Positions 1 to 64,000 of a stretch of 64,000 nt of DNA are shown piece by piece (position 1 is the first letter of the stretch; the number at the start of each line of letters is the position of its first letter). The translations under genes and the position numbers were made by a program. The notes under the pieces are model-generated. The model ran no database searches. It was not told the origin of the DNA and saw only the letters and a list, made by a program, of their open reading frames with translations. The stretch comes from Desulfurispirillum indicum S5 (GTDB lineage Bacteria > Chrysiogenota > Chrysiogenetes > Chrysiogenales > Chrysiogenaceae), in NCBI RefSeq assembly GCF_000177635.2, contig NC_014836.1, positions 1,748,001 through 1,812,000 on the forward strand, given 5' to 3'.

Positions 1-5
1 CTGAA

Positions 6-833
6 ATGGTTGATGAGAAGGCTCTCACGAAGCGGGAATTTGACTTGCTGCGCAAGTTTGTCTATACCAATGCCGGAATTTCCCTTTCTGACCAGAAGAT
101 GGCTCTGGTGCAGGGGAGGCTTTCCAAGCGTCTGCGCACACTGGGCATGAACTCCTATAAGCAGTATTACGATCATCTGGTCTCTGATGATACGGGTGAT
201 GAACTGATACATCTGATTGATGCTATTTCGACCAATGTGACCTCATTTTTTCGGGAACGGGGACAGTGGGAGTACCTGAAGATCCATATTGAGGATATCT
301 TCGCCAAGCGATCGAACTCGGCTTTCCGTATCTGGTCGGCAGGGTGCTCCAGTGGTGAGGAACCTTACTCCATCGCCATGTTCCTGCTGGAAAATCTGCC
401 AGCGGTCAGTGTCCGTCAGTGCAAGATACTGGCGACAGATATCTCCGCTGATATCCTGCGTCGCGCCACCAGCGGGCGGTATGTGGCGAAGAACGTTGAA
501 CCTCTTCCCAAAAACTATGTGAGTAAGTACTTTGATCGGGATCGCAAAAGCGAGTCTTATCAGATCAAGGCCTTTGTGCGCGAGATGGTGCTGTTTCGCC
601 TTTTCAATCTGGTGTACGGGAACTTCTCCCTCTTCACTAATCCCTTTGATATGATTTTCTGCCGCAATGTCATGATTTACTTTGATACGCCCACCCGTGA
701 TAAGCTTATCGCGGAGTTTGCTCGTGTTTTGCCGCCGGGTGGTCTGCTGTTTATCGGGCACTCGGAATCTCTGACCCGCAACAACAAGCTTTTTCGCATG
801 ATTCAACCATCAATTTATGAACGCATAGGATAA
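6..833 (+). CDS. cheR: Chemotaxis protein methyltransferase CheR
   Basis: Transfers methyl groups from S-adenosylmethionine to glutamates of chemoreceptors, a cytoplasmic step in chemotactic adaptation. The 275-residue protein has the short all-alpha N-terminal domain (about 1-75) followed by the Rossmann methyltransferase domain; the SAM-binding stretch SAGCSSGEEPYS lies near residue 110 and FCRNVMIYF marks the later core strand. Length matches the family. Only five bases precede the ATG, so the ribosome binding site and any longer start cannot be seen, but family members begin close to this point. It is followed after 11 bases by a histidine-kinase-like gene, suggesting one transcript. An MCP lies far away at 57.8-59.5 kb. 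Confidence 0.93.
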   Translation: MVDEKALTKREFDLLRKFVYTNAGISLSDQKMALVQGRLSKRLRTLGMNSYKQYYDHLVSDDTGDELIHLIDAISTNVTSFFRERGQWEYLKIHIEDIFAKRSNSAFRIWSAGCSSGEEPYSIAMFLLENLPAVSVRQCKILATDISADILRRATSGRYVAKNVEPLPKNYVSKYFDRDRKSESYQIKAFVREMVLFRLFNLVYGNFSLFTNPFDMIFCRNVMIYFDTPTRDKLIAEFARVLPPGGLLFIGHSESLTRNNKLFRMIQPSIYERIG

Positions 834-844
834 GGAGAAGGGCC

Positions 845-1729
845 ATGGCACAGGAACTGAACCAGCTTGAAGATGCTTCCATTGTCAAGGAGCTGCAGCG
901 GCGCCTCAATGAAAAGAGTGCCTCACTGCTGGAAATGGAGCAGATGACTCGGCGTCTGCTGAGTCTCAATGAGCAGATTCGCCATACCGAAACCATCAAG
1001 AGTGAGTTTATCTCCCTTATCAAAACGGAATTTCGTACTCCGATCAGTTCGCTGCTCCAGGAGTCCCAGCAACTTGTGGAGAATATCGGGAATACCGATG
1101 TGGTGGCGACTGGAAGCCACCTGCACCAGCAGCTTCTGCGCATAGATTTCCATATGAAAAACATATTTGCCGCCGCTGAACTTGAGGCTGGCGAGACCCG
1201 GAATGCATACGTGAAGGTGCGTCTTGAGAGTCTGATAGAAGATGCCCTGGCTATTTTGCAGTACGTTGTCAAGCAGAAGCAGCTGCGCATTGAAAGTACC
1301 ATAGACCTGCCGGAGGGGACCCTGGTCACGGATGCCGGGAAAATGCAGCTGGTGCTGATGAACCTGCTGTCCAATGCGTGTGAGTACTCCTATGGTGGCG
1401 ACACGATCCGCATTCGCGGCACGGTGGAAGGCGACAGGATTCTGGTCAGCGTGGAAGATCCCGGCGAGGGGATCCCCGAGGAGCACCTTGAGCATATATT
1501 TCAGAAATTCTACCAGTATCACTCTGGGAAAACCCGTTTACAGAAAGGCCTTGGCCTCGGGTTGAATGTGGCCAGGGGCCTGGTCGATCTGCTTGGCGGA
1601 AGTGTTCACTGTACTTCCGCCCCCGGTGGCAAGAGTACCGTGTTCACGGTGAGCCTGCCCCTGAAGGACGATCGTGAGGTGAAAGACACCTCCGACGGTG
1701 GCAATGACTTCATGTTCGAAGCGTTCTGA
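845..1729 (+). CDS. Histidine-kinase-like protein lacking the phosphoacceptor His
   Basis: A soluble 294-residue protein with an N-terminal coiled-coil stretch (about 5-50), a HisKA-like dimerisation segment and a GHKL ATPase domain. The ATPase boxes look intact: N box LMNLLSNACEYS, G1 box EDPGEGIPEEH, G2 box KGLGLGLNVARG. The H box reads SLIKTEFRTPISS, so Thr61 stands where SHELRTPL kinases have the phosphorylated His. No transmembrane segment or PAS domain is seen. A good AAGGAGAAG site precedes the ATG. Placement directly after cheR suggests a chemotaxis or signalling role. Autophosphorylation at the usual site is not expected; it may be an allosteric partner or ATP-binding switch. Family assignment is firm, function is open. 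Confidence 0.82.
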   Translation: MAQELNQLEDASIVKELQRRLNEKSASLLEMEQMTRRLLSLNEQIRHTETIKSEFISLIKTEFRTPISSLLQESQQLVENIGNTDVVATGSHLHQQLLRIDFHMKNIFAAAELEAGETRNAYVKVRLESLIEDALAILQYVVKQKQLRIESTIDLPEGTLVTDAGKMQLVLMNLLSNACEYSYGGDTIRIRGTVEGDRILVSVEDPGEGIPEEHLEHIFQKFYQYHSGKTRLQKGLGLGLNVARGLVDLLGGSVHCTSAPGGKSTVFTVSLPLKDDREVKDTSDGGNDFMFEAF

Positions 1730-1739
1730 ATGAAAATGC

Positions 1740-1773
1740 AAAAACCCCCGTCCGGAAAGGCGGGGGTTTTTTT
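1740..1773. terminator. Bidirectional intrinsic terminator
   Basis: A-rich run, GC stem (CCCCCG pairing with CGGGGG around a short TCCGGAAAGG segment) and a T-run of seven. The mirror-image A and T tracts would let it stop both the plus-strand kinase-like gene ending at 1729 and the minus-strand cysS ending at 1782. Confidence 0.88.
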
Positions 1774-1781
1774 GATGGATT

Positions 1782-3179
1782 TCAGCGATAGCGCCAGCTT
1801 GTTCCTTCTTTTGAGTCCTTGATTTCCACGCCATTTTCCAGCAGTTCGTCACGGATGCGATCAGCGGTAGCGAAATCCTTATCGCGGCGCGCGGCATTGC
1901 GTGCTTCAATGCGGGCGGCAATTTCATCGGCGCTGAGCTGTGAAGTGCTCTGCCTGGCAAACCACTGTGATGGCAGAGACTGGAAGATTCCCAGTACGTC
2001 GCCCAAGCGGCAGTAGGTGTCATAGATGCCCTTGGCATCAGCGCTGGAGGGATTGAGTTTATTGAGGGTGTGGACCCCTTCAAAGAGGCTCGCCAGGGCC
2101 AGGGCGCTGTTGAAGTCGTCATCCATGGCCTCCTCGAATTTCCGCGTGATGTCACTGAGGACAGGGGCGATGGAATCCGAGGTGCGGGTGTCTTCGTGGT
2201 TTTCAAAGTTCTCCAGGAAGCGGTAGAGCTTCTCCAGTGCCTGGCGCGCCATGGTCATGTTCTCTTCACAGAAGTCGATGGGGCTGCGGTAATGGGTCTG
2301 GGCCAGGAAGAGGCGCAGGACTTCCGGGTCATAGTGCTGCAGGATCTCTTTGATGGTAAAGAAGTTCCCCAGGGACTTTGACATCTTTTCGTTATTGATG
2401 TTGACGAAGCCGTTGTGAATCCAGTAGCGGGCTGGGGCGCAGCCGTAACCGGCCTGGGACTGGGCTATCTCGTTTTCATGGTGGGGGAAGATGAGGTCCT
2501 TGCCACCGCCGTGGATGTCAAAGACGCGGCCAAGGTGTTTGTGGCCCATGGCGGAGCACTCAATGTGCCAGCCGGGACGCCCGGCACCAAAAGAGGCCTC
2601 CCATGAGGGTTCACCTTCTTTTTTGCCTTTCCAGAGGACGAAGTCCAGGGGGTTTTCCTTGAGGGGATTAACCTCGACCCGTGAGCCGCTCTGCAGGTCT
2701 TCCAGGGCCTTATGGCTGAGTTTGCCATATTCGGTGAAGCGATGAACCCGGAAGAAGATATCATCGCCACCCTTGTAGGCGTAGCCGTTGTCCAGAAGCT
2801 TTTCAATCAGGGCGATCATTTCTGGAAGGTGCTCAGTGGCCCGTGGTGCGATGGTGGGTGGAAGCACATAGAGCGCCGCCATATCGCGGTCGTGCTCGCT
2901 GATAAAGCGCTCGGCCAGCGCTTTCCACTCTTCGCCATTTTCGCGGGCTCGGTTGATGATTTTGTCGTCTATATCCGTGTAGTTCTTGACAAAGGTGACT
3001 TCGAATCCGCGATAGCTCAGATAGCGGCGGATACTGTCAAAGGCGACCGCGCTGCGGGCGTGACCGATGTGGCAGTGGTCATAGGTGGTGACTCCGCACA
3101 CATAGATGCGGGCTTTGCCGGGCTCTATGGGGATAAAGTCTTCCTTGCTGCTGCTCTGGGTGTTGTAGAGGCGTATCAT
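1782..3179 (-). CDS. cysS: Cysteinyl-tRNA synthetase
   Basis: Charges tRNA-Cys with cysteine in the cytoplasm. This is a class I synthetase of 465 residues, the normal length. Seen motifs: the zinc-ligand Cys and HIGH box in YVCGVTTYDHCHIGHARS near the N-terminus, GWHIECSAMG and FPHHENEIAQS with further zinc ligands mid-protein, and the KMSKSLGNF loop. The C-terminal DALR-type helical region and tail end in a short basic segment. It is downstream of mltG on the minus strand with an 18-base gap, so the two are probably cotranscribed, and it ends at a two-way terminator. Confidence 0.98.
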   Translation of the reverse strand: MIRLYNTQSSSKEDFIPIEPGKARIYVCGVTTYDHCHIGHARSAVAFDSIRRYLSYRGFEVTFVKNYTDIDDKIINRARENGEEWKALAERFISEHDRDMAALYVLPPTIAPRATEHLPEMIALIEKLLDNGYAYKGGDDIFFRVHRFTEYGKLSHKALEDLQSGSRVEVNPLKENPLDFVLWKGKKEGEPSWEASFGAGRPGWHIECSAMGHKHLGRVFDIHGGGKDLIFPHHENEIAQSQAGYGCAPARYWIHNGFVNINNEKMSKSLGNFFTIKEILQHYDPEVLRLFLAQTHYRSPIDFCEENMTMARQALEKLYRFLENFENHEDTRTSDSIAPVLSDITRKFEEAMDDDFNSALALASLFEGVHTLNKLNPSSADAKGIYDTYCRLGDVLGIFQSLPSQWFARQSTSQLSADEIAARIEARNAARRDKDFATADRIRDELLENGVEIKDSKEGTSWRYR

Positions 3180-3197
3180 GGCTGCTCCTGTGCTGGT

Positions 3198-4196
3198 TTA
3201 TGGCTGATTGGCGCGCTGGGAGCGTATGAAGTCCCAGTATCGCTGGACATGGCGATTGTGCTCGGCAAGGGTGGTGCTGAATACATGGCCCGATTCCCCC
3301 GGGGCCGCGACAAAATACAGGTAGTTCGTCTGAGCGGGATTGGCGGCGCTGGCAATGGCGGCTTCTGAAGGTGAACAGATAGGCGTGGGCGGGAGCCCAT
3401 GGCGGGTATAGGTGTTATAGGGGGTATCCTGCTCCAGGTGCCTGCGGCGCAGGCGATCCTCCAGGGCGTCATCATCCCCCAGACCGTAGATAACGGTGGG
3501 ATCTGCCTGCAGCCGCATTCTCCGTTCAAGACGGTTATGGAAGACCGAGGAGATCAGGGGCATTTCATCTCGGTTGCCCGCTTCCTTTTCGATGATGGAA
3601 GCGAGGATCAGGACATCCATCTTACTCCATCCGGGGCGCTGGTAGCGCTCAAGGAGCTGGAGCGTCGTGTGGCTCATGCGCTGCACCAGTTGTGTCTCCG
3701 CGCTGTGCCGTGAGTAGGCGTAGGTTTCGGGGAAAAGCAGGCCTTCCGGAGTGGAAAAAAGTGCTGAAGCTTCCACGGCATCCATGACAAGCTGGTGGAA
3801 GAGAGTGGCGTCGAGCATGGGGTTCTGGTCAACGCTCATGAGGATATCGCGATAGGTCGTTCCCTCGGTGACCGTGAAGGAACGCTGATAGGGGATACCC
3901 TGCATGAGTATCGCCGACACGCCTGCCAGTGATATTTCAGCGGGAAACAGGTATTCTCCGCTTTTCAGGGTGTTGCGTTGCAGGCGGTTGTACAGCACAA
4001 AGGGGAGCTTTGACGGCAGCACTCCATCCTCTTCGAGGATGGAAGCGATCCGGTTGAGGGACGCGCCACGGGGTATTTCTGTGATAACGGGCTCTGCCAG
4101 CGGCAATGGCCTGTGAATGATGGAGGTATAGGCATAATAGCTTAGTGGGGCCCCCAGAAGCAGCAGGGCCAGCACTGTCAGTACAAGGGCTTTCAT
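3198..4196 (-). CDS. mltG: Endolytic murein transglycosylase MltG
   Basis: Inner-membrane enzyme that cleaves nascent glycan strands and is thought to set glycan length during peptidoglycan synthesis. The 332-residue protein starts with one membrane anchor (about 4-24), then a LysM-like region and the YceG catalytic domain; the catalytic Glu lies in ILASIIEKEAGN, followed by VFHNRLERRMRLQADPTVIYGLG-type sequence (about residues 215-245) typical of the family. Length and order match known MltG. It sits between an unknown gene upstream (7-base gap) and cysS downstream, all on the minus strand. Confidence 0.95.
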   Translation of the reverse strand: MKALVLTVLALLLLGAPLSYYAYTSIIHRPLPLAEPVITEIPRGASLNRIASILEEDGVLPSKLPFVLYNRLQRNTLKSGEYLFPAEISLAGVSAILMQGIPYQRSFTVTEGTTYRDILMSVDQNPMLDATLFHQLVMDAVEASALFSTPEGLLFPETYAYSRHSAETQLVQRMSHTTLQLLERYQRPGWSKMDVLILASIIEKEAGNRDEMPLISSVFHNRLERRMRLQADPTVIYGLGDDDALEDRLRRRHLEQDTPYNTYTRHGLPPTPICSPSEAAIASAANPAQTNYLYFVAAPGESGHVFSTTLAEHNRHVQRYWDFIRSQRANQP

Positions 4197-4203
4197 GTGG
4201 GTT

Positions 4204-4860
4204 TCACCTGATCAGGGGTTCTCTGTGGCTGCCGCAGAAGACGGCGGTCACAGGGGGAACTGGTGGAGTAACCGGCAGGGCGATGATATCTCCGGGGTAA
4301 AAAGTATACGCACTTCCCATCTGTCCTGCCAGAGGAAAAAGCATCCCGGAGTCGAAGGGAAGCACTTGTCTGCCTGCTGTCGTCTCCACTTCCAGGGCTT
4401 TGGGAGCCAAACACAGAAGGAAGCTCGAAAGCTGTAGCGTCTGCGCAGCATAACAGGGCGAGGCTGCGCACTGGTGGTCTGCCAGCCATGTGAACCCCAG
4501 GATACGCATCTGGCTGCTTGAGCCATAGCCGCATCGATTGCCGCAAACCAGGGCAATATGGAGAACTGGTTCACCCATGGAGGGCGCGAGGATATCCGTC
4601 CGGAAGTGGGCCGCGGATTTATGGTGGGTGACCTGTCCGTCGCTCTGAAGAAAGTAGATGTTTTCGCTGTAACAGAAGGGAATGCCTTCCAGTGAGGAAA
4701 TGTCAGAGGTTTCGGGAGTTCTTATCCATTCATGGAAGAGGCTTCCCGCAATGGCCTGGACTCCGGTATGCTCCACCAGTCCGTAGCGCTCAACTTTGCT
4801 GCCCTGGCTTCGGAAGTGGAGGAATACCTGGTTGGTATGGTTCATGGGTGCAATTTTCAT
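4204..4860 (-). CDS. Hypothetical protein upstream of mltG
   Basis: A 218-residue protein I do not recognise. It begins MKIAPMNHTNQVF and has several cysteines (for example around GNRCGYG and AASPCY) and a proline-rich stretch near the C-terminus (ALPVTPPVPPV). No signal peptide, membrane helix or familiar nucleotide-binding motif is visible. Codon use resembles the neighbours and only 7 bases separate it from mltG, which supports a real gene in the same transcript. The ATG at 4860 has no clear Shine-Dalgarno site; a TTG 36 bases further upstream, or the ATG 15 bases downstream, are alternatives. Confidence 0.6.
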   Translation of the reverse strand: MKIAPMNHTNQVFLHFRSQGSKVERYGLVEHTGVQAIAGSLFHEWIRTPETSDISSLEGIPFCYSENIYFLQSDGQVTHHKSAAHFRTDILAPSMGEPVLHIALVCGNRCGYGSSSQMRILGFTWLADHQCAASPCYAAQTLQLSSFLLCLAPKALEVETTAGRQVLPFDSGMLFPLAGQMGSAYTFYPGDIIALPVTPPVPPVTAVFCGSHREPLIR

Positions 4861-4972
4861 CGCGCCAAGATACGGGAAATATCGGGGAAAATGCAAGTAA
4901 TGAGGTAAGCTTTCCCGTCAAGAGGACAGTTTAAAACGAGAACACTACTATAAAAGGACACCCACTTTTGGT

Positions 4973-5120
4973 GCCGCCTTCCGTGGTTAATCTCCCTTGC
5001 CTTACCTTGGCGGGCTTTGCGACCCCCGTGAGCGCAGCGAACGGGGGTGAGACCCTGCCTTTCCATTCGCGGTTCCTTTCGTGCCCTCCGTGCTTTCCAT
5101 GGTTCACTTCTCCGGTTTCC
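4973..5120. repeat. Degenerate repeat-like intergenic stretch
   Basis: Contains two related phrases, TTCCGTGGTTAATCTCCC near 4978 and TTTCCATGGTTCACTTCTCC near 5094, separated by further TTTCGTGCCCTCCGTG-like wording. Pyrimidine-rich sentences of this type recur between genes in many bacteria. No gene was found in this stretch. The hairpin at 5022-5048 is nested inside it. Confidence 0.35.
5022..5048. other. Perfect 8-bp hairpin in the btu upstream region
   Basis: ACCCCCGT (5022-5029) pairs with ACGGGGGT (5041-5048) around an 11-base loop. No T-run follows on either strand, so it is not a classical terminator. It lies upstream of the btu promoter and downstream of nothing on the plus strand; role unknown. 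Confidence 0.45.
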
Positions 5121-5157
5121 CTGCCACCCGCACTCAAGCGCCATGTGTGATGAGCAC

Positions 5158-5186
5158 TTGACATCCCCCCGCTGCACTCTTTAAGC
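5158..5186 (+). promoter_or_regulatory. Probable sigma70-type promoter of the btu operon
   Basis: A perfect TTGACA at 5158-5163 is followed at 16 bases by TTTAAG (5180-5185). A start about 7 bases later would place the cobalamin riboswitch at the very 5' end of the transcript. The -10 match is only partial. Confidence 0.6.
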
Positions 5187-5198
5187 TGTTCGAGCTTT

Positions 5199-5376
5199 TT
5201 TCCGGTGTCCACAGGTGTGGATGAAAAGGGAAGAGGGGTGTAAATCCCCCGCGGACCCGCCACTGTAAGCGACGACAAGGGATCACATGCCACTGGCCAC
5301 GGGCCGGGAAGGCGATCCGGAGGACGAATCGTGAGCCAGGAGACCTGCCGGAAAGGGTCACTACACTATCCTTCCC
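5199..5376 (+). promoter_or_regulatory. Cobalamin (B12) riboswitch
   Basis: Adenosylcobalamin-type aptamer. Recognisable conserved pieces in order: GGGAAG...GGTG and AATCCCCC (5229-5250 region), GCGGACCCGCCACTGTAAGC, GCCACTGG, CGGGAAGGC, GGAGGACGA, and the B12 box AGCCAGGAGACCTGCC at 5334-5349. It precedes btuB on the same strand, the standard arrangement for repression of B12 uptake when cobalamin is plentiful. Boundaries are approximate. Confidence 0.96.
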
Positions 5377-5425
5377 GGGTATGGAAGGTGGGTGCTGCAG
5401 GTCTATTGCTGAACACAGCCATAAC

Positions 5426-5465
5426 GCCTCCTGCGTCCTCCCCACAACCGGGATACACAGGAGGC
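5426..5465 (+). promoter_or_regulatory. btuB: RBS-masking hairpin (expression platform) before btuB
   Basis: GCCTCCTG at 5426-5433 is the exact complement of CAGGAGGC at 5458-5465, which holds the btuB Shine-Dalgarno AGGAGG six to seven bases before the ATG at 5472. Pairing would hide the ribosome site, so the riboswitch most likely works on translation initiation. No T-run terminator is seen between aptamer and btuB. Confidence 0.75.
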
Positions 5466-5471
5466 ATTTTC

Positions 5472-7322
5472 ATGCGTATTGGTTCCTTGTTGTATCCCGC
5501 TGCCATCAGTGCATCACTGATGTCCTTTGCAGCGGTATCCGTCCTTGCCGAAGAGGCAACCCCCGTCAGACTGGAGACCACCGTCGTCACCGCCACCCGC
5601 ACGGCCCAGACCGTGGATGAAACCCTGGCTTCGGTCACGGTTATCACCCGCGAGGAGATTGAGCGTGGCCAGTACCAGAGCCTGCCCGATTTGCTGGCGA
5701 CCATTCCGGGGGTGCAGGTGAATCAGGATGGTGGTCTGGGGACAAACACCAGTATCTATCTGCGGGGTACGAGCACCAACCAGACCCTGGTGCTGGTTGA
5801 CGGTATCCGCATTCGTTCGGCTACTACGGGAGCCGCTTCCCTCCAGTATATTCCCCTCAGTCAGATTGACCGCGTCGAGGTGGTACGCGGTCCCCGCTCC
5901 ACCCTCTATGGGGCCGATGCCGTGGGTGGGGTTATTCAGGTGTTCACCCGCAGCGGCGAGGCCGGTACGCGGGGCGAGGTCACGGTGGGCGGTGGCAGCC
6001 ACGGCACTGCTGAAGGGCGGGCCTTTTTTGCCACGGCCAGCGGCAACAGCCACTACAGCCTGGGTATCGGGCACCTGCGCAGTGACGGCATTGATGCCCA
6101 GAAGAACGATGTCCCCGACGCTTTTGGCTGGGGCAATACCCCCGATGAACCGGACAAGGATGGCTACCGGGAGGATTCCCTGAGTGTGCGCTTCGGCCAT
6201 GAGTTTTCACCGGGCAATTCCCTGCAATTCACCGGGTTGCATGCCGAGGGTGAGAGCGAGTATGACGGCACAAGTCAGAACTCTGCCGACTTTATTCAGC
6301 AGGCCCTGGGCCTCACCCTGCACCTGCTGCCCACTGATACGCTCAGTGTGACGGTTCAGGCCAGCCAGAGCCAGGATCGTTCGGAGAACTTTCTGGATGG
6401 CACTTTCTCCAGCCTCTTTGACACCAAACAACAGCAGTTCAGCGTGCAGGGCGACCTCTTCCTGCGCGACAGCGACGTGCTTACCATCGGCAGCGACTAC
6501 ACGAAGGACAAGGTGCGCAGCGACACGGACTACGACGAGCGCAGCCGCGATAACAGCGCCCTTTTCACCCAGTACCAGCTGGAGCACATGAACCACAGCA
6601 TCCTGGTGGGTGTGCGCTACGACGATAACGAACAGTTCGGCGGCCACACCACCTACAACGCTGGCTATGGCCTGCGCCTTCCCCATGACCTCAAGCTGGG
6701 CCTGAACTACGGTACGGCCTTCCGCGCCCCCACCTTTAACGAGCTGTACTACCCCGATCCCTGGGGCTGGGGTGGTGGCAATCCCGACCTGAAACCTGAG
6801 GAATCGACCAGTTACGAGATTTCGCTGCAGCAGTCCCTGCCGAATGCCTACTGGCGCACCAGCCTTTTCCGCACGGAAATTGACAATATGATCAGCGGCT
6901 GGCCAGCGGAGAACATCAGTCGCGCCCGTATCGACGGCATGGAGCTGGATGGGGGCTACCGGCTGACCAGCCAGTGGAACATCAGCGCCGCCATTACCCT
7001 GCAGGACCCCAAAGACCGGGATTCGGGCAATCTTCTGGCCCGCCGCGCGGAGCAGATGGCGACGGTGAACCTGGATGGCGACTTCGGCAAAACCCGCGTG
7101 AGCGTTACGGCCCAGGGCTTCAGCGAGCGCTACGACGATGGGGCCAACACGCTGCGCCTGCCCGGCTATGGGCTGCTGCACCTGCGGGGCGAGTATGACA
7201 TTGCCCCCAACTGGCTCTTGCAGGCTCGCATAGAAAACGTTCTGGACAAGGAGTACGAGGAAGTGGCGACCTATAACACCCCCGGCCGCAGCGCCTATCT
7301 GTACGCCAGTTACCGCTTCTGA
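5472..7322 (+). CDS. btuB: TonB-dependent vitamin B12 receptor BtuB
   Basis: Outer-membrane receptor that binds cobalamin and passes it to the periplasm using TonB energy. I place the start at 5472, behind AGGAGG, giving 616 residues; longer readings would start inside the riboswitch. A signal peptide ends near LAEEA; the TonB box is ETTVVTATR, followed by the plug domain (VLVDGIRI, RVEVVRGPRSTLYGADAVGGVI) and a 22-strand barrel ending in SYRF with the terminal Phe needed for BAM recognition. Length is close to E. coli BtuB (614). The stop overlaps the btuF start, heading a btuFCD-tonB operon under the B12 riboswitch. Confidence 0.95.
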   Translation: MRIGSLLYPAAISASLMSFAAVSVLAEEATPVRLETTVVTATRTAQTVDETLASVTVITREEIERGQYQSLPDLLATIPGVQVNQDGGLGTNTSIYLRGTSTNQTLVLVDGIRIRSATTGAASLQYIPLSQIDRVEVVRGPRSTLYGADAVGGVIQVFTRSGEAGTRGEVTVGGGSHGTAEGRAFFATASGNSHYSLGIGHLRSDGIDAQKNDVPDAFGWGNTPDEPDKDGYREDSLSVRFGHEFSPGNSLQFTGLHAEGESEYDGTSQNSADFIQQALGLTLHLLPTDTLSVTVQASQSQDRSENFLDGTFSSLFDTKQQQFSVQGDLFLRDSDVLTIGSDYTKDKVRSDTDYDERSRDNSALFTQYQLEHMNHSILVGVRYDDNEQFGGHTTYNAGYGLRLPHDLKLGLNYGTAFRAPTFNELYYPDPWGWGGGNPDLKPEESTSYEISLQQSLPNAYWRTSLFRTEIDNMISGWPAENISRARIDGMELDGGYRLTSQWNISAAITLQDPKDRDSGNLLARRAEQMATVNLDGDFGKTRVSVTAQGFSERYDDGANTLRLPGYGLLHLRGEYDIAPNWLLQARIENVLDKEYEEVATYNTPGRSAYLYASYRF

Positions 7323-8203
7323 TGAACGCCATTACTGTCACCATACGGGCCCTGCTGGTCCTGCTGTGCCTCACCACCCTCCACTGGTCTGCCCTTGCGG
7401 GCCAGTGGATTGATGATATGGGGCGCAGCGTGCGGCTGGACAGCCCACCCCAGCGCATTGTCTCCCTGGTGCCCAGCGTGACGGAAATCCTCTTCGCCAT
7501 CGGGGCCGATGGGCAATTGGTCGGCGTAACCGACTTCTGCGACTATCCCGCCGAGGCGCGCCGCAAACCCCAGATGGGGGCCTACTCGGACCCCAGCCTG
7601 GAGGCCATTGTGGCCGCTCGCCCCAGCCTGGTCTTCGCTTCGGCGGAGATGCACCGGCCCGGTTTTGTGGAGCGCCTGCAGCGCATGGGCATTGCGGTCT
7701 ATGTGGTCAATCCCGGCACCATGGCGGAAGTGGTTGCTTCCCTGCGGGGTGTGGGCCGTGTGGCGGGCAGGGCTGCCCAGGCGGAAGAGCTGGCAACGTC
7801 CATGGAGCAGCGCATCCGCGCGGTACAGGAGCGGGCTGCTGGCAAGGTGCCGCCCCGTGTGCTCTTCAGCGTTATGGTCAATCCCCTGGTGGTGGCCGGA
7901 CCCGGCACCATGACCGACGACCTGCTGCGGGTGGCGGGTGGCATCAATGTGGTGCCCGACGGCCCTTCCCGCTATCCCACCTGGGGCATCGAGGGGCTGC
8001 TGGCCATCGATCCCGAGGTGATTGTCGCCACGCCCCACACCGCCTATTCCACTTCCCACGAATACTTCCTGGCCTGGCCCCAGCTGCAGGCCGTACAGCA
8101 GAACCGCATTGTCAGCATTCACTCCGACTGGGTGCATCGCCCCGGCCCCCGCCTGGTTCAGGGTCTGGAAGCCCTGCACCAGGCCCTGCACGGGAAGGAG
8201 TAG
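7322..8203 (+). CDS. btuF: Periplasmic cobalamin-binding protein BtuF
   Basis: Carries B12 from BtuB to the inner-membrane transporter. The 293-residue protein has an N-terminal signal peptide (to about residue 22) and the class III binding fold with a long linking helix; PQRIVSLVPSVTEILFAIGA and VGVTDFCDYPAEA are characteristic of the corrinoid-binding branch. The ATG overlaps the btuB stop (ATGA), indicating translational coupling. The absence of a lipobox suggests a soluble periplasmic protein. Placement between btuB and btuC supports a cobalamin rather than siderophore ligand. Confidence 0.92.
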   Translation: MNAITVTIRALLVLLCLTTLHWSALAGQWIDDMGRSVRLDSPPQRIVSLVPSVTEILFAIGADGQLVGVTDFCDYPAEARRKPQMGAYSDPSLEAIVAARPSLVFASAEMHRPGFVERLQRMGIAVYVVNPGTMAEVVASLRGVGRVAGRAAQAEELATSMEQRIRAVQERAAGKVPPRVLFSVMVNPLVVAGPGTMTDDLLRVAGGINVVPDGPSRYPTWGIEGLLAIDPEVIVATPHTAYSTSHEYFLAWPQLQAVQQNRIVSIHSDWVHRPGPRLVQGLEALHQALHGKE

Positions 8204-8207
8204 GCAT

Positions 8208-9194
8208 ATGCTGCGCGCCACCCTGTCCCTCGTGATTCTGTCCCTGGCTCTGCTGCTGAGCCTGGGTATATCCCTGACCACCGGCCCCTACGACATCGGG
8301 CCGGGGCAGGTGTGGAACGCCCTGTTCAGCGCGAGTGCAGAGGATATTCATCGCACCATCGTGCAGGAAATCCGCCTGCCCCGCAGCCTTTTAGCCCTCC
8401 TGGTGGGGGCCGCCCTCTCTGTGGCGGGGGCAGCGTTCCAGGCGGTTCTGCGCAATCCTCTGGCCGATCCGTATATTCTGGGAGTTTCCGGTGGTGCCGC
8501 CCTGGGAGCCGTCAGCGCCTTTGCCCTCGGCATGTGGCTCACCTTCAGCGTGCCGGTCCTGGCCTTTGGCGGTGCCCTGCTGGCGCTGCTGGTGGTCTAT
8601 CTGGTGGGGGGCACCCAGCGCACGGCGGCCCCGACCCTGATTCTGGCGGGTGTCATGGTGGGCAGCCTGGCGGCGGCCCTGTTGCTGTTTGTGCTGTGGA
8701 GCATGCCCGCCGACAGTGTGCGCGGGGCCATCTTCTGGCTGGCGGGCGACCTGAGCGCCGAAAACACCCGCTGGCTGCTGCCGGGTGCTGTGGGTGTACT
8801 GCTGGCCTGTGGTGGATTGTGGCTGATGGCTCCCGCTCTGGATATCTTCACCCAGGGGGAGGAGAGCGCGGCTGACCTGGGCCTGAGTGTGGCCTGGGCG
8901 CGGCTGGGGATCTTCTTTGCGGCGGGGCTGCTGACAGCCACGGCGGTGGCACTGGCAGGGCTGATCGGCTTTGTGGGGCTGGTGATTCCCCATGTGGTGC
9001 GCCTGCTGTGGGGGCCGAACCATCGTTTCCTGCTGCCCGCTTCGGCCCTGCTGGGGGCGACCTTTCTGCTGCTGGCCGACACCATCGCACGCACCATCTT
9101 CGCCCCGGCCCAGTTGCCCGTGGGCGTGATCACCGCCATCATCGGCGCTCCCTGCTTCCTCTACCTGCTGCGGCGGCGGGAGGTGCACCTGTGA
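8208..9194 (+). CDS. btuC: Cobalamin ABC transporter permease BtuC
   Basis: FecCD-family inner-membrane permease that forms the translocation path with BtuD. Starting at the ATG at 8208, four bases after btuF, gives 328 residues with about ten hydrophobic helices; longer readings would overlap btuF. Family signatures seen include LPRSLLALLVGAALSVAGAA, NPLADPYILGVSGGAALGA and GFVGLVIPHVVRLL. The C-terminal RREVHL tail ends at a GTGA overlap with btuD. Substrate is inferred from the riboswitch and btuB/btuF neighbours. Confidence 0.93.
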   Translation: MLRATLSLVILSLALLLSLGISLTTGPYDIGPGQVWNALFSASAEDIHRTIVQEIRLPRSLLALLVGAALSVAGAAFQAVLRNPLADPYILGVSGGAALGAVSAFALGMWLTFSVPVLAFGGALLALLVVYLVGGTQRTAAPTLILAGVMVGSLAAALLLFVLWSMPADSVRGAIFWLAGDLSAENTRWLLPGAVGVLLACGGLWLMAPALDIFTQGEESAADLGLSVAWARLGIFFAAGLLTATAVALAGLIGFVGLVIPHVVRLLWGPNHRFLLPASALLGATFLLLADTIARTIFAPAQLPVGVITAIIGAPCFLYLLRRREVHL

Positions 9195-9988
9195 TTCACC
9201 TTGAAAACCTGCACTTTGCCTATGGCCCGAACCCGGTGCTGCAGGACATCACCATGACCATCAGCCAGGGGGAGATCGTCAGCATCCTGGGCCCCAACGG
9301 CTGCGGCAAATCCACCCTGCTGAAGCTGCTGCGCGGCGTGCTGAAACCCCAGCAGGGCACGGTGAGCTGGCAAGGGCAGCCGCCCCATGCCATCAAGCGC
9401 CGGGAAATGGCCTGCCGCTGCGCCGTGGTTTCCCAGTCGGAACAGCCCCTCTTTGGCTATACGGTGGAGGAGATGGTCAGCATGGCCCGTTTCGCCCGCC
9501 TGGGGCTGACGGGCACCATGGGAGCCAGTGACCGGCAGGCCATTGAAGAGGCCCTGCAGGCCACCGACATCGTCCACCTGCGCCACAAGTCCATCATGCG
9601 CATCAGTGGCGGCGAACGCCAGCGGGTCTACCTGGCCCGCGCCCTGGCCCAGCAGGCCACGGTGCTGCTGCTGGATGAAGCCACCAGCTCCCTGGATCTG
9701 GACCACCGCTGGGATACGGCCCGGCTGCTGCAACACATGAACCGCCAGCAGTCCACCACCATCGTGCAGGTCTCCCACGACCTGGACCTGGCCGCCGCCA
9801 CCTCCCACCGCATCATCCTGCTGAACGCCACCGGGCAGATCGTGGCCAGCGGCACTCCCACCCAGGTCTATACCCCTGAGCACCTGGCCAGCGCCCTGCG
9901 GGTGCACGTGGCCGTCGATATCAACCCCCACAGCGGCACGCCCCGGGTCACCCCCCTGGGGAGCCTGCGCAGCCATGGGGGCAGCTGA
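9191..9988 (+). CDS. btuD: Cobalamin ABC transporter ATP-binding protein BtuD
   Basis: Cytoplasmic ATPase powering BtuC. I choose the GTG at 9191, overlapping the btuC stop as GTGA, giving 265 residues. Walker A GPNGCGKST, Q loop VVSQSEQ, signature ISGGERQRV, Walker B VLLLDEAT and the switch His in VSHDLDLA are all intact. About 25 residues beyond the core fold form the C-terminal tail. It completes a standard B12 importer and is followed, with slight overlap, by a TonB gene. Confidence 0.92.
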   Translation: MIHLENLHFAYGPNPVLQDITMTISQGEIVSILGPNGCGKSTLLKLLRGVLKPQQGTVSWQGQPPHAIKRREMACRCAVVSQSEQPLFGYTVEEMVSMARFARLGLTGTMGASDRQAIEEALQATDIVHLRHKSIMRISGGERQRVYLARALAQQATVLLLDEATSSLDLDHRWDTARLLQHMNRQQSTTIVQVSHDLDLAAATSHRIILLNATGQIVASGTPTQVYTPEHLASALRVHVAVDINPHSGTPRVTPLGSLRSHGGS

Positions 9989-10718
9989 AATGGACCGCCT
10001 GCTGAGCCCGACCATGAAGTGGTGGATGGCACTCTCCCTGGGCCTGCACAGCGTGGCACTGCTGCTGGCAGCCAACAGCTGGCAGCTGCCCTCGACGCTG
10101 GCACTCGGGCAGACAGAGAACCAGGTGATGGTACACCTGCTGAAGCGCCCCCAGCCACCGGCTGAAACAGCAATGGCTGGGACACCACCCCAGCCCGAGC
10201 CACCGTCAACCATTGCCGAACCCGCCAAACAGACCGCGCCCCAAGCGGCGCGGGAACCGATACCTGAGCCCGTCACAATCAGCGCGCCCCCACGGGAGCC
10301 CCAGAAGGCGGTTGCTCCTGAGAGCGTGCCAATGGATGTGGCAGACACCGAGCAGCCAACGCAGGCGGCCCCAGTGAGCACCCCAGCCCTGGTGGCACCC
10401 CCACAGGCATCAGCCGCCCCAGCACCCGTGGCAGCCACCTTCGGCAGCCCCAGCGGCCCCGACTACCACCGACAGGTTCAGCCCGTCTATCCAGCCCTGG
10501 CCCGCCGCCAGGGCTGGCAGGGCACCGTCATCCTGCAGGCCATCATTGACGAGGCGGGCCAGATCTCCGACCTGGAAATCGTTCAGACCTCCGGCTACCA
10601 GGTACTGGATCGCAGTGCCATGGAAGCCACTCTCGCCTCCAGCTATCGCCCGGCAGTGCTGGGTGGCCGCACCATGGCCAGTCTGGTTGAAATCCCCGTG
10701 CGCTTTGTATTACGCTGA
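9975..10718 (+). CDS. tonB: TonB-family energy transducer
   Basis: Links the proton-motive-force complex in the inner membrane to outer-membrane receptors. One N-terminal membrane anchor (about residues 15-35), then a long Pro/Ala/Glu-rich periplasmic spacer (about 50-155) and a C-terminal TonB domain: YPALARRQGWQGTVILQ, SGYQVLDRSAM and a final EIPVRFVLR strand. The start may be the ATG at 9975, overlapping btuD by 14 bases, or 9990 just after the btuD stop; neither has a strong ribosome site. ExbB/ExbD are not in the window. Being in the riboswitch operon, it is probably dedicated to BtuB. Confidence 0.88.
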   Translation: MGAAEMDRLLSPTMKWWMALSLGLHSVALLLAANSWQLPSTLALGQTENQVMVHLLKRPQPPAETAMAGTPPQPEPPSTIAEPAKQTAPQAAREPIPEPVTISAPPREPQKAVAPESVPMDVADTEQPTQAAPVSTPALVAPPQASAAPAPVAATFGSPSGPDYHRQVQPVYPALARRQGWQGTVILQAIIDEAGQISDLEIVQTSGYQVLDRSAMEATLASSYRPAVLGGRTMASLVEIPVRFVLR

Positions 10719-10763
10719 TACCGGCTCCCTGGAGCCCACTCTTTCACCTGCCTGGGGCAACCT

Positions 10764-11624
10764 ATGAAAACCGTGAATATGGAATACCTGCGCAGCTGGA
10801 TTGGCAGGCAGCAACACGATGAAGACACCCTGGATATTCGCCAGGCACAGCTGATGGCTGCCACCATCGACCATGGAGCTGCCATAGGACCAGGCGAACC
10901 CCTGCCTCCGTTGTGGCACTGGATCTACTTTCGCGAAGGAGCTCCCGCTGCTGAGCTTGGCCCTGATGGACATGGCCCCCGTGGCGACTTTCTGCCTCCG
11001 GTGCCCCTGCGCAACCGCATGTGGGCTGGTGGCCGGGTGGAGTTCCTCCGCCCCCTGATCATCGGTGACAGCGTACACAAGCATTCCCGCGTACTGGATG
11101 TGCAGCACAAGCAGAGCCGCAGCTGGGGCGAGCTGGTCTTCGTCACCGTGCTTCATGAACTGCGCTGCCGCGAGGACCAGCTGCTGCTGCTGCGCGAAGA
11201 GCATGACATCGTCTACCGCCAGCCCCGACCTGTGGGTCAGCGTGACCCGTTGCCGGAAACACCGTACACCCCCTCATCCGGGGCAAAAACCTTCACCCCC
11301 GCTGCGACCACGCTGTTTCGCTACTCCGCCCTCACCTTCAACGGCCATCGCATCCACTACGATGCCGACTACTGCCGGCGCGAAGAGGGTTATCCCGACC
11401 TGGTCATCCACGGGCCCCTTATTGCCACGCTGCTGGCAGGGCTGGCCCGCCAGTGCCTTCAGGGAGATATGCAATCGTTCCACTACCGCGCCCTCAATCC
11501 AGCATTTCTGGGCGACACCATCTCCATGGAGACACGGCTGACCAATGGCGCAGCGACCCTGCTGGCCGTTCTGCCCGACGGACGCGTCGCCATGGAAGCC
11601 CAGGCAACCAAGGAGACACCATGA
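10764..11624 (+). CDS. MaoC-like (FAS1-like/HTD2-type) acyl-CoA hydratase
   Basis: A 286-residue double hot-dog protein of the type annotated as N-terminal MaoC dehydratase or mesaconyl-C4-CoA hydratase. The N-terminal half resembles the non-catalytic FAS1-like dehydratase fold (LPPVPLRNRMWAGGRVEF); the C-terminal half carries the hydratase signature YSALTFNGHRIHYDADY with candidate catalytic Asp/His residues, then HGPLIATLLA. It would act on a CoA or ACP thioester in the cytoplasm. The ATG overlaps no upstream gene (45-base gap after tonB) and its stop overlaps the next start as ATGA. Exact substrate unknown. Confidence 0.82.
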   Translation: MKTVNMEYLRSWIGRQQHDEDTLDIRQAQLMAATIDHGAAIGPGEPLPPLWHWIYFREGAPAAELGPDGHGPRGDFLPPVPLRNRMWAGGRVEFLRPLIIGDSVHKHSRVLDVQHKQSRSWGELVFVTVLHELRCREDQLLLLREEHDIVYRQPRPVGQRDPLPETPYTPSSGAKTFTPAATTLFRYSALTFNGHRIHYDADYCRREEGYPDLVIHGPLIATLLAGLARQCLQGDMQSFHYRALNPAFLGDTISMETRLTNGAATLLAVLPDGRVAMEAQATKETP

Positions 11625-12589
11625 AGCCATCACTTCCAGCTTTACATGCCATGGAACAGGCGGCGTCCGTCGTCTACCGCTCCATGTCGCCCACACCCCA
11701 GTACCGCTGGCCGCTGCTGTGCCGGGAGCTTGGCGCCGACATCTGGGTAAAACACGAAAACCACACGCCCGTGGGTGCCTTCAAGGTGCGGGGTGGCCTG
11801 GTCTATTTTGCCGATCTGGCTGCCAGCAAAGCTCGCCCCCATGGCGTGATTGCCGCCACCAGGGGCAATCATGGGCAGTCGGTGGGTCTGGCTGCGCGCC
11901 TGGCGGGAATTGCGGCCACCATTGTCGTGCCCCATGGCAACAGCCGGGAAAAGAATGCCGCCATGGGAGCCCAGGGGGTCACGCTCATCGAACATGGCGC
12001 AGACTTCCAGGCGTCCCTGGAGTACGCACGGCAGCTGGCCGCAGAGCGCGATCTGCACTTGGTTCCCTCCTACCATCCCATGCTGGTGGCCGGAGTGGCA
12101 ACGGGCGCACTGGAACTGCTGCGCGCTGTCCCTGACCTGCAGCGCGTCTATGTGCCGATTGGACTTGGATCGGGGATATGCGCCATGGTGGCGGCGCGGG
12201 AGGCTTTGGGGCTTGCCACGGAAATTGTCGGCGTGGTGTCATCCCACGCCCGGGCCTACAGCGAGTCTTTTACCCGCAAGCAGATGACGGAAGCTGCCGT
12301 TTCAACAGTACTGGCCGACGGCATGGCGTGCCGGACGCCGGAGCCAATGGCCCTTGAGGTTATCTGGAAGGCAGTGAAGCGCATTGTGGAAGTCTCCGAC
12401 CAGGAGGTTGCCACGGCCATACGCATGCTCTACGAATGCACCCACAATGTGGCGGAAGGGGCGGGAGCCGCCGCTCTGGCGGCAGCTCTGCAGGAGAGGC
12501 CCCGCAATCAGGGCAGGCGCGTTGCCGTGCTCCTGACCGGGGGAAATATCGATCGAGAACTGCTGATGCGGGCACTGGGCCAATGGTGA
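11621..12589 (+). CDS. Threonine-dehydratase-like PLP enzyme
   Basis: A fold-type II PLP enzyme of 322 residues. The Schiff-base Lys lies in TPVGAFKVRGG, the substrate loop is TRGNHGQSVG, and the phosphate-binding glycine loop is PIGLGSGIC; LLTGGNIDRELL closes the fold. No C-terminal ACT domain is present, so it is like catabolic threonine/serine dehydratases or hydroxyaspartate-type dehydratases rather than allosteric IlvA. The ATG at 11621 overlaps the MaoC-like stop, so the two are translationally coupled and probably act together. Which hydroxy-amino acid it uses cannot be told from sequence. Confidence 0.85.
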   Translation: MKPSLPALHAMEQAASVVYRSMSPTPQYRWPLLCRELGADIWVKHENHTPVGAFKVRGGLVYFADLAASKARPHGVIAATRGNHGQSVGLAARLAGIAATIVVPHGNSREKNAAMGAQGVTLIEHGADFQASLEYARQLAAERDLHLVPSYHPMLVAGVATGALELLRAVPDLQRVYVPIGLGSGICAMVAAREALGLATEIVGVVSSHARAYSESFTRKQMTEAAVSTVLADGMACRTPEPMALEVIWKAVKRIVEVSDQEVATAIRMLYECTHNVAEGAGAAALAAALQERPRNQGRRVAVLLTGGNIDRELLMRALGQW

Positions 12590-12616
12590 TCCACCGACCG
12601 CAGGCCGCAGTGGCGC

Positions 12617-13624
12617 TCAGACCACCAGCAGCCCTTCAAGACGCTGCTCTTCCACAGGATCGGCCGGGAACATGGTGGTCTGCCCCCGGTACTCCATGAG
12701 CACACGACTGCCACGTTCCACACTGCGCGCCGAATAGCGGGCCAGGATGCGCGCAGCCAGTTCGTGGTTGGCGGGGCTCTGCTTGCCGCGCAGGATAGCG
12801 ACGGCGCCGCGCTCATCTTCCATGCGCAGGAAGGCGTCCCCCTCCCGGAGCAGATGCGGCAGGTAGCGGCACTCGGTTTCATTGCGGCCGATGGCCAGGC
12901 GGGCTTCATCCAGGATAAGCTGGCGACCGATCATGCTCAGGCGCACGGTGGCCTCATCCATCTCTTCAAAGGGGCTCTCCATCAGGTGGCGAATGCGTCG
13001 CGCCATGCCTGGATCGGTAAGGAAGCATCCTCCGGCGGGACTGGCGTATTCGGTGATCCCCAGCTCCTTTGCCAGCTGCATCTGCGGCTTGCGACTGCGA
13101 TTTTTGAAGGCGTAGAGTTTTTCCCGGTCCAGCAGTCCCAGGGTTTCCAGCTCCACCTCGGGCATCAGCTGCTGGCTCAGGGGGCGCACGATTTTCCCCT
13201 CCAGTCCCGCGAGCTTTTCAATGCGACGCAGGGACTTCGGCATCTGGCTCATGGGGCGCTGGCCCATCACCTCGCCGGTCACTATGGCCAGGGCACCCTC
13301 TTCCTCCATCATGCGGCGCAGGGTGCTGAAAAAGAGAACCTTGCAGTCAATGCAGGGGTTCACCTGGGAACCGTAGCCATACTGGGGATTCCTGACGATG
13401 CCGATATGGGGGATGGCCATATCCACCAGGCGCAGGGTACAGCCGATGGTGGCCTCCTTGGCGCGAATATAATCTTCGGGGCTTTCTTTCAGGTAGCTGC
13501 GTCCGAGAAAGGGTGAAGTAAACTGGATGGCAAGCACTTCGAAGCCCAGCTCCACCATGACACGGGCCGCCAGGGTTGAGTCGAGGCCACCGCTGTACGC
13601 TGCCAGTACTTTCGGTTTTTTCAT
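12617..13624 (-). CDS. PP-loop ATPase, MnmA/ThiI-like thiouridylase family
   Basis: A 335-residue protein beginning MKKPKVLAAYSGGLDSTLAA, the SGGxDS PP-loop that adenylates a target base. A CxxC (NPCIDCK) follows near residue 85-90, as in sulphur-transferring enzymes, and PAGGCFLTD supplies another conserved-looking Cys. The last 130 residues (GRNETECRYLPHLL, GAVAILRG) resemble the RNA-binding NFACT-R-type module. It probably modifies tRNA, but it is not plain MnmA or ThiI. The ATG at 13624 is chosen because upstream sequence is a divergent promoter region; it runs toward, and ends 27 bases from, the PLP enzyme gene. Confidence 0.78.
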   Translation of the reverse strand: MKKPKVLAAYSGGLDSTLAARVMVELGFEVLAIQFTSPFLGRSYLKESPEDYIRAKEATIGCTLRLVDMAIPHIGIVRNPQYGYGSQVNPCIDCKVLFFSTLRRMMEEEGALAIVTGEVMGQRPMSQMPKSLRRIEKLAGLEGKIVRPLSQQLMPEVELETLGLLDREKLYAFKNRSRKPQMQLAKELGITEYASPAGGCFLTDPGMARRIRHLMESPFEEMDEATVRLSMIGRQLILDEARLAIGRNETECRYLPHLLREGDAFLRMEDERGAVAILRGKQSPANHELAARILARYSARSVERGSRVLMEYRGQTTMFPADPVEEQRLEGLLVV

Positions 13625-13799
13625 GGATATACACCTTGATTCGTTAGAGTGTTGTGAGGTATTCCTGATATGGTGCGCCAGGCACGGGGAGAAAACTGCC
13701 AGCATTTCTCCTGACAACGCCCGGATACCCGGAAACGGGACGCCGGAAACATAACAAATTCGATAGACATTCGCCATATTTTTTTCCGGGGGGGGGTTG

Positions 13800-14663
13800 A
13801 TGCCCATCGATCTGCACGCACACTCCACGGCTTCCGACGGCTCCGATTCGCCAGCCATGCTGGCCAGCCGCGCTGCCGAGGCCCATCTGTCGGCCCTGGC
13901 CCTCACCGACCACGACACGGTGGCGGGGGTTGAGCCCTTCATGCAGGCGTGCGCGCTCTGTGGCGTTGAGGGGATCGCCGGAGTGGAAATTTCGGCACTG
14001 CACATTCTGCGCGGCACCATACCGCTGGGCGTGCATATCCTCGGCTACTTCTTCGATGGCGTTTCCGATGGCTTTGAAGAGGCGCTGAGCTGCATGATGG
14101 AGGCCCGGGAGGAACGCAACCTGGCCATGATCGCCAAACTGCAGCGTCTGGGCATTACCATTGAGCTTGAGGACGTCAGCGCCCTGGCACAGGGCGATGT
14201 GGTGGGCAGGGTCCACATGGCCCAGGCCCTGATGGCTGCCGGTCATTGCCGATCCATCAACGAAGCCTTCAGCCGCTATCTGGGTCCGGGTGGCAAGGCC
14301 TATGTGCCCAAGGAGCGTCTCAATCCCCAGCAGGCCATCGACCTGATCCGCAGCCACCAGGGGTATGCCGTGCTGGCCCATCCGGGTACTCTGCCGCTGC
14401 GGGGACACAGCGAATATTATCCCTTCATTGAAAATCTTGTGAGCAAGGGGCTCGGCGGCGTTGAAGCCCACTATCCGTTCCATAGCCCATCCCAGCGCAC
14501 CCTGTTTTGTCGGATCGCCAGAAGTCTTCAGGTTGTCGTCACCGGCGGCTCCGACTATCACGGACAAAACCGGCCAGGCATAGAGCTTGGTCGTGGCGAC
14601 GGCAGTCTGCAGCTTGAGTACGCAATGCTGGAACAGATGCGTCAGTGGTACCGTGAACATTAA
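13800..14663 (+). CDS. PHP-domain phosphoesterase (TrpH/YciV-like)
   Basis: A PHP-family metal-dependent phosphatase of 287 residues. Metal ligands are visible in DLHAHSTASDGS, LTDHDTV, GVEIS, LAHPGTLPLRGH and the C-terminal GGSDYHG. The closest known type is the 3',5'-nucleoside bisphosphate / RNA 5' exonuclease RNase AM (TrpH). An insertion (about 100-190) typical for this branch separates the early and late ligands. The ATG at 13800 follows a TTG and a run of nine G that must act as the ribosome site. It diverges from the PP-loop gene. A role in RNA turnover or nucleotide recycling is inferred. Confidence 0.87.
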   Translation: MPIDLHAHSTASDGSDSPAMLASRAAEAHLSALALTDHDTVAGVEPFMQACALCGVEGIAGVEISALHILRGTIPLGVHILGYFFDGVSDGFEEALSCMMEAREERNLAMIAKLQRLGITIELEDVSALAQGDVVGRVHMAQALMAAGHCRSINEAFSRYLGPGGKAYVPKERLNPQQAIDLIRSHQGYAVLAHPGTLPLRGHSEYYPFIENLVSKGLGGVEAHYPFHSPSQRTLFCRIARSLQVVVTGGSDYHGQNRPGIELGRGDGSLQLEYAMLEQMRQWYREH

Positions 14664-14718
14664 TAAAAGTGCATATGGAAAGAATTCCCGGCGGAAGTGT
14701 TTTGAACGGTCCTGCCAT

Positions 14719-14735
14719 GAGAAAAGACTTTTCTC
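14719..14735. promoter_or_regulatory. Perfect 17-bp palindrome upstream of ilvE
   Basis: GAGAAAAG-A-CTTTTCTC, eight-base arms with a one-base centre. It sits just before a candidate -10 TATGAT at 14752-14757, so it would cover the -35 area of an ilvE promoter. This makes it a candidate repressor operator. No regulator is assigned. Confidence 0.45.
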
Positions 14736-14807
14736 GTGGTGCGCAATTGGCTATGATACGTTTTACCCCGAATACGGGAACTGAGTTCAAGGCATAGGTG
14801 ATTGAAT

Positions 14808-15839
14808 ATGTGTGCGTTTCCCCAGACCAAGGCATCACTCGACTGGAGCAATCTCTCGTTCAGTTACATGGACACCGGCAGCCGCTACCGTGCCTGTTAC
14901 CGCAATGGTTCCTGGGATGCCCATATGTCAGCGGACAAGAACATCACCCTGCCGGAGGGCTCACAGGCCCTCAACTACGGGCAACAGTGTTTTGAAGGGC
15001 TGAAGGCCTACACCACCGCCAGCGGTGACGTGGTGCTCTTCCGCCCGGACATGAACCTAGCCCGCATCAACCGCTCTGCCCGCCGCCTGCTGATGCAGGA
15101 GATTCCGGCTGATATTTTCATGGAGGGACTGGAGCGTGTTGTCCGTGAAAATTACGCCTTTGTGCCCCCCTATGGCCATGGAGCTTCACTGTATCTGCGC
15201 CCACTCTATCTGGGCATCGGCGACAACCTGGGGCTGAAATCGGCTTCGGAGTTTCTCTTCACGGTTTACTGCAGCCCCGTTGGCCCCTACTATAAAGATG
15301 GCTTCAAGCCCATTCACCTGATGGTTTCCGACTATGACCGCGCGGCTCCCCACGGAACCGGCAACGTCAAGGTGGGCGGTAACTATGCTGCAGGCCTGCT
15401 GGCCAGTCAGGAAGCCCGCCAGAAGGGTTTTGCCGAAGCCATATTCCTGGACGCCACCACCCGCACCTATATTGACGAAGTGGGAACTTCAAATTTCTTC
15501 GGCATTACCGCTGACAATACCCTGATCACACCGGTGTCCTCATCGATTCTGGAGAGCATCACCCGCCTCTCGCTGGTTGAGGTGGCCCAGAGTATGGGAA
15601 TGAAGGTGGAACAGCGGCCAGTGGCCCTCAGCGAGCTGGAAAACTTCGTGGAGGCCGGCTGCTGCGGCACTGCTGCCGTCATCACTCCCATCAGCCACGT
15701 GACCAGTGGCGAGCGCACGTACCAGTTTGGTGATGGAGTTTCCGCCGGTCAGATGACGACCCGCCTCTATGAACGTCTGCTTGACATCCAGCTGGGCAAA
15801 GACGAAGAATTCTCCCACTGGCTGCACAAGGTCATATAA
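14808..15839 (+). CDS. ilvE: Branched-chain amino acid aminotransferase
   Basis: Fold-type IV PLP enzyme making or breaking down leucine, isoleucine and valine with 2-oxoglutarate/glutamate. 343 residues, the longer ILVE form. Seen: ALNYGQQCFEGLKAY near the N-terminus, YLRPLYLG, the PLP Lys in NVKVGGNYAAG, and the cofactor-phosphate stretch YIDEVGTSNFFGI followed by ILESITR. AGGTGA lies seven bases before the ATG at 14808; an upstream in-frame TTG is less likely. The next gene starts 20 bases downstream. Confidence 0.95.
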   Translation: MCAFPQTKASLDWSNLSFSYMDTGSRYRACYRNGSWDAHMSADKNITLPEGSQALNYGQQCFEGLKAYTTASGDVVLFRPDMNLARINRSARRLLMQEIPADIFMEGLERVVRENYAFVPPYGHGASLYLRPLYLGIGDNLGLKSASEFLFTVYCSPVGPYYKDGFKPIHLMVSDYDRAAPHGTGNVKVGGNYAAGLLASQEARQKGFAEAIFLDATTRTYIDEVGTSNFFGITADNTLITPVSSSILESITRLSLVEVAQSMGMKVEQRPVALSELENFVEAGCCGTAAVITPISHVTSGERTYQFGDGVSAGQMTTRLYERLLDIQLGKDEEFSHWLHKVI

Positions 15840-15859
15840 CCCGGGAAGGATGTGCCCCC

Positions 15860-17161
15860 TTGGACGATTTCCAGTACATGAGCCGTATCTCAATTCTCTA
15901 TGTGGAAGACGAAGACGAAATACGCCATACCCTGACCCGCTTTCTGCAGAAGCGGGCCAGAGAGGTTCATGTGGCATCCAATGGGCAGGAAGGGCTTGAG
16001 CTGTTCCGCAAACACCGCCCCCATGTCGTGGTGACCGACATTCAGATGCCGGTCATGGATGGTCTGGAACTGGCCAGGCACATCAAGGCCATCGACATCA
16101 CCACCCCCATCATCATCACCACGGCCTACGATGATTCCAGTTTCATGATGGAGTCCATCGATCTGGGCATTGAAAAGTACATCAAAAAGCCCCTGCGCAC
16201 CCAGATGCTCTTCACTGCCATCGACCGCGCTGCCCAGACCCTGCTGCAAAAACGCGAGCTGGAGCAGCAGAACCGCATTATCCAGGCCATTCTGGACAAC
16301 AGCCCCGGTTTCATTGCCACCTTTGTGAATAACCAGATCACCTACATGAATAAATCGTTCCTGCAGTATCTGGGCTACACCTGCCTGCCTGACCTGATGG
16401 CGGAGCACAGCCAGCTCAGTGACTTCTTTGTGGAAAAAGATGGCGTCTTCTACGCCCAGGAAGGCCGTGAAACCTGGCTGCAACAGGTTCAGCAGAACCC
16501 GGATCAGGAGCACATTGTCTTTGTCAAAAGCCCTGAACAGCTGAAACTTGACGCCCAGGCCTACATCGTGAGGGCGAATCTCATTTCCGCTTCCGCCAAC
16601 CCTGATGTAGCCCACCAGATCTGTGTAGTGACCTTTGCCAATGTAACTGAGCTGGAAATGGAGAAGCAGCGCTTCCAGGAACTGGCCATGCGCGACCCCC
16701 TCACCGATATCCTCAACCGCAAGTTCTTTGTCCAGGAGCTGGAGCGTGAAATCGCCCGTTCGGTGCGCTACAACCACACCTTCTCCCTGGTCATGTTCGA
16801 CATCGACCGATTCAAGCCGGTGAACGATACCTATGGCCACCAGGTGGGTGACTATGTGCTCAAGGAAGTCGTCACCCTGGTGAGTTTCCACATGCGCCGC
16901 ACCGATGTCTTTGGCCGCTACGGTGGCGAGGAGTTCATCATTCTCCTGCCGGAGACCGGCCTTGAAGGGGCCTGCGCTCTGGCAGAGAAGATTCGCGAGA
17001 CCATCGACAGCCACATCTTCGACTTCATTGAACACCTGACCTGCAGCTTCGGCGTTGCGGAGTTCAACAACGAGCTGACCTCCTTCGAGCTGATCAAGCG
17101 CACCGACGATGCCCTCTACAAAGCCAAGAACAACGGCCGCAACCGCATTGAGCACTCCTGA
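15860..17161 (+). CDS. Response regulator with PAS and GGDEF: diguanylate cyclase
   Basis: A cytoplasmic c-di-GMP synthase of 433 residues. Domains: receiver (about 8-125; acidic pair EDED, phospho-acceptor Asp in VVTDIQMPVMDG, Lys in YIKKPL), PAS-like (about 150-270), GGDEF (about 275-430). The active-site loop is GGEEF and the product-inhibition site RRTD stands exactly five residues before it, so it should be active and feedback inhibited. The TTG at 15860 has a good GGAAGGA site; the ATG at 15878 is the alternative. No cognate kinase is adjacent; either orphan kinase in the window could be a partner. Confidence 0.92.
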   Translation: MDDFQYMSRISILYVEDEDEIRHTLTRFLQKRAREVHVASNGQEGLELFRKHRPHVVVTDIQMPVMDGLELARHIKAIDITTPIIITTAYDDSSFMMESIDLGIEKYIKKPLRTQMLFTAIDRAAQTLLQKRELEQQNRIIQAILDNSPGFIATFVNNQITYMNKSFLQYLGYTCLPDLMAEHSQLSDFFVEKDGVFYAQEGRETWLQQVQQNPDQEHIVFVKSPEQLKLDAQAYIVRANLISASANPDVAHQICVVTFANVTELEMEKQRFQELAMRDPLTDILNRKFFVQELEREIARSVRYNHTFSLVMFDIDRFKPVNDTYGHQVGDYVLKEVVTLVSFHMRRTDVFGRYGGEEFIILLPETGLEGACALAEKIRETIDSHIFDFIEHLTCSFGVAEFNNELTSFELIKRTDDALYKAKNNGRNRIEHS

Positions 17162-17171
17162 GTCAGGTTTG

Positions 17172-17230
17172 GCATCTTGTCGTCCTGGGTTCAGACATTA
17201 TTGCCCTGATGTTGACCACGCGGAAACCGT
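17172..17230 (+). repeat. Interspersed repeat family B, copy 1
   Basis: GCATCTTGTCGTCCTGG and the following TTCAGACATTATTGCCCTGATGTTG match 38546-38602 with few substitutions over the first 43 bases, then weaker similarity through GGAAAC. It lies directly after the GGDEF gene. Not inside a credible gene. Confidence 0.65.
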
Positions 17231-17375
17231 ATTGCTTTTGCATGCTTGACTCATCGGGTATTTCTCTTTTCGTGAGACGCCGTCTGTACAGAGCCACCCC
17301 CTCATTTCAGCAGTTCATCAGAGCAGACGCCGACAACCCGCTTTTGCGGGAGTGCGAACGGTACGTCCTGAGATA

Positions 17376-17399
17376 TCACCGGCCCTCAACTGCCGGTGA
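17376..17399. other. Hairpin over the mtaB stop codon
   Basis: TCACCGGC (17376-17383) pairs exactly with GCCGGTGA (17392-17399) around an eight-base loop that contains the mtaB stop on the minus strand. No T-run follows, so it may be an mRNA 3'-end stabiliser or a factor-dependent stop point. Confidence 0.45.
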
Positions 17400-18666
17400 C
17401 GATTTCCCCTTCCATGGACTGACCATCGTCCGCCAGGCCACTCAGTCGCACCAGCTGCTTTGAGCGGCCAGTGGGGTTCTCCCTCAAACGGACGCTGATA
17501 TAGTTGTCCGTCTCACCCTTGAGGTACCCCGCTCCCTTCTCCAGAAGAACCCATCGCTGCTGGCCAAGGCAGGATCGATGAAATCGTTCCTGCAGGTGCG
17601 CAGCAACCGCCTGCAGCCGCTGCACGCGCGCGTGTTTCTCATGGTCCGGGCACTGGTCGGGCAGATCCACTGCCTGGGTGCCGGGACGCCCGCTGAAGGG
17701 AAAGATATGGAGATAGTCCAGCGGGGAGCTTTCAATGCGCTGGCAGATGCTTTCGAAGGTGGCTGGACTCTCACCGGGAAATCCCGCGATGATATCAGTG
17801 CCAATTTTCAGGAACGGGTCAATGGATTTCACCTGTTCCATGACCTTCAGAGCCTCCGACCAGCGGTAATGACGATTCATCAGGGCCAGGATACGATCAT
17901 CGGCACTCTGCAGGGAAATATGGAGGTGTCGGCAGAGTTTGGGGTGGCTCAGCAGCCCGAGGATAGTCTCGTCGATTTCCGCAGGCTCAATGCTGGACAG
18001 GCGCAGCCGTCCCAGGTGGGGTATCTCCAGCAGGCGCTCCATCAGGCGCCCCAGGCTGGATGGCTCCGCCAGATCCTTTCCGTAGCTGCCGATGTGTACG
18101 CCGGTCAGGATAATCTCGTCGAAGGTGTGAGCCAGCTCCGCCGCTGTTTCCAAAACGTGCTCCATTTTGATACTGCGGCTGGGGCCACGGGCAATGGTCA
18201 CCAGGCAGTAGCTGCAGGTATTATCACAGCCGTCCTGTATCTTCAGGTTCACCCGTTCATCGCCACTGGCCTGGGCGATGAGCTTCAGGGGAGCACTGTG
18301 CTCCGAAAGCACCCCGACACTGTGGGGAACCTGACGCAGCAGCGTGGTGACCAGGGCGTTTTTCTCCTGGTTCCCGAAGACCATATCCACGTAGGGCAGT
18401 GCCAACAGGTCTTCCATGGCCGTCTGGGCCATGCAGCCGATGATGGCGATGGTGGCAGCGGGATTTTCGCGGCGGGCCCGGCGGGCGTAGGCAAGGGTCT
18501 TGCTATCGGCCCGTGCGGTTACGGTACAGGAGTTGACCAGCACAAAATCCGCCTGACCGGGATGCTCTGCCTGGCGCATTCCGCTGAGGATAAGTTCTTC
18601 TTTCATCATGGCTGATTCCGCCTGGTTGAGTCGACATCCCAGGGTCTTTATGTAAAATGCCTGCAT
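17386..18666 (-). CDS. mtaB: tRNA t6A37 methylthiotransferase MtaB
   Basis: Radical-SAM enzyme that adds a methylthio group to t6A at tRNA position 37. 426 residues with the family's three parts: N-terminal UPF0004 domain with cluster cysteines (KTLGCRLNQAES, NSCTVTARAD, IGCMAQ), the radical-SAM core with GCDNTCSYCLV (CxxxCxxC), and a C-terminal TRAM-like tail (VLLEKGAGYLKGETDNYISV). The short N-terminal domain and CRLNQAES motif favour MtaB over MiaB/RimO. It is divergent from bamA. Confidence 0.93.
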   Translation of the reverse strand: MQAFYIKTLGCRLNQAESAMMKEELILSGMRQAEHPGQADFVLVNSCTVTARADSKTLAYARRARRENPAATIAIIGCMAQTAMEDLLALPYVDMVFGNQEKNALVTTLLRQVPHSVGVLSEHSAPLKLIAQASGDERVNLKIQDGCDNTCSYCLVTIARGPSRSIKMEHVLETAAELAHTFDEIILTGVHIGSYGKDLAEPSSLGRLMERLLEIPHLGRLRLSSIEPAEIDETILGLLSHPKLCRHLHISLQSADDRILALMNRHYRWSEALKVMEQVKSIDPFLKIGTDIIAGFPGESPATFESICQRIESSPLDYLHIFPFSGRPGTQAVDLPDQCPDHEKHARVQRLQAVAAHLQERFHRSCLGQQRWVLLEKGAGYLKGETDNYISVRLRENPTGRSKQLVRLSGLADDGQSMEGEIVTGS

Positions 18667-18763
18667 GTTTCGTGCTCCACAAAAAGTTTGCCCTTTATAT
18701 CACGGTTTACACAGCTATGGGAAAGATGATATAAGGGCCCACGATTTTTTGTTGGAGGGATCT

Positions 18764-21019
18764 GTGCTGAAGCATTTCCATACATTTCTGCTTGTATTTC
18801 TTGCCTGTGTCACATTCTCCCTCTCTGCTCTGGCCGCTCCTCCCATAGACCGCATAGAAACCGAAGGTCTGACCACCATGAGTCACCGTGCCTTCCTGGA
18901 TCGCATCCGCATTTCGCCTGGCCAGGCCCTTGACCCGACCATTCTGACCGAAGATATCAAGAGCCTCTACCAGCTCGGAAATTTCGAGGATATCCGTGTC
19001 TACCGCACCAGTGTTGATGGCGACGAGGTGCTGCGCTTTGTATTTGTCGAACGCCCCCGTGTTGGCTCTTTCAGCGTAGAGGGAAACAAACGCATTCGAA
19101 CCGACCAGATTGAAGAGGCGCTCTCTGTGGAGCCCAATGCCATCTACAGCCCCGAACTGGTCGCCCGACTGCGCGAAGGGCTGAGACAGATCTATGACAG
19201 CCGGGGAATGCAGGATGTGGTCATCACCGATGAGTCCACATTCCGCGCCAGCACCCGCACCTATGACATCGTCTTCCGCGTACAGGAGGGCACCCGCGCG
19301 CGTATCACCGACTTTATCTTTGAAGGTGCTTCCTACAAGCGCAAGGATTTCTACCGCTATATGGAGAACCGGGAAGAGCGCTGGTACTCCTGGCTCACCG
19401 GGCGCGGAAACCTCTCGCGGGTCAAGGCGGAAATGGATGTTCAGCGTCTCCAGCAGTTCTACTTCAACCGAGGCTACCTGGATGTCGCCATCAGCGGCCC
19501 CGAATATCTGCTCCAGGATAACGGCAACTATATCATCCGCTACCAGATTCAAGAGGGAGATCGCTACCGCCTGCGCACAGTGCAGTTCCGCGGTGCCCGC
19601 GATCTCGTCACCCAGGAGCAGCTGCAGGAGGCCATGAGGGTCAAGGAAGGCGAATACTTCAACTCGTCCAGGGTGCACGAGAGCATCGTTGCCATCACCC
19701 GACTCTTCGCGAATCAGGGTTATGCCGATGCCAGCGTTCGCCCCATGGATGCCATGGATTCCACTAACCTGGTCGTCGACCTGACCTTCCAGATAACGCC
19801 AGGTGAACCCTATACTATCGGTTTTGTGGATATCACTGGCAACAACAAGACCCGTGACAAGGTCATCCGACGCCAGATGCAACTGCTGGAGGGCGATGAG
19901 TACAGCGCCGCTGCCGTCGATGAGTCCAGGCGCCGTCTGAACAACCTGCGTTTCTTTGAAGAGCTGCGTCTGCAGGAACGCAAGACCGATCAGCCGGGCG
20001 AAATGGATATTGTCGTCGATGTACGCGAGGCCCCTACCGGCATGTTCAACCTGGGTATCGGCTACAGCACCGTGGACAGGATTGTCGGCACCACCAGTGT
20101 CAGCCAGGGGAACCTCTTCGGGCGTGGCCAGGTGCTGAACTTCAGTCTGGAAAAAAGCTCCGAGCGCACCTACTACTCCGTGAGTTTTACGGAGCCCTAC
20201 CTGTTTGACCGCGACATCAACTTCTCGCTCTCCTTCTATGATCAGGTGCGGCAGTACACCTACTACGACGACCATCGTCGTGGGTTCTCCGTCACCCTCG
20301 GTCGCCCCCTCTTTGAAGAAGTGCGGGGGAACATCCGCGTCAAGCACGAGGAGATCAATATCCGCGATGTGGACAGTCAGGCTGCCGATGTCATCAAAGA
20401 GATGGAAGGCAGCGCCACCACCCGCAGCATCATGCCCTCCCTCAGCCGCAATACCCTCGACAACCGCTGGCTGCCCACGCGTGGCACCCGCTCAACCCTC
20501 TTCGTCGAGTATGCCGGTGGCGATATCGGCGGAGACAATAACTTCATCAAGTACGGCCTGACTCACAGTATCTACCACCCGCTCTGGGCCAGACTCATCG
20601 GCGCGGTCAACGTGGAGATGCGTTTTGCCGAGGGGCACTCCGGCAGTACCTCGATCCCCCCCTACGAACGGCTCTACATGGGCGGCATCAACTCCATGCG
20701 CGGCTATCGCTTCCGCGAAGTGGGGCCCAAGGATGAGACAGGCGAAGCCCAGGGCGGCTACAAAAGCTTCCTGACGAACCTGGAAATGCTCTACCCCCTG
20801 AACGAAGACGGCTCCCTGCGCTTTGTGCTCTTCTACGACATCGGGAACGTCTACGACCGCGGAGAGAACTACCTGGACGACGTGCTGCGCAGTTACGGCT
20901 ATGGTATCCGCTGGCTGACTCCCGTTGGCCCCCTGCGCCTGGAGTATGGCTATAAGGTCGACCCTGAGCCGGGTGAAAGCCGAAGCCGCCTTGATTTCAC
21001 CATCGGAACCATGTTCTGA
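18764..21019 (+). CDS. bamA: Outer membrane assembly factor BamA
   Basis: Central barrel of the BAM complex that folds outer-membrane proteins. The GTG at 18764, preceded by GGAGG at six bases, gives 751 residues with a clean signal peptide ending in LSALAAPP; the ATG-less longer reading overlaps the promoter region. Five POTRA repeats fill about residues 25-410 (for example FSVEGNKRIRTDQIE and VDITGNNKTRDKVIRR), followed by a 16-strand barrel. The loop-6 motif is MRGY in GINSMRGYRF, and the protein ends in TMF. It is followed by skp, the usual chaperone partner. Confidence 0.95.
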   Translation: MLKHFHTFLLVFLACVTFSLSALAAPPIDRIETEGLTTMSHRAFLDRIRISPGQALDPTILTEDIKSLYQLGNFEDIRVYRTSVDGDEVLRFVFVERPRVGSFSVEGNKRIRTDQIEEALSVEPNAIYSPELVARLREGLRQIYDSRGMQDVVITDESTFRASTRTYDIVFRVQEGTRARITDFIFEGASYKRKDFYRYMENREERWYSWLTGRGNLSRVKAEMDVQRLQQFYFNRGYLDVAISGPEYLLQDNGNYIIRYQIQEGDRYRLRTVQFRGARDLVTQEQLQEAMRVKEGEYFNSSRVHESIVAITRLFANQGYADASVRPMDAMDSTNLVVDLTFQITPGEPYTIGFVDITGNNKTRDKVIRRQMQLLEGDEYSAAAVDESRRRLNNLRFFEELRLQERKTDQPGEMDIVVDVREAPTGMFNLGIGYSTVDRIVGTTSVSQGNLFGRGQVLNFSLEKSSERTYYSVSFTEPYLFDRDINFSLSFYDQVRQYTYYDDHRRGFSVTLGRPLFEEVRGNIRVKHEEINIRDVDSQAADVIKEMEGSATTRSIMPSLSRNTLDNRWLPTRGTRSTLFVEYAGGDIGGDNNFIKYGLTHSIYHPLWARLIGAVNVEMRFAEGHSGSTSIPPYERLYMGGINSMRGYRFREVGPKDETGEAQGGYKSFLTNLEMLYPLNEDGSLRFVLFYDIGNVYDRGENYLDDVLRSYGYGIRWLTPVGPLRLEYGYKVDPEPGESRSRLDFTIGTMF

Positions 21020-21052
21020 TGTAACTATTCACATCCAACCTGCGATTTTTAC

Positions 21053-21138
21053 GCATGAGCGCCAGCGTTCCGAGAGCGAGCCTGGATGGCGAGCGGCAGA
21101 GGCTCGAACCATGGATGAAAGTGAGCGTCTCTGGGAGG
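21053..21138 (+). repeat. Interspersed repeat family A, copy 1
   Basis: About 85 bases matching the reverse complement of 51417-51499. Shared blocks include GAGCGGCAGAG, CTCGA, CCATGGA and GAAAG; differences are mostly transitions, with two single-base indels. It fills most of the 264-base bamA-skp gap, which otherwise holds a possible skp -10 (TACTAT near 21240). Confidence 0.75.
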
Positions 21139-21283
21139 AATGCTGGCACGATTGCCAATGTACCGTGAATAATTACGTTCTGATAAGATATCCCAAGGCA
21201 GACCGCGAAGAGTCTCCTTATCTTTTCCGAATTTCTGGTGTACTATAGGCAACAAAGGAAAACGGCCGACCAGGAGTTTCTCT

Positions 21284-21844
21284 ATGGCAACAGAGCACCG
21301 CACCATACCGATCTTGATCGTCTTTCTGATGCTGGCCCTTATGATCCCGGCCACCGTCATGGCGCAGCAGGGGGGGGACTGCCGTTACGGCTATATCGAC
21401 GTACAGCGCGCCATCGACAGCTCCCGCTCCGGCAGTCAGGCCATCGAAAAGGTCAAGCAGGAGTTTGAACAGAAGCGCAAGGTCATTGAGGAGCGTAAAG
21501 CCGAACTGGCGCGCGTCAAGGAGCGTCTTGACAGTAACCTTGGCACCATGTCCGAGTCAGAGCGCAAGCGCTCGGTGGATATGTACAACGTGGACCTGCT
21601 CAATCTGCGCAACTTCGTGGAAGATGCCAACCGGCAGCTGGAAGCCCAGGAGCGCACTCTCACCAGCCGTATTGTCAGCGAAATCAGCGCCCTGGTTCAT
21701 CAGTATGGCCAGGAAAACAATTACTGCTATATTTTCGAGCTGAAGACCAGCGGCATCCTCTATGCCAATGAGGCCCAGGATATCACCAGCATTATAGTCA
21801 GACTCTATGATCAGCAGCAAAACGGAAGGAACTCACGTCGGTGA
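21284..21844 (+). CDS. skp: OmpH/Skp-family periplasmic chaperone
   Basis: Holds unfolded outer-membrane proteins in the periplasm on their way to BamA. 186 residues: an N-terminal signal peptide (cleavage after VMAQQ), the short beta core (RYGYIDVQRAIDSS), a long charged coiled-coil arm (about 45-135), and a return beta segment (YCYIFELKTSGILYA). AGGAG lies seven bases before the ATG. The stop overlaps the lpxD GTG start. The bamA-skp-lpxD-fabZ-lpxA order is the classic envelope cluster. Confidence 0.9.
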   Translation: MATEHRTIPILIVFLMLALMIPATVMAQQGGDCRYGYIDVQRAIDSSRSGSQAIEKVKQEFEQKRKVIEERKAELARVKERLDSNLGTMSESERKRSVDMYNVDLLNLRNFVEDANRQLEAQERTLTSRIVSEISALVHQYGQENNYCYIFELKTSGILYANEAQDITSIIVRLYDQQQNGRNSRR

Positions 21845-22872
21845 ACACGATACTCCTCAGTGAAATCGCGGCCCATGTACAGGGGGAGCTGGTCGGTTAT
21901 GACCGCCCCGTCAGCGGAGTGCGGGAAATACAGCACGCCGGGCCGGAGCACATCACCTTTTTTCTCAACAGCAAATACCAGAAATACCTGACCACAACCC
22001 AAGCGGCAGCCGTGCTGGTGGATCGCCACCATCCCCAGTGCCCGGCGGCTCAGATTATCGTCAGCGACACCTATTACGCCTACTCCCGGGTGCTGTGGCT
22101 CTTTCATCCCCCCAGAAAACCAGTGGATATTCTGCCCTCCCATATCCACCCCGAAGCCCACGTGGCGGAAGACGCCATTGTCAGTGGAGCCCTTGTCGCA
22201 CGGGGGGCCACCATTGAAAGTGGCTGCGTGATCCACCCCGGAGTGCATGTGGGCGAGGGCGTCACCATCGGAAAAAACTGCCTGATCTACCCCGGTGTCG
22301 TGATCTATGCGGGCTGCCACATTGGCAGTAATGTCATTGTTCACGCCAACAGCGTCCTGGGCTGTGATGGCTACGGTTATGCCACCCACCAGGGCGTTCA
22401 CCATAAGATCCCCCATGTGGGCACCCTGGTCATTGAAGATGATGTGGAAATCGGCGGTTCAACGGTGATCGACCGGGCTGTGCTCGGCGAAGCCCGCATC
22501 GGCCGCGGAACAAAAATCGACAACCTGGTGCATATCGGGCACAATGCCAGGATCGGGGCCCACTGCTTCATTACGGCCCAGTGTGGATTTGCCGGCTCAG
22601 CCACCATCGGCGACTATGTGGCCCTGGGAGGCCAGTGTGGCATTAACGGACACCTCAACGTGGCCAGCCGCACCATGTTCGCCGCCAAGAGCGGCATCAC
22701 AAAATCCATAGACGAGCCGGGAACTTACGCGGGGTATCCCGCAGTCCCTCAAAAACAATGGCAGCGGGAAGTCGCCGGCATACGGCGCCTGGACGCTTTG
22801 CAAAAAAAAGTACAGCAGCTGGAGAGCACTCTGGCTGCCCTGCTCGAAAGGAATGCCCATGAACGTGACTGA
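21841..22872 (+). CDS. lpxD: UDP-3-O-acylglucosamine N-acyltransferase LpxD
   Basis: Third step of lipid A synthesis: adds the second (N-linked) acyl chain from acyl-ACP. 343 residues: N-terminal uridine-binding domain (about 1-100; LSEIAAHVQGELVG), left-handed beta helix of hexapeptide repeats (about 105-300; for example IESGCVIHPGVHVGEGVTIG), and a short C-terminal helix. Conserved His-rich stretch HQGVHHKIPHVG is near the active site. GTG start overlaps the skp stop; fabZ starts 14 bases before its end. Confidence 0.95.
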   Translation: MNTILLSEIAAHVQGELVGYDRPVSGVREIQHAGPEHITFFLNSKYQKYLTTTQAAAVLVDRHHPQCPAAQIIVSDTYYAYSRVLWLFHPPRKPVDILPSHIHPEAHVAEDAIVSGALVARGATIESGCVIHPGVHVGEGVTIGKNCLIYPGVVIYAGCHIGSNVIVHANSVLGCDGYGYATHQGVHHKIPHVGTLVIEDDVEIGGSTVIDRAVLGEARIGRGTKIDNLVHIGHNARIGAHCFITAQCGFAGSATIGDYVALGGQCGINGHLNVASRTMFAAKSGITKSIDEPGTYAGYPAVPQKQWQREVAGIRRLDALQKKVQQLESTLAALLERNAHERD

Positions 22873-23311
22873 GATTATGCAATACCTGCCCCACCGCTAC
22901 CCCTTCCTCCTCATCGACCGGGTTCTGGATATTGACCTGGAAGGCCAGAAGATCACGGCCATGAAGAACGTCACCTTTAACGAACCTTTTTTCCAGGGGC
23001 ACTTTCCCGGCCACCCCATCATGCCCGGCGTGATGATTGTTGAGGCCATGGCCCAGGTGGGCGGAGTACTGGGCCTGAAGCTGCTGCAACATGAAGGACA
23101 CAGCACGGATAACTGCCTCATCTACTTCATGACCGTGGACAAAACCAAATTTCGCGTTCCCGTGGTTCCCGGCGATACCCTGACCTTCAAGATACACATG
23201 ACCAGGCGCAAGGGAGCCATCTGCCAGCTGGAAGCCCAAGCCTTTGTGGACGATGAGATGGTATGCGAATCCCAGCTCAAAGCCATGATCAAAGTCAACG
23301 GGGATGCCTGA
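22859..23311 (+). CDS. fabZ: 3-hydroxyacyl-ACP dehydratase FabZ
   Basis: Dehydrates 3-hydroxyacyl-ACP in fatty acid elongation and competes with LpxA/LpxD for the same substrate, so its position between them is meaningful. 150 residues, single hot-dog. Motifs: [14 protein letters not shown], catalytic His in [12 protein letters not shown], catalytic Glu in VEAMAQVGG. The ATG at 22859 is preferred because AAGGA stands six bases ahead; an ATG six bases earlier is closer to it. Overlaps lpxA by eight bases. Confidence 0.96.
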
Positions 23312-24104
23312 GATGTCCATCCACCCTACGGCTCTTGTATCACCGGACGCCGCCATTGAAGACGGCGCCTCCATCGGCCCTTACTGCATCATAGACGGCA
23401 ATGTCACCATTGGTGCCGGCACTGTCATCCACGCCCATGTGTGCGTGCGCTCAGGCACGACCATCGGCAGGGACAATGAGATATTCTCCTTCGCCAGCAT
23501 CGGTGAGATTCCCCAGGATCTGAAATTCAAACGCGATGAGGACACGCGCCTGGTCATCGGCGACAACAACACCATCCGCGAATTCGTGACCATGAACCGG
23601 GGCACCACCCATGGGGGCGGCGTGACTTCCGTCGGCAACCGCAATCTCTTTATGGCTTACTCCCACCTGGCCCACGACTGTGTTGTCGGCAGTGGCAATG
23701 TCTTCGCCAATAATGCGATTCTGGCTGGTCACGTCACCGTACAGGACAATGCTATCCTTGGGGGGATGAGTGCCGTGCACCAGTTCTGCACCATCGGCGA
23801 AGGTGCCATGCTCGGCGGCGGCTCCATTGTGGTGCAGGATATCACCCCTTTTGTCATCGCCCAGGGCAACCACGCCCGGGTGATCACCATCAACAAGATC
23901 GGCATGCAGCGCCGTGGATTCAGTGCCGATGAAATCAGCGCCACCAAGAAGGCCTTCCGGATCCTCTTCCGCACCACCATGACCAAAGAAAGTCGCGAAG
24001 CGGCTCTGGAGGAGCTGGCTGCCAGCGCTCCTCCAGTGGCAAAAATGCTGCAGTTTTACCGTAACTCACAACGAGGGTTGGCCCATTGCAGGAACCGTCA
24101 GTAG
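23304..24104 (+). CDS. lpxA: UDP-N-acetylglucosamine acyltransferase LpxA
   Basis: First step of lipid A synthesis: 3-O-acylation of UDP-GlcNAc. 266 residues of left-handed beta helix plus a C-terminal helical domain. Seen: IHPTALVSPDAAIEDGASIGPYC, VTMNRGTTHGGGVT, and the catalytic His in YSHLAHDCVVG (HxxHD). The homotrimer helix domain is about 195-260. Start at 23304 (MPEMS...) or the ATG at 23313, which would match most relatives better. Confidence 0.95.
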   Translation: MPEMSIHPTALVSPDAAIEDGASIGPYCIIDGNVTIGAGTVIHAHVCVRSGTTIGRDNEIFSFASIGEIPQDLKFKRDEDTRLVIGDNNTIREFVTMNRGTTHGGGVTSVGNRNLFMAYSHLAHDCVVGSGNVFANNAILAGHVTVQDNAILGGMSAVHQFCTIGEGAMLGGGSIVVQDITPFVIAQGNHARVITINKIGMQRRGFSADEISATKKAFRILFRTTMTKESREAALEELAASAPPVAKMLQFYRNSQRGLAHCRNRQ

Positions 24105-24886
24105 GAATCATCTGCGGGCAGGGGGATTTTGCCCGGCTCGCCATAGACGCGTACCGGCAAAAGGGCTATCGCACTTTTGCCGTTGTGCTGCGCGAAGAGA
24201 ACACCATGGAAGTGGCAGACAAGGCCGACCGTTCCATGGAGCTGCCCATTGAGAAGATCGGACGCATTATCCGGTTTTTCCGTGATCATGGTGTCACGGA
24301 TCTGCTCTTTGCCGGCAAGGTGCACAAGAAGGTGGTTTACCGCACCATCTTCACCGATATCACCGCCATGCGCCTTTTGCGCCGCTTCAAGGATCACCGT
24401 GACGCCTCCATGATGAATGTCATCATGTACTTTCTCGAGGAGGAGGGATTCCGCATCCTCCCACAGACACAGTACCTCGAAGAGCTTCTGGCTCCCAAGG
24501 GCGTGATCTGGGGAAAGATAGAACCGGATCTGGCCCGCGATATTCAGTACGGCTATCGCATCGCGCGGATGCTGGCTGATGAGGAGATCGGCCAGACAGT
24601 TGCCGTGCTGCGGGAAGCCGTGGTAGCGGCAGAGGCGCTGGAGGGAACTGACCGCACCATCGTGCGCGCTGGTGAACTGGCCAGGGATACCACCATTGTC
24701 AAGGTGGAGAGAACTCGCCAGGATCTGCGCTTTGATGTTCCCGTGGTAGGCCTGGAGACGGTCACCTGGGCCGTTCAGGCACGCTGTCGCTGCCTGGCCA
24801 TGGAAGCGGAAAAGGTCTTCTTCTTTCAGCGCGAAGAGTCCATCGCCCTGGCTCGGAAACACAACCTCGTACTCTATGGGATCTGA
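24086..24886 (+). CDS. lpxI: UDP-2,3-diacylglucosamine pyrophosphatase LpxI
   Basis: Cleaves UDP-2,3-diacylglucosamine to lipid X, the step done by LpxH in enterics. 266 residues, the expected LpxI length, with N-terminal VGIICGQGDFARLAIDA and C-terminal substrate-binding domain (VRAGELARDTTIVKVER, DVPVVGLETV). The TTG start at 24086 has GAGGG eight bases ahead and overlaps lpxA by 19 bases. lpxB, often next in such clusters, is absent here. Confidence 0.9.
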   Translation: MQEPSVGIICGQGDFARLAIDAYRQKGYRTFAVVLREENTMEVADKADRSMELPIEKIGRIIRFFRDHGVTDLLFAGKVHKKVVYRTIFTDITAMRLLRRFKDHRDASMMNVIMYFLEEEGFRILPQTQYLEELLAPKGVIWGKIEPDLARDIQYGYRIARMLADEEIGQTVAVLREAVVAAEALEGTDRTIVRAGELARDTTIVKVERTRQDLRFDVPVVGLETVTWAVQARCRCLAMEAEKVFFFQREESIALARKHNLVLYGI

Positions 24887-24887
24887 T

Positions 24888-25121
24888 ATGAACTTTGAAG
24901 AGAAGCTCAAGACCATTGAAGCTATTGTCACGGAGATGGAGTCCGATTCCATTACGCTGGACAGCTCCATGGAGCTCTATGAAAAGGGGCGCAGGCTCCT
25001 GCAGGAGTGTCAGGACTACCTGGCCCAGGCACGGGGGAAAATCCAGGTGCTGCGTGATGGGCAACTGCACCCCTATGCTCCCGAAACCACCACGACCGCA
25101 CAGGAGGAGCGCCATGAATAG
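24888..25121 (+). CDS. xseB: Exodeoxyribonuclease VII small subunit
   Basis: Small helical partner of XseA in the single-strand exonuclease ExoVII. 77 residues; MNFEEKLKTIEAIVTEMES and SSMELYEKGRRLLQECQDYL are typical XseB phrases. The ATG at 24888 follows the lpxI stop by one base. xseA is not in the window. It overlaps ispA by eight bases, the common xseB-ispA-dxs arrangement. Confidence 0.92.
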   Translation: MNFEEKLKTIEAIVTEMESDSITLDSSMELYEKGRRLLQECQDYLAQARGKIQVLRDGQLHPYAPETTTTAQEERHE

Positions 25122-26004
25122 CCTTGAGCAGTCCCTTCAACACGCCATCCCGCTGATCAATCAGCGCCTGGAAGAGCTTCTGTCGCCTTCAGACGAGCCA
25201 TTGCTCACCACCATCCACGAAGCCATGCTCTATTCGGTGCGTGCTGGAGGCAAACGCCTGCGGCCCCTGCTCTGCCTGTTGACTGCCGGAGCATTGCGCC
25301 AGGATGAATCCCGTGTCCTGGATATTGCCTGCGCCATAGAGATGATCCACACCTATAGCCTGATTCACGATGACCTGCCCGCCCTGGACAATGACGACCT
25401 GCGCCGTGGCAAGCCCACGAATCACCGTGTCTATGGCGAGGCCATGGCTATTCTGGCCGGTGATGCCCTGCTCAATCGCGCCTTTGAAGTGCTTTGCCAG
25501 CTCCCTCTGGCTCCGGATCTGGTCATCAGGGTTATTGCAGAGATCGCCAGTTCCAGCGGCACCGCCGGAATGATCGGTGGCCAGGTCGTGGATATCCAGT
25601 CAGAAGGGAAATCCATCGACATGCCCACCATGCGCTATATCCACGAAAACAAGACCGGCAGGATCATCCGCAGCTGTCTGGTCAGCTCCGCCATTGCCTG
25701 TCAGGCCACGGCGGAGCAAATTGAACTGTTTGACCGCTATGGATATAATATCGGCCTGGCCTTCCAGATCGCCGATGATATCCTCGATATAGAAGGCGAT
25801 GAGGCGACGATGGGCAAACCCGTTGGCAGTGACCTGCAGAATCGCAAATCCACCTGGCCCGCCCTGGTGGGCATGAACGGTGCCCGCAAGGCCATGCAAG
25901 AAATGATCGATGAAGCCAACCGCGCCCTTGATCCACTGGGAGATTCACCCGCCGTTACGGCGCTCCGGGATCTGGCACGCTTTATCATCGAAAGGAAGAA
26001 CTGA
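25114..26004 (+). CDS. ispA: Farnesyl/geranylgeranyl diphosphate synthase
   Basis: Condenses IPP with allylic diphosphates to make C15 or longer prenyl chains. 296 residues. First Asp-rich motif is in LIHDDLPALDNDD, the second in AFQIADDILDIEGD, with RAGGKRLRP upstream for substrate phosphates. AGGAGG is placed six bases before the ATG at 25114. The dxs start overlaps its stop. Product chain length cannot be read with certainty. Confidence 0.94.
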   Translation: MNSLEQSLQHAIPLINQRLEELLSPSDEPLLTTIHEAMLYSVRAGGKRLRPLLCLLTAGALRQDESRVLDIACAIEMIHTYSLIHDDLPALDNDDLRRGKPTNHRVYGEAMAILAGDALLNRAFEVLCQLPLAPDLVIRVIAEIASSSGTAGMIGGQVVDIQSEGKSIDMPTMRYIHENKTGRIIRSCLVSSAIACQATAEQIELFDRYGYNIGLAFQIADDILDIEGDEATMGKPVGSDLQNRKSTWPALVGMNGARKAMQEMIDEANRALDPLGDSPAVTALRDLARFIIERKN

Positions 26005-27848
26005 TGTCAGTGCTGGATCGCATAGAAGAACCCGGGGATGTCAAAACCCTGGACGGACAGGAGATGACACAGCTGTGCGCTGAGCTTCGTGAAACCATCA
26101 TCGACACCACCAGTCGCGTCGGTGGACATGTGGCAAGCAATCTAGGAATTGTCGAGCTCACAGTAGCCCTGCACCGGGTTTTTGAGTCTCCCCGCGACAA
26201 GATCATCTGGGATGTCGGCCATCAGTGCTATCCCCACAAGCTCCTGACCGGACGCCGCCAACAGTTTGGTACCATTCGCCAGCTCGGTGGACTGAGCGGC
26301 TTCCCCAAGCGCCATGAAAGCCCCCATGACCACCTGGATGTCGGCCACTCCAGCACCTCCATTTCCGCCGCCCTGGGCATGCGGGTTGGCCGCGATATCC
26401 AGCAGATCCCCGGCAAGGTCATCGCCGTGATCGGCGATGGTTCCATCGGGGCCGGCATGGCCTTTGAGGGGCTGAACCACGCTGGCCACCTGGACAAGGA
26501 TCTCATCATTATTCTCAATGATAACGAGATGAGCATTGCCGAAAACGTGGGGGCACTCTCCAACTATTTTTCCAAAATCATCACCGGCCAGGTCTATAAC
26601 CGCTTCCGCAAGGATCTGGAAAACATGCTCCACATTCTGCCACGGGGCGAGCGGCTGGTGCGGGCCGCCAAGAAGGTGGAAGAGGGAATCAAGGGATTCA
26701 TGACTCCGGGAATTCTCTTTGAAGAGCTGAACATCAAATACTTCGGACCCGTGGACGGACACGACCTGGAGAGCCTGATTCCCTTTCTGGAAAACATTAA
26801 GCGCATTGAGGGCCCCCTGCTGCTCCACGTCATCACCAAAAAAGGCACCGGCTACGCACCGGCGGAAACCAACCCCGAGAAATTCCATGGAGTCGGCCCC
26901 TTTGACCGTGAAAGCGGCGTGATTCACGGCGCCACTGCGACTCCCAGCTACACGGCCATTGCCGGGCAGGCCATCGTCGAGCTGGGCAGGCGTGATCAGC
27001 GCACCATCGCCATCACAGCCGCCATGCCAGAAGGAACCGGCATTCAGAATTTCAAGACGGCGTATCCTGAGCGTTTTTTTGACGTGGGTATTGCCGAACA
27101 GCATGCCGTAACCTTTGCGGCCGGACTCGCCCTGGAAGGCCTGAGGCCCCATGTCTTTATCTATTCCACGTTTTTCCAGCGGGCTTATGACCAGATCATC
27201 CACGATGTGTGCCTGCAGAACCTGCCGGTAGTCTTCTGCATTGATCGCGCTGGCATAGTCGGTAACGACGGCGAGACACACAACGGTTCCTTCGACCTTT
27301 CTTTCCTGCGCTGCATTCCCAACATGCGGATTTTTTCTCCCAGGGATGAGAATGAACTCTACAACATGCTGCTCCAGGCCAATACCCTGGACGGCCCTAT
27401 AACCATCCGCTACGCCCGTGGCAATGGTTTTGGCGTACCGATAGTGGAGTCCCCCATCAACATGGAATCCTGGGAGATTCTCCACCACTCAAAGAAAAAA
27501 CGCATCGCGCTCATTGCCACCGGATACCTGGTCACCGAGTCCCTGAACCTCTGCCAGGAGCACGATATCACCCTGGTGAACGGTCGCAGCATCAAGCCCC
27601 TGGATGGCCCATGCCTGCAGGGAATTCTCCAGGAATATCCCCATGTCATTACCATTGAGGAAAACAGTGCCATCGGCGGTTTTGGCTCTGCCATTGCCGA
27701 ATTCCACTGCAGTGGAAATTTCCCTGCCCATCTCCACCTGATGGGACTGCCCGATGTTTTTGTGGAACACGGTGACCAGAAGTCCATTCGCCAGAAATGT
27801 GGCATCAGCCTGGATGCCCTGAAACAGAAAGTCGAGGAACTTCAATGA
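26004..27848 (+). CDS. dxs: 1-deoxy-D-xylulose-5-phosphate synthase
   Basis: First enzyme of the MEP isoprenoid pathway, joining pyruvate and glyceraldehyde 3-phosphate with thiamine diphosphate. 614 residues, normal length. Seen: GGHVASNLGIVELTVALH, DVGHQCYPHKLLTGR, the ThDP motif from GDGSIGAGMAFE to NDNEMS, and the pyrimidine-domain stretch DVGIAEQHAVTFAAGLA. The ATG overlaps the ispA stop; rbfA overlaps its end. Confidence 0.97.
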   Translation: MSVLDRIEEPGDVKTLDGQEMTQLCAELRETIIDTTSRVGGHVASNLGIVELTVALHRVFESPRDKIIWDVGHQCYPHKLLTGRRQQFGTIRQLGGLSGFPKRHESPHDHLDVGHSSTSISAALGMRVGRDIQQIPGKVIAVIGDGSIGAGMAFEGLNHAGHLDKDLIIILNDNEMSIAENVGALSNYFSKIITGQVYNRFRKDLENMLHILPRGERLVRAAKKVEEGIKGFMTPGILFEELNIKYFGPVDGHDLESLIPFLENIKRIEGPLLLHVITKKGTGYAPAETNPEKFHGVGPFDRESGVIHGATATPSYTAIAGQAIVELGRRDQRTIAITAAMPEGTGIQNFKTAYPERFFDVGIAEQHAVTFAAGLALEGLRPHVFIYSTFFQRAYDQIIHDVCLQNLPVVFCIDRAGIVGNDGETHNGSFDLSFLRCIPNMRIFSPRDENELYNMLLQANTLDGPITIRYARGNGFGVPIVESPINMESWEILHHSKKKRIALIATGYLVTESLNLCQEHDITLVNGRSIKPLDGPCLQGILQEYPHVITIEENSAIGGFGSAIAEFHCSGNFPAHLHLMGLPDVFVEHGDQKSIRQKCGISLDALKQKVEELQ

Positions 27849-28195
27849 GCATACGTACGGAAAAAGTCAACAGCCTCGTCCTGCAAACGCTTTCTCAGAT
27901 CATCCAGAAGGAGATTCCGCTGGATTACGGACTGGTGAATGTCAACTCGGTGCAGACATCAGGGGATCTTTCCATGGCCAAAGTCTACTACGGTGTTCTG
28001 GGCAGTGAGGATCAGGTGGCTATGGCCATCGACTATATTGATCAGCACAGCCGTTCCCTGCAGCACCTGCTGAACCAGCAGCTGCGCCATATGAAGACTG
28101 TACCGAAACTGCGCTTTATCTTTGACCAGGGCTCTGAGCACAGCGTGCGCATTGCCAGGATACTGGATGAGCTCAAAAACAAAGAGGAGGACTGA
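27845..28195 (+). CDS. rbfA: Ribosome-binding factor A
   Basis: Binds the 30S subunit and helps 16S rRNA 5'-end maturation. 116 residues, KH-like fold, with LVLQTLSQIIQKEIPLDYG, DLSMAKVYYGVLG and KTVPKLRFIFDQGSEHS as family phrases. ATG at 27845 overlaps the dxs stop by four bases. The rbfA-nrnA-truB order is widespread next to infB, though infB is not here. Confidence 0.92.
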   Translation: MSIRTEKVNSLVLQTLSQIIQKEIPLDYGLVNVNSVQTSGDLSMAKVYYGVLGSEDQVAMAIDYIDQHSRSLQHLLNQQLRHMKTVPKLRFIFDQGSEHSVRIARILDELKNKEED

Positions 28196-29145
28196 TGTCG
28201 GTGACACTCTTTGATGACCGCGAGGAGATCCTCTCCCTGATGAGCTCCTGCCAGCGCCCAGGTATTTTCTCCCATGTGAACCCCGATGGAGACACCATCG
28301 GTTGCGCCCTGGCCCTTTACCATAGGTTCACCGCCATGGGCAAGGATCCGGTGGTGCTGTGCGAAAGCAGTATTCCCCGCGAATATGCCTTTCTCCCTGG
28401 CGCCAGAAACTATCGCAAACAGATCCCCGCAGATGTGGATGCTCTGTTCATCGTGGATACCTCAACCGTTGACCGCTTCGGTAACTTTGAACTCCCCCCG
28501 GGTGTCCCCACGGTCAACATCGATCACCATATCACCAACCGTGGCTACGCTGACTATAACTACGTCATCGGTGAAGCACCCGCCACGGCAACCCTCATCT
28601 ATGAACTGCTGGAGAAGCTTGGCCCTCTTGTCTTTGACGAGGCTCTGTGCCTCTACACCGCACTGTTCACCGATACAGGAGGCTTCCGCTACGCTTCCTC
28701 CAATGTGCAGAGCCATCTGATAGCCGCTAAGCTCCTGGCCAAGGGAATTGACCCCTGGCAGGTCACCGTGGAGATATACGAGTCCATGACCTGGGAGAAG
28801 GTGCAGCTGTACAAGCGCTGCCTGGATCGGGTGGTCTTCGACAGAAAGAAAGCGATAGCCTGGAGCTACCTCACCCTCTCGGATCTTCAGGAGACGGGCA
28901 CGGTGGCAAGCGATACCGACGGGTTCATTAACAGTCTGCGGGCCATTGACGGTGTCGAGGTTGCGGTCTTCGTACGCCAGGACACCGCCGACTCCTTTAA
29001 AGTCTCCTTTCGCTCCAAGGGCAATATCGATGTTTCAGCGATCAGCGAAGCTTTTGGCGGCGGCGGTCACCGCAATGCCGGCGGTTTCCAGATTCAGTGC
29101 ACCGATGTGAACCGCGTCATGGAACAGATCTGTGAGAAACTCTAA
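28195..29145 (+). CDS. nrnA: DHH-family oligoribonuclease/pAp phosphatase NrnA
   Basis: Degrades nanoRNAs and 3'-phosphoadenosine 5'-phosphate. 316 residues: DHH domain with SHVNPDGDTIGCALAL, IVDTST, and the DHH motif in VNIDHHITNRG, then FTDTGGFRYASS, and DHHA1 domain ending in GGGGHRNAGGFQ. All metal ligands appear present. Start and stop both overlap neighbours by one base. Confidence 0.93.
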   Translation: MSVTLFDDREEILSLMSSCQRPGIFSHVNPDGDTIGCALALYHRFTAMGKDPVVLCESSIPREYAFLPGARNYRKQIPADVDALFIVDTSTVDRFGNFELPPGVPTVNIDHHITNRGYADYNYVIGEAPATATLIYELLEKLGPLVFDEALCLYTALFTDTGGFRYASSNVQSHLIAAKLLAKGIDPWQVTVEIYESMTWEKVQLYKRCLDRVVFDRKKAIAWSYLTLSDLQETGTVASDTDGFINSLRAIDGVEVAVFVRQDTADSFKVSFRSKGNIDVSAISEAFGGGGHRNAGGFQIQCTDVNRVMEQICEKL

Positions 29146-30026
29146 TGGCAGGTGCCATTCTCGCCGTCAATAAGCCGGTTGGCCCCACCAGCCACGATAT
29201 CACGCACCGGATCAAAAAACTTCTCAAGCTCCCCAAGGTCGGTCATGGCGGGACCCTGGATCCCTTCGCCAGTGGCGTCCTTATTGTGGTCACGGGTTCC
29301 TGCACCAAGCTCATGTCCTACCTGAGCCACTCTCACAAGCAGTACCGTGCCACCCTGCGCCTGGGAACCCGCACTGAAACTGCGGATACAGAAGGCCAGG
29401 TGGTGGAGACGCAGCCAGTTCCAACCCTGAGTCCACAGCTGCTGGAGCAGCTGAGCCGGGAGCTGACCGGTACCGTAACCCTGCAGGTTCCCGCCTATTC
29501 GGCAGTCAAGATAGGTGGCAAAAAAGCCTATGAGTACGCGCGCCGCGGTGAGTCGGTCGAGATGCCAACGCGTACCACGACACTCCACTCGCTGCGCCTG
29601 TGGCAGGAAAAGCCCGACGGCATCGAAATCGATGTTGATGTTTCCGGCGGAACCTATATCCGCGCCCTGGGTGAAGAGATCGCGCGACGACTGGGCACTG
29701 TCGGCCATCTGTGCATGCTGCAGCGTACACGCTGCTGCGGAATCAGCGTCCAGGAGTGTGTCAGCCTCACGGATTTCGACCCTGACACGCCATGGCAGCA
29801 CTGGAGCATCCCGCCAGCCCGCGTCCTGGCCGATCACGATATGTACACCGCCGATGCCGCTGTCATTACCCATCTGCGGCAGGGCAGACCATTGGACATG
29901 TCAGCATTGAGCCGCTTGCAAAAAGGAGACTTGCAGGATAATCCAACGGCTGTTATCCTTGACGAGTCACAAAATGTTATTTCCATCATTGATGTCCGTA
30001 AAAACCGGGTATTACGCAACATATAA
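29145..30026 (+). CDS. truB: tRNA pseudouridine-55 synthase TruB
   Basis: Converts U55 in the tRNA T-loop to pseudouridine. 293 residues. Catalytic Asp in GHGGTLDPFASGVL, then YRATLRLGTRTETAD, and SGGTYIRALGEEIARRLG. The C-terminal region after about 240 is short. It ends the rbfA-nrnA-truB set; a small gene follows 16 bases later with its own AAGGAG site. Confidence 0.96.
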   Translation: MAGAILAVNKPVGPTSHDITHRIKKLLKLPKVGHGGTLDPFASGVLIVVTGSCTKLMSYLSHSHKQYRATLRLGTRTETADTEGQVVETQPVPTLSPQLLEQLSRELTGTVTLQVPAYSAVKIGGKKAYEYARRGESVEMPTRTTTLHSLRLWQEKPDGIEIDVDVSGGTYIRALGEEIARRLGTVGHLCMLQRTRCCGISVQECVSLTDFDPDTPWQHWSIPPARVLADHDMYTADAAVITHLRQGRPLDMSALSRLQKGDLQDNPTAVILDESQNVISIIDVRKNRVLRNI

Positions 30027-30042
30027 CGATAAGGAGTACAAT

Positions 30043-30429
30043 GTGCTGCACGAAGCTTTGAAGCAAACCAATCTCACAGCCGAGGAAACGCGAGCCCTGG
30101 AAAAGGCTCTGAAACAGGTTAAGACAAAGTTTGCAAAAGTGGTGACCAATGCGGTGATTTACGGAAGCACCATTAAACAAAGCGAACCCGTCAAGCGCAA
30201 GGACCTCAATGTGCTGGTGATCATGAACCAGAAGGATAACGATGTGGCACGCTCACTGGAGGAAGTGCTTGAACAGGTAGATAAGAAGATTAAGCTCGAC
30301 CTGAAAATACTCTCCCTGGAAGAATATGTGGCCGAAGCGCACCTGGAGAGCAGCTTTTACCGCAAGGTCACCCAGGAGGGTGTGGAAATCTACAAAAACG
30401 ATGAACTGCTGGAACCTGTCAGCAGCTGA
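30043..30429 (+). CDS. Small degenerate nucleotidyltransferase-like protein
   Basis: A 128-residue protein begun at the GTG at 30043, with AAGGAG seven bases upstream. Residues 38-61 follow the pattern of polymerase-beta-type nucleotidyltransferases: GS at 41-42, eleven residues, then D54-L-N56, with a third acidic position D86 in KLDLKIL. The second catalytic carboxylate is Asn. The first 35 residues are a charged helix, the end lacks any added domain. It could be an inactive fold relative or an antitoxin-like MNT protein without its HEPN partner. It is the last gene before rnpB. I am confident it is a gene, less so of the fold. Confidence 0.6.
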   Translation: MLHEALKQTNLTAEETRALEKALKQVKTKFAKVVTNAVIYGSTIKQSEPVKRKDLNVLVIMNQKDNDVARSLEEVLEQVDKKIKLDLKILSLEEYVAEAHLESSFYRKVTQEGVEIYKNDELLEPVSS

Positions 30430-30467
30430 CACTCCTGAGGATTCTTGATGCGGGAGCAGCCCGTGTC

Positions 30468-30476
30468 TGGTATGCT
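30468..30476 (+). promoter_or_regulatory. Extended -10 promoter element for rnpB
   Basis: TGGTATGCT, an extended -10 (TGn plus TATGCT), ends seven bases before the first paired base of RNase P RNA at 30484. A TTGATG at 30445-30450 is 20 bases upstream of the -10, too far for an ideal -35. Confidence 0.55.
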
Positions 30477-30483
30477 CATGGAG

Positions 30484-30842
30484 ATATGGCAGAACGGATA
30501 GTCGCTGGTGGAGAAATCCACGGGAGGAAAGTCCGGGCACCACAGAGCAGGGTGGTTCGTAACGCGAACCGGGGGCAACCCCAGTGCAAGTGCAACAGAG
30601 AGCAGACCGCCGGGCATCGGCCCGGTAAGGGTGAAAGGGTGGTGTAAGAGACCACCGGTTCCCCTGGTGACAGGGGAAGCCAGGTAAACCACACCCGGTG
30701 CAAGACCATATAGGAAGGCAGATGGAGTGGCTCGCTTCGCCTTCGGGTAGGTTGCTTGAGCTGTCGGGTGACTGACAGCCTAGAGAAATGACTATCACCC
30801 CCCTTGGGGGTACAGAACCCGGCTTACAGTTCTGCCATATCA
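30484..30842 (+). ncRNA. rnpB: RNase P RNA (bacterial type A)
   Basis: Catalytic RNA that trims tRNA 5' leaders. P1 is closed by ATATGGCAGAAC (30484-30495) with GTTCTGCCATAT (30829-30840). Conserved region I GAGGAAAGTCCGGGC is at 30524-30538, AACCCCAGTGCAAGTGCAACAGAGAG-type core sequence follows near 30580, and the 3' conserved ACAGAACCCGGCTTA is at 30812-30826. Loop GGTAGGTTGCTTGAG is also typical. A terminator follows at once. Confidence 0.97.
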
Positions 30843-30846
30843 CTTT

Positions 30847-30890
30847 CCCGGGCGGGAACACGCACAGCGCGTCTTCGCCCGGGAGTTTTT
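30847..30890 (+). terminator. Intrinsic terminator of rnpB
   Basis: CCCGGGCG (30847-30854) pairs with CGCCCGGG (30876-30883); an inner ACGC/GCGT pairing extends the stem, and AGTTTTTG follows. Confidence 0.88.
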
Positions 30891-30972
30891 GTTTCAGGAC
30901 TTGTCTGGATTCGCCGTCTGCAGTATCCTCGTCCTATCATTTTTCCGGAAACTTTCCGATCAGGAGTGCCCT

Positions 30973-31746
30973 TTGCATACCTTCACCATTCTCCGCAACA
31001 CACACCTCAGTGGTTCCAATTTCCTGCTGGAAGTCGCCATCCCCCAAGACTTCACCGTAGCCCCGGGACAATTCTGCATGCTGCAGGCCAGTGTCAGTGG
31101 CTATGATCCCCTGCTGAAGCGTCCCCTTTCCATCGCCTCTGCCGGTGACGGTGTCATGGGATTCGCCTACAAGGTGGTCGGTCGTGGTACCCACATCCTC
31201 AGTACCTTCCGCGAAGGGCAACCCATAGATATCCTCGGCCCGCTGGGCAATGGTTTTACCCTGCAGTCGGGCGACGCGCTGCTCATCGGAGGCGGGATCG
31301 GCATAGCACCGCTGCTCATGCTGGCTGAACACCTCAAATCAGCTGGAAATACTGTCAACGCCATTATCGGCGCCTCTTCAGCCGAGAACCTGCTCTTTGA
31401 AAAAGAGCTTGATCACGTGTGCGACTCACTGATCGTCACCACCGACGACGGCACCCGAGGCCATAAGGGTTTTGTCACCCAGGCCATCGGCGGCGATCTC
31501 ACTTCCCGGCACGTCTACTGCTGTGGTCCCGATGTGATGATGAACGCCGTGGGCGCGCTGGCCCTCAAGGCTGGCGCAGCCTCATGTCAGCTTTCCCTGG
31601 AGACGCACATGGCCTGTGGCATCGGCGTCTGTCTGGGATGCGTCACCGACACCTATGATTCTGGTCAGATGCAGCGCAAAACTGTCTGCAAAGAGGGGCC
31701 TGTCTTCTCTGCCGCGCAGCTGGAGTGCGGACAAGCGAAACCATGA
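30973..31746 (+). CDS. pyrK: Dihydroorotate dehydrogenase electron-transfer subunit PyrK
   Basis: FAD and [2Fe-2S] subunit that lets PyrD pass electrons to NAD+ in pyrimidine synthesis. The TTG at 30973 with CAGGAG six bases ahead gives 257 residues, the family length. FAD-binding KRPLSIAS, NAD-site LIGGGIGIAPLLMLAEHL, and the iron-sulphur cysteines in MACGIGVCLGCV plus KTVCKEG are seen. PyrD and other pyr genes are elsewhere, except pyrR/pyrB at 42-44 kb. Its stop overlaps the exchanger gene. Confidence 0.93.
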   Translation: MHTFTILRNTHLSGSNFLLEVAIPQDFTVAPGQFCMLQASVSGYDPLLKRPLSIASAGDGVMGFAYKVVGRGTHILSTFREGQPIDILGPLGNGFTLQSGDALLIGGGIGIAPLLMLAEHLKSAGNTVNAIIGASSAENLLFEKELDHVCDSLIVTTDDGTRGHKGFVTQAIGGDLTSRHVYCCGPDVMMNAVGALALKAGAASCQLSLETHMACGIGVCLGCVTDTYDSGQMQRKTVCKEGPVFSAAQLECGQAKP

Positions 31747-32684
31747 CACTCCTCCTTCCCGCCCTTCTGTTTTCCCTGGGCATTGTCATTCTCTACTTCG
31801 GAGCAGAGTTCCTGGTTCGCGGCTCCGTAGCCCTCGCCCTGACCCGTGGCATACGGCCACTGGTGATCGGCCTGACCATCGTGGCGCTGGGAACCAGCCT
31901 GCCTGAGTTTCTGGTCAGCTTCACCGGTTTACTTCAAGGCTCAAGCGATATAGCCATCGGCAACATCGTCGGCAGCAATATCGCCAATATCGCTCTGGTG
32001 CTGGCCCTGTGCGCCCTCATCAGTCCGGTGCGCATGGATGGCTCCATTACCCGCATTGAGCTTCCCATCGTACTGGTCACCAGCGTGGTCTTCTTCCTCA
32101 TGTGCCTGGATGGCACCATCACTCGCCTTGATGGCATCATCATGCTCTGCGCCCTGATAGCATTTCTCGTCTACTGTCTGCGCTCGGGACGCACGGTCAG
32201 TGATGATGTGGAAACGGAACACATACTGCGCGGCTCGGGCTCATGGAAACATGTGGGCCTCATCGTGGCCGGCGGCATCGGACTGCTGCTGGGCGCGAGA
32301 TTCATGGTCATCTACGGCATAGAGATCGCAAGGTTTCTTGGGGTAAGCGAGCTGGTCATCGGCATCACCATCATCGCCGTCGGCACCAGCCTGCCAGAAC
32401 TGGTAACCAGTATCATCGCCTCTATGAAACAGCGTGCGGACATCAGTATCGGGAACATTCTCGGCAGCAATATTTTTAACATTCTTTTCGTCTGCGGATT
32501 CATCGCCCTGTTTGCCCCCATCAGCGTTGAACAAACGCTGATCCAGTTCGATATCCCCTTTATGCTGCTCATAACCGCGGTCCTCTACCCCATCGCCCGC
32601 AAGAAGCAGGCACTGGGACGGATTGAGGGCCTGCTGTTTCTTGTGGCATATGTGTGGTATATGTATTATATTTTCACCCGCTAA
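31743..32684 (+). CDS. Calcium/sodium antiporter (CaCA family, YrbG-like)
   Basis: Inner-membrane cation exchanger of 313 residues with about ten helices and the two inverted alpha repeats: VALGTSLPEFLVSF ... IVGSNIANIALVLAL and AVGTSLPELVTSII ... ILGSNIFNILFVCG. Both repeats keep the acidic ion-binding Glu. The hydrophilic loop between repeats is short. Direction and ion cannot be told from sequence; Na+/Ca2+ is the family guess. ATG overlaps the pyrK stop. Confidence 0.92.
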   Translation: MTLLLPALLFSLGIVILYFGAEFLVRGSVALALTRGIRPLVIGLTIVALGTSLPEFLVSFTGLLQGSSDIAIGNIVGSNIANIALVLALCALISPVRMDGSITRIELPIVLVTSVVFFLMCLDGTITRLDGIIMLCALIAFLVYCLRSGRTVSDDVETEHILRGSGSWKHVGLIVAGGIGLLLGARFMVIYGIEIARFLGVSELVIGITIIAVGTSLPELVTSIIASMKQRADISIGNILGSNIFNILFVCGFIALFAPISVEQTLIQFDIPFMLLITAVLYPIARKKQALGRIEGLLFLVAYVWYMYYIFTR

Positions 32685-32748
32685 AAACTTCCGGGACAGC
32701 ATGAACGGCCATCGTCCTGAATCAGAAATTTCACCATGAGGTATATAG

Positions 32749-34191
32749 ATGATCCACAAGTTTCGTAACGTCAGCGCTCCCGTCAAGATTCTCCTCTGGT
32801 TTGTCATCGCCACCTTTGTCGGCTCAATTTTCGTGGTCTGGGGCATTCAGAGTGGTGACCAGCGCTCCCGTGGGTACGTCATAAAGGTCAACGACATTGA
32901 AATCGGCCCCAATGAGTTCAACCGCACTTACAATCAGGTTCACCAGAATATCAGTGCCCTTTTCGGCAATCAGGGTGACGCGGAAATCAATCGCCAGATC
33001 CGCGAAATAGTCATTGACAACCTCATATCAAAAGCGCTGCTCCTGCAGGAAGCGCAGCGTCGCAATCTGCGCGTCTCCGACCAGGAGCTTTTCAACAGCA
33101 TTGCCGCCATTGAGGCGTTCCAGGAAGAAGGCGTATTCAGCCGCACCCTGTATCGCAATGTTCTCGAAGCCAACAAGCTCTCCCCCGCCATTTTCGAGGA
33201 AATGCAGAAAGAGTCACTGCTGGTTGAAAAAATTCAGAACCAGATCGTTGCCGAAGTGCGCATAACCGAGGACGATCTGCAAGAGGAATTCCAGTGGCAG
33301 CAGGGCAGAGTGGCCTTTGATTACATCATCCTCTTCCCCGAGCTGTTCGCTGACAGCGTGGAGACCAATGAGCAGGTGCTGCGCGCCTACCATGAGACCA
33401 ACGCCAAACAGTATGAAACGCCCAAGAGCATCCAGATATCCTACGCCTTTGTTCCCTACGACCCGCAGGACAGCTCAACCCAGGAGACGGCCTCAGAAGT
33501 GCTGCAAAGCCTGCGCGAAGCCGTCGTTCAGCAGCAGAAGGATTTCGCCACTACTGCCGAAGAGATGGAGGTGGAATTTGTCACCTCGTATATCTTCGAC
33601 CAGAACTCCATCCCCGAAGACCTTCTGCGTGAAACCCGCCTGATACGCGAGGCGTTCCTGATGCCCCAGGGACGCTACACCAATGTCATACGCGGGCAGG
33701 ACAAGCTCTACCTCGTGAAGAAGGAACAGGATATTCCGCCCATGGTGGTTCCCTATGAAGAGATCCAGGATCAGGTGCTGGCCGACTACATCCAGCACCA
33801 GTCATACGTAATCGCCATGGAAAAGGCTGAATCCTTCCGTGGCATGGAGCTCTTCGCCATAGCCGCCGAGGTGAATGCCCAGCCCGAAAGCACTGACCTG
33901 ATCTCCTACATGGACACCAATGGCGGGCCCGGTTTCAACGAAGATGTCATGTACCTTGCCTTTTTGACAGAGGTTGGACAGACCGCAGGCCCTGCGGAGA
34001 TCATCAATATCCCCTTCTTCCTGCAGGTAACAGAAAAAGAAACGCCCGATATGGAGCTCTTTGAATCCCTGCGCCCGCTGCTCATGGAAGAAGTGCGTGA
34101 GCGACGCCGCAACGAAATGCTTTCGGACTGGATTGTTGAGGCCCGCAGCCGTGCTACCATCAACGTGAATCAATCCCTGTTCGTGGACTGA
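32749..34191 (+). CDS. PpiD/SurA-like periplasmic folding factor
   Basis: A 480-residue membrane-anchored protein: one N-terminal helix (about 12-32), then a SurA_N-type chaperone module (about 40-180) and a C-terminal region of alternating alpha and beta segments. It resembles PpiD but is shorter than E. coli PpiD (623), and the parvulin core (about 205-330) is divergent with no clear active-site His/Cys set, so isomerase activity is doubtful. It likely helps fold periplasmic or outer-membrane proteins. polA starts one base after its stop. Confidence 0.82.
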   Translation: MIHKFRNVSAPVKILLWFVIATFVGSIFVVWGIQSGDQRSRGYVIKVNDIEIGPNEFNRTYNQVHQNISALFGNQGDAEINRQIREIVIDNLISKALLLQEAQRRNLRVSDQELFNSIAAIEAFQEEGVFSRTLYRNVLEANKLSPAIFEEMQKESLLVEKIQNQIVAEVRITEDDLQEEFQWQQGRVAFDYIILFPELFADSVETNEQVLRAYHETNAKQYETPKSIQISYAFVPYDPQDSSTQETASEVLQSLREAVVQQQKDFATTAEEMEVEFVTSYIFDQNSIPEDLLRETRLIREAFLMPQGRYTNVIRGQDKLYLVKKEQDIPPMVVPYEEIQDQVLADYIQHQSYVIAMEKAESFRGMELFAIAAEVNAQPESTDLISYMDTNGGPGFNEDVMYLAFLTEVGQTAGPAEIINIPFFLQVTEKETPDMELFESLRPLLMEEVRERRRNEMLSDWIVEARSRATINVNQSLFVD

Positions 34192-34192
34192 T

Positions 34193-36838
34193 ATGAAACT
34201 GCTGCTGGTTGACGGCAACTCTTTTATCTACAAGGCATTTTATGCAATCCGCGGCCTGAGCAACCGAGCAGGCCTTCCCACCAACGCGATCTACGGGTTT
34301 CGCAATATTCTGGAAAAGTGCCACAATGCCATCGAACCCGATGGCATTGTGGTAGTTTTTGATGCGCCCGGACCCACCTTCCGTCACGAATCCTACCCCC
34401 AGTACAAAGCGCAGCGCCAGAAGGCGCCCGAGGACCTCATATCCCAGATCCCCTGGATTCACCGCCTGGTGGAGGCTCAGGGCCTGAAGCGCCTCTGCAT
34501 TGAAGGCTTTGAAGCAGACGACGTCATCGGCACCATCACCTGCCAGGCTCAGGACGCCGGCTACCGGGAAGTCTACATCGCCACCTCCGACAAGGATCTG
34601 GGGCAGCTCCTGACCAAGCCGGGAGTTTTCCTGTACGATACCTCCAAGGAACGCATCCTGGATGCCGCCGCATTTCACGACAAAATGGGCGTCACCCCAG
34701 CCCAGGTCATCGACTACCTGGCCCTGGTGGGCGACGCCTCAGACAATATCCCCGGCGTCAAGGGCATTGGTCCCAAATCTGCCCAGAAGCTCCTTGAACA
34801 GTACGGTACCCTTGATAACATCTACGCCCATGTGGATGAGATCAGCGGCGCGGTCGGCAAACGCCTGCAGGAGTTCCGTGACGACGCCTTTCTCTCTCGC
34901 CGGCTGCTTGAGCTACACACCAGCGTTCCGCTTGATGACAGCGATTTCCGCCCCGGCGTCCCCAATGTCCCGGAGCTCTACGAAATCTACAGCGAACTCG
35001 GTTTTCAGGGCCTGCGGGACAAACTGAACTACCAGGTTGACGCCCCCCCTGCCGCCGCCGTTGCCACAGATATTGATGTGCGTATCGCCGATACTGCGGA
35101 AGCTTTTGCAGAGCTTCTCCATGAAGCCGCCACCGCTGCCGTCATCGCCATTGATACAGAAACCACTTCAGAACATGCTGTCGAAGCAGACCTGGTCGGC
35201 ATCAGCATCGCCATCGGCGAACAGGCGTGGTATGTACCCATCGACCATGCCCACACCGATACCCACCGCAACATGCCCACTGCCGATGTACAGAAGCTGA
35301 TTACTGCCCTTGACCGGAGTGACCTCCTGCTCGTCGGTCAGAATATCAAATACGACCTGATCGTCCTGCAGCGTCACGACATGGCGCTGCCACAGCCACG
35401 CCTGTTTGATACCATGATCGCCTCGTATCTGCTGGATGCCAATCGCCGATCCCATGGGCTGGATCAGCTGGCCGTGGAATTCCTGTCCCACGAGATGATC
35501 GCCTTCAAGGATGTGGTACCCAAAGGCTCCACTTTCCGCGATGTGGACATTCCCACTGCCGCCCGCTACGCCGGCGAAGACGCCGCCATAACCCTCGCCC
35601 TGTACAACCTCTTCGCCCCCCGCATAGAGCAGGAGTACCACGAGCTGTTCCACGCCATAGAAATGCCCCTGGTGCGTGTGCTCTGCCATATGGAAATGCT
35701 GGGCATCGCCGTGGATCGTGAAATGCTGGGCAATCTTCACGAATCCTTTACCCGCCGCCTTCACGAGCTTGAAGAAAAGATATACGAGCTGGCAGGCGAA
35801 GCCTTCAACATAAACTCACCCAAACAGCTGGCGACCCTGCTCTTCGAGAAGATGGGCATTCCTCCGGTGAAAAAGACGAAAACCGGCTACTCCACCGATG
35901 TCTCAGTCCTGGAAGCCCTGGCCCCGCAGTATGAAATTGCCAATGTCCTGACCCAGTACCGCATGGTATCCAAACTGCTTTCCACCTATGTCAATGCGCT
36001 TTCAGAACTTATCAATCCCTGGACAGGCCGCATCCATACCAGCTTCAATCAGACAGTCGCCAACACGGGGCGTCTCTCCAGTTCCGATCCCAACCTGCAG
36101 AACATCCCCATTCGCACCGAAGAGGGGCGCGAGGTGCGCAAGGCTTTTGTCCCGGCACCTGGCTTCTGTTTCGTGGCAGCGGATTATTCTCAGATTGAAC
36201 TGCGCATTGCCGCGCACCTGAGCGGTGACGAGTCGATGCTGAAAAGCTTCGCCGAAGAGAAGGATATTCACGCCCAGACCGCCGATGCCATTTTCGGCTC
36301 CAGTGAACCCAACTACCGCCGCATGGCCAAGGCAGTCAACTTCGGCATTCTCTATGGCATCTCCGCCTTCAAACTCAGCCGTGACCTGGGCATGACTCCC
36401 AAGGAAGGCCAGGCGCTCATAGACAGTTATTTCCTGCGCTATCCCGGAGTGAAGGCCTACATTGACCATCAGATCGCCTTTGCCAGAGAGCACGGATACG
36501 CCCAGACGCTGTACGGACGCCGCCGCTATCTGCCCGACATCAACAGCCGCAACCGCAACATCCGCGAGGCAGCAGAGCGCAATGCCGTGAACATGCCCAT
36601 TCAGGGAACCTCAGCTGATATCATTAAAATCGCCATGAACCGCATTCACCAGCAGCTCGCCCCCTATCAGGCCCGTATGCTGCTGCAGATCCACGATGAA
36701 TTGCTCTTCGAGGTGCCCTTTGAGCAGGCGGAACCTTTCAGCGCTTTTTTACAGGAGCAGATGGAGTCCGCGGCCCAGCTGAAGGTGAGGCTTACGGTCA
36801 CGGTCAGCAGCGGGAATAACTGGAATGACGTGCACTGA
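34193..36838 (+). CDS. polA: DNA polymerase I
   Basis: Full three-domain enzyme of 881 residues for Okazaki processing and repair. 5' nuclease: residues 1 to about 290 with DGNSFIYKAFYAI, VVFDAPGPTFRHE, EADDVIG and GVKGIGPKSA. 3'-5' proofreading domain is intact: AIDTETT (Exo I), VGQNIKYD (Exo II), YAGEDAA (Exo III). Polymerase motifs A VAADYSQIELR, B RRMAKAVNFGILYGIS and C LLQIHDELLFEV are present. The end overlaps pabB by 14 bases. Confidence 0.97.
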   Translation: MKLLLVDGNSFIYKAFYAIRGLSNRAGLPTNAIYGFRNILEKCHNAIEPDGIVVVFDAPGPTFRHESYPQYKAQRQKAPEDLISQIPWIHRLVEAQGLKRLCIEGFEADDVIGTITCQAQDAGYREVYIATSDKDLGQLLTKPGVFLYDTSKERILDAAAFHDKMGVTPAQVIDYLALVGDASDNIPGVKGIGPKSAQKLLEQYGTLDNIYAHVDEISGAVGKRLQEFRDDAFLSRRLLELHTSVPLDDSDFRPGVPNVPELYEIYSELGFQGLRDKLNYQVDAPPAAAVATDIDVRIADTAEAFAELLHEAATAAVIAIDTETTSEHAVEADLVGISIAIGEQAWYVPIDHAHTDTHRNMPTADVQKLITALDRSDLLLVGQNIKYDLIVLQRHDMALPQPRLFDTMIASYLLDANRRSHGLDQLAVEFLSHEMIAFKDVVPKGSTFRDVDIPTAARYAGEDAAITLALYNLFAPRIEQEYHELFHAIEMPLVRVLCHMEMLGIAVDREMLGNLHESFTRRLHELEEKIYELAGEAFNINSPKQLATLLFEKMGIPPVKKTKTGYSTDVSVLEALAPQYEIANVLTQYRMVSKLLSTYVNALSELINPWTGRIHTSFNQTVANTGRLSSSDPNLQNIPIRTEEGREVRKAFVPAPGFCFVAADYSQIELRIAAHLSGDESMLKSFAEEKDIHAQTADAIFGSSEPNYRRMAKAVNFGILYGISAFKLSRDLGMTPKEGQALIDSYFLRYPGVKAYIDHQIAFAREHGYAQTLYGRRRYLPDINSRNRNIREAAERNAVNMPIQGTSADIIKIAMNRIHQQLAPYQARMLLQIHDELLFEVPFEQAEPFSAFLQEQMESAAQLKVRLTVTVSSGNNWNDVH

Positions 36839-37889
36839 CATCAGGACGCCAGCACACAGGCCGGTATCAGCACCGGCATCGCCCCAGACTCCCCCGCCCC
36901 ATACCCTCTGCCAGCAGGGACGCGAGCAGATCCGCCTGAAGCTCAACGCCCTGGGGCAGCAGCGTATACCCTGTTTTTTCCTGATCTCCTTTGACTTTTC
37001 CCGCCACCTTCTGTGCCCTCTGGCAGCCATGGATGAGCGGGTTCAGTTTGTCTTTCCCGGCTTCCGTCATACGCGCACCGACCACCACCCCTTGCCTCAA
37101 GGGGTACGACAGTGGTCAGCGGCTCCCATGGAGCTTGCCCACTACGCTCGGACCTTCAGAACCGTGCAGGAGCATATGGCTGCCGGTGACACCTACCTGC
37201 TCAATTTGACGGCCTCCACACCGGTAGCCTGCGACTGGAGTCTCGAGCAGATTTTCCACCGCGCCCAGGCGCCCTTTCGCCTGTACCTGCAGGACGAGTT
37301 CACCTGCTTTTCCCCCGAGCGATTTGTCCGCATTCAGGATACGACCATAGAGACCTTCCCCATGAAGGGAACCGCCGATGCGACGATCCCCGGTGCGGCG
37401 GCGGCGCTTCTCGCCAACCCCAAGGAGATCAGCGAGCACACGATGATCGTAGATCTCCTGCGCAACGACCTTTCCTGTGTGGCTCGCAGAGTGCGTGTTG
37501 AACGCTTCCGTTACCTGGAAAGCATCTCCAGTGGCCGGGGAAGGCTGCTGCAGACCAGCTCCCATATTTGCGGCGACCTGCCCGCCTCCTGGCCCGATCA
37601 GCTGGGGGATGTTCTCTGCAACATGCTACCTGCCGGTTCCGTCAGTGGAACGCCCAAGCTGAAAACCATGGAGATCATCAAAGCCGTTGAGCTCCATGAG
37701 CGTGGCTACTTCACCGGAGTCTTCGGCTACTTTGACGGCAGCAGTGTTGACAGTGCCGTGCTCATTCGCTTTCTGGAGCGCACTCCCAGTGGACTGGTCT
37801 TCAAGAGTGGCGGCGGCCTGACGGCAGAGAGCGACCTTGTGGATGAGTACACGGAAATGTGCAGAAAAGTCTATGTCCCTGTTACTTGA
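36825..37889 (+). CDS. pabB: Aminodeoxychorismate synthase component I
   Basis: Makes 4-amino-4-deoxychorismate from chorismate and ammonia for folate. 354 residues, lacking the long N-terminal part of TrpE. The active-site motif is FPMKGTAD; the Lys in PxKGT is the feature that separates PabB from TrpE (PIAGT at 48 kb here). Other chorismate-site stretches: ISEHTMIVDLLRNDLS, LPAGSVSGTPKLKTMEII, GYFTGVFGYFDG. Overlaps polA and the pabC-type gene. No separate pabA is near, so TrpG at 48.6 kb may serve both. Confidence 0.92.
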   Translation: MTCTDIRTPAHRPVSAPASPQTPPPHTLCQQGREQIRLKLNALGQQRIPCFFLISFDFSRHLLCPLAAMDERVQFVFPGFRHTRTDHHPLPQGVRQWSAAPMELAHYARTFRTVQEHMAAGDTYLLNLTASTPVACDWSLEQIFHRAQAPFRLYLQDEFTCFSPERFVRIQDTTIETFPMKGTADATIPGAAAALLANPKEISEHTMIVDLLRNDLSCVARRVRVERFRYLESISSGRGRLLQTSSHICGDLPASWPDQLGDVLCNMLPAGSVSGTPKLKTMEIIKAVELHERGYFTGVFGYFDGSSVDSAVLIRFLERTPSGLVFKSGGGLTAESDLVDEYTEMCRKVYVPVT

Positions 37890-38493
37890 GACCATCCGCA
37901 TCGAAAATGGCGCGCCTCAGCACCTCCAGTGGCACCAGCGCCGGGTTACCCTCAGCTCGCAGGCGCTCTGGGGCCAGCGTGTACCCATCGACCTGCACGC
38001 CCTCCTGACGGAGTGTCCACAACACAAAAGCATTTTGCGCTGCCGTATCCTCTATCACCGGCACGGACTGCACTCCCTGGAATTCCTGCCCTTTCAACCG
38101 CGTCAGATTCACCGCCTGGGCCTGGTCGATGGCTCGTCCATCGACTACCCATGGAAGTTTGCTGATCGCCACTCCATTGAGCAGCTGCGCACGAATTCCT
38201 CCGCTGTCGATGACATTCTTCTGATCCGCGACGGCCTGCTCAGTGATACGTCCATAGCCAATATCGCCCTGCGCATCCATGGACGCTGGCTGACTCCCCG
38301 TCGCCCCCTTCTGCATGGCACCACGCGGGAACGAATGCTGACATGTGGACTGCTTTTCCCCGCTGACCTCAGACCAGGCGACCTGCAACAGGCAACGGGC
38401 CTGGCTGTGCTCAATGCCATGGTGGGCTTTCAGGAACTGGTCGACTGGCATATCTGCCATGGGGAGTTGAATCACCGATTGCGTCTGAAGTGA
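37873..38493 (+). CDS. pabC: Aminotransferase class IV, aminodeoxychorismate lyase-like
   Basis: Probable final step to p-aminobenzoate. 206 residues, short for PabC (about 270) but typical of the compact class IV proteins found beside or fused to PabB. PLP Lys is likely in YPWKFADRHSIEQL; the cofactor-phosphate segment is LLSDTSIANIAL and then LLHGTTRERML. The ATG at 37873 overlaps pabB by 17 bases, giving translational coupling. Confidence 0.82.
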   Translation: MSLLLETIRIENGAPQHLQWHQRRVTLSSQALWGQRVPIDLHALLTECPQHKSILRCRILYHRHGLHSLEFLPFQPRQIHRLGLVDGSSIDYPWKFADRHSIEQLRTNSSAVDDILLIRDGLLSDTSIANIALRIHGRWLTPRRPLLHGTTRERMLTCGLLFPADLRPGDLQQATGLAVLNAMVGFQELVDWHICHGELNHRLRLK

Positions 38494-38545
38494 AACATGG
38501 TACTCTGTACCTCGAATACCTCCTGCTTCATATAACTGATGCTTC

Positions 38546-38602
38546 GCATCCTGTCGTCCTGGTTTCAGGCATTCTTGTGCTGATGTTGCCATGGGGAAAC
38601 GG
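38546..38602 (+). repeat. Interspersed repeat family B, copy 2
   Basis: GCATCCTGTCGTCCTGG and TTCAGGCATTCTTGTGCTGATGTTG match 17172-17230 in the same orientation. Both copies start shortly after the 3' end of a plus-strand gene. This is the left part of a 570-base gap (38494-39063) with no credible gene. Confidence 0.65.
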
Positions 38603-38672
38603 CCTGTTTCTGTCTCTCCCCCGTGTGCTGGCCCAGCCAGGACGCGCCGACTGGAACGCGATGGACCCGCAG

Positions 38673-38697
38673 GGTTGCCGCCACGAGGGCGGCAACC
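38673..38697. other. Perfect 10-bp hairpin
   Basis: GGTTGCCGCC (38673-38682) pairs exactly with GGCGGCAACC (38688-38697) around a five-base loop. No T-run follows. It lies in the pabC-trxB gap. Confidence 0.6.
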
Positions 38698-38789
38698 GCA
38701 AACCAAAAGCCATGGAGGGCGGTTGTTTGCGGTCCCCAGTTCCAGGCAAGCGGGCGGCTGAAAAGGACAGCACTGGGGGTCGCTTTTGC

Positions 38790-38815
38790 GCCACTTTTGG
38801 CGACCCAAAAGTGGC
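38790..38815. other. Perfect 10-bp hairpin in the pabC-trxB gap
   Basis: GCCACTTTTG (38790-38799) pairs exactly with CAAAAGTGGC (38806-38815) around GCGACC. An overlapping GGGTCGC/GCGACCC pairing could form instead, so two alternative folds are possible. Without a T-run it is not a standard terminator. Confidence 0.6.
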
Positions 38816-39022
38816 AAAAGAAACTCACAAACAAGTTGAGGGCAATGTCAAGCGACGCAGTCTGTGCAGAACCATTTTCTCTATTCCAGCATGGTATCAG
38901 TGTCGGTGTCGACAATCTGCCGTTTCGGATGTACGAAAACTGAACAGCATTATATTACAGCAACCTGCAAACTCACAGGAGTATAAACAGCAAACTTACC
39001 CCTTGATTTTCCAGAGGTTCAA

Positions 39023-39044
39023 TGATAAACGAGAATAATTATCA
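39023..39044. promoter_or_regulatory. Fur-box-like palindrome before trxB
   Basis: TGATAA (39023-39028) and TTATCA (39039-39044) flank an A/T-rich centre, giving a 22-base site resembling the GATAAT-type Fur/PerR consensus. It ends 19 bases before the trxB ATG. Confidence 0.35.
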
Positions 39045-39063
39045 ATATATAGAGGTGCGACCC

Positions 39064-39996
39064 ATGAGTGGAGAAAAGGTGTATGACGTTATTATTGCAG
39101 GACTTGGCCCCGCAGGTGAAAGTGCTGCCATCTATACGGCCCGCAAGAATCTTTCAACCCTGATCGTGGCCTATGATTCCGGTGGACAGCTCACCAAGAC
39201 CTTTGACGTGGAGAACTACCTGGGCATACCCTACTCCACCGGCTGGGAAATGGCCATGAAGTTTGAGGAGCATGTGCGCAAATACTCCAATGTGGAAATT
39301 GAGCTCATGCAGGAGGTCGTGGCCATTGAGGATCACGGCACGACCAAGAAGTTCATCACGGCAGAGGGTCGCGAGTTTCAGGGGCGTTCAGCCATTATCG
39401 CCACTGGCGCCAAACCCAAGACCGTCGGGGTCAAGAATGAAGAAAAGTTCAACGGCAAAGGGCTGACCTACTGTACCACCTGCGACGGCCCCCTCTACCG
39501 CAACAAGATCGTCACCATTATCGGTGGCGGCACTTCCGGGGTGGAAGCAGCCCTGGAGATGGTGAAAATCGCCTCGAAAGTCCAGCTTATCGTGCGCAGC
39601 CAGCTCAGGGCCGAGCCCATTCTCATGGATCGCCTCAAGGAAGTCAGCGTGGATATCTACGAAAACACTATCCCGGTGGAGATCCTTGGCGATGAGTATG
39701 TGACGGGTCTGCGTATCCGCGACCGCAACAGTTCCGTGGAACAGGAACTGACCACTGACGGCATCTTTGTGGAAATCGGCCGCGCGCCCAACGCCGATGG
39801 CCTGAAAAATCTCCTGCAGACCAATGACAACGGTGAGATTGTCATCTCCACCTATAACGAAACCAACATTCCCGGTGTCTTTGCCGCCGGCGATGTTACG
39901 GATGTCAAGTTCAAGCAGGTGATCATCGCTGCTGGCGAAGGGGCCAAGGCGGCCATGAAGGTCTCCGAGTACCTCATCAAGCAGGGTCAGAAATAG
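39064..39996 (+). CDS. trxB: Thioredoxin reductase-like flavoprotein
   Basis: NAD(P)H-dependent FAD enzyme of 310 residues. FAD site GLGPAGESAAIYTARKN, redox pair in YCTTCDGPLY (CxxC), NADPH site IGGGTSGVEAALEM, and a C-terminal FAD motif GVFAAGDVTD. The ATG at 39064 has GAGGTG upstream; an in-frame ATG at 39022 also has AGAGG but would read through the palindrome. The first motif is GLGPAG rather than GxGxxG, which is common in this branch. A GTG-start gene follows at once, so the two are coupled. Confidence 0.9.
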   Translation: MSGEKVYDVIIAGLGPAGESAAIYTARKNLSTLIVAYDSGGQLTKTFDVENYLGIPYSTGWEMAMKFEEHVRKYSNVEIELMQEVVAIEDHGTTKKFITAEGREFQGRSAIIATGAKPKTVGVKNEEKFNGKGLTYCTTCDGPLYRNKIVTIIGGGTSGVEAALEMVKIASKVQLIVRSQLRAEPILMDRLKEVSVDIYENTIPVEILGDEYVTGLRIRDRNSSVEQELTTDGIFVEIGRAPNADGLKNLLQTNDNGEIVISTYNETNIPGVFAAGDVTDVKFKQVIIAAGEGAKAAMKVSEYLIKQGQK

Positions 39997-40395
39997 GTGC
40001 GAAACTGGCAGCAACCCCTGGCTCTCTGTGCCGCCGATGCCTTTGACTTCCTCCGGGATCCTTTGCTGATTCCGGAGTGGTCGGGCCTGATGGAGGATGT
40101 GGGGAGCCGGGGAGCCAACGCCTATGCAGGCCTGAGCCTGATGGGCGAAATCCCCTTCACCTGGGATCCCGACCCGATCCACCTGGGTGTCCATGCCACC
40201 TACACCTTCATGGGGGTTCGCTTTCTGGTGGAGTACACCCTTGAACCCTGTGGGGAGCAATCCACACTCCACACGCGCATTACCCCCGCCGACGGCCTGG
40301 AAATGGGCTCTCTCTATCGCATTGTGCTGCACCAGTTCCAGGGCCATCTCCACCACGACACGGAAAATTTCGCCCAGTGGGCCGGCCTGTGCTGA
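39997..40395 (+). CDS. SRPBCC (START-like) domain protein
   Basis: A 132-residue protein whose GTG start comes directly after the trxB stop. Pattern DAFDFLRDPLLIPEWSGLMEDV near the N-terminus, alternating strands and a long C-terminal helix (MGSLYRIVLHQFQGHLHHDTENF) fit the SRPBCC ligand-binding fold. Catalysis is not implied. Partner or ligand unknown; coupling to trxB suggests the same condition of expression. It ends six bases from the convergent DUF169 gene. Confidence 0.6.
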   Translation: MRNWQQPLALCAADAFDFLRDPLLIPEWSGLMEDVGSRGANAYAGLSLMGEIPFTWDPDPIHLGVHATYTFMGVRFLVEYTLEPCGEQSTLHTRITPADGLEMGSLYRIVLHQFQGHLHHDTENFAQWAGLC

Positions 40396-40400
40396 AGCTC

Positions 40401-41222
40401 CTATCCCGCTGAGACAGATCCCGTCAGTTTCTGCCAGGGCTTCCGGGCGAGAAAACTCCCATCGGCCTCCTCTTCCATGCGCACAAAGAGCGAGTAAGGC
40501 ACACTGAAGCTCAGCAGGTTCTCCCCAAGGCTCCCCTTAAGCGTATTGCGGGCAGTGATGTCAAAGAGCCCGATAATCGCCTTGGGCCGTTCCGCAGCCA
40601 GCTGATGATACGCCAGCAGTCCCATGGACTGGCAACCGGCACCAAAGGGAGACATGACATTGTCTATGCCCTCCTGGAAGGAGTTGCACAGCACAACCAG
40701 CGCGGAAAGCTGATCGACATTACAGAAAATCGTCACCACAACAGGCTCTTCACCGGGTTCTACCCTGTCCAGGGGTTTGAAAACCGTCACCTTGCCGATA
40801 TCCATGAATCCCAGTCGCCCCATGAAGTCTTCCACCAGTTCCGGCGTCTTGATATACCCTTCACCATTCAGATACTCATGGATAAAGTGCTGCGGAGCCT
40901 TGCCTTCAAGAGCACTGGCCACAGCCTCCCCCTTGGGATACCCCTTGTTGCCGCTGGAGAGAAAGCGCGCGAAACAGTCAATGCCGCCGGGAAAATTTTC
41001 ATACTGATTGCCATACCCCATGCCCACACCGCCGCCTGGACAACCAAAACTTTCGTGATCAAGCGCGCTCACCCGTCCCTTGGCACTGGCGGCAATCAAC
41101 GAAAGGATGCAACCCCGACGCCCCTTTTCAAACTGCAGTCGCTCTTCAGGAGCACGGTCGAGCCACAGGGTGGCCACGGGCTGCGTTTCCAGTTTCAGGT
41201 ACTCTCGAATTTTACTGTGCAT
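40401..41222 (-). CDS. DUF169 family protein
   Basis: 273 residues matching the DUF169 pattern: GRRGCILSLIAASAKG, FGCPGGGVGMG, GGIDCFARFLS and FGAGCQSMGLLAYHQLA. The conserved cysteines and glycines could hold a metal or cofactor, but the family has no settled function that I know of. It is a single gene on the minus strand between the trxB pair and the mazG-pyr operon; its upstream region (41223-41366) has no clear promoter. Confidence 0.82.
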   Translation of the reverse strand: MHSKIREYLKLETQPVATLWLDRAPEERLQFEKGRRGCILSLIAASAKGRVSALDHESFGCPGGGVGMGYGNQYENFPGGIDCFARFLSSGNKGYPKGEAVASALEGKAPQHFIHEYLNGEGYIKTPELVEDFMGRLGFMDIGKVTVFKPLDRVEPGEEPVVVTIFCNVDQLSALVVLCNSFQEGIDNVMSPFGAGCQSMGLLAYHQLAAERPKAIIGLFDITARNTLKGSLGENLLSFSVPYSLFVRMEEEADGSFLARKPWQKLTGSVSAG

Positions 41223-41366
41223 GTCTGCCTCCCCTGCTGTGAAATTCCTGCCGATTGTACCACACCCGAAGGGAAATGGAAATTCCCCTCTGCCCGGTAA
41301 GACGGTTCCTCAAGGACTGCGGCAGCGCTCTTCCAATCCCAAAAAGCGACACTCCAAGTTTTGCGG

Positions 41367-41396
41367 TTTACAAGGCAAAAGGGGCGTGCGTATAAT
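41367..41396 (+). promoter_or_regulatory. Promoter of the mazG-pyrR-pyrB operon
   Basis: TTTACA (41367-41372) and a perfect TATAAT (41391-41396), 18 bases apart. Transcription would start near 41403, leaving a leader of about 64 bases. Confidence 0.72.
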
Positions 41397-41408
41397 CACA
41401 TGCAGCAG

Positions 41409-41450
41409 CCACCGGTTTCCGACTTCCGGTGGAGCCTCGTTCTTTCTTCT
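41409..41450 (+). promoter_or_regulatory. Leader hairpin with T-rich tail (possible attenuator)
   Basis: CCACCGG (41409-41415) pairs with CCGGTGG (41426-41432); AGCCTCGTTCTTTCTTCTT follows. The interrupted T-tract makes it a weak terminator. Because pyrR is in the operon, PyrR-dependent attenuation is possible, but I do not see the known PyrR-binding loop sequence. Confidence 0.45.
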
Positions 41451-41466
41451 TATGAAAAGGGGTGTT

Positions 41467-42246
41467 ATGTCTGCGCACTACGTCTCCCTCGAAAGCCTCA
41501 GAGAGCTCATGGACACCCTCAACGGCCCCGATGGATGTCCATGGGACAGGGAACAGACCCACGAAAGCCTGCGCCAGTACCTCATTGAAGAGGCCTACGA
41601 AGTGGTGGACAGCATAGATGCCGGTGATGACGAAGAACTGATGGAAGAACTGGGCGACGTCTTGCTGCAGGTCTTTTTCCACAGCGATATCGCCAGCCGC
41701 CGCGGGGCGTTTACCATTGACGACGTGGCCCGTACGCTGCACGAAAAGATGGTGCGCCGCCACCCTCATATATTCGGTTCGAACGCGCTGGAAAGTGCCG
41801 ACGAAGTGCTGCAGCAGTGGGGCGAAATCAAGGCCGCTGAAAAACGCGAACGCACCAGCGTCCTCGATGGCGTACCCCGTCATCTGCCCGCCCTGGCCAG
41901 GGCCTACAAATTCCAGAAGCGTGCCGCGAAGACTGGCTTTGACTGGCCGGACGCCGAGGGCACTCTTGTCAAGCTGGAGGAGGAGATCGGCGAGCTGCGT
42001 GATGCGATTCAGCAGGGAAAACTCGCCGAAATTGAGGCCGAGATGGGTGATGTCCTTTTCAGCGTCGTCAATTGCGCCCGCAAGCTGGGAGTTGAGCCGG
42101 AAACGGCCCTCAATCGCACGAATCAGAAATTTGCGCGCCGCTTTCGCCAGGTTGAAGAGCGCCTGGCGCAGGCCGGTGGCAAAGCCGATATTGAAGAGCT
42201 GGATCGTTTCTGGAACGAAATCAAGGAGCAGGAGAGGTCATTATGA
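41467..42246 (+). CDS. mazG: Nucleoside triphosphate pyrophosphohydrolase MazG
   Basis: Hydrolyses (d)NTPs or non-canonical NTPs to monophosphates. 259 residues with two MazG repeats: GCPWDREQTHESLRQYLIEEAYEVVDSI ... EELGDVLLQVFFH (metal-binding EExxE/ExxD pattern, about 20-75) and KLEEEIGELRDAI ... EAEMGDVLFSVVN (about 165-200). The ATG at 41467 has AAGGGG just upstream; an in-frame ATG lies 15 bases earlier. Overlaps pyrR by four bases. Confidence 0.95.
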   Translation: MSAHYVSLESLRELMDTLNGPDGCPWDREQTHESLRQYLIEEAYEVVDSIDAGDDEELMEELGDVLLQVFFHSDIASRRGAFTIDDVARTLHEKMVRRHPHIFGSNALESADEVLQQWGEIKAAEKRERTSVLDGVPRHLPALARAYKFQKRAAKTGFDWPDAEGTLVKLEEEIGELRDAIQQGKLAEIEAEMGDVLFSVVNCARKLGVEPETALNRTNQKFARRFRQVEERLAQAGGKADIEELDRFWNEIKEQERSL

Positions 42247-42782
42247 GAGAGATCATGAGTGCCCGGGATGTAGATCACGCTCTGACCCGCGTCGCCAGTC
42301 AGATTATCGAAAAACACAAGGATATCAGCGCCACCATGGTCGTCGGCCTGCGCACGCGGGGCGAACACCTTGGACGCCGGCTGGTGGAAAAACTGAAACA
42401 AATGACCGGCCATGAAGTTCCCTTTGGCGTCATGGACAGTACCCTCTACCGCGATGACCTCTCCATGGCACAATCAGCGCCTGTGCTGAAAGGCCCCCTC
42501 GCCGCCTTTGACTTTGACGGGAAAAAAGTGATTATCGTCGATGACGTCCTTTACACCGCCCGAACCATTCGCAGCGCACTGTACTGCGTCATGGACCAGG
42601 GACGTCCAGCCCTGGTGGAAATTTTTGTCCTCATTGATCGTGGCCACAATGAGCTGCCTCTGTACGCCGAGTATGTAGGCATGAAGGTGCCCACCTTCCG
42701 CGACGAGCGCGTCAAGGTGTGTCTGCAGGAAATAGATGATGAGGACCGCGTATATATACTGCAAAGCAAAGACGGAGAGTAA
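42243..42782 (+). CDS. pyrR: PyrR: pyr regulator / uracil phosphoribosyltransferase
   Basis: RNA-binding attenuation protein related to phosphoribosyltransferases. 179 residues; PRPP loop KKVIIVDDVLYTARTIRSA is intact, with GLRTRGEHLGRRL and GVMDSTLYRDDL typical of PyrR. It may regulate the operon it is in, through the leader hairpin, or act as an enzyme. Start overlaps mazG; pyrB follows after three bases. Confidence 0.95.
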   Translation: MREIMSARDVDHALTRVASQIIEKHKDISATMVVGLRTRGEHLGRRLVEKLKQMTGHEVPFGVMDSTLYRDDLSMAQSAPVLKGPLAAFDFDGKKVIIVDDVLYTARTIRSALYCVMDQGRPALVEIFVLIDRGHNELPLYAEYVGMKVPTFRDERVKVCLQEIDDEDRVYILQSKDGE

Positions 42783-42785
42783 AGC

Positions 42786-43709
42786 ATGGAGTTCAAACAG
42801 AATCATATCCTGGGCCTCTACCATCTCAGCGCTGAAGAAATTACCCTCCTGCTGGATACGGCCAGGGAGTTCAAGGGGATCAATACCAGAGCCGTGAAGA
42901 AGGTCCCCCCTCTCAAGGGCAAAACACAGATCAACATGTTCTTTGAAAACTCCACCCGTACCCGCACGTCCTTTGAAATCGCCGGAAAGCGGCTGAGTGC
43001 GGATACCATCAACTTTTCTTCTTCCACATCATCCACCACCAAAGGGGAAACTCTCCTGGATACGGCCAGGAATATCATGGCCATGCATCCTGACGTCATC
43101 GTCATTCGCCACAGCGTCTCCGGCTCTCCCAAGCTGCTGGCGGATAACATCGAAGCCAGCGTCATCAATGCCGGTGATGGCGCCCATGAACACCCATCTC
43201 AGGCTCTTTTGGACATATTCACCATTCAGGAACATATCGGAAAGCTGGCAGGCGTGAACGTCCTGATCGTGGGCGACGTGGCCCACAGCCGCGTGGTGCG
43301 GTCCAATATCATCGGCTTGCATAAACTGGGAGCCAATGTCCGACTATGCGCCCCCCGAACCATGATGCCGCGCAATTTTCACATCGACAATGTTCCCATC
43401 ACCTCCAACTTTGAAGAAGTGCTCCCCTGGGCAGATGTGGTTATTATGCTGCGCATCCAGATGGAACGTCAGCACGGCCCCGCCCTCTTTCCCAATACCG
43501 CAGAGTACTCCCGCATCTGGGGGCTGAATAAGCGACGTCAGCAGATGATGCGCAAAGATGCCGTTATCCTTCACCCTGGACCGGTCAACCGTGGTCTGGA
43601 ACTTTCGCCGGAAGTGGCCGACGGAGAGCGCAGCCTGATCCTGCAACAGGTGGAAAACGGCGTGGCCGTACGCATGAGCATGCTCTTCCACGTTCTGCAC
43701 GTAGGCTGA
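42786..43709 (+). CDS. pyrB: Aspartate carbamoyltransferase catalytic subunit
   Basis: Second step of pyrimidine synthesis. 307 residues. Carbamoyl phosphate site FENSTRTRTSFE, the 80s-loop region FSSSTSSTTKGETL, and HPSQALLDIFTI are seen, as are aspartate-site residues in MLRIQMERQ and HPGPVNRGLELS. No pyrI or pyrC follows. It pairs with pyrK at 31 kb as the only pyrimidine-path genes in the window. Confidence 0.96.
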   Translation: MEFKQNHILGLYHLSAEEITLLLDTAREFKGINTRAVKKVPPLKGKTQINMFFENSTRTRTSFEIAGKRLSADTINFSSSTSSTTKGETLLDTARNIMAMHPDVIVIRHSVSGSPKLLADNIEASVINAGDGAHEHPSQALLDIFTIQEHIGKLAGVNVLIVGDVAHSRVVRSNIIGLHKLGANVRLCAPRTMMPRNFHIDNVPITSNFEEVLPWADVVIMLRIQMERQHGPALFPNTAEYSRIWGLNKRRQQMMRKDAVILHPGPVNRGLELSPEVADGERSLILQQVENGVAVRMSMLFHVLHVG

Positions 43710-43711
43710 CC

Positions 43712-44362
43712 ATGGCCTGCTCCCTGCGCCCAAAAGACGTCAGAAAGCTGATAGACCTGCTGGAAGAGCAGTACCCCGATGCCGCCCCCGAGCTTGACTT
43801 CGACAACGCCTTCGAGCTGCTGGTGGCGGTCGTGCTTTCAGCACAGTGCACCGATGTCCGGGTCAACCAGGTGACAAAGGTACTCTTTATGCACTACCCG
43901 GACGCCAAAGCACTGGCAGCCGCCAATCAGGCCGAGCTGGAAGGTATCATCAAGTCCTGCGGACTTTTCCGCAGTAAAGCCAGAAACCTGATTGCCGCCG
44001 CAAAAATGCTGGTGGAAACGTTTGGAGGAGAGGTACCGTCAACGCGTCAGGAGCTGATGTCATTGCCCGGCGTGGGCCGCAAGAGTGCCAACGTCATCAC
44101 CAGTTGCGCCATGGGCAGCGACGCCATTGCCGTTGACACCCACGTGTTTCGTGTCAGCCGGCGCATCGGTCTGTCCGACGGAGAAACGGTCCTGGCTGTG
44201 GAGCAGGATCTGATGGCCTATACCCCGCAGCCAAAATGGTCGCAGCTGCACCACCTGCTGATCTTTCACGGCAGGCGCTGCTGCAAAGCAAGAAAGCCAC
44301 AATGCGACGAGTGCACTGTGGCTTCATTCTGTTTGTATGAACGCAAAAAGAAAAAGAACTGA
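43712..44362 (+). CDS. nth: Endonuclease III
   Basis: Glycosylase/AP lyase for oxidised pyrimidines. 216 residues: helix-hairpin-helix LPGVGRKSANVI with the catalytic Lys, catalytic Asp in VDTHVFRVSRRIG, and the four cluster cysteines in CKARKPQCDECTVASFC. The stop lies directly against the rpsT stop on the other strand, with no terminator between. Confidence 0.96.
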   Translation: MACSLRPKDVRKLIDLLEEQYPDAAPELDFDNAFELLVAVVLSAQCTDVRVNQVTKVLFMHYPDAKALAAANQAELEGIIKSCGLFRSKARNLIAAAKMLVETFGGEVPSTRQELMSLPGVGRKSANVITSCAMGSDAIAVDTHVFRVSRRIGLSDGETVLAVEQDLMAYTPQPKWSQLHHLLIFHGRRCCKARKPQCDECTVASFCLYERKKKKN

Positions 44363-44635
44363 TCAGCTCTCTACCAGAACCTTTTTGGCGGCCTGAGCCA
44401 GGCGGGAAACTTTTCTGCTGGCGGTGTTCTTGTGAATCACGCCTTTGGCAGCTGCCTGGGAAAACTTTTTCTGGCACTGACGGAACAGGGTCTGAACCTG
44501 CTCTTTATCGCCAGCTTCAACGGCCTTGTTGAATTTTTTATTGAAAGTTCGCAGCGTGGTCTTCACGTAACTGTTGCGAGCATGCTTCTTTTGTGACTGT
44601 CTGATGCGCTTGCGCGCGGAGCTTGTATGAGCCAA
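44363..44635 (-). CDS. rpsT: 30S ribosomal protein S20
   Basis: 90-residue helical 16S rRNA-binding protein. The start is a TTG at 44635 with AGGAGG five bases upstream, giving MAHTSSARKRIRQSQKK, the usual S20 opening; a longer reading has no support. A weak TTG start is a known feature of rpsT, tied to autoregulation. KGVIHKNTASRKVSRL is the conserved C-terminal stretch. Confidence 0.95.
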   Translation of the reverse strand: MAHTSSARKRIRQSQKKHARNSYVKTTLRTFNKKFNKAVEAGDKEQVQTLFRQCQKKFSQAAAKGVIHKNTASRKVSRLAQAAKKVLVES

Positions 44636-44807
44636 AATAGCCTCCTGTGTGAATTGTACAGCCGGGGAATGTATCACGTCCCAGCTGGCATGGTCAAGCA
44701 CTAAAAGCCCGCAGCATGAACAGCTTGCTGAAACAGCCCGAACCGGCAGGCGCCAAAAACACCAGGATGCAGGCTGTCAACGCGCGGATAAGAATCTCGG
44801 CAGCCCG

Positions 44808-45245
44808 CTAACTCCCGTCAGCGGGGCAGCACTGCTCACAGTAACCGTATATCTCCAGCTTATGCCCGGTAATCTGAAAATTTCCCGGCAGGGCCATCGC
44901 CTTCACCGGACAGTTGCCGGGCAACACCAGGGAACTGCCGCAGCCAAGGCAGATCACGTAGTGCTGATGATCATCGTGAGCCTGCCCGCAGCTTCTGCCG
45001 AGGCGGAAGCGTCGCTCTCCCTCAAGGTTTGTGGTTTCCAGGATGCCTGCTTTCACGAACATCCCCATATTGCGGTAAATGGTATCAAAACTTATGGAAG
45101 GGTACTCAGGCGCCAGGGCCTCGTAAAGCTCCTTGGCAGACAGAAAACGGTAATCGGCACCAAGGACCTCCAGCAAGGCACGCCTTTTCCCTGTGGTTTT
45201 GATGCCCTGCTTGCGCAGCGACTCAAGGGCACGCTCAATCTGCAT
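44808..45245 (-). CDS. zur: Fur-family regulator, probably Zur
   Basis: 145 residues: winged-helix N-terminal domain (GIKTTGKRRALLEVL, SFDTIYRNMGMF) and a metal-binding dimer domain with His-rich AHDDHQHYVICLGCG and YGYCEQCC (two CxxC). Being last in a znuC-znuB-zur transcript, it is most likely the zinc-sensing repressor rather than Fur or PerR. A CCCGCT/AGCGGG hairpin overlaps its stop. The start is two bases after the znuB stop. Confidence 0.85.
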   Translation of the reverse strand: MQIERALESLRKQGIKTTGKRRALLEVLGADYRFLSAKELYEALAPEYPSISFDTIYRNMGMFVKAGILETTNLEGERRFRLGRSCGQAHDDHQHYVICLGCGSSLVLPGNCPVKAMALPGNFQITGHKLEIYGYCEQCCPADGS

Positions 45246-45247
45246 GA

Positions 45248-46081
45248 CTACTCCCTCACCCGGATGCGTTTATATCCCATGCACAGCAGGAGGATGGCCA
45301 CGGCCACCAGCACAATGGTACCCCCCGAAGCCCAGTCCAGGTAGAAGGCCGCGATGAGCCCACTGATTATGGCAAGCTGTGCAAAGAAAACGGCATAGAG
45401 AAACGTCTGAAAAAAACTGCGGGCCACATGCAGACTGGCGGCAACGGGAAGCGTGATCATGGAAGAGATCAGCAGTATCCCCACCACCCGCATGCCAACG
45501 GCAATCACCAGCGCTACCATCAGAATAAAGCAGAAGTTCAGCGCCCGCTGGGGAATACCCGCCACCCGCGCCCCTTCTTCGTCAAAGGAGAGGGCAAACA
45601 TGGGACGATAGGTGAACAGGGTAAAGCCGAAGACCAGACCGGTCGTCATGACGATAAGCCACAGGTCGGTGACTGAAACCGCCACGACACTGCCAAAGAG
45701 GTAGCCGAAAAGCTCAGCGTTAAAGCCATCGGCCATACTGATCAACACCACCCCCAGCCCGACGCCGGCGGCGAGGATAATGGGAATGGACAGCTCCTGA
45801 TAGTGACGATACGCCCTGCGCAACTGTTCAATACAAAGCGCTCCGACTGTGGACGCCCCCATGCCGCTTAGTACAGGATTGACGGGAAAAAACGGAAAGA
45901 GCTTATTCCACAGCATTCCCGCCGCTATGCCTGTCAGAGTCACATGGGAAAGGGCGTCGGCAATCAACGAAAGGCGCCGCATTACCAGATAGACGCCAAT
46001 CAGCGGAGCAATAACGCCAACCAGGAGACCCGCAGCGAAAGCCCGCTGCATAAAACTGTAGTGGATCAGTGCATCAATCAC
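45248..46081 (-). CDS. znuB: Zinc ABC transporter permease ZnuB
   Basis: 277-residue inner-membrane permease of the metal (ABC-3) family with about eight helices. RRLSLIADALSHVTLTGIAAG near the N-terminus and VVGILLISSMITLPVAASLHVA are family phrases. It lies between znuC and zur. Mn or Fe cannot be excluded from the permease alone, but the neighbours suggest zinc. Confidence 0.9.
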   Translation of the reverse strand: MIDALIHYSFMQRAFAAGLLVGVIAPLIGVYLVMRRLSLIADALSHVTLTGIAAGMLWNKLFPFFPVNPVLSGMGASTVGALCIEQLRRAYRHYQELSIPIILAAGVGLGVVLISMADGFNAELFGYLFGSVVAVSVTDLWLIVMTTGLVFGFTLFTYRPMFALSFDEEGARVAGIPQRALNFCFILMVALVIAVGMRVVGILLISSMITLPVAASLHVARSFFQTFLYAVFFAQLAIISGLIAAFYLDWASGGTIVLVAVAILLLCMGYKRIRVRE

Positions 46082-46098
46082 GCCGTTGCCCTCATCGT

Positions 46099-46851
46099 TC
46101 AGTGTCCATGGCTGATCACCTGGACAGAATGACGGTATGCGCGATCCAGAATGCTCTCCTGCTGCGCGATAAAGTCCAGGTTGTCGCCGTGAAAATACAG
46201 CTCCCGGTTCAGGCAGGCCACCTTGTTGACCCGGGTGGTGATGACTCCTATATCATGGCTGACCAGGATCATGGTCTTTCCGTGGTGGCAATGCAGATCC
46301 TCGAGCAGCTGATAAAAACGCTCCATGGATTCGCCGTCCACGCCCGCCGTGGGTTCGTCAAAGATCATCAGTTCGGGCTCACTCACCAGCGCCCGCGCAA
46401 TAAAGACACGCTGCTGCTGACCACCGGAGAGCTTCCCGAGCATCTGGTCGCTGTGGGGAGCAAGCCCGACCATCCTGATGGCAGCCTGGATGCTTTCCTT
46501 ATGAACCGGCTTCAGGCGCCCCAGAAAATGCTGGCGCGAAAGCAGACCTGATGCCACGATCTCGCTGACCGTGGCCGGAAAGCCAAGGTTGACACTGCTG
46601 GCACGCTGGGCGATATAGCCGATGCGGTGACGCTGGGTAAACGAGAGGGAGTCCTCACCAAAAAGGGTGATGGAGCCTTCTCCGGGACGCAGAAGCCCCA
46701 GGATAAGCTTCAGCAGCGTTGACTTTCCCGAACCATTGGGACCAACAATACCCAGAAAGTCGCCCTCGTGTACCTGCAGATTAATGTCGTGGAGAACCTG
46801 GCGCTCTTCATAGGTAAAACTGAGATTGCGTATGTCGATGGCGATGGTCAC
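46099..46851 (-). CDS. znuC: Zinc ABC transporter ATP-binding protein ZnuC
   Basis: 250 residues from a GTG at 46851 (AGGA a few bases upstream). Walker A GPNGSGKST, signature LSGGQQQRV, Walker B LMIFDEPT, and switch His VSHDIG are intact. It opens the minus-strand znuC-znuB-zur set. A solute-binding ZnuA is not in the window. Confidence 0.9.
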   Translation of the reverse strand: MTIAIDIRNLSFTYEERQVLHDINLQVHEGDFLGIVGPNGSGKSTLLKLILGLLRPGEGSITLFGEDSLSFTQRHRIGYIAQRASSVNLGFPATVSEIVASGLLSRQHFLGRLKPVHKESIQAAIRMVGLAPHSDQMLGKLSGGQQQRVFIARALVSEPELMIFDEPTAGVDGESMERFYQLLEDLHCHHGKTMILVSHDIGVITTRVNKVACLNRELYFHGDNLDFIAQQESILDRAYRHSVQVISHGH

Positions 46852-47057
46852 GATCCTGCCTGTCTGAAAATGAATGACGGCATGGTAATCATTTCCGCTG
46901 GATGTGTAAATCGAAATCAGCACGATTCCGAAAAGCCCCCCTTCACGGCCCTGGACACTCGACCCATGTGTCGAATCCAGCAACCGTGGTCGTATGACAG
47001 GCCCGCTCACCCAGGGAACCTTCCCATGGAGAAGGGGGAGAAAAGTTCAGTTTCCTG

Positions 47058-47086
47058 TTGTTCCAGGGGCAGAGGTGTTGTAGATA
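47058..47086 (+). promoter_or_regulatory. Candidate trpE promoter
   Basis: TTGTTC (47058-47063) and TAGATA (47081-47086), 17 bases apart. It is in the 284-base znuC-trpE gap, which also holds a GACAC/GTGTC inverted repeat near 46950-46970. No Trp-rich leader peptide is seen. Confidence 0.4.
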
Positions 47087-47135
47087 TACACTTTTAGTGA
47101 ACCCTATTCAAAGCCATCCACCAGGAGCCCACAGC

Positions 47136-48596
47136 ATGGAAATTACCTCCAAAGAGGCTTTTACACAGTATCACGCCCAGTATGGCCGCTACCTTCTGCG
47201 GTGTGATATTCCCGGCGACTTCTTTACACCCGTTTTCATAGGCCGCGTGCTGAGCGCTCCTTTTATATTTGAGTCAGTGGAAACCCGCGGTAAGTGGAGC
47301 CGCTATACTTTTATCGGCGTGGAGAAAGGGGACGAAATCCTGGTGAACCACCAGGGGCTGTTTGTCAATGGTCAGCCCCTTGACACGGAACCCCTGGAAT
47401 ATCTGGACGGGCTGCTGCGGGATCGGGGCTACCGCAAGGATCCCGCTCTCCCCGACTTCTCCGGAGGCTATGTGGGCCATATCGGATACGATGCCGCGCG
47501 ACTCTTCGAAAAGCTGCCCTCCCATAAGCACGACCGGCTCAACCTCCCCCTCATTCACCTGTATGAGTTTCGCAAGCTGCTGATCATTGACAACTGGAAC
47601 AATACCGTGACCCTGCTCTTTAACCTTGAGCAGGCTGACGACTATGATGAAGGCGTCCGGCAGATGACCGATGTGGTGCGCACGCTGCAGCATGCGGGAA
47701 TCCGCTATGACAGACCGGCAGGCGGATCACTGCAGGTGGAGTACCTCTTTCCCGCCGAAGCGTATATGGAGAGCGTCCGACAGATCAAGGAGGATATTTT
47801 CCAGGGAGAAATCATCCAGGCCGTGCTCAGTCAGCGCATGCAGGTCTGTGCCGAGGTGGCGCCATTTACAGTTTACCGGGCCCTGCGCCGGGTAAACCCC
47901 TCTCCCTACACTTTCTTCCTGGATTTTGGAGACTATCGCCTCATCGGTTCATCACCGGAGATGCACCTGAAGATCAAAGACGACAAGGCGTTCCTGCGCC
48001 CCATCGCCGGAACCCGTCGCATTGCGGCCGACCCCTTGGAGAACCTGCGCCTGGAGCAGGAGCTGAAGGCGGACTCCAAGGAGATTTCCGAACACATAAT
48101 GCTGGTGGATCTGGCACGCAACGATCTGGGACGCTTCTGTAAAACCGGCTCCGTGGAAGTGACCGAGCTGATGGTGGTGGAACACTACTCCCACGTCATG
48201 CATATGGTCTCCAATGTCAGCGGCACCATCGACCCGGCCCACAGCAAAGGGCTGCTCAGCATGCTGGGGGACACCTTTCCCGCCGGTACCGTTTCCGGTG
48301 CGCCCAAAATACGCGCCATGGAGATTATCGCCCAGCACGAGGAGCTGGCACGGGGGATCTACAGCGGTGTTGTAGGCTACTTTGACTACGCCGGCAACAT
48401 GGATACCTGCATCGCCATACGCACCCTTGTCAACAAAGGACAGAACCAGTATTCGGTGCAGGCTGGCGCTGGTATTGTCGCCGAAAGCGATCCCCTGAAG
48501 GAACATGAAGAGTGTCAGAACAAGGCCGCTGCCCTGATGCGCGCCCTGGAAATGGCCCTGCAAATGGAGGAAGCCCATGCTGCTTATGATCGATAA
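47136..48596 (+). CDS. trpE: Anthranilate synthase component I
   Basis: Makes anthranilate from chorismate. 486 residues from the ATG at 47136 (CAGGAG upstream). Active-site PIAGTRRIA has the Ala that sets TrpE apart from PabB. FIFESVETRGKWSRYTFIG carries the Glu-Ser region used in tryptophan feedback inhibition. LPAG-like FPAGTVSGAPKIRAMEI and GIYSGVVGYFDYAG complete the site. trpG overlaps by 20 bases. Confidence 0.96.
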   Translation: MEITSKEAFTQYHAQYGRYLLRCDIPGDFFTPVFIGRVLSAPFIFESVETRGKWSRYTFIGVEKGDEILVNHQGLFVNGQPLDTEPLEYLDGLLRDRGYRKDPALPDFSGGYVGHIGYDAARLFEKLPSHKHDRLNLPLIHLYEFRKLLIIDNWNNTVTLLFNLEQADDYDEGVRQMTDVVRTLQHAGIRYDRPAGGSLQVEYLFPAEAYMESVRQIKEDIFQGEIIQAVLSQRMQVCAEVAPFTVYRALRRVNPSPYTFFLDFGDYRLIGSSPEMHLKIKDDKAFLRPIAGTRRIAADPLENLRLEQELKADSKEISEHIMLVDLARNDLGRFCKTGSVEVTELMVVEHYSHVMHMVSNVSGTIDPAHSKGLLSMLGDTFPAGTVSGAPKIRAMEIIAQHEELARGIYSGVVGYFDYAGNMDTCIAIRTLVNKGQNQYSVQAGAGIVAESDPLKEHEECQNKAAALMRALEMALQMEEAHAAYDR

Positions 48597-49170
48597 TTAC
48601 GACTCCTTCACCTATAACATCGTGCAGATTGTGGACAAATATATACCCACAAAGGTCGTTCGCCCCGACGAAGTGACCCTGGAAGAGGTCATGGCGCTGA
48701 AACCGGCCAGAATCATCCTCTCACCCGGCCCCTCCAGCCCCGACCCCAATGGGCTGTGCGCCCAGCTGGTGCGCCATGCCAGCGTGCCCCTGCTGGGCGT
48801 ATGCCTCGGCCACCAGACCATCATCGCAGCCCTGGGCGGCCAGGTGGTTCCATCGGGCAATGTTTTCCACGGCAAGAGCAGCGTCATTACCCATGACAGC
48901 AGCCACCTGTTTCGCAATATCCCGCAACATATCCGGGTTGCCCGCTACCACTCCCTGATCGGGCTGCGTCCCCTGCCCGCAGAATTGCGCATCACCGCCC
49001 AGACCGAAGATGGCACCATCATGGCCGTGGAACATGTCAGTCGGCCGCTGTATGGCATTCAGTTTCACCCTGAAAGCATTCTCTGTCAGCATGGTGAGGA
49101 CATCCTCTGCAATTTCCTTGAAGTTCCCAGACAACAGGGGCGCGATCACCATATTTCCGTGGCAGTATGA
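48577..49170 (+). CDS. trpG: Anthranilate synthase component II (glutamine amidotransferase)
   Basis: Supplies ammonia to TrpE. 197 residues: MIDNYDSFTYNIVQ, oxyanion region ILSPGPSSP, nucleophile Cys in GVCLGHQTI, and His/Glu in YGIQFHPES. As no other pabA is seen near pabB, it may serve both enzymes. The remaining trp genes are not adjacent; a histidine kinase follows after 21 bases. Confidence 0.94.
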   Translation: MLLMIDNYDSFTYNIVQIVDKYIPTKVVRPDEVTLEEVMALKPARIILSPGPSSPDPNGLCAQLVRHASVPLLGVCLGHQTIIAALGGQVVPSGNVFHGKSSVITHDSSHLFRNIPQHIRVARYHSLIGLRPLPAELRITAQTEDGTIMAVEHVSRPLYGIQFHPESILCQHGEDILCNFLEVPRQQGRDHHISVAV

Positions 49171-49191
49171 CTGGAGGCCAGGGGTTGGTCC

Positions 49192-50358
49192 ATGAATAGC
49201 GATAGAACCTATTTTGCATCACCGGAGCGCTCCTCGCACCAGAATGTACTGGATCAGCAGCAGCTGCTGCTGGACTACCACAGCACGGTGCAGCTGCTTG
49301 ACAGCATTGCGCAGCCTATCATGATTCTCAACGGGAATCGGCAGATTGCCCTGTGCAACCGGGCACTGATGGCAATGCTGCTGGTAAAGAATCGTGACGA
49401 TATACTGGGAAAACGACCAGGCGAAGTAGTGGGGTGCGTCAATGCCTTTCTCGAGGCCGGTGGCTGCGGAACCGCCGAGGCCTGCCGCAACTGCGGAGCG
49501 GTGCTGGCCATTCTCGAATCCCTGCAGGGCGAGGAGTCCTACCGGGAGTGTCTGCTCAATGTGGAGTCCCAGGGGAAGTCCGATTCTCTGGAGCTGGGTA
49601 TTAACGCCACGGCACTGCATGTCCAGAACCAGGTCTTCTCTATCCTGACCATCAGCAATCTCAGCCACGAAAAACGGCGGCAGAACCTGGAACGTATCTT
49701 CTTCCACGATATCATCAACACCGCCGGCAGCCTGCAAAGCTATGTGGAGTTGCTGGTGGATAACCTCCGCGAAAGTAATACGATCTCATCCGGTGGCCCT
49801 TTTTCCACCCGGCAGATGCTCAACTCACTGCAGCAGGCTTCGCGCCAGCTCACCGAAGAGATTCTTGAACAGCGAGATCTGCTTATGGCGGAGACCGACC
49901 AGCTGGAGGTACGCCGTGAGTACTGCGCCTCCCTGGAACTGCTCTCCGGCGTGGTGGGACAGTACCTGGGGAACCGCCTGGCAAAGGATATTGCCATCAA
50001 TATCGACACCAGCTCGGAAAACATCACCTTCAACTCTTCGGGACTGCTGATTCGGCGTGTGCTGGGCAATATGCTGAAAAATGCCCTGGAGGCATCCGCG
50101 CCTGGACAGGTGGTGGATGTGGGTTGCCGTCGCAGCAGCGATGGCACTCAGATTGACTTCTGGGTACGCAACCAGACCGTCATGCCCCGCGACATCCAGC
50201 TCAAACTCTTTCAACGCTCCTTCTCCACCAAAGGGCGCGATCGCGGGCTGGGCACCTACAGCATGAAGCTGCTCACCGAACGCTACCTGGGTGGCACAGT
50301 GCGTTTTGAAGTGTGCCAGCGCGAAGGAACCACCTTTATCGCCAGCTACCCCCTCTGA
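49192..50358 (+). CDS. PAS sensor histidine kinase with Cys-rich motif
   Basis: A soluble 388-residue kinase. PAS domain about 35-160 contains a cysteine cluster GCVNAFLEAGGCGTAEACRNCG (about 83-104, given in part: GCGTAEACRNCGA), which could bind a metal or sense redox. H box FFHDIINTAGS keeps the His. HATPase: N box VLGNMLKNALEA, but the G1 box is VRNQTVMP instead of DxGxG; G2 is intact (STKGRDRGLGTYSMKLL). This subtype is known in delta-like bacteria. It follows trpG closely, so may be cotranscribed. No adjacent response regulator. Confidence 0.85.
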   Translation: MNSDRTYFASPERSSHQNVLDQQQLLLDYHSTVQLLDSIAQPIMILNGNRQIALCNRALMAMLLVKNRDDILGKRPGEVVGCVNAFLEAGGCGTAEACRNCGAVLAILESLQGEESYRECLLNVESQGKSDSLELGINATALHVQNQVFSILTISNLSHEKRRQNLERIFFHDIINTAGSLQSYVELLVDNLRESNTISSGGPFSTRQMLNSLQQASRQLTEEILEQRDLLMAETDQLEVRREYCASLELLSGVVGQYLGNRLAKDIAINIDTSSENITFNSSGLLIRRVLGNMLKNALEASAPGQVVDVGCRRSSDGTQIDFWVRNQTVMPRDIQLKLFQRSFSTKGRDRGLGTYSMKLLTERYLGGTVRFEVCQREGTTFIASYPL

Positions 50359-51302
50359 CGTCTGCGCTGAGCATCCTGCAGGCGCAGCAGCCGGTAGATC
50401 ATCTCAAGTCGCGGCACACTCAGGCCGTGCAGCCGCGCTTTGCGCATTGGATTTCCCGCGATCACCTCCACTTCCATGGGCCGGCGATTCTCATAATCCA
50501 GCAACATGCTGGTTTTATAGGGAGTCATCACCCGCGTGTGCTCAATCTGCTCATCAACAATTGAGGGTACCAGGCGGTGCCCCTCAGCAGCGGCCACCAG
50601 ACATACTTCCTCCATGACCTGGCGTACCAGCTGGCAAGACTCCTCGTCAGCCAGCAACTGAGCGGTATCCACACCTCCACCCAGCACCGACAGGGTGTTA
50701 AAAGAGGCATTCCATACCAGCTTGCGCCAGCGCGCTTCCTGAACCCTGTCGGTAACTTCACAGGTGACACCACCAAGGCGCAGCAACTCCACCAGCGCCT
50801 CAAGGTATGGGGTTTTCCCCTCAGGATAATTCCCCAGTGCCAGCTTGCCATAGTCCTGGTGGAGTATCTTTCCGGGCGAAAGGCGACTGACGCACACAAA
50901 GGCCAGCACACTGATAATCTCGTGTTCAGGATAGGCCTGCCGATAGGGAACTTCAATATCAATACCATTCTGGATGAGTACGATAACCGTCTGTTCCCCC
51001 AGGTAGGGACGGATGATGTCGACGCCGCTGATGCCGGGCAGGACCTTGGTGGTGAGCACAATGTAATCCACGGGTTCCGGGCAGGGTTCACCGGCCATGA
51101 GAACACGCTGGGGATGGAAGTGGAAGCGCTCTTCGTGGAGCGAATCGATGGTGATTCCCGTTTCACGCAGCATATCCCCGCCAGAGCGGCAGAGAAAACT
51201 GACGCGTGCGCCCGCGCGGTGGAGTTTCGATCCATAATAGGAGCCGATGGCCCCTGCTCCGACAATCAGCATATGCGGTACGGCCCTGTGCAAGTCTGTC
51301 AT
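50346..51302 (-). CDS. panE: 2-dehydropantoate 2-reductase
   Basis: NADPH-dependent step to pantoate in CoA synthesis. 318 residues from the ATG at 51302 (AGGAG eight bases upstream). N-terminal HMLIVGAGAIGSYYGSKL is the Rossmann motif; LIQNGIDIE and WRKLVWNASFNTLSVL with the catalytic Lys are the family signatures. The last 13 bases overlap the convergent kinase gene. A longer in-frame reading runs back into a repeat and is not supported. Confidence 0.9.
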   Translation of the reverse strand: MTDLHRAVPHMLIVGAGAIGSYYGSKLHRAGARVSFLCRSGGDMLRETGITIDSLHEERFHFHPQRVLMAGEPCPEPVDYIVLTTKVLPGISGVDIIRPYLGEQTVIVLIQNGIDIEVPYRQAYPEHEIISVLAFVCVSRLSPGKILHQDYGKLALGNYPEGKTPYLEALVELLRLGGVTCEVTDRVQEARWRKLVWNASFNTLSVLGGGVDTAQLLADEESCQLVRQVMEEVCLVAAAEGHRLVPSIVDEQIEHTRVMTPYKTSMLLDYENRRPMEVEVIAGNPMRKARLHGLSVPRLEMIYRLLRLQDAQRRRQRG

Positions 51303-51344
51303 CAGCAATCTCCTGAAAAAATTCGGTTCACGGAAGCCTCGGTG

Positions 51345-51363
51345 CGCCAGGATGTGCCTGGCG
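51345..51363. other. Perfect 7-bp hairpin in the panE-hisC gap
   Basis: CGCCAGG (51345-51351) pairs with CCTGGCG (51357-51363) around ATGTG. A second, weaker GCGTGC/GCACACGC hairpin is near 51387-51406. The 309-base gap (51303-51611) otherwise holds repeat copy 51417-51499 and the hisC leader; no gene seen. Confidence 0.5.
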
Positions 51364-51416
51364 TAGCGAAACCCCTGCAATTTCCTGCGTGCAAAGAAGC
51401 ACACGCGGGAGTGTTC

Positions 51417-51499
51417 CCTCCCTGAGACACTCGCTTTCGTCCATGGCTCGAGTCTCTGCCGCTCACCATCCGGCTCGCTCCTGGAACACTGGCGCTTCT
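51417..51499 (-). repeat. Interspersed repeat family A, copy 2 (inverted)
   Basis: Its reverse complement matches 21053-21138 in blocks AGCGCCAG, GAGCGAGCC, GAGCGGCAGAG, CTCGA, CCATGGA, CGAAAG and GGGAGG; differences are mainly C/T and A/G changes. It stands between divergent panE and hisC. Confidence 0.75.
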
Positions 51500-51611
51500 G
51501 CTGAAAAAGTTAACAGTGCCGCCATGCAGAGTTCCAAAAAATCTACGTGCATAAGAAAGGGGAATTTGCTACACCTTACGGGCATAGAATACCATTTATT
51601 GAGGCCTTTGC

Positions 51612-52682
51612 ATGTTTAAACCTCATATTCAGGCGATGTCTGCATATACTCCCCCCCTGGAAGGAAGATCCACTTCCGGCTGCCTGCTGCTCGACTTTAA
51701 CGAATCGACCCAGCCTCCACCAGCATTTGTCATCGACGCGCTGAGCCACTTTCTTGCCAGTGGCAGGCTCCAGGTGTACCCGGAATATGCCGACCTCGCC
51801 GAAAAAATCGGTCACTACGTCCAGCTGTCGGCAAAGCACTGCCTCTTTACCAATGGTTCTGATCAGGCCATAGATGTTCTGATGCGCCTGCTGGTGAATC
51901 CCGGCGACCAGGTTGTGCTGCTGAGTCCTTCGTTCGCCATGTTTGAACAGGCTGCGGGCCTTGAGCATGCGGATATTGTGGAAATATCCTACTGCCAGGA
52001 TTTCTCTTTCCCTTACCAGGAGGTCGAAGCGGCCATTGCCACTGGACTCCCCAAGGTGGTGGTACTGGTCAACCCCAACAACCCAACGGGAACCCCCATT
52101 GAGCGAAAGTTTCTGGAGCGCCTTATTCAGAGCTGGCCACAAACGTTCTTCATCGTGGACGAGGCATACTACGAGTTCCACGGCGAAACCGTCAAGGACA
52201 TGGTCCCCGCCCACCGCAATATGGCCGTGCTGCGCACCTTCTCCAAAGCCTTCGCCCTTGCGGCACTGCGCATGGGCTACCTGCTGGCTCACGAGGACGT
52301 GGTGGAGCAGCTTCTGAAGGTGCGTGGCCCCTATGATGTCAACATGCTGGGCGCGGTTGCGGCAGCGGCGGCCCTGGACAGTCCAGGGTATATGCATGAT
52401 TATGTCGCGGAGGTCATGAACCACGCCAAACCCATGCTGACTCAGTACCTCCGTCAACATTCCATCGACGTCTACGAGGGGCGGGCCAACTTTCTGCTGC
52501 TCAGGCCCGACGATCCCGACGCCCTTATGGCTTTTCTGAAAACCCGGGGTATCCTGGTTCGCCGAGGTCGCCGCGTGGCTTCCTCCATGGTACGAATGAG
52601 CATCGGAACCCGTCAGGATGTCCAGCGCTGTATCGCGGCGCTGGACGAATACCTGTCGCACCACGCGACCCAAGAGGAGTAA
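51612..52682 (+). CDS. hisC: Histidinol-phosphate aminotransferase
   Basis: Class II aminotransferase, fold type I, 356 residues. LDFNESTQPPP at the start, TNGSDQAIDVLMRLL, VLVNPNNPTGTP, VDEAYYEF, and the PLP Lys in TFSKAFALAALRMGY fit HisC. It might use another phosphorylated or aromatic substrate, but the N-terminal LDFNES pattern favours HisC. GAGG stands about seven bases before the ATG. ccdA follows after three bases. Confidence 0.88.
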   Translation: MFKPHIQAMSAYTPPLEGRSTSGCLLLDFNESTQPPPAFVIDALSHFLASGRLQVYPEYADLAEKIGHYVQLSAKHCLFTNGSDQAIDVLMRLLVNPGDQVVLLSPSFAMFEQAAGLEHADIVEISYCQDFSFPYQEVEAAIATGLPKVVVLVNPNNPTGTPIERKFLERLIQSWPQTFFIVDEAYYEFHGETVKDMVPAHRNMAVLRTFSKAFALAALRMGYLLAHEDVVEQLLKVRGPYDVNMLGAVAAAAALDSPGYMHDYVAEVMNHAKPMLTQYLRQHSIDVYEGRANFLLLRPDDPDALMAFLKTRGILVRRGRRVASSMVRMSIGTRQDVQRCIAALDEYLSHHATQEE

Positions 52683-52685
52683 TTA

Positions 52686-53402
52686 ATGGATCTGACTCTT
52701 TGGACGGCATTCATTGCCGGAATCCTTTCCTTCATATCTCCCTGCCTGCTCCCCCTGGTGCCGGCCTATTTCTCCTTTATCACCGGTGGTGCCGCCCAGA
52801 TGGACATGACCGGCTCCGACCGCCTGCGCCTCTTTATCCGCGCGCTCTGGTTCGTGCTCGGCTTCTCCCTGGTCTTCATCATCATGGGAGCTTCGGCATC
52901 GGCCCTGGGTATTCTTCTGATCCAGCAGCAGGTACTGCTGGCCAAAGTGGCAGGTGCCGTCATCTTCCTGTTTGGCCTGCACTACACGGGATTTCTGCCC
53001 ATTAAATGGCTTTACCACGAAAAACGCCTGCACCTGCAGAAAATCCCCACTGGCGCGCTGGGCTCCTTTATTATGGGATTTGCCTTCGGCTTTGGCTGGA
53101 CACCGTGTATCGGCCCGATTCTGGCGGCGATTCTCACCATTGCGGCCTCCAAGGAGACCATCGCCGAAGGCATGATTCTACTCAGTGTCTACTCCGCGGG
53201 ACTCGGCATTCCCTTCCTGGTTTCCACACTGCTGATCAGTCACTTCATGGGCTTTCTGCAGCGCATGAAATCCGGCATGCGCGTTGTGGAAATAGTCAGC
53301 GGAATCCTGCTGATGGTTATCGGCATCATGATTTTTTCCGGCTATATGGGATATATCGCCGCCTGGATGAATCAGGCTTTTCCTTTTACGGTAAACCTGT
53401 AA
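52686..53402 (+). CDS. ccdA: Cytochrome c biogenesis protein CcdA
   Basis: Six-helix inner-membrane protein that moves electrons from cytoplasmic thioredoxin to the periplasm. 238 residues; redox Cys in FISPCLLPLVPAY (first helix) and GWTPCIGPILAAIL (fourth helix). GAGGAG is just before the ATG. Partner could be the TrxB/thioredoxin system and periplasmic cytochrome c maturation proteins, which are not in the window. Confidence 0.93.
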   Translation: MDLTLWTAFIAGILSFISPCLLPLVPAYFSFITGGAAQMDMTGSDRLRLFIRALWFVLGFSLVFIIMGASASALGILLIQQQVLLAKVAGAVIFLFGLHYTGFLPIKWLYHEKRLHLQKIPTGALGSFIMGFAFGFGWTPCIGPILAAILTIAASKETIAEGMILLSVYSAGLGIPFLVSTLLISHFMGFLQRMKSGMRVVEIVSGILLMVIGIMIFSGYMGYIAAWMNQAFPFTVNL

Positions 53403-53561
53403 TACTGATACATTCTTCAGAGTCACAACCCCGAATCACAGCACCGGGAACGCCATGGTCCGGCACCCGACACATGAATGCTCGCCGGAACCTCCATCCC
53501 GATGCCGTGAACAGGGCGCAGCCTGCGAACGCGCCTCATACTGCACACACAAGGACATCCC

Positions 53562-54908
53562 ATGGAAGAGCAACAGGAAAACCCCTCTGAGTTCGCCCAG
53601 CGCTTTGCCGGCGAAGACTGGAGTGAAGCATCCGTTGAGCTGCTTGAAAGCATGCACACGGCGGATATTGCCGCGGTGCTCTCCAAGGTCAGCCCAGAGG
53701 AGTGCCTGCGCATCTTTGGCCTGCTCTCACGCAAGCGCTGGGTGGAGCTCTTTGCCTACCTGAGCATTCCCCGCCAGACAGAGATCCTGGAGCTCCTCAG
53801 CGTCAAGGATGGCCGCTATATCCTGACACACCTCTTCCCCGACGACCGCACAGCCTTGCTGGAGCAGCTGCCAGCGGAAAAACTGGCCAACTTCCTGAAA
53901 CTGCTCAGCCCCGACGACGTCAAGCAGGTTCTCAAGCAGCTTGGCTACCCAGAGGAGAGCGTAGGTCGCCTGATGAACACCCACTTCGTTGCGGTGAAGG
54001 CGCACTGGACCATCAAACACGCCCTGGAATACATCCGCGTGCACAGCCTGCAGGGCGAAACCATCAACACCATCTTCGTCATCGACCGCGAACGCAGACT
54101 CAAAGACGCCATTGAGCTGAAGCACTTCCTCCTGGGGCACCTCAATGACCGGGTGGAGACCATCATGCCCGGCAATGTCATCAGCATCGAAGCTGATCAG
54201 GATCGCGAAGAAGCCGCCAGGGTCATCAAACACTATGACATCGAAGTTCTGCCCGTCATCGACCATCAAGGGGTACTGCTGGGAATCATGACCGTTGACG
54301 ACATCATGGACGTCGTGGAACAGGAAGCTACGGAAGACTTCCACAAGATGGGGAGTGTGGGTGTCGTTGACCTGAGCCTGCGTGACGCCACGCCCGCACT
54401 GCTGTACCGCAAGCGGGTCGGCTGGCTCGTGCTGCTCACCTTTGTCAACATCTTCAGTGGAGCGGGTATTGCCCACTTTGAGGCCACCATCGAGGCGGTC
54501 ATCGTCCTGGTCTTCTTTTTGCCTCTGATTGTTGCCAGCAGCGGTAATGCCGGAGCCCAGTCCGCTACCCTGATGGTGCGTGCCCTGGCCACCGGTGATA
54601 TCCAAAGGCGCGACTGGCTGCGCATGTGGGGCAAGGAACTGCTTGTTTCTTTAGGTCTGGGCGTTACCATGGCCCTGGCCATTGTCATGATTGGTGTCTG
54701 GCGGGGAGGCGTTGATGTTGGCATGGTAGTGGCCCTCTCCATGTTCCTGGTCGTCATCGTAGGCAGCATGGTTGGCATGCTGCTGCCCTTTGCCCTCAGT
54801 CGCTTCAACTTCGATCCGGCTGCGGCCAGTGCTCCACTGATCACCTCCATCGCGGATGTGACCGGCATTCTCATCTACTTTTCCATCGCCACGGCCTTCC
54901 TCCTGTAG
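53562..54908 (+). CDS. mgtE: Magnesium transporter MgtE
   Basis: Mg2+-gated channel of 448 residues: N-terminal helical superhelix domain (about 15-130), two CBS domains (about 135-255; INTIFVIDRERRLKDAIEL, IEVLPVIDHQGVLLGIMTVDDI), and a five-helix membrane domain with SSGNAGAQSATLMVRALATGD. The 159-base gap before it holds no gene that I can support. A riboswitch for Mg2+ is not recognisable there. Confidence 0.94.
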   Translation: MEEQQENPSEFAQRFAGEDWSEASVELLESMHTADIAAVLSKVSPEECLRIFGLLSRKRWVELFAYLSIPRQTEILELLSVKDGRYILTHLFPDDRTALLEQLPAEKLANFLKLLSPDDVKQVLKQLGYPEESVGRLMNTHFVAVKAHWTIKHALEYIRVHSLQGETINTIFVIDRERRLKDAIELKHFLLGHLNDRVETIMPGNVISIEADQDREEAARVIKHYDIEVLPVIDHQGVLLGIMTVDDIMDVVEQEATEDFHKMGSVGVVDLSLRDATPALLYRKRVGWLVLLTFVNIFSGAGIAHFEATIEAVIVLVFFLPLIVASSGNAGAQSATLMVRALATGDIQRRDWLRMWGKELLVSLGLGVTMALAIVMIGVWRGGVDVGMVVALSMFLVVIVGSMVGMLLPFALSRFNFDPAAASAPLITSIADVTGILIYFSIATAFLL

Positions 54909-55060
54909 CCCCTGATGCCGAGCGGGCAATTTGCCCCTGTAAACGGTGTTTTTTTGCCATTGAAAAAGAATGCTTGTTCCTTTGAGTGCTATTTCGTAAA
55001 GTACCGTTGCCTGTTTGCCCATACCTGAAATGAACACATAGATAATCAAAGGTGGAACCT

Positions 55061-55864
55061 ATGACAGAAAAAACCAGTATCCCTGAAGGCATCTGGATAA
55101 AATGCAAGGAGTGCAAGGACACCATATACAGCAAGGACTTCCAGGAAAATCTCTACGTATGTCCAAAGTGCCAGCACCATGAGCGACTGGGTGCCGCCGA
55201 GCGCATTGCCACCCTGCTGGACGCCAACTCCTTTGTGGAGTTCGACGCGGACCTGAGACCTGTGGATGTCCTGGAATTCGTCGACTCCAAATCCTACGCG
55301 GCGCGCATTGTGGAGACAGAAAAGAAGCTCGGCACCAAGGATGCCATCGTCTGCGGACGTGGCACCATCCTTGGACACAGCGTGGAAATAAGTATTTTTG
55401 ACTTCGCCTATATGGGTGGAAGCATGGGCAGTGTGGTCGGCGAGAAAATCACCCGTTCCATTGAGCGCGGCATTGCGGAAAAGCGCCCGGTCATTATCGT
55501 TTCCTGCTCGGGTGGAGCCAGAATGCAGGAATCAACCCTCAGTCTGATGCAGATGGCCAAGACCTCTGCGGCTCTCCATGAACTTGGCCGCCATGGCATT
55601 CCCTATATCAGCCTGCTGACTGACCCCACCACTGGTGGCGTCACCGCATCATTTGCCATGCTCGGCGATCTGAACATTGCCGAACCCAAAGCGCTGATCG
55701 GCTTTGCCGGTCCCCGCGTCATAGAGCAGACCATCCGCCAGAAACTCCCCAACGGCTTCCAGCGTTCGGAGTTTCTGCTGGAGCATGGCATGCTCGACAT
55801 GGTCGTGCACCGCAAGGATCTGCCCGCGACCATCAGCCACTCCCTGGGTCTGCTGGGTTTCTGA
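55061..55864 (+). CDS. accD: Acetyl-CoA carboxylase carboxyltransferase subunit beta
   Basis: First committed step of fatty acid synthesis, with AccA. 267 residues from the ATG at 55061 (AAAGGTGG upstream; an in-frame GTG nine bases earlier is less likely). Zn ribbon WIKCKECKD ... YVCPKCQHHER, and the oxyanion/CoA stretches CSGGARMQES, TDPTTGGVTASFAMLGD and GFAGPRVIEQTI are seen. Converges on gshA. Confidence 0.96.
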   Translation: MTEKTSIPEGIWIKCKECKDTIYSKDFQENLYVCPKCQHHERLGAAERIATLLDANSFVEFDADLRPVDVLEFVDSKSYAARIVETEKKLGTKDAIVCGRGTILGHSVEISIFDFAYMGGSMGSVVGEKITRSIERGIAEKRPVIIVSCSGGARMQESTLSLMQMAKTSAALHELGRHGIPYISLLTDPTTGGVTASFAMLGDLNIAEPKALIGFAGPRVIEQTIRQKLPNGFQRSEFLLEHGMLDMVVHRKDLPATISHSLGLLGF

Positions 55865-55870
55865 GCCCAC

Positions 55871-55902
55871 CTGCTGGCCGGTCACTCACCTCTGGCCAGC
55901 AG
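55871..55902. other. Hairpin between convergent accD and gshA
   Basis: CTGCTGGCC (55871-55879) pairs perfectly with GGCCAGCAG (55894-55902) around 14 bases; it covers the gshA stop codon. No T-run, so possibly a factor-dependent or bidirectional stop. Confidence 0.5.
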
Positions 55903-57387
55903 CTCCCACAGCCCGGTGACCTTCTCCATCCGATCATAAGCCATTTTGTGCAGTCGCCCCAGTGACAGGCCATGCTCCACAAAAGAGGTTCCCCCCTGGG
56001 TCAATTCGGCCATCATCATGCCGGACAGCGTCAGCTCGCTGTTTTCAATACGCTCGCGGGCACGCAGTACACATCGGGTATATTTCGGTTCTTCGCCGTG
56101 CTCATCAAGCAGCAGTGCGATCTTCTCCATATCTCCCAGAAACAGACGCGCCGCCTGCCGCATATCGCGTTTCTGGCCACAGAAAGCAATTTCGATACCA
56201 GGTTTGCGTCCCTCCAGCGCCACAAGACGCTCATTGCTGTTGATCTCCTCTTCCCGCTCGCGCCGTGAGCAGTGATCACTGTGGCGCAGCAGACAGTAGA
56301 TGAGCAGCATATGCAGGAAGTACAGGCGATCGCACTCCAGCCCGAAGGGATTATAGGGATTGAGGTCAGAAGCCCTGACTTCAATATAACGCACACCAGA
56401 TCGCTCCAGGGATTCCAGCTGCGTCTCCCCCGGCTCGGGACTGTTCTTGAGCCGTATGGGCGCATAGTACTCATTTTCGATCTGCAGCACATTGGCATTG
56501 AGCTGCACCTGCTGCCCGTCACGGTAAAGACCCAGGGCCTCGTAACGGCTGTCGGGCATGCTCATGGCCCGGCGCAGGTCGCTGATGTAACGCTCAAGGG
56601 TATTGTAGCAGACGCGGAAATTGCGCTGCTCTTCATTGGAGTAGCCGAAATGGCTCATGCGCAGTGATGTGGCGTAGGGCAGACCATAGGTATCGGTGCC
56701 AACCAGCTGCAGAGCCTCCAGCGCTTTGGTGGTATAAGACGAATCCACCACAGGCGAGGCACCGTACAGGTAGACAAACAGCCAACGCAGGCGCAGGAAA
56801 TTGCGAACCATGGCGCAGTAGCCTTCGTTGATGAAGTCCTGTAAATCCATATGGGACACTGGCAGCTTCCCGTGGAGAAACTCCCAGAAATCCTGACTGA
56901 ACGAGAAATTATAGTGTATACCGCAGACCATCTGAATGACCTTGCCATAACGCAGGGCCAGGCCACGTCGGTAAATCTCCTTTGCCATCCCCGCTGCACC
57001 TTCGCCGTAGTGGGCAATGGGAATATCGGCTTCCGCGGGCAGACGGCACGGCATGCTCATGGGCCAGAGCAGTTCTCCATTGATATTCTGACTGACAAAG
57101 CCGTGTATCTGAGCCAGAAAACGGTAGCACTCCTCCAGGGTGGCAAAGGGCGGCGTTATGAACTCCAGCTGGCTTTCTGAAAAATCCGTGGTAATAGCGG
57201 GGTGGGTAAGCTTGTCGCCAATGGCCCGAGGGTGCGGGCGCAGACTCAGGGTTCCATCGCCGAGCACCCGCAGGGCTTCACGCTCCAGGCCATGGTTGCC
57301 CTTGCCCAGCAGCGCCTTTCCTGAACCCTGGGAGAAAAGGCGAAGGTTGTCTTCAAAGTTCCAGTGGGCGGATTCTGTCCAGATCAT
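55882..57387 (-). CDS. gshA: Glutamate-cysteine ligase
   Basis: First step of glutathione synthesis. 501 residues of the proteobacterial class I type. Seen: KGNHGLEREALRV, DFSESQLEFITPP, LLWPMSMPCRLP, the His-rich GIHYNFSFSQDFW, and RYIEVRASDLNPYNPFG. The start follows the glutaredoxin stop by one base, so both are read as one operon. gshB is not in the window. Confidence 0.94.
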   Translation of the reverse strand: MIWTESAHWNFEDNLRLFSQGSGKALLGKGNHGLEREALRVLGDGTLSLRPHPRAIGDKLTHPAITTDFSESQLEFITPPFATLEECYRFLAQIHGFVSQNINGELLWPMSMPCRLPAEADIPIAHYGEGAAGMAKEIYRRGLALRYGKVIQMVCGIHYNFSFSQDFWEFLHGKLPVSHMDLQDFINEGYCAMVRNFLRLRWLFVYLYGASPVVDSSYTTKALEALQLVGTDTYGLPYATSLRMSHFGYSNEEQRNFRVCYNTLERYISDLRRAMSMPDSRYEALGLYRDGQQVQLNANVLQIENEYYAPIRLKNSPEPGETQLESLERSGVRYIEVRASDLNPYNPFGLECDRLYFLHMLLIYCLLRHSDHCSRREREEEINSNERLVALEGRKPGIEIAFCGQKRDMRQAARLFLGDMEKIALLLDEHGEEPKYTRCVLRARERIENSELTLSGMMMAELTQGGTSFVEHGLSLGRLHKMAYDRMEKVTGLWELLARGE

Positions 57388-57388
57388 A

Positions 57389-57655
57389 TCAGGGCTGTTC
57401 TGTCAGACCAAGCGCTGCCAGGAGCATTCCCTTTGCGTGCAGGGCGCTGATTTCCGAGAATCCACCCAGGCACGTATCGCCGGCAAAAACCTGCGGAACC
57501 GTATTCATGCCGGAGCGTTGCTTGATGGTGGCGTAGAGCTGCGGGTCACGGGACACATCGTACTCGGTGTAGGGAACATCCAGATTGTCCAGTAAATCTT
57601 TAGCGCGATGGCAGTAGGGGCAGGTGGGCTTGGTGTAGACAGTGACGTTTGACAT
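57389..57655 (-). CDS. Glutaredoxin
   Basis: An 88-residue dithiol glutaredoxin of the GrxC type: VTVYTKPTCPYCHRAKDLL has the CPYC site, TVPQVFAGDTCLGGFSEI the cis-Pro loop and GSH-binding region. GGAGG lies about six bases before the ATG at 57655. Its coupling to gshA ties glutathione making to use. Confidence 0.93.
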   Translation of the reverse strand: MSNVTVYTKPTCPYCHRAKDLLDNLDVPYTEYDVSRDPQLYATIKQRSGMNTVPQVFAGDTCLGGFSEISALHAKGMLLAALGLTEQP

Positions 57656-57759
57656 GGGGGCCTCCGCGGAGCATTGCTTTACGGCGGCTACTGTAGCAGA
57701 AAAGCACACATCCCGAAAGGAGACTTTCCTCGCGGGATGTGCGGATATCAGGAATTCCG

Positions 57760-59535
57760 TCAGCTGACCGGCTTGAGCTGCTTCGACGCTGAGGGGAGCA
57801 CGGGACAGCTGGCACTGCCACCACGCACATCGTTACCATAACCGCAACGCACCACACCCCAGTGCTTGCCACCGATAAAGACCGGGAAGGATACATCGGT
57901 GAGGATTTCTCCCGTATCACGCACATAGGTCTGCTGCAGTATTCCCTGATCATTACGGGCACACTTCTGCTCCATCTCTGTCGTGAAGAAGCGGCGTTTT
58001 GAGCGGTTACGCGTCACATCCACATCAGGGTTCCCGGTCATGGGCTGATTGAACTTGTCGTTATGCACCACATTCAGGCCGTCGCGATTCTCAAAAATGA
58101 AATAGGCCATCTGCCTTTCATCGAAGAACGTGCGCTGGACGAGGCTGAAAAGATTTTCCAGTTTCCCGGTAAAGGGGGCCTCGTACTTGGGCGGTTCAAT
58201 GCCCGGGATTTTCTTGTAGTCGGTACTGAAGAGCTCCTGATGGGTCAGGACCCCTTGACTGAGCATGGTTTCCATCTCACGCTCCGCCTCAGCCGCCGCA
58301 CTGCGCAACTTTTCCCTGATGCGACTGGAGAAGTCACCGGTGTCAAATGAGGTGGTAAACGACGACAGGGCTTCATTGCTCAGGGAAAGTGACTGGGCCT
58401 GATTGGAAAACTCAAGGCTGGCGGTCTTCATGTCTTCAACCTTGTGGGCAATCACCTCAAGACGCTCAGTGATATCCTGGACCGTGACGGTCTGCTGCTC
58501 AGCTGCCGAGGCAATGGAGAGCGTGTTTTCCGAAATCTGGTTGTTGAATTCCTTTATGCGATGGATAATCTGGGATATTTCCTCTATGGCACCGATTCCT
58601 TCATCCATGGAATCACTGGACTTGGCGGTGCTTTCAGCGGCCACGATGGAGTCGCGCCGAATAGTCTTCAGGCTTTCGGAAATACCGCTGGTGGCGTCGG
58701 TGGTCTTCTCGGCCAGTTTGCGCACCTCATCGGCGACAACCGCAAAACCACGGCCATGATCACCTGCCCGGGCAGCCTCAATGGCGGCATTGAGTGCCAG
58801 CAGATTGGTCTGATCGGCGATATCGTTGATAATGACGATGACATCCTCGATTTTCTCTGCCGACTCGCTGAGTTCGGCCAGCACATGGCTTGATTCCGCG
58901 ATAATGGAAGAGATGTTGCGCATGATTTTCACGATATTGACGGCATGGGCATCAGCCGTATTGGCAAGCTCGCTGGCGGCACTGGTCTGCTGCTGCAGGT
59001 CGCTGATGGAACGACTCACGCTGGCAACGGTGCTGGACATCTCTTCAGTGGCGGCCGCTATGGCTGCGCTCTCGCGCGCGTTCTCCTCATTAGCCGCCAC
59101 GGCGTCATTGGCACTTTTTGCCAGGCAGGCCGCCGCAATGGCGCTGACCGCGCTGTGCTCATTGATATGGGTCAGAATTTCGCGCAACTTGGAGTACATG
59201 GTATTGAGAGAGCCCCAGACATAGGACCAGTAGGGCGATGGAGATTCGGGCCAGGGGCTTTTCATGTCACCATCTTCAATAATGGGCCGCACCGTGTTCT
59301 GCAGTATGGAAAAGGGGTAATCCACCCGCAGGAGCCACAGGGAGACCACGCCACCCACCAGGATCAAGGCACCGACCAGAAAGAGTACCACGCCAAGCGT
59401 GACATTGCTGGCATAGAAAAAACCAGACAAAGGCAGCAGCACAATACCGCCCATAAGGGAAACGGCAAAGGGAATGACCTGACCTGCGGAACGGGAAGAT
59501 GTCTTCAGAGTCATCAGGATCTTTGAGACGAGCAT
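57760..59535 (-). CDS. Methyl-accepting chemotaxis protein with C-terminal sensor
   Basis: 591 residues. Two close N-terminal helices (about 20-70) with almost no periplasmic loop, then the signalling domain (about 130-400) with the hairpin tip [38 protein letters not shown]. The last 180 residues (about 410-591) form an extra domain with [20 protein letters not shown] and [19 protein letters not shown], resembling a Cache-type ligand fold but cytoplasmic. No CheR-docking pentapeptide is seen. AAGGGGAA stands about eight bases before the ATG. CheR at the left edge of the window is a possible partner. Confidence 0.9.
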
Positions 59536-59701
59536 GATACTTTTCCCCTTCTGGAACGGATTTACGCCATATATTCAGAGAATTTACAGGCACTTGACAT
59601 CAGAGTACACAATAGCGCTCGCAAGAATCAAACGTTTTTTTAGTTTGCCAAACGCACCTTTCCCCTGAAAAAACCTCAAATATCCATGTTACATGCTGTT
59701 C

Positions 59702-62614
59702 TTAAACCCGAAACACTTCCATGGAAAGTTTCTCGGCACGATTACGGCTTTCAGAATGTGACACAACGGCGATATGCCCGCGTCCGGGCTGCAGGTAAGC
59801 AGCAGCAACCCGCTGCAGGTCGGCCAGAGTGACATTCAACACCCGCTGACGCAGCAGGAGCCTGTGTTCTGGTGTACGCCCGTAAAGCTCGTCAAAGAAG
59901 CTTTTATGGGCCTCACCAGCTGGGGAAGCGGGCTTGTCCATGCCGGAAATAACGCCGAGAATGGCCTCCTCCACTTTCTGCCAGGGATGATCCTTTTCCA
60001 GCAGCCACTGGACCGACCGGTCAAAGTCCGCCAGGGTCTCTTCCAGACGCGGATCGCGATAGGAAAAGAAGCGAAAGGCCCCCGTCGTGGAGTCCTGGGA
60101 GGCACCACCGCCATAGGCTCCGCCCTGCTCCCGAATGGCACGATGCAGATAGCCGTTGCGCAGAAAGCCACCGAGAACCGCCAGCGCAGCCGCGTCGGGG
60201 TGGCCGGAGGCCACCGTGGGGTACGCTTTGGCGCAGAAGTGCACCTGCGTATTGGTGATCCACATCTGATGGGCCAACTCCCCCTGCGCGGCGGTAAAGG
60301 CCAGGGGCTGGTGGTGGCCCGCCGTCTGGGATTTGCCGAAGGTATCCACAAGCGCCTGAGCGGCTTCAGCGGCAACCTCCGGCCTGCCCACACAGAGAAA
60401 CTGCAGGGGTGCCTCGGTGAGAATGGCGTGGATACGCGAAAAATCCAGCAGAAGCTTCTGCAGATTTGCCTCATCACCCAGCTGAGTATCCAGCTGCTTC
60501 AGTCGGGATATCCCCATCAGGCCACGCAACCGGTGCGAGAGCGCCGATACCGGACTGATTCTGCTGGTGGCGGCTGTCATGGCCAGCTGATGTCCGCTGC
60601 CAGTAATACTCTGCTCGCGGGCCGCCCGCTTCTGGGAGACCAGCTCGCGGATGCGACGTTTTTCGTCAAAGCGACTGCGGTGATAGAAGTCCGCTATCAG
60701 CTCAACCATCGGCCTGGTATTGCGATCCAGCGCCTTGCCACCCAGACTGAAGAAACCGCGAAAGCGTGCGGGATCATCCACATTGCCGCGCATGGAAGCC
60801 GAGGCGCCAATGCCGCCAGTGCTTCTGGACATACGTCTTTGCGTCTCCAGATAGTCGTCGCCTGCGCAGCCAAGTTCCGTGACAAATGAGGTATAGAGCG
60901 AAAAGGAATCCAGAAGATCATCGGGCAGCTGCGGAAGCTCTGCCACCGCCTGCAGGTAGACCAGGCCGTTGGTCTCCTGGTGGTAGACGCCCGCCGGCCA
61001 GGGCCCAAGCTCGCGTCCAGCCGGTTGCGGCACATGGATATCCGCCGGCACGTCTTCCAGGGTGACACAGGGCAGAATGCTCTCGTCCTGTACCGCCTGC
61101 TGGCGAGACTGCAGAAGAGCAGCACGTTCCACCAGCTGCTCCCGCTCAGCTTCGCTCAACGACTCCAGAATCCGCTGCAGCTGCTGCTGCTCCCTGGCTT
61201 CGCGCTCCTGACCCAGGTTGGCATCAGGCGCCATGACCAGTCGCACGCGATGGGGATTGTCGAGGAAGAAGCGGCGCACGAGGCCGGGGATAAAGGCAGG
61301 ATTCTGTATCTGCTCCCTGAGATGGTTCAACACAGGATCAATATCCAGCATGGCCACGGGATCACCATCATGGATAGCGGCCGGCAAAGCCTGCAGGATG
61401 ATCTGCAGGCCAAAGGGCAGGCTGTCCCCCCCGATCTCACGATACTCAAGCTCCAGCTGGTGCAGCGCCGCTTCAGCGACTTCACGGGGAACACCCTCTG
61501 TGGCCACCTGGTTCAGGATCTCCATGATCAGCGCCTCCACCTCATCCGCCCGCTGGGGTTCACTCCCCTCCAGGCCGCAGACAAAGCACATCTCCCGGCT
61601 GGACTCTTCCAGCCCGCACAGTGGCGAAGGGGAGCTGCCCAGCGCTGTGGTTTCCAGGGCGTGACGCAGAGGAGACGCGCTGTTGTCCAGCAGGATGCTG
61701 GCAAGCAGTTCGGCGTTGAACAGTTCCTGCAGATCCGTATTCTTCCCCAGCAGCCAGCCCATGACAATATGCGTCTTCTCCGTCAGCGACTCCTCATCCA
61801 GGGCGTAGACTTCATTGGCCCGCAGCGGAGCATCAAAGCGCTGCTCGTCGCCCACCAGTACCGGTGTCATGCTGTCCGCAAAGCGGTGCAGCGCCTTTTC
61901 CTCCAGTTGCTGCTGGATATCCTGCGGATCCATGTCGCCGTAGGTGGTGAAGATGGCATTCCCAGGATGGTAGTGCGTGCGGTAGAAGTCCAGCAGCTGT
62001 TCGTAGGTGAGCTGGGGAATGCACTCGGGGTCCCCACCGCTGTTGTAGTGGTAGGTCGTCGTGGGGTAGAGGTGGTGGCTCAGCTTCTGCCACAGCTCAC
62101 TGACCGGAGAGCTCATGGCGCCTTTCATCTCATTGTACACAATGCCCCGGTACGTCAGACCGGAATGGCAATCTGCGGGCTCCTGAAATTCCAGACGGTG
62201 CCCCTCCTGGAGAAAGTCGTACCTATCGAGGCTGGCAAAAAAGACCGCGTCCAGGTAGACCTCAAGCAGGTTCATGAAATCCTTGCGGTTTTTGCTGGCA
62301 AAGGGGTACGCCGTCCAGTCGCTGCCCGTAAAGGCGTTCATGAAGGTGTTCAGGGAGCGGCGGGTCATCATGAAAAACGGATCCCGCACGGGAAAACGCT
62401 CGCTGCCACACAGCACAGTGTGCTCGAGGATATGGGCAACGCCGGTGGAATCGGCAGGGACGGTGCGAAAGGCGACACTGAAGACATTCTCTTCATTATC
62501 GGCAGCTATATGGTAGTGGCGGGCTCCGGTGCGGATATGCACATATTCTTCCACTGTGATTTGCAGAGAGTCGATGAAGCGCGAACCTTTGAGTTGAAAT
62601 GTGGGATATGGCAT
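59702..62614 (-). CDS. Peptidase M16C (presequence protease-like)
   Basis: A 970-residue zinc peptidase, PreP/Cym1 type, with two M16 halves in one chain. The inverted zinc motif is GVAHILEHTVLCGS (HxxEH), with the distal Glu in YNEMKGAMSSPVS. The M16C-associated linker with long helices is about 480-560. The start at 62614 matches the family opening; AAGGAGAA is somewhat far (13 bases). No signal peptide, so probably a cytoplasmic oligopeptide degrader. Confidence 0.93.
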   Translation of the reverse strand: MPYPTFQLKGSRFIDSLQITVEEYVHIRTGARHYHIAADNEENVFSVAFRTVPADSTGVAHILEHTVLCGSERFPVRDPFFMMTRRSLNTFMNAFTGSDWTAYPFASKNRKDFMNLLEVYLDAVFFASLDRYDFLQEGHRLEFQEPADCHSGLTYRGIVYNEMKGAMSSPVSELWQKLSHHLYPTTTYHYNSGGDPECIPQLTYEQLLDFYRTHYHPGNAIFTTYGDMDPQDIQQQLEEKALHRFADSMTPVLVGDEQRFDAPLRANEVYALDEESLTEKTHIVMGWLLGKNTDLQELFNAELLASILLDNSASPLRHALETTALGSSPSPLCGLEESSREMCFVCGLEGSEPQRADEVEALIMEILNQVATEGVPREVAEAALHQLELEYREIGGDSLPFGLQIILQALPAAIHDGDPVAMLDIDPVLNHLREQIQNPAFIPGLVRRFFLDNPHRVRLVMAPDANLGQEREAREQQQLQRILESLSEAEREQLVERAALLQSRQQAVQDESILPCVTLEDVPADIHVPQPAGRELGPWPAGVYHQETNGLVYLQAVAELPQLPDDLLDSFSLYTSFVTELGCAGDDYLETQRRMSRSTGGIGASASMRGNVDDPARFRGFFSLGGKALDRNTRPMVELIADFYHRSRFDEKRRIRELVSQKRAAREQSITGSGHQLAMTAATSRISPVSALSHRLRGLMGISRLKQLDTQLGDEANLQKLLLDFSRIHAILTEAPLQFLCVGRPEVAAEAAQALVDTFGKSQTAGHHQPLAFTAAQGELAHQMWITNTQVHFCAKAYPTVASGHPDAAALAVLGGFLRNGYLHRAIREQGGAYGGGASQDSTTGAFRFFSYRDPRLEETLADFDRSVQWLLEKDHPWQKVEEAILGVISGMDKPASPAGEAHKSFFDELYGRTPEHRLLLRQRVLNVTLADLQRVAAAYLQPGRGHIAVVSHSESRNRAEKLSMEVFRV

Positions 62615-62751
62615 AGGGCTGATGTGTTCTCCTTCTCCGGGAAGTCTCTGGGGAATCCTAACCAATTCAGCTCCTCCCGTAAACGGGAAATGGCAGACGG
62701 GTCTTATTTGGCCGCAGGTGTCCGGTTTTCCGCAGCTTCAGGGCGAATTTC

Positions 62752-62780
62752 CTGTTTACCTTTTCCATTTTTGGTATAAA
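62752..62780 (+). promoter_or_regulatory. Candidate promoter of the C39/RimK pair
   Basis: An extended -10 TGGTATAAA ends at 62780; CTGTTT (62752-62757) stands 17 bases upstream. It is 29 bases before the peptidase ATG. Confidence 0.5.
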
Positions 62781-62808
62781 ATTTTCACCTCTTACCTGGA
62801 GGGCACCC

Positions 62809-63552
62809 ATGGAGCAGCAACTATCCCTTACCATTCTCCCTCAGCCCGATGACACCACCTGTGGACCAACGTGTCTGCACAGCATTTACGAATACTACCA
62901 CGACCCGCTGCCCCTGTCGCAGATCATTGCCGAAGTTCCCACCCTCGCGGAGGGCGGTACCCTGACGTCACTGCTGGGAGCCCACGCTCTGGGGCGCGGC
63001 TACAGCGCGCAAATGTACTCCTACGACCTGAATATGTTCGACCCCACCTGGTACGGCCTGAGCTCTGCCCAGCTGCAGCAGAAGCTGCAAGCGCGCATGG
63101 AATTCAAGGCCGACAGCAAGTTCACTGTCGCCACCAGGGCCAATATGGATTTCCTCGACCTGGGGGGAAAGTTTATCTTCGAGGATCTCACGCCGGAGCT
63201 TATCCGGCGTTTTCTTTCACGGAATATTCCGATCATCACCGAACTGAGCGCCACCTATCTCTACCGCAGCGCCCGCGAGTTCGGCTACGATATGGTCTTC
63301 GACGATGTACGGGGCGAGCCATCGGGACACTTTGTCGTCATGAGCGGCTACAGCCGGCCCGGCAAAACCGTTCATATTTCCGACCCTCTGATTCCCAACT
63401 TTTATGCACCGTCAACACCCTACGCGGTCCCCATCAGTCGACTCATCTGCGCCATTCTCCTTGGCGTCCAGACTTACGGGGGAACACTGCTGATCATTCA
63501 ACCCAAGCCAGAACAAGGAAAAACCCATGCACGCACTCATCGTAGTGAATGA
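62809..63552 (+). CDS. C39-like papain-fold cysteine peptidase
   Basis: 247 residues, no signal peptide. The predicted triad is Cys18 in DDTTCGPTC, His174 in SGHFVVMSGY and Asp192 in HISDP, with oxyanion Gln12 (Q-x5-C), as in C39-like bacteriocin-processing peptidases. No ABC transporter is fused. GGAGG is about eight bases before the ATG. It overlaps the following RimK-type gene by 26 bases, so the pair is translationally linked. A peptide-bond hydrolase working on the product or target of the ligase is inferred. Confidence 0.82.
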   Translation: MEQQLSLTILPQPDDTTCGPTCLHSIYEYYHDPLPLSQIIAEVPTLAEGGTLTSLLGAHALGRGYSAQMYSYDLNMFDPTWYGLSSAQLQQKLQARMEFKADSKFTVATRANMDFLDLGGKFIFEDLTPELIRRFLSRNIPIITELSATYLYRSAREFGYDMVFDDVRGEPSGHFVVMSGYSRPGKTVHISDPLIPNFYAPSTPYAVPISRLICAILLGVQTYGGTLLIIQPKPEQGKTHARTHRSE

Positions 63553-64000
63553 TCCCGCTGACTGGGAACTGGACATACCCGGAGTGGAGATGGTCTCCGC
63601 CTGGAGCTATCTTACCTGTGACAGCTACAGTAAAATGCGGCGACTGAGGATCTACAACCTCTGCCGTTCCTACAGCTACCAGAGCTTCGGCTACTACGTC
63701 TCCCTGCTGGCAGCGGCGCGTGGACACAAGCCATTTCCCACCGTCAAGGCCATCCAGGACATGGAATCCAGCTCCATTGTGCGACTGATGTCCAGCGAAA
63801 TGGACAAGCTGATTCAGAAGAACCTGGGCTACCTGCAGTCGGACAGTTTCGAGCTGAGCATCTACTTCGGCAGAAACCTGGCAAAACGCTACGATCGCCT
63901 CTCTGCGTACCTCTACCGCTTCTTTGAAGCTCCTTTCCTGCGCGCCTACTTCCAGAAGGTGGGCAACCGCTGGCAACTGGAGACCGTTACTCCCATCGCC
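63527..64000 (+). CDS. RimK-type ATP-grasp ligase, N-terminal part (truncated by window)
   Basis: Open reading frame from the ATG at 63527 to the last base (158 codons so far). MHALIVVNDPADWELDIPGVE, then WSYLTCDSYSKMR, VYNLCRSYSYQ-like IYNLCRSYSYQSFGYYVSLL and RGHKPFPTVKAIQDM match the N-terminal domain found in front of RimK-like ATP-grasp glutamate ligases. The ATP-grasp core must lie to the right of the window. Overlap with the C39-like gene implies joint function. Confidence 0.72.
   Translation, partial: MHALIVVNDPADWELDIPGVEMVSAWSYLTCDSYSKMRRLRIYNLCRSYSYQSFGYYVSLLAAARGHKPFPTVKAIQDMESSSIVRLMSSEMDKLIQKNLGYLQSDSFELSIYFGRNLAKRYDRLSAYLYRFFEAPFLRAYFQKVGNRWQLETVTPIA

What the first reader, a model, noticed from the sequence alone, without database searches (positions are those of the whole stretch)
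21053..21138. Interspersed intergenic repeat family A (two copies, inverted)
About 85 bases after bamA match the reverse complement of 51417-51499 almost throughout. Changes are chiefly transitions, and one copy has an in-frame stop where the other has a codon, so protein coding does not explain the conservation. It is unlike an IS end and has no flanking duplications that I can see. It may be a small mobile non-autonomous element, a structured RNA or a protein-binding repeat.
Basis: seen in the sequence. Interest (0 to 1): 0.6.

Follow-up and report, generated by a model that had tools for sequence, protein, structure and literature searches.

The report
Tiny jumping element with RNA fold
The repeat is part of a 156-base jumping DNA element, present in over thirty places in this bacterium, whose middle is a conserved Y-shaped RNA fold that is also found without the jumping ends; what the fold does is not known.

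Summary
It has 14-bp imperfect terminal inverted repeats (GTAACYNTTYACGG) and a perfect 8-bp target duplication (GTTCTGAT, 21013-21020 and 21177-21184) that includes the bamA stop codon. The genome (length identical to Desulfurispirillum indicum S5) holds 32 BLAST copies and 37 covariance-model matches. One relative (G002) holds 23 model matches; another (G001) holds 2, without those ends. 56 other searched genomes hold none. Nine of 32 copies have perfect 8-bp duplications; shuffled flanks predict none. It is therefore a MITE. Ends and duplication length fit IS66, but no IS66 transposase was found. The core folds into a three-way junction: rewritable outer stem P1, almost invariant hairpin P2, variable hairpin P3. 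Covariation is strong, but private changes in single copies do not favour pairing, so the fold looks maintained by the element's lineages, not by each insertion. Cores without the ends exist with rewritten P1 stems, one as an in-frame peptide insertion. Both hairpin loops carry GGA and all three genomes encode CsrA, so CsrA binding is a testable guess. No Rfam family matches. The mobile element is firm; the RNA's role is open.

The parts
21013..21020 (.). left copy of the 8-bp target site duplication GTTCTGAT; contains the bamA stop codon TGA (21017-21019)
21021..21176 (+). complete MITE, 156 bp
   Evidence: 32 genomic copies
21021..21034 (+). left terminal inverted repeat GTAACTATTCACAT
21048..21153 (+). 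Y-shaped core, covariance-model match (122 bits)
21059..21071 (+). P1, 5' strand GCGCCAGCGTTCC
   Evidence: structure counted; coordinates read
21076..21094 (+). P2 hairpin, almost invariant: GC-GA-GCC-(TGGAT)-GGC-GA-GC
   Evidence: coordinates read
21097..21133 (+). P3 hairpin, variable stem, loop with GGA at 21113-21115
   Evidence: coordinates read. The single-sequence minimum-energy fold of this copy pairs P2 and P3 differently
21137..21149 (+). P1, 3' strand GGAATGCTGGCAC
   Evidence: coordinates read
21163..21176 (+). right terminal inverted repeat CCGTGAATAATTAC
21177..21184 (.). right copy of the target duplication GTTCTGAT
51401..51506 (-). second, decayed copy in the window (core only; outer part of P1 broken; terminal repeats degraded)

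Best explanation
It is a miniature inverted-repeat transposable element (MITE) of the Chrysiogenaceae. Shown: it ends in 14-bp inverted repeats, makes 8-bp target duplications, and sits at different, almost always intergenic, sites in two genera. Inferred: a DDE transposase, most likely of the IS66 type and no longer found in these genomes, moves it in trans. Shown: its core is a covarying three-way junction (P1, P2, P3) read on one strand. Inferred: the fold acts when the element is transcribed with host operons (or as single-stranded DNA) and is kept because element lineages with the fold persist, not because each insertion serves the host. The most likely biochemical role, still only a guess, is to present the P2 hairpin and the two GGA loops to an RNA-binding protein, CsrA being the first candidate.
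For: Duplications: 9 of 32 copies 8/8 and 3 more 7/8, against none expected at 7 or 8 from flanks of different copies; in G002 five of seven full-length copies I could delimit have 7/8 or 8/8. Empty site: G002 bamA ends in ...ATGTTCTGACGC with no element at that position. Covariation: MAFFT alignment A1, 36 of 48 distinct cores: 92.6% of cells paired versus 28-44% for slid structures, 28 double-change cells versus 7.6 in shuffles, 0/500. Model alignment A3, 49 distinct of 51: 21 of 28 pairs with changes on both sides versus 7.7, 0/500. Strand: 97 G-U against 28 A-C cells in A3. P2 mean entropy 0.2 bit versus 0.61 (P1) and 0.68 (P3). GGA in 44 of 49 P2 loops and 44 of 49 P3 loops, median spacing 29 nt; CsrA in 3 of 3 genomes.
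Against: No autonomous partner: IS66 gave one sub-threshold match in 3 genomes, IS1595 none; other families were not tested. Private changes in stems (states seen in at most 2 rows) are 15 G-U against 21 A-C, no sign of RNA-level selection on single copies. Orientation relative to flanking genes is not clearly biased: 14 same to 5 opposite in G000 (two-sided p 0.064), 21 to 12 with G002 (p 0.16). A3 is fitted to the model and leans towards it. In A1 the number of pairs with two-sided changes (8 of 28) was reached by 21 of 500 shuffles and the number of further pair types by 207 of 500. The window copy and the second copy fold no better than, or only moderately better than, shuffles (z -2.06 and 0.05 on the core strand; -2.93 for the full element).
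Confidence: 0.82

Rival explanations
1. The core is a host RNA family (a functional small RNA or mRNA element) with a few ancestral copies, and one copy was captured between IS ends and amplified; the MITE copies are mostly passengers.
For: Cores without recognisable terminal repeats in G000 and G001 have almost wholly rewritten but paired P1 stems and an intact or nearly intact P2: G001 C22:239263 and C4:274510, G000 1376862, 517196, 2802106, 131304. G001 has only such cores (2 of 2 matches).
Against: None of the solo cores was found at an orthologous site in another genus (one search found only a shared gene pair within 4 kb, with the cores on different sides of it); one lies inside a coding sequence.
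Confidence: 0.35
2. Each copy is a cis-acting regulator or mRNA-processing/stability element for the operon in which it lies.
For: Four copies in the same orientation fill four consecutive gaps of a sulfate transporter / PAPS reductase gene run; many sense copies end 14-60 nt before the next predicted start codon.
Against: Flanking genes are functionally mixed, orientation bias is weak, a run of three copies in G002 lies antisense to its genes, and private changes do not preserve pairing.
Confidence: 0.15
3. The fold matters as DNA: a hairpin needed by the transposase or by replication-linked transposition, or simply palindromic sequence typical of MITEs.
For: Hairpins are usual in bacterial MITEs (review PMC2229807, first part of the text read).
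Against: Lineage-level G-U over A-C asymmetry (97 to 28) favours a single-stranded, strand-specific state; G-T pairs in single-stranded DNA could give the same sign, so this is not decisive.
Confidence: 0.25
4. A short conserved peptide is encoded in one frame.
For: One core (G000 131304-131411) is translated as an in-frame insertion of roughly 24-29 residues in an FAD/Fe-S oxidoreductase relative to two Azospirillum homologues; the frame +1 is open in 41 of 49 cores.
Against: The core length is 0, 1 and 2 modulo 3 in 7, 21 and 21 of 49, single-base indels occur between subfamilies, and in P2 the free position is the second codon base in that frame while almost all third positions are fixed, the opposite of protein-level constraint.
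Confidence: 0.05

Closest known systems
Bacterial MITEs (Correia/NEMIS, ERIC, RUP, MITEAba12)
   Same: 100-200 bp, terminal inverted repeats, target duplication, no transposase gene, mostly intergenic, structured transcripts (PMC2229807 first part read; PMC6382973 passages)
   Different: 8-bp duplication and GTAAC ends instead of TA; G+C-rich branched core with covariation and one almost invariant hairpin; the core also occurs without the ends
IS66 family insertion sequences
   Same: ends begin GTAA and duplications are 8 bp (passages in PMC11946415; an IS66 end GTAACCGTCCGGGCA in PMC12888890)
   Different: IS66 repeats are 20-30 bp and begin GTAAGCG; no IS66 transposase above threshold in the three genomes
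TwoAYGGAY RNA (RF01731)
   Same: two hairpins with GGA loops, tandem G-A pairs, a poorly conserved outer stem (described in PMC4333381, passages read)
   Different: no Rfam match to any core tested; the RF01731 search of the genomes hit a different repeat below threshold
Csr/Rsm sponge RNAs (CsrB, RsmZ)
   Same: GGA in hairpin loops, spacing within the range for bridging by one CsrA dimer (PMC7652899 passages)
   Different: two sites per copy, dispersed in dozens of copies among host genes; no binding data
Rickettsia palindromic elements (RPE)
   Same: a structured repeat translated in frame inside a protein gene (one case here)
   Different: here the 32 BLAST copies are all intergenic and only one model match lies in a gene; RPE features beyond the review's table are recalled

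Membership tests
MITE | terminal inverted repeats | tested here: met
   GTAACYNTTYACGG, 14 bp, found by pattern and alignment
MITE | target site duplication | tested here: met
   9 of 32 perfect 8 bp, null none
MITE | no transposase gene, only a few hundred bp | tested here: met
   156 bp; 202-203 bp subfamily in G002
MITE | ends shared with an autonomous element | tested here: inconclusive
   none found at the non-MITE sites with similar ends that I read; only IS66 and IS1595 families searched
IS66-derived | GTAA ends and 8-bp duplication | tested here: met
IS66-derived | 20-30 bp repeats starting GTAAGCG | tested here: not met
   repeat is 14 bp, GTAAC; compare PMC11946415
IS66-derived | IS66 transposase in the genome | tested here: not met
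   one match of 21.3 bits, below the 23.1 cut-off, in 3 genomes
TwoAYGGAY RNA (RF01731) | covariance-model score above gathering threshold | tested here: not met
CsrA-binding RNA | GGA in hairpin loops, two sites 10-63 nt apart | tested here: met
   44 of 49 P2 loops, 44 of 49 P3 loops, 18-30 nt apart where measured
CsrA-binding RNA | A(N)GGA core | tested here: inconclusive
   31 of 49 P3 loops; the P2 loop is mostly YGGAU, without the A
CsrA-binding RNA | binding to CsrA | not testable with these tools
   CsrA gene present in 3 of 3 genomes

The most novel reading that the evidence does not exclude
The Y-shaped core is an independent RNA family of the Chrysiogenaceae that binds CsrA (or another regulator) through P2 and the two GGA loops and has been spread through operons by capture in a transposon, so that the cell's transcripts carry dozens of dispersed decoy sites: a transposon-built regulatory sponge.
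Probability: 0.13. Interest if true: 0.75.

Novelty: new variant of a known kind. Interest (0 to 1): 0.42.

Why it matters
Bacterial MITEs usually look like simple hairpins. This one carries a branched fold whose stems are rewritten while one hairpin stays fixed, and the same fold exists without the transposon ends. That gives a clean case for asking whether a mobile element can carry an RNA module, and who benefits. It also explains dozens of intergenic repeats in a deep-branching group with few genomes.

Tried and rejected
Rfam at gathering and permissive thresholds: nothing above threshold. RF01731 in three genomes: 35 sub-threshold matches in G000 (best 28.4 bits against 43), all at another repeat, several of them 140-700 bp from copies of this element. 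Plasmid collection by distant BLAST: no match. Exact 20-base P2 pattern in viral contigs: none; in 84,980 species genomes: 7 hits in unrelated genomes (a Solirubrobacterales, an Actinobacteria and three Eremiobacterota MAGs, one unclassified bacterium, Myxococcus eversor), not followed up and probably chance (records near the window may be left out there). IS1595 transposase: 0 of 3 genomes. Orthologous conservation: L002 (G000) and L063 (G002) share an insertion, but the whole roughly 2.3 kb region is about 95% identical, so this is recent transfer, not conservation of the element. No sigma-70-like promoter or intrinsic terminator around the window copy. A search for relatives of the oxidoreductase in viral contigs found nothing, and solved structures cover only its FAD part. 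The literature searches 'Desulfurispirillum indicum' (36 papers, 15 listed), 'Chrysiogenes + MITE' (1 irrelevant paper) and two on structured MITEs gave no description of this repeat in what they listed; the genome paper PMC3368425 has 'repeat' only in a reference title (term search of the main text). Not in print is claimed only for these searches.

Full report
Where it is. The window is G000:C1:1748001-1812000 of a one-contig genome of 2,928,377 bases. G001 (2.8 Mb) and G002 (2.5 Mb) are other genera of the same family; the family name Chrysiogenaceae is recalled.

Observation. BLAST of 21050-21142 against the whole genome gives 40 places at E <= 10, of which 32 have E <= 2.1e-11, on both strands and spread over the chromosome. 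A covariance model later gives 37 matches in G000, 23 in G002, 2 in G001 and none in the other 56 of 59 genomes searched (over 40 genomes, stricter filters that lose weak matches).

The unit. Aligning copies with their flanks shows that similarity extends beyond 85 bases to a sharp edge at GTAACCATTCACGG on one side and its inverted counterpart CCGTRAAKAGTTAC on the other. The window copy is 21021-21176, 156 bp. Directly outside lie GTTCTGAT (21013-21020) and GTTCTGAT (21177-21184). Over all 32 copies (including those whose ends are unclear), 9 have 8 of 8 matching flank bases, 3 have 7, 2 have 6, 2 have 5, and 16 have 3 or fewer. Pairing left and right flanks of different copies predicts 0.26 copies with 6 matches and none with 7 or 8. 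In G002 five of the seven delimited full-length copies have 7 or 8; two longer forms of 202-203 bp keep the same ends and have perfect duplications. In the window the duplication covers the stop codon of bamA (Omp85 and POTRA domains), so the insertion left the protein intact. The G002 bamA gene ends in the same ATGTTCTGA with no element at that place; a weak, reversed relic (23.3 bits, E 0.0065) lies about 360 bases further on. These facts make it a MITE.

Partner. GTAA ends with 8-bp duplications are the signature of IS66 elements (passages in PMC11946415 and PMC12888890), but IS66 repeats are longer and begin GTAAGCG, and the IS66 transposase family has only one sub-threshold match in the three genomes. 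IS1595, another 8-bp family (recalled), is absent. No transposase belonging to the element was found at the non-MITE sites with the same ends that I read; at one of them (L039) an IS5-type transposase lies inside a different element with these ends. So the assignment to IS66 is a lead, and the partner may be lost. The exact end GTAACYATTCACGG occurs in 5 of 117 genomes: the three of this family and, at one site each, two others.

The fold. In G000 and G002 I collected 48 distinct cores and aligned 36; twelve were left out as near-duplicates or broken (L002, L010, L015, L017, L019, L020, L021, L024, L027, L028, L067, L068). RNAalifold gave an outer stem and two hairpins; I completed it by hand to 28 pairs. 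In this MAFFT alignment 92.6% of cells pair, against 28-44% when the partners are slid by 1-3 columns; 28 cells have changes on both sides against 7.6 in shuffles (0 of 500); but pairs with a two-sided change (8) were reached by 21 of 500 shuffles and the count of further pair types by 207 of 500. A model built from it found further, more distant cores; in the model alignment of 51 (49 distinct) 21 of 28 pairs have two-sided changes, 72 double-change cells against 12.9, 0 of 500. That alignment is fitted to the model. The strongest evidence needs no statistics: cores in G001 and in G000 have P1 arms with little or no sequence in common yet complementary (one G-U in the first), for instance GCGTACTGTTCC/GGGACAGTACGC and ACCCATGCTCC/GGAGCATGGGT, around the same AGCGAGCCYGGATGGCGAGCG hairpin or a slightly changed form of it. 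The solo core L030 (the same place as L133) folds with z = -6.5.

Which strand and which level of selection. In the model alignment G-U cells outnumber A-C cells 97 to 28, and 83 to 24 in the first alignment, as expected if the strand drawn is the one that folds. But states seen in at most two rows are 15 G-U against 21 A-C. So changes private to single copies ignore the fold. The second window copy and L027 have partly lost P1 (for the former, for the latter). I read this as selection on the lineages that spread, with single copies decaying after insertion.

Context. By a home-made codon-hexamer gene finder, 32 of 32 BLAST copies in G000 are intergenic. Orientation relative to the flanking genes is 14 same, 5 opposite, 9 convergent or divergent and 4 undetermined in G000; 7 same, 7 opposite, 3 other in G002 (17 hits); p = 0.064 for G000 and 0.16 for both together. 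Four copies fill consecutive gaps of a run of genes for a solute-binding protein, two permeases, an ATPase and a PAPS reductase, all in the sense direction; three copies in G002 lie in gaps of another run, antisense. Downstream genes are otherwise mixed.

Cores without the ends. Four in G000 (1376862, 517196, 2802106, 131304) and both in G001 show no recognisable terminal repeats. The one at 131304-131411 lies inside a 987-residue FAD/Fe-S oxidoreductase; compared with two Azospirillum homologues (52% identical) the protein has an extra stretch of roughly 24-29 residues there. Whether these cores are old MITE copies that lost their ends, or an independent family from which the MITE took its core, is not settled.

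What it may do. Both hairpin loops carry GGA (44 of 49 each) with starts 18-30 nt apart, inside the 10-63 nt range over which one CsrA dimer can bridge two sites (PMC7652899, passages); the P3 loops CAGGAAG and CAGGGATG resemble the CsrB repeat and the SELEX consensus quoted there. csrA is present in all three genomes. PMC4333381 (passages) proposes the same for TwoAYGGAY RNA, which also has two GGA hairpins, tandem G-A pairs and a variable outer stem; but the cores do not match that family's model, so I do not file them there. Against a pure CsrA reading, the stem of P2 is itself almost invariant, more than CsrA sites need, and most P2 loops lack the A before GGA. The role stays a guess at about one in seven.

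Verdict. Mobile element: firm. Y-shaped RNA at family level: well supported. Function: open.

Noticed in passing
window 38672-38734 (+) and about 34 other places in G000: A second dispersed repeat scores 17-28 bits with the TwoAYGGAY model (RF01731, threshold 43), nearly always over model positions 47-111; several copies lie 140-700 bp from copies of the MITE.
   Followed up: partly
L039 1794-2955 (G000 2192793-2193954), L040, L041, L044: Another element with the same terminal repeat but an unrelated interior (GAGGGTCTCAC...), suggesting one transposase moved at least two MITE types; the L039 copy is interrupted by an IS5-type element.
   Followed up: partly
L035 15239-18847 (G000 1030238-1033846): Four copies in the same orientation in four consecutive gaps of a sulfate-transport/PAPS reductase gene run.
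   Followed up: partly
L132 4005-4112 (G000 131304-131411): A core without MITE ends is translated in frame inside an FAD/Fe-S oxidoreductase gene.
   Followed up: yes
L002 and L063: About 2.3 kb around one insertion, with a tetrapyrrole methylase gene, is about 95% identical between two genera: recent transfer carrying the element.
   Followed up: yes
L041 2336-3873: Two arrays of regularly spaced short repeats, CRISPR-like, appear as repetitive open frames.
   Followed up: no
L039 612-1613: A 333-residue open frame that looks like a REP-associated tyrosine transposase (recalled resemblance; no Pfam hit at 0.001).
   Followed up: no
L073 515-667 and L088 from 1038 (G002): Short derivatives with MITE ends in which much of the P2-P3 part is deleted.
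   Followed up: no

Follow-up and report, generated by a model that had tools for sequence, protein, structure and literature searches.

A Conserved Cassette of RLAN/ATP-Grasp and GCS2 Ligases with Two Predicted Amide Hydrolases in Desulfurispirillum indicum S5

Introduction

Glutathione synthesis (GshA/GshB, GshF) combines a γ-glutamyl ligase with an ATP-grasp ligase, and the two are sometimes fused. Phytochelatin synthase is a papain-fold enzyme that acts on a glutathione-type peptide (PMC10318531). Amidoligase/peptidase systems were predicted by Iyer et al. 2009 (doi 10.1039/b917682a, PMC3268129), whose work is described here as it is reported in PMC4431377 and PMC10318531. According to PMC4431377, these include operons joining ATP-grasp genes to other ligase genes (COOH-NH2 ligase, GNAT), and according to both papers, operons or fusions in which peptide ligases are combined with peptidases and further ligases. 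PMC10318531, citing the same study, also ties a DUF3335-GNAT fusion to peptide ligation. In Pseudomonas, the RimABK system couples a ligase to a protease (PMC11957791). No experimental study or biochemistry of a cassette of RLAN, C39, GCS2, and FGase genes was found in the literature searched.

Here, we describe such a cassette in Desulfurispirillum indicum S5, the genome of which is a single contig of 2,928,377 bp. The window is the 64,000-nucleotide stretch at bases 1748001-1812000; the sequence rightward of it is denoted L002, in which each position equals the window position minus 60000.

Results

At the right-hand end of the window, a gene at 62809..63552 (+ strand) encodes a stand-alone, C39-like papain-fold cysteine peptidase of 247 aa, assigned from its open reading frame, Pfam matches (Peptidase_C39_2, E=1.5e-9; Peptidase_C39, E=1.9e-6), and an AlphaFold2 model (mean pLDDT 91). 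The residues Q12, C18, H174, and D192 are kept in 98%, 99%, 100%, and 100% of 94 family members, respectively. The catalytic set that a sequence-only reading had called intact is real, as judged by this conservation, and the Gln-Cys-His-Asp set together with the C39-like fold places the protein among the C39-like papain-fold peptidases. The top PDB matches of the model were C39 leader-peptidase domains. Behind them came PeiR, an isopeptidase (E about 2e-5), and, more weakly, Alr0975, a phytochelatin synthase that acts on glutathione (E about 8e-4). The protein falls outside peptidase C39 proper, the leader-cleaving exporter type, as it has no fused ABC transporter, and no exporter or precursor is conserved nearby. 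The promoter-like motif 5' of the gene (TTTACC-N16-TAAAAT, 62755..62782, + strand), previously considered a plausible promoter, does not rise above chance, with 2 matches in the region against 2.5 expected.

The peptidase frame overlaps by 26 bp (63527..63552, + strand) the gene for an RLAN/RimK-type ATP-grasp ligase of 489 aa, which starts at 63527 on the + strand, runs through the window end at 64000, and continues to window-equivalent position 64996 (L002 3527-4996). The same 26-bp overlap was seen again in other loci. Both frames, their overlap, and the RLAN-type N-terminus had been recognized correctly from the window: Pfam detected RLAN (PF14401, E=5.7e-47) and RimK ATP-grasp (PF08443, E=1.4e-15), and the ATP-grasp core on which the earlier interpretation depended is complete, located past the window end. 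K283, K322, D437, E449, and N451 are kept in about 100% of 99 homologues. An RLAN domain followed by a RimK-type core with nucleotide and metal residues assigns the protein to the RLAN/RimK ATP-grasp family. The closest solved structures to its model (mean pLDDT 88) were RimK, LysX/ArgX, and D-Ala (Ddl) ligases, in alignments that covered the ATP-grasp part only. The score for the S6-modifying RimK equivalog (NF007764) was 36 bits, short of the cut-off of 331.

Two further genes follow outside the window. The first, at window-equivalent 64968-66233 (L002 4968-6233), overlaps the RLAN gene by 29 bp and encodes a GCS2-family carboxylate-amine ligase of 421 aa (PF04107, E=6.7e-25), in which E26, E28, E76, H149, and R276 are kept in 94-98% of 97 homologues. 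It scored under every NCBIfam equivalog cut-off, and a single-sequence search against the PDB gave no sequence-level match. The second, at window-equivalent 66226-66939 (L002 6226-6939), overlaps the GCS2 gene by 8 bp and encodes a hydrolase of 237 aa belonging to the N-formylglutamate amidohydrolase (FGase) family (PF05013, E=8.1e-27). Its residues E12, H13, H36, D40, H127, and E205 are invariant among 60 homologues, and its score for the HutG equivalog was 18 bits versus 279. Genes for an RND adaptor and permease come next; we rejected this pump as a cassette part, since it is without a homologue in the other 85 loci examined below. The suggestion that a substrate gene might be encoded to the right was not borne out, as the GCS2, FGase, and non-conserved RND genes occupy that position.

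Scanning one genome per species with a six-homologue alignment yielded 164 loci, and the best 80 of the 164, our own locus, and five relatives from the same phylum made up a set of 86. Because these loci were chosen by similarity to the query RLAN protein, the following fractions describe that subfamily and not all RLAN proteins. The order C39–RLAN/ATP-grasp–GCS2(–FGase) recurs among the 86 loci in at least 13 phyla, identified by tree position and record titles (Thermodesulfobacteriota, Planctomycetota, Pseudomonadota, Bacteroidota, Balneolota, Myxococcota, Chlamydiota, Verrucomicrobiota, Nitrospinota, Nitrospirota, Bdellovibrionota, Hydrogenedentota, and Sumerlaeota). Among loci with enough sequence, 78 of 82 have the C39 gene upstream and in the same orientation, 75 of 79 have GCS2, and 48 of 72 have FGase, which a third lack. 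Most C39–RLAN gaps ranged from -35 to +22 bp. Homologues of the peptidase and the ligase are thus regular neighbors, and the functional coupling proposed for them agrees with the conserved gene order and the intact active sites. No further neighbor family occurred in more than 9 of the 86 loci, no pathway or transport genes were conserved around the cassette in this set, and no small ORF (20-110 aa) in the 700 bp flanking each side of the cassette was conserved across the family. An acetyltransferase-nitrilase (GNAT-nitrilase) type fusion adjoins the cassette in four loci (L097 10775-12340, L040, L042, and L098; Pfam was run on one).

PF14401 was found in 54/232 genomes of one class (sampled around a Wenzhouxiangella genome), in 53/195 genomes of one phylum (around a planctomycete genome), and in 0/14 model genomes that served as controls. 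From PF14401-positive genomes we took 40 RLAN neighborhoods, a sampling less biased than that of the 86-locus set. GCS2 adjoins or is fused to the RLAN gene in 16 of the 40. In 18 of the 24 without GCS2, which represent a sister lineage of RLAN, a protein combining GNAT and C39-like (DUF3335, PF11814) domains is encoded nearby (a domain-level count, with Pfam run on one member), and in 15 of those 18 it lies directly upstream of RLAN on the same strand. Two more of the 24 have a GNAT-like N-terminus fused to RLAN itself. GNAT-RLAN-ATP-grasp fusions of 652-654 aa are encoded at L201 5457-8063 and L202 4011-6825, adjoined by a SET-domain-like protein judged by its NHSC and EYG motifs only. In two planctomycete genomes, RLAN/ATP-grasp and GCS2 are fused in one frame. 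Nearly all GCS2-linked RLANs cluster in the tree as one group with 100/99 support that holds two exceptions, and a deep branch with RLAN/ATP-grasp–GCS2 fusions lies outside it, the root being arbitrary. The neighborhood counts and the tree together indicate that both RLAN lineages occur with a papain-fold peptidase, while the partner switches between GCS2 (with or without FGase) and an acetyltransferase.

Eroded copies were found among close relatives. One genome of the same family keeps an intact RLAN/ATP-grasp gene alone (L015 8223-9689), beside chemotaxis-type genes, and C39 and GCS2 were not detectable in that genome. Another keeps only a decayed GCS2 (L221 5599-6819), which matches 34/71 conserved positions, has lost active-site residues, and has the same divergent M16 peptidase gene as a neighbor. 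In a genome of the same phylum (L016 9320-10550), two in-frame TAG codons break an otherwise conserved GCS2 frame. These copies suggest that the family ancestor already had the cassette and that it can be dispensed with.

The window also contains a canonical E. coli-type gshA (55882-57387, - strand; PF04262, E=1.9e-145), and no PF02955-type glutathione synthetase was matched in the genome. γ-Glutamylcysteine may be an end product, or gshB may be replaced by something else. The canonical gshA led us to reject the cassette GCS2 as the only γ-glutamylcysteine ligase of the genome, and this GCS2 therefore need not use cysteine. The presence of gshA without a PF02955 match likewise argues that the cassette is not simply the glutathione pathway of the cell, though the two may still be connected.

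Discussion

From protein families and gene order, the unit is a four-gene operon of two predicted amide ligases and two predicted amide hydrolases, with unrelated folds within each pair. The cassette is real and widespread, and with an operon order conserved across 86 loci it belongs to the predicted peptide-ligase and peptidase systems of the type of Iyer et al. 2009, as that kind is defined in the citing papers. The sequence-only reading, which had envisaged a ligation-and-trimming pair, retains its general logic of ligating and trimming, but the unit also includes the GCS2 ligase and the FGase hydrolase.

Two ligases in fixed order and sometimes fused suggest successive amide bonds on one product, and two hydrolases suggest trimming or turnover. 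The lack of a conserved cis-encoded precursor or exporter points to either a common metabolite or a protein whose gene lies elsewhere as the substrate. We favor, with about even confidence, a cytosolic set that makes and trims a small γ-glutamyl-type peptide metabolite, because of the analogy with glutathione synthesis, which pairs a γ-glutamylcysteine ligase with an ATP-grasp enzyme, and with the papain-fold phytochelatin synthase. In this scheme, GCS2 would couple a glutamate-type carboxylate with an amine at the expense of ATP, and the RLAN/RimK ATP-grasp enzyme would then attach a further amino acid to the GCS2 product, with the RLAN domain helping to bind substrate. One amide bond may be the site of cleavage or transfer by the C39-like enzyme, while the FGase-like enzyme may cut an acyl-glutamate-type bond, steps that would trim or recycle the product. 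A more tentative version holds that this product is a γ-glutamyl-type peptide cofactor or stress metabolite, glutathione- or phytochelatin-like, in at least 13 phyla; a non-Gsh ligase pair would build the compound, and a papain-fold hydrolase or transferase would mature it.

A metabolite product is consistent with the protein families, the conserved catalytic residues, the tight gene order, and the RLAN/ATP-grasp–GCS2 fusions, and with the matches of the C39 model to PeiR and Alr0975, which rank behind the C39 domains. However, the phytochelatin-synthase similarity is weak and common to other papain-like enzymes, a third of loci lack the FGase gene, the L015 and L221 relatives keep one gene each, and with a canonical gshA in the genome, the cassette GCS2 need not use cysteine. 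The ATP-grasp domain is also nearer to RimK and LysX/ArgX, which have protein or carrier-protein substrates, than to GshB. That these are the nearest solved ligases favors protein tagging, in which the RLAN/RimK ligase with GCS2 would attach amino acids to a house-keeping protein, much as RimK does with ribosomal protein S6, and the C39-like and FGase-like hydrolases would take them off again. Two hydrolases suit a reversible modification, the absence of conserved pathway or transport genes around the cassette suits a target encoded elsewhere, and the SET-domain-like protein (motifs only) beside the GNAT-RLAN-ATP-grasp fusion in L201 and L202 points the same way. Nevertheless, the RLAN/ATP-grasp–GCS2 fusions look like enzymes that make successive bonds on one small molecule, and the characterized GCS2 enzymes, to our knowledge, act on small molecules, which counts against tagging; we consider it a credible reading of lower probability than the γ-glutamyl-type metabolite.

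The known roles of C39 peptidases in processing exported-peptide leaders and of ATP-grasp enzymes in making graspetides (PMC8939145) would allow a RiPP-like maturation, with a ribosomal precursor modified by the ATP-grasp enzyme and freed of its leader by the C39 peptidase. We consider this very unlikely: the family-wide search for a small ORF flanking the cassette found none conserved, the unit lacks an ABC exporter, and a RiPP pathway would offer no obvious task for GCS2 or FGase. With neither an exporter in the unit nor a conserved small ORF beside it, the earlier analogy with cleavage after Gly-rich leaders is not supported. A catabolic or salvage unit, in which an amine would be γ-glutamylated and then hydrolyzed as in the use of γ-glutamyl-putrescine, would explain the ligase-plus-hydrolase logic, the FGase family, and the GNAT-nitrilase neighbor in four loci, but it is improbable, given that no amine oxidase, aldehyde dehydrogenase, or transporter is conserved near the cassette.

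RLAN occurs in roughly a quarter of the sampled genomes of two large bacterial groups and in none of the 14 model genomes; a common pathway therefore appears to have escaped study. As the two ligases and two hydrolases form a constant set that lacks a cis-encoded substrate, the question of its product is directly testable.

Among known systems, the RLAN/ATP-grasp and GNAT–C39-like (PF11814, DUF3335) pairs share the RLAN/ATP-grasp protein and a neighboring papain-fold peptidase with our cassette. In contrast to those pairs, the window peptidase, from a different C39-like family, has no GNAT domain; in its place the cassette carries GCS2 and FGase. RimK of the RimABK system (S6 polyglutamylation) has an ATP-grasp domain homologous to that of the cassette, whereas RimK carries no RLAN domain, GCS2 does not take part, and the protease is retropepsin-like rather than C39. 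Like GshA/GshB or GshF with phytochelatin synthase, the cassette pairs GCS2-family and ATP-grasp ligases with a papain-fold enzyme; unlike in glutathione synthesis, its GCS2 reaches no NCBIfam equivalog cut-off and its ATP-grasp enzyme is RimK-like.
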